Source: Planctomycetota bacterium
Lineage (GTDB): Bacteria > Planctomycetota > Brocadiia > JAJRTI01
NCBI GenBank assembly: GCA_024278415.1
Contig: JAJRTI010000247.1
Span: 1 to 5,889 of the forward strand
Length of the DNA: 5,889 nucleotides
Reading direction: 5' to 3'
Both the position numbers and the translations under genes were made by a program. The notes under the pieces are model-generated. The model searched no databases, was not told the origin of the DNA, and worked only from the letters and a program-made list of their open reading frames with translations. Positions 1 through 5,889 of this stretch are shown here, in pieces; the first letter of the stretch is position 1; each line of letters opens with the position of its first letter.

Positions 1-338
1 CCAGCGCGCCACGCGGCCGCGCGGCCGACGATGCCGGCTTTGGACGTGTGCGTGTGGACCACGTCCGGTTGCCGGCGCTTAATGAGCTTGCGGATCGCCA
101 GGAGCGCGCGGAAGTCGCGCCAGGGATGGACCTCGCGTTGGAGGTAAGGCAACACGACGACCTCGACGCCCGTGCGCTCCGCGTATTGGGCGAGGTCTTC
201 CTGCGGCTCGATCGATCGGCCGGTGACAAGCGCGACGCGGTATCCCTTGGCCTGCTGCCGAGCGGCGATGTCCATCACCACTTCGGCCGAGCCCCCGCGG
301 TCGAGACGGGTGATTACGTGCACCACGTTAGCCCGCAT
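1..338 (-). CDS. GT4-family glycosyltransferase, N-terminal part (runs off the left edge)
   Basis: The 112 visible residues form the N-terminal half of a GT-B fold. They open with strand beta-1 and the glycine loop (HVITRLDRGGSAE, residues 7-19), followed by a helix, a second strand (YRVALVTG, 33-40) and the motif HTHTSKAG at 95-102 leading into GR. This pattern is typical of GT4 (glycos_transf_1/4) enzymes, which transfer a sugar from a nucleotide donor to a lipid-linked or polysaccharide acceptor at the cytoplasmic face of the membrane. The N-terminal domain binds the acceptor; the donor-binding C-terminal domain is outside the window, so donor and acceptor cannot be named. The ATG at 338-336 is chosen because an in-frame TGA lies two codons upstream and GGTGAG just precedes it. 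It follows the radical SAM gene on the same strand after 267 bases. The family call is firm; the exact role is inferred from the glycan context. Confidence 0.88.
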   Translation of the reverse strand, partial: MRANVVHVITRLDRGGSAEVVMDIAARQQAKGYRVALVTGRSIEPQEDLAQYAERTGVEVVVLPYLQREVHPWRDFRALLAIRKLIKRRQPDVVHTHTSKAGIVGRAAAWRA

Positions 339-353
339 TTCTCACCAGCCTAG

Positions 354-546
354 GACAGAAGTGTCAGAAAGGTTGTCATTCGAAAGCCTTCCGGTCTCTG
401 TAGACGCGTGGGGTGAGCAACAAGTTGCACTCCTCGGATCGGAGGGCTGGCCCTTCGGGCGAGCCCAGTCGGACGCCGCTGCTGCGTTGCACCGCGCTCG
501 ACGTGCCCGAGCACGCCTTCGCGACAGTGCGCCTTGCATCGGCATC
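354..546. repeat. Structured intergenic element with several stem-loops
   Basis: The gap 339-605 has no credible gene but is unusually rich in dyads. (1) GACA/TGTC with a GAAG loop lies at 354-365. (2) An imperfect 26-base palindrome at 410-435 is centred on GCAAC-AA-GTTGC. (3) A strong hairpin at 444-466 pairs GGGCT with AGCCC and GCCC with GGGC, across one G-G mismatch, with loop TTC. (4) A long imperfect stem at 472-546 closes GACGCCGCTGC with GCATCGGCATC (9 of 11 pairs), contains GCAC/GTGC and CGCG/CGCG pairs, and ends in a perfect hairpin CGTGC-CCGA-GCACG at 502-515. No U-tract follows any of them, so a simple intrinsic terminator is unlikely. It may be a dispersed palindromic repeat or a structured leader or RNA between two operon genes. 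Strand is unknown; copy number cannot be judged from one window. Confidence 0.55.
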
Positions 547-605
547 CGCCTGGACTCGTGAGAGATGCGGGCACGGGTGGGATCGCGCCAAGCCTCGCGG
601 TCTCC

Positions 606-1769
606 TCAGAAGCGGAACAACTCCGTGCAGCGGATGCAGGCGGGGAAGCGTCCTTGCTGCTTCAGCTCCCGGCGGAATTCGACGTAACGCGGGCTGTTCC
701 AGATCTCTCGAAACGTAGCCTCGCGGAGGTTCCCGGCCACAAAGCACAGCGTGTTGCAGGAGCGCACGGAGCCGTCGGGGAAGATGTATGCCACCATCCA
801 CGGGCTCATGCACCGCGGCTTGTAGCTGCGGGCCGTGAAATCGAACGCGGTGTAATACGCGCGCACGTCGTCATCCGTGAGGTTGGGATACACGGACACG
901 GCTACCGGCGAGTCCATGGCCTTCACCTCGCGCAGCTTTTCGAGCAACCGGTCCGGATCGATGGCCGGCAGTGCGTTGACGACGAAGCCCTCCCAATCGG
1001 AGTGCTCGACGCCGAACTTGGAGCCGAAGGCCGCGCAGTGGCGGTCGTAGATCTCGCGGCTGATGAAGATGAGGTGGTGGAAGGTGACCGCGTCCGCGCC
1101 GATGGATTCGCACGTGCGCAGCGTCTCGTCGAGGCGTTCGTAGTTCTCCTCGAAGAGTACGCTGGACACGTTGATGAGCGGTGCTTTGCGTCCGGCCGCG
1201 TCCCGGGCGGCGCGCAGCGCGTCCAGGCCTTGTTTGAGCCGGGCGAACGTGCCCTCGCGTCCGCGAATCTCATCGTGGACGGGCTCGGGGCCGTCGAGCG
1301 ACACGATGATTTCATCCACGCCGGCATCGACCACGCGTTCGGCGTGTTTGGGCAGGAGCGTGCAGTTGCTGATCATGTTGCATCGCAGGCCGGCCGCCTT
1401 CACGTAGCGCACCACGTCTTCCCACCCGTTGTAGAGGAGCGGCTCCCCGCCGAAGAGGGTGATGTTGGGCTTGAAGCCGGCCACGTCGTCGACGAGCGCC
1501 TTGATCTCATCGACGGACAGGCACGCCTGGATCTGCTCCTTGGAGTAGGCCTTGGCTGAGCCCGCTTCGCCCCATTGGCCGCACATCTTGCAGCGCAGGT
1601 TGCACTGGTAGGTGAGGAAGAGGGAGATCGTCTCTGGGAACGCGCTCTTGCCGCGGCCGAAGCGGTAGCTAAGGTCGGAGCGGAGGCGTTGCTTGAACAC
1701 TTGCCACGCGTACCCCGGCTGGCCTCCCGCCTTCTTGAGCGCCCGGAGTAGATTTCGGCGAGGGATCAT
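606..1769 (-). CDS. Radical SAM protein with a C-terminal SPASM/twitch-type domain
   Basis: A 387-residue protein. The motif CNLRCKMC supplies C56, C60 and C63, the CxxxCxxC ligands of the SAM-cleaving [4Fe-4S] cluster. GGEP (107-110) and SLDG (157-160) are the usual SAM-binding and barrel motifs. The C-terminal part has C320, then PDGSVRSC ending at C338, C342, and CIRC (C378, C381), a cysteine layout typical of SPASM/twitch domains that hold an auxiliary Fe-S cluster. Such enzymes start radical chemistry through a 5'-deoxyadenosyl radical, often on peptides but also on sugars and other small molecules; the substrate here cannot be read from sequence. The ATG at 1769-1767 is the first possible start, since an in-frame TGA lies two codons upstream; the ribosome binding site is weak. 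It lies 29 bases after the DUF5989 gene, so the two are probably co-transcribed, and a GT4 gene follows. A role in modifying a glycan or its precursor is inferred from neighbours only. Confidence 0.93.
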   Translation of the reverse strand: MIPRRNLLRALKKAGGQPGYAWQVFKQRLRSDLSYRFGRGKSAFPETISLFLTYQCNLRCKMCGQWGEAGSAKAYSKEQIQACLSVDEIKALVDDVAGFKPNITLFGGEPLLYNGWEDVVRYVKAAGLRCNMISNCTLLPKHAERVVDAGVDEIIVSLDGPEPVHDEIRGREGTFARLKQGLDALRAARDAAGRKAPLINVSSVLFEENYERLDETLRTCESIGADAVTFHHLIFISREIYDRHCAAFGSKFGVEHSDWEGFVVNALPAIDPDRLLEKLREVKAMDSPVAVSVYPNLTDDDVRAYYTAFDFTARSYKPRCMSPWMVAYIFPDGSVRSCNTLCFVAGNLREATFREIWNSPRYVEFRRELKQQGRFPACIRCTELFRF

Positions 1770-1798
1770 CGTTCAGCGAGCCCCTGTCGCGGCACGTC

Positions 1799-2008
1799 TC
1801 AGAAGATCGTGTAGATGAACGGCGCGACTGCGGATCCCTGGGCCAGCACGATGAGCGCGCCGAAGAGGACGATCAGCACGACGATAGGCGTGATCCACCA
1901 GGCCTTGCGTTCCATCATGAAGAACCAAAGCTCCTTGATGAGCGACATGTCTTCCGGCGGCTGTTCCAGCGACACCTCGTCGGCTGGCTTTTCAATGGGC
2001 TCGTCCAT
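1799..2008 (-). CDS. DUF5989 family small membrane protein
   Basis: A 69-residue protein. An acidic N-terminal tail (about 1-20) precedes the conserved block SLIKELWFFMMERKAWW (22-38), one hydrophobic span at about 39-57, and the conserved end AQGSAVAPFIYTIF. This matches the DUF5989 family (short proteins with KELW, a WW before the membrane span, and an AQGSA..PF.Y..F tail). Family members are known from exopolysaccharide-type loci, usually beside SxtJ-like proteins and carbamoyltransferases; their biochemical role is unknown. Start choice: the frame stays open up to 2137, but the ATG at 2008-2006 has a perfect AAGGAG five bases upstream, and residues before it show no family similarity and would overlap the end of hsdR. 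It appears to be the first gene of the operon, preceded by its own promoter and followed 29 bases later by the radical SAM gene. Confidence 0.9.
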   Translation of the reverse strand: MDEPIEKPADEVSLEQPPEDMSLIKELWFFMMERKAWWITPIVVLIVLFGALIVLAQGSAVAPFIYTIF

Positions 2009-2013
2009 GGTTA

Positions 2014-2019
2014 CTCCTT
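2014..2019 (-). promoter_or_regulatory. Ribosome binding site deciding the DUF5989 start
   Basis: The minus strand reads AAGGAG five bases before the ATG at 2008-2006. It is a perfect Shine-Dalgarno core and fixes the short 69-residue form against the longer open frame. Confidence 0.85.
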
Positions 2020-2030
2020 GAGTTCTCCAA

Positions 2031-2048
2031 CGACAGGGGGCGATGTCG
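2031..2048 (-). other. Small hairpin in the predicted DUF5989 leader
   Basis: CGACA (2031-2035) pairs with TGTCG (2044-2048) around an 8-base loop, between the predicted transcription start and the ribosome binding site. It is only 5 base pairs and there is no supporting covariation, so a regulatory role is speculative. Confidence 0.25.
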
Positions 2049-2077
2049 AGTACGCACTCATCTGCACTCGGCCTGGC

Positions 2078-2086
2078 ATTGTACCA
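2078..2086 (-). promoter_or_regulatory. Extended -10 promoter for the DUF5989-radical SAM operon
   Basis: The minus strand carries TGGTACAAT: the TGn extension (2086-2084) joined to TACAAT (2083-2078), one base from the sigma-70 consensus. No good -35 box is found at 16-18 bases (TAGTGT at 17), which is acceptable for an extended -10 promoter. Transcription would start near 2071, about 60 bases before the DUF5989 ATG and just past the end of hsdR. This would let the operon be expressed independently of the restriction gene. Confidence 0.5.
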
Positions 2087-2115
2087 CATTCCCGTTTCAC
2101 ACACTACCCCGCGAA

Positions 2116-5100
2116 TCACGCCACCCAACGCTCGCACAGCACCTCCGCCTGCTTCAGCACCGTCACCGTCGCCTGCTCTTGCTTGTCGGGCGGGTAGCCG
2201 TATTTCCGGAGGATGCGCTTCACCATCGCTCGCATCTTCGCGCGCACGCTCTTCTTCACCGACCAGTCGATAGCCACACTGTTGCGGACCCTCTGGACAA
2301 GCTCCTGAGCGATGGCCCGAAGCGTCTCGTCGCCCAGCACGGCCACTGCGCTGTCGTTCACTTCAAGCGCATCGTAGAAGCAACGCTCCTCGAACGACAG
2401 CCCAAGCTCCTCGCCTCGCTTGTCCGCCTCCTTCATCTCCTTCGCCAACTCGATCAGTGCCAGGATCACCTGCGCCGCCTCGATGGTGCGATTCTGATAC
2501 TTGCGGATCGTCCTCTCCAGCATCTCGGCGAACGACCGACCCTGCACGATGTTCGTCCGTGAACGATGTTTGATCTCGTCGTTCAACAGCTTGCGAAGCA
2601 ACTCCATCGCCAAGTTCTTGTGCTTCATCCCCTGCACTTCGGCCAGGAACTCGTCCGACAGGATTGAGATGTCGGGCTTCCGCAATCCCGTTTGAGCGAA
2701 GATGTCGATCACCTTGTCCGACGCCACGGCCCTGGCGATGATCTGCCGTATCGCGGAGTCAATCTCCTCGGGGCTCTTGCCATCCGTGGCCGTGTGCTTG
2801 ATGAACGCCGCGCGAATCGCCTGGAAGAACGCCACGTCCTCACGGATCGCCATCGCGGCGTCGTGCGTGCCGCACAGCGTGAAGGCCCTGGACAACGCGG
2901 TCACCGCGTCGAGGAACCGCTGCTTGCCATTGTCCAGCCCCAGAATGTGCTCCATCGCCGCGGGAATGACCGTGACCCGCTCCGCGGCCGCGCCCGTGAA
3001 GAACTTCCGCCAGTCGAACCCGTGCAGCATGCCGCAGATGATCTCGTATTTCTCCAGCAATACGGCTACGACCTCCTCCTGTGGGATGCCCGTGTTGCGT
3101 CGGTCGCCCTCGGTGTACTCCATCAGCGCCTGCTTCAGTTCGCCAGCCAGGCCGAGGTAGTCCACGACCAGGCCGCCTTGCTTGTCCTTGAACACACGGT
3201 TCACCCTGGCGATGGCTTGCATGAGCCCGTGGCCCCGCATGGGCTTGTCCACGTACATCGTGTGCAGCGACGGCGCGTCGAACCCCGTCAGCCACATGTC
3301 TCGCACGATCACGATCTGGAAGGGGTCGTCAGGGTCTTTGAACCGCTTCGCCAGCTCGCGGCGCTTCTGCTTCGTTCGGATGTGCTGTTGCCACTCAGGC
3401 TCCACCGATGGGTTGCCCGTCATCACCACCTTGATGCAACCCTTCTTGTCGTCCTCGTCGTGCCAGTCCGGTCGCAGCTCGACGATGGCGTTGTAGAGGT
3501 CTACACAGATGCGTCGGCTCATGCACACGATCATCGCCTTGCCCTCCATCGCCGCCTGCCGCTGCTCGAAGTGCTCCACGATGTCGGCGGCGATCAGCTT
3601 CACTCGTTTCTCAGCGCCCACCATCGCCTCCAGCCTTGCCCACTTGCTCTTGAGCTTCTCCTTTTCGTCCGCCTCCTGGCCTTCCGTCACTTCCTCGAAG
3701 TCTGGGTCGATCTTCGGCTTCTCCTCTTCGCTCAGTTCGATCTTGGCCAGGCGTCCTTCGTAGTAGATGCGCACCGTGGCCTCGTCTTCCACCGCCTGCT
3801 CGATGTCGTAGATGTCGATGTCGTCGCCGAACACCGCGCGTGTGCTGCGGTCCTGCGACTCGATGGGCGTGCCCGTGCACCCGATGAACGACGCATTCGG
3901 CAGGGCGTCCCGCACGTACTTGGCGAACCCGTACGCGATGCGGCTCTCGCCAGTCTTCTTGTTGACGACCACCTTCGCCTTGAACCCATACTGGCTTCGG
4001 TGCGCCTCGTCGGCGATGAAGATGATGTTGTGGCGCTTGGACAGGGGCGGCTCGGTCCCGGCAGCGCGCTCCGCTTCCGCCCTCCTTCCCCCTTTGGGGG
4101 GAGGTTGGGATGGGGGACCCTCACCCCCGACCCCTCTCCCAGAGGGTGAGGGGGGCTCGGAACTCCTTCCCCCTCTGGGGGAAGGCCGGGATGGGGGCGA
4201 CTTGCTTGGGGAAGGCCGGGATGGGGGCGACTTGCTTGGGGAAGGCCGGGATGGGGGACCCTCACCCCCGGCCCCTCTCCCAAAGGGTGAGGGGGGATCG
4301 GAGGGGGACACGGCCTCCTCCAATTCCGTCAGCGCCCGCCCCGTCTCGCCAAGCACGACCTCGTTCCGCAGCCGCAGCACCCTGAAGCCCAGCGCCTCCA
4401 GTTTCGCATCGCGTGCCGCGTCACGCATCTCAGCCTCCGGCGTGTCATGCGCGGCGCCATCGATCTCGAGCACAAGCTGCTGCTCGTGGCAGTAGAAGTC
4501 CACGATGTAGTCGCCGATCTGATGCTGGCGACGGAACTTGAGCCCAAGGAACTGCCGGTTTCGCAGCAATTTCCACATCAGCTCTTCGGCGCGAGTTTGG
4601 GTCTGGCGCAGTTCGCGCGCCAGAGTGACGAGGTGCGCGATGGGCAACCCGCCGCGGTAGTGACCCCGCCCCCCTCCTTCCCCCTTTGGGGGAAGGCCGG
4701 GATGGGGGTACCCCTTTGGGCCAAGGCCGGGATGAGGGGCGGAGCCCTCACCCCCTGCGCCAGAGCCCTCACCCCCGGCCCCTCTCCCAGAGGGTGAGGG
4801 GGGCTCCGAACTCCTTCCCCCTCTGGGGGAAGGCCGGGATGGGGGTGACTCGCTTGGGGAAGGTTGGGATGGGGGCTCCCCATCCCCCTCACCCTCTGGG
4901 AGAGGGGATAGGGGTGAGGGCGAGAACTTCTGAATCGTAGTAAACACCACTCCCCCCGAAGCGACCGACAGCAACTCCCGCAAATGCTCCCGGCTCTCCG
5001 CCTGCACGGGCGCTTGTCGCAGCAAGTCGCTGCACGCGGAGAACGTGTCGAACAACTGGTCGTCCAGATCGTTCCGATCCGTCAGCACCACGAGCGTCGG

Positions 5101-5889
5101 GTTGTCCATTTCCTCGCGCTGGATGATCTTCCCCGCGTAGAACGCCATCGACAGGCTCTTGCCACTGCCCTGGGTGTGCCAGATCACGCCCACCCGCTTG
5201 TCGCCTTCAGGCGACGCCGCCCGCACCGTGCACTCGACCGCCTTGTTCACCGCGTGGAATTGGTGGTAGCCCGCCATCTTCTTCGTGATCGTCGCTCCGT
5301 CCGACTCGAACACGATGAAGTGCCGCAGCAGATCGAGGAAGCGCGCCTTGTCGAACACTCCCTTCACCACCACGCCCAGCTCAGCCGCTTTCTTCGCCGC
5401 GACCTCCGTCCCATCAATCGTGCGCCAGGGCATGAACCAATCCCATCCCGCGGTCAGCGATCCGACCCGCGCCTCTGTGCCGTCCGACACGACGCAAGCT
5501 TCGTTGTGCGTGAACAGGCTCGGTATCTGCTGCTTGTACGTCTGCAACTGGTTGAATGCGGCCTTGATCGTCGCGTTCTCGTCCGCCGGGTTCTTCAACT
5601 CGATCACGGCCAGCGGCAGGCCGTTCACGAACACCACGATGTCGGGCCGCCGGTTGTAGTCGCCCTCCACGACCGTGAACTGGTTCACCACGAGCCAGTC
5701 GTTGTTGTCCACGTCATCGAAGTCGAACAGTTTCGCATTCCGGTGGATCGTGCGGCCTTCGGCTTGGAACTCGACGGGCACTCCTTCGACCACGAACTTG
5801 TGGAAGCGTCGGTTGTTCTCGGCCAGGCTGGGGCTTTCGGTGATGAGCAGCTTCCGCGCCGCGTCGTCCAGCGCATCCGCTGGGATGTC
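2116..5889 (-). CDS. hsdR: Type I restriction enzyme R subunit (HsdR) with a DUF559 insert; N-terminus beyond the window
   Basis: 1257 residues are visible; the frame runs to the right edge, so the true start is outside (the internal GTG at 5793-5791 is not a start, because family-like sequence such as NNRRFHKF precedes it). In order: the PD-(D/E)xK nuclease with RRPD (D83), ELK (E97, K99) and the QxxxY motif (Q114, Y118); Walker A TQGSGKS (239-245); motif Ia [12 protein letters not shown] (269-280); FTTIQKF ending at 322; a foreign insert of about residues 324-603; DEAH (627-630); TGTP (672-675); motif [10 protein letters not shown] (891-898); and a helical C-terminal region ending at 1257. 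HsdR translocates DNA with ATP and cuts it in a complex with HsdM and HsdS, which are not in this window and may lie upstream to the right. Without the insert the visible part is 977 residues, normal for the family once the missing N-terminus is added. All nuclease and helicase motifs are intact, so the gene does not look dead, but whether the protein works with its insert is unknown. Confidence 0.93.
4118..4228. repeat. 111-bp direct repeat, left copy
   Basis: By eye this matches 4766-4876 with 6 differences over 111 bases and no gap. It contains module B, a CTCGGAACT linker and two A-type modules. The two copies are 648 bases apart, exactly 216 codons, and flank the DUF559 region in the same orientation. 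Confidence 0.85.
4181..4257. repeat. 30-bp tandem repeat, 2.6 copies
   Basis: Two perfect copies (4181-4210, 4211-4240) and 17 bases of a third (4241-4257) of a unit beginning GAAGGCCGGGATGGGGG. Each unit adds ten residues ([14 protein letters not shown]) to the HsdR fusion, so a change in copy number would keep the frame. Confidence 0.9.
4309..4647 (-). other. DUF559 (Vsr-like PD-(D/E)xK endonuclease) domain within HsdR
   Basis: Residues 415-527 of the visible HsdR product, 113 residues, match the DUF559 family from end to end: [20 protein letters not shown] (helix with the conserved T-x-AE-x-x-x-W), then [21 protein letters not shown] with the invariant FRRQ and D in VDFYC, then [10 protein letters not shown] with E-x-DG-x-x-H, and the closing [19 protein letters not shown]559 belongs to the PD-(D/E)xK nuclease superfamily near Vsr mismatch endonucleases; the presumed catalytic acidic residues are present, so the domain looks intact. 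Most family members are free-standing small proteins. Here no ATG or ribosome binding site lies before the domain and the frame is continuous with hsdR, so it is annotated as a domain of the fusion, not a separate gene. A proteolytically released or internally started product cannot be excluded. Confidence 0.87.
4766..4876. repeat. 111-bp direct repeat, right copy
   Basis: Partner of 4118-4228 with 6 differences by eye. Homologous recombination between the copies would remove 648 bases including the whole DUF559 domain and leave hsdR in frame with one repeat block. Confidence 0.85.
4898..4920 (+). other. Predicted G-quadruplex motif
   Basis: On the + strand four G-runs (GGG, GGGG, GGGG, GGG) are separated by three-base loops AGA, ATA and TGA. 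This fits the standard G3+ with short loops rule. It lies on the template strand of hsdR at the entry edge of the inserted cassette, within the inverted module B. Folding in vivo is not shown. Confidence 0.5.

What the first reader, a model, noticed from the sequence alone, without database searches (positions are those of the whole stretch)
4081..4920. A second nuclease domain (DUF559) wrapped in palindromic repeats is inserted in frame into the HsdR helicase
Seen: HsdR is continuous from FTTIQKF to the DEAH-box segment except for about 280 foreign codons holding an intact-looking DUF559 domain between palindrome-rich blocks, with no stop or frameshift. Known: DUF559 is a Vsr-like PD-(D/E)xK family, and this loop between helicase motifs is short and variable in HsdR. 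Inference: the nuclease and its repeats form a cassette that spreads into genes while keeping the frame, perhaps by nuclease-assisted copying, comparable in logic to REP elements with RAYT proteins or to inteins and homing endonucleases but without a known mechanism. The fusion could also give HsdR an added cleavage activity.
Basis: partly seen in the sequence, partly recalled or inferred. Interest (0 to 1): 0.82.

Follow-up and report, generated by a model that had tools for sequence, protein, structure and literature searches.

The report
Swappable nuclease cassette inside restriction gene
A restriction-enzyme gene carries, in frame, a second DNA-cutting domain bounded by palindromic DNA; the same kind of cassette sits at a few fixed spots in restriction genes of many bacteria and can be swapped independently of the host gene, much like a homing element that never splices out.

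Summary
An open 1257-codon hsdR frame (window 2116-5889, minus) contains 840 bases (4081-4920): a DUF559 nuclease domain (4312-4626) between palindrome blocks. It is not an ancestral HsdR domain: among HsdR genes fetched from one phylum, 23 of 26 readable loops at this spot are empty, 1 holds palindromes only, 2 hold the cassette. Related cassettes occupy five HsdR sites, two well-supported HsdM sites and HsdS; 37 of 38 embedded DUF559 genes examined are restriction, DNA-methylase or DUF1156 genes. One palindrome is read in all three frames in different copies, so it is conserved as DNA. The D, E, D, H residues of the nuclease are 99-100% conserved. Hosts 89-97% identical can carry cassettes only 68-71% identical at one site, in another linker frame. 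DUF559 also sits in the nuclease position of two inteins, and its model ranks homing endonuclease I-Bth0305I above Vsr. Best reading: a palindrome-bounded, non-splicing, homing-like cassette specialised for restriction-modification genes. Cleavage and homing are untested, and no exact empty/filled allele pair was found.

The parts
2116..5889 (-). hsdR (type I restriction endonuclease subunit), 5' end beyond the window, 1257 codons in the window
   Evidence: TIGR00348 606 bits, over cut-off
4921..5889 (-). host part before the insert, ending ...[11 protein letters not shown]
   Evidence: residues 1-312 are 86% identical to P0001
4081..4920 (-). whole in-frame insert, 840 bases = 280 codons
   Evidence: site corresponds to HsdR profile positions 414/415
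4660..4920 (-). left repeat block (reads [15 protein letters not shown]...GRG): A-type (CCCTCACCCC + hairpin) and B-type (CCCCCATCCC + hairpin) palindromes
4884..4920 (-). outermost left A-type palindrome unit, inverted partner of the units at 4765-4802, 4118-4154 and 4259-4295
   Evidence: inverted repeats I1-I3, 89-92% complementary
4312..4659 (-). type A nuclease module: YRGG leader plus DUF559
   Evidence: AlphaFold2 mean pLDDT 89.7; best fold matches 3hrl, I-Bth0305I, Vsr
4312..4626 (-). DUF559 domain (residues 422-526), PD-(D/E)XK/Vsr-like nuclease
   Evidence: Pfam E 2.8e-34; conserved D, E, D, H
4081..4311 (-). right repeat block (reads ...[13 protein letters not shown]...[18 protein letters not shown]): A- and B-type palindromes
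4118..4154 (-). right A-type palindrome unit, followed outward by one more B-type unit (4081-4116)
   Evidence: GGGTGAGGGT present on this side
2116..4080 (-). host part after the insert, through ...[17 protein letters not shown] (DEAH box) to the stop
   Evidence: residues 627-1257 are 84% identical to P0001

Best explanation
The insert is one copy of a palindrome-bounded mobile cassette whose gene product is a Vsr/EDxHD-like nuclease (DUF559). It lives as a permanent, non-splicing, in-frame domain in flexible loops of restriction-modification proteins. Shown: anatomy, related inverted ends, sporadic presence, several sites and genes, different cassettes in near-identical hosts, conserved nuclease residues, DUF559 in two inteins. 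Inferred: the nuclease cuts a cassette-free or divergent allele (or the palindrome itself) and the break is repaired from a cassette-bearing copy, using flanks or the palindromes as homology (homing or gene conversion); only copies that keep the frame in a tolerant loop persist. Nuclease-free palindromes at the same loops would be the non-autonomous form and perhaps landing pads.
Against: No cleavage or homing shown. No target-site duplication or exact empty/filled pair found. Ends are not uniform: 9 of 22 lack at least one exact 10-mer and the best inverted repeat is imperfect, 9-40 nt long. No recent jump between genes seen (closest 78%). Cassettes usually track the host (Spearman 0.55-0.83). 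Swap pairs are not independent. Most contigs are metagenomic and shared short repeats could cause chimeric assembly, though P0016, P0029, P0070 and P0110 are each seen on 2-4 contigs. E. coli ycjD (DUF559) is stable beside fabI: 3359 of 5426 genomes hold most of the region, with no clean empty site in the strains fetched.
Confidence: 0.6

Rival explanations
1. Adaptive domain fusion: DUF559 is kept because it adds a nuclease to the type I restriction complex (HsdR, HsdM and HsdS assemble together); the repeats are only flexible linkers.
For: 37 of 38 embedded hosts examined are restriction, DNA-methylase or DUF1156 genes. Embedded copies form one side of a tree split, 85 of 90 sampled, against 62 stand-alone of which one (P0275) falls inside, support 0.91. 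Nuclease residues conserved. A DUF559 protein, VsrA, is tied to a methyltransferase in Caulobacter (PMC12907096, passages seen). In the model the nuclease is a separate domain on disordered linkers.
Against: The left linker is a DNA palindrome read in three frames; palindromes without nuclease sit in the same loops; cassettes also sit in LeuRS (P0127) and BioF (L196), which are not restriction proteins; sporadic and swapped.
Confidence: 0.2
2. Passive passenger: REP-like palindromes, moved by some other enzyme, insert in tolerant loops; DUF559 is carried along and cassettes are exchanged by ordinary homologous recombination.
For: Other palindromes sit in the same loops: L052 in HsdM, L042 in HsdR. 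Two odd proteins look like recombination between copies: P0205 (HsdM start, HsdR end) and P0276. REPs inside genes are known (PMC3733652, passages seen).
Against: DUF559 genes themselves are flanked by inverted repeats in 58 of 64 loci and the domain is under purifying selection, as for an element's own enzyme. The hsdR protein itself has no transposase domain; the rest of the carrier genome could not be searched.
Confidence: 0.17
3. Assembly error or decaying pseudogene.
For: Repeats invite misassembly; L191 has lost the frame at its right repeat.
Against: P0001 and many others share the arrangement; very long contigs carry it (P0202, longest contig 4,079,427 bases; G350 contig C1); open frame and conserved nuclease residues.
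Confidence: 0.03

Closest known systems
Homing endonucleases of inteins and introns (EDxHD type, I-Bth0305I)
   Different: No splicing domain here; the cassette stays in the protein; bounded by palindromes; hosts are mostly restriction genes, several loops each
REP elements with RAYT transposases (REPtrons, TIRtrons)
   Same: Nuclease gene between inverted palindromes of hairpin plus tail, with nuclease-free palindromes elsewhere
   Different: Enzyme is PD-(D/E)XK-like, not a Y1 HUH transposase; no GTAG end tag noticed; read through in frame
Rickettsia palindromic elements and other in-frame repeats (RPE; Delihas RU elements)
   Same: Palindromic DNA inserted in frame in genes, tolerated as extra peptide
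   Different: Those are not described as carrying a nuclease (recalled; abstract of PMC2759123 seen); here a nuclease gene lies between the palindromes and hosts are mostly restriction genes
Vsr and stand-alone DUF559 proteins (E. coli YcjD, Caulobacter VsrA, NGO0050/3hrl)
   Different: Embedded type A copies form their own group with a YRGG leader and the opposite palindrome orientation

Membership tests
DUF559 (PF04480) | Pfam profile over gathering score | tested here: met
   117.7 bits against 20.6
DUF559 (PF04480) | conserved D...E-x-D...H residues of the nuclease | tested here: met
   99-100% in 297 type A copies; the window has all four. That they are catalytic is inferred from the family
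HsdR of type I restriction | HSDR_N, SWI2_SNF2 and C-terminal domains; TIGR00348 over cut-off | tested here: met
Intein | Hint/splicing motifs at both ends | tested here: not met
   no intein model matches the window protein; the C-terminal model is met in other loci, L188 and L216
Homing endonuclease element | cuts the empty allele at the insertion site | not testable with these tools
   needs biochemistry
Homing endonuclease element | presence and sequence at one site decoupled from host descent | tested here: met
   for a minority of pairs: 58 pairs among 36 proteins; sporadic presence; otherwise cassette and host correlate
Homing endonuclease element | homing-endonuclease fold | tested here: met
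   [not shown]
REP/RAYT | Y1 (HUH) tyrosine transposase in the element | tested here: not met
   no such Pfam match in the protein of the insert and its host
REP/RAYT | nuclease gene flanked by inverted palindromes | tested here: met
   58 of 64 stand-alone DUF559 loci; embedded ones
Insertion sequence/transposon | terminal inverted repeats | tested here: inconclusive
   shared ends in 13 of 22 (exact 10-mers) to 18 of 22 (8-mers), inverted repeats imperfect
Insertion sequence/transposon | target-site duplication | tested here: inconclusive
   no close enough empty site
Rickettsia palindromic element | palindrome in frame inside a gene | tested here: met
   sequence kinship with RPE not tested

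The most novel reading that the evidence does not exclude
DUF559 is the enzyme of a widespread, largely undescribed class of prokaryotic selfish element: palindrome-bounded cassettes that home into restriction-modification genes and stay there as non-splicing, in-frame protein domains, with nuclease-free palindromes as their non-autonomous derivatives.
Probability: 0.4. Interest if true: 0.9.

Novelty: new variant of a known kind. Interest (0 to 1): 0.78.

Why it matters
Mobile nucleases inside genes usually come with a splicing device (intein or intron) that spares the host (recalled knowledge). Here a nuclease with palindromic ends appears to spread among the genes of bacterial immune systems by being tolerated as an extra domain. 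It would give a role to DUF559, a common family still named 'protein of unknown function', would link an abundant class of palindromes to an enzyme, and offers a simple test (allele conversion in laboratory strains).

Tried and rejected
Ancient domain: rejected, most homologs looked at are empty at the site. Plasmid or phage element: unlikely, 43 of 72,556 plasmid records and 2 of 50,697 phage records match. Polymorphism in E. coli (ycjD): no clean empty site; the two fetched strains without it carry efflux genes there (L205, L207); H82 proved to be another place. Perfect terminal inverted repeats: my first impression by eye was too strong; a recount gives exact 10-mers at both ends in 13 of 22. 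Target-site duplication by eye on type A ends: none consistent. Close empty alleles in the families of two cassette genomes: none (1 of 4 and 1 of 39 genomes matched, the query genomes themselves). Four long frames with DUF559 (L081, L102, L131, L219) were dropped from the host count because the frame may be an accidental extension. Of the 37 hosts counted, 33 rest on Pfam or the HsdR profile; L181 is a DUF1156 protein by Pfam; L180, L193 and L216 rest on partial NCBIfam matches under cut-off; that DUF1156 proteins are methylases is recalled. The site label M156 (2 proteins) is doubtful, as P0276 looks like a deletion product, and M232 rests on one protein. HsdS labels were given by hand. The 561-residue HsdR model has pTM 0.50, so only domain-level statements are used.

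Literature: nine searches of the open-access library listed no paper on DUF559 cassettes in genes; most subscription papers and bioRxiv are not held. Seen: passages of PMC12907096, PMC3733652 (one search found none of its three terms there) and PMC1189080; abstract and outline of PMC2759123; the rest only as listings. Knowledge of RPEs, EDxHD homing endonucleases and type I complex assembly is otherwise recalled.

Full report
What is there. The minus-strand frame 2116-5889 encodes a type I restriction subunit HsdR. Between ...[11 protein letters not shown] and the DEAH box lie 840 bases (4081-4920), exactly 280 codons, without stop. They hold a DUF559 domain (E 2.8e-34) between two blocks of palindromes. 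Two palindrome types occur, A (CCCTCACCCC plus hairpin) and B (CCCCCATCCC plus hairpin); their 10-nt motifs are found only inside the insert. The genome of the window is not held. The closest relative listed, P0001, has the same cassette at the same site, with host parts 84-86% and nuclease 79% identical, while the repeat blocks differ.

It is not an ancestral part of HsdR. At the window's loop, 68 of 76 readable loops are short and empty; 8 are longer: L061 has the cassette, L029, L033, L049, L052, L065 and L074 have palindrome-coded peptides without nuclease, and L042 a different palindrome (L033's cassette is at another site). In 387 genomes of the phylum of L061's genome, 36 carry a close HsdR; of 30 loci fetched, 26 had a readable loop: 23 empty, 1 palindrome only (L253), 2 with cassette (L238, L254). 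The nearest empty relative, L239, is 86% identical to L238 over the part compared. In one genus (that of G350, a Nitrospira by kinship to L029's search group), 12 of 79 genomes have a match to the nuclease; of 16 HsdS loci found there, 3 are filled, 11 readable ones empty and 2 were not read by my pattern. Filled HsdS genes share a flank (VRRNxxRxRNQ) that the empty ones lack, which fits co-transfer of flank and cassette but also a single old insertion.

Where cassettes sit. Protein searches with the window's DUF559 list mainly HsdR, HsdM and HsdS carriers (361 and 384 hits, best 120 of each listed). Mapping 278 copies on HsdR and HsdM profiles gives HsdR sites near profile positions 109, 228, 265, 287-320 and 411-424 (7, 14, 36, 86, 39 copies; the window is in the last) and HsdM sites near 394-405 and 445-450 (85 and 8), plus two poorly supported HsdM labels (2 and 1); 48 of 326 copies could not be placed. 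The gap between host parts has a median of 2 profile positions; it lies between -5 and 15 in 206 of 278 copies, above 15 in 59 and below -5 in 13.

Genome searches that ignore the host gene agree. Matches with at least 100 bits lie in open frames of 323 codons or more in 6 of 6, 9 of 9, 2 of 3, 6 of 6 and 6 of 6 cases. Weaker matches are in frames under 300 codons in 69 of 72 and 8 of 8; with the stricter threshold, 4 of 11 and 4 of 7 weaker ones are in long frames, and 2 of 8, so the division is not clean. With the Pfam model in 199 genomes of another phylum, the strong matches are mostly in frames under 300 codons. Of 38 embedded genes examined, 37 are hsdR, hsdM, hsdS, other DNA methylase or DUF1156 genes: 21 of 21 for the YRGG type (type A: 10 hsdR, 6 hsdM, 5 hsdS) and 16 of 17 for others; the exception is BioF (L196). 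Four doubtful frames were left out, and L180, L193 and L216 rest on partial matches. LeuRS P0127, with two copies, is a further non-restriction host from the protein search; it and BioF L196 score over their family cut-offs.

The palindromes are DNA elements. In 21 type A loci plus the window, the ends ACCCTCACCC (left) and GGGTGAGGGT (right) are both exact in 13 of 22, and their 8-nt cores both present in 18 of 22; the best inverted repeat between the two flanks is 9-40 nt and imperfect in most. Type B and stand-alone copies have the opposite order, hairpin outside. Stand-alone DUF559 genes have inverted repeats on both sides: 58 of 64 exceed the 95% level and 53 of 64 the 99% level of 384 shifted controls from the same loci; 39 of 64 exceed the 95% level of flanks paired across loci, a harder control because repeat families are shared. 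In 297 type A copies the left palindrome is read in frame 1 (101), 2 (67) or 3 (85), with 41 unclassified and 3 double. A peptide linker would not do this. A consensus read by eye is open in all three frames on the left in one variant (two in another) and in two of three on the right. HsdM shows a second landing loop: in loci L001-L080, 15 of 17 readable loops are empty (9 residues) and 2 carry palindromes, one of another family (L012, L052); loci fetched because they carry DUF559 have palindromes only in this loop (L123, L191, L200, whose cassettes lie further on) or the cassette (L153).

Cassettes and hosts are partly decoupled. Within a site, cassette and host identity correlate (Spearman 0.55-0.83 at five sites), so inheritance with the host is common. 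But P0016 and P0029 are 97% (C-part) and 89% (N-part) identical with cassettes of 71%; P0045 and P0110 95%, 90% and 68%; and P0090 and P0200 have hosts of 23-26% with cassettes of 71%. There are 58 pairs among 36 proteins with host at least 82% and cassette under 72%, 45 of them at the window's site; the left linker is in another frame in 35 of 55 resolvable pairs against 18 of 136 co-inherited pairs. Pairs are not independent. In seven proteins with two comparable copies, 14 of 14 copies have a nearest relative other than the sister copy; sister ranks run from 2 to 114. On a tree of 258 copies the site label changes 37 times and the gene label 20 times, against shuffled minima of 143 and 79: site-faithful, with repeated moves. 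The closest labelled cassettes in different genes are 78% identical, so the moves look old. Tree error on a 110-residue domain and the doubtful label M156 may inflate these counts.

How it most likely works. Shown: a bounded, sporadic, exchanged, selected nuclease cassette in frame. Inferred: the nuclease opens an allele lacking it (or a palindrome), and repair copies the cassette; the frame is kept because only such copies survive in a needed or useful gene, helped by a palindrome that is open in most frames. Why restriction genes are preferred is not settled: tolerance, frequent transfer of such genes, or benefit from a nuclease in the complex are all possible. P0205 (HsdM start joined to HsdR end through one cassette) and P0276 suggest recombination between copies, or chimeric assembly.

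Limits. No cleavage, no homing and no exact empty/filled pair was shown; most material is metagenomic. Linker frames and loops were classified with simple patterns. The adaptive-fusion reading can coexist with mobility.

Noticed in passing
L188 (minus, 151-2388) and L216 (1-2097): DUF559 in the endonuclease position of inteins in DNA methylase genes (CGSGTT motif after the intein), found in two different searched groups.
   Followed up: partly
P0127 and L196:535-2445 (minus): DUF559 cassettes inside housekeeping enzymes: two in a leucyl-tRNA synthetase, one in BioF, hosts still over their family cut-offs.
   Followed up: partly
L052 (HsdM loop) and L042 (HsdR loop): Palindromes of other families (peptides SRHSGESRNP and LPAPSGARQAG) in frame in the same loops that take the DUF559 palindromes.
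   Followed up: partly
P0055, P0121, P0144: GIY-YIG (PF01541) domains are listed in the same HsdR/HsdM proteins as DUF559; a second nuclease family may behave likewise.
   Followed up: no
P0205, P0276: Chimeric proteins joined through one cassette (HsdM to HsdR; HsdM with a deletion), suggesting recombination between copies or assembly collapse.
   Followed up: partly
E. coli sapF-fabI region (L203, L204, L206): E. coli ycjD is a DUF559 gene with a CCCTCACCCC-type palindrome at its 3' end in L204; two fetched strains without it have efflux genes there.
   Followed up: partly
L029: Nitrospira locus with a DUF559 in HsdS bounded by another repeat type (ITPPLRGSRQGKDEV) and a 129-residue palindrome array in the HsdR loop.
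   Followed up: partly
window 606-1769, 1799-2137, 3-338 (minus): Neighbours look like a radical SAM/SPASM protein, a small membrane protein and a glycosyltransferase start (names recalled from sequence, no search made); no hsdM or hsdS recognised in the window.
   Followed up: no
[not shown]
   Followed up: no
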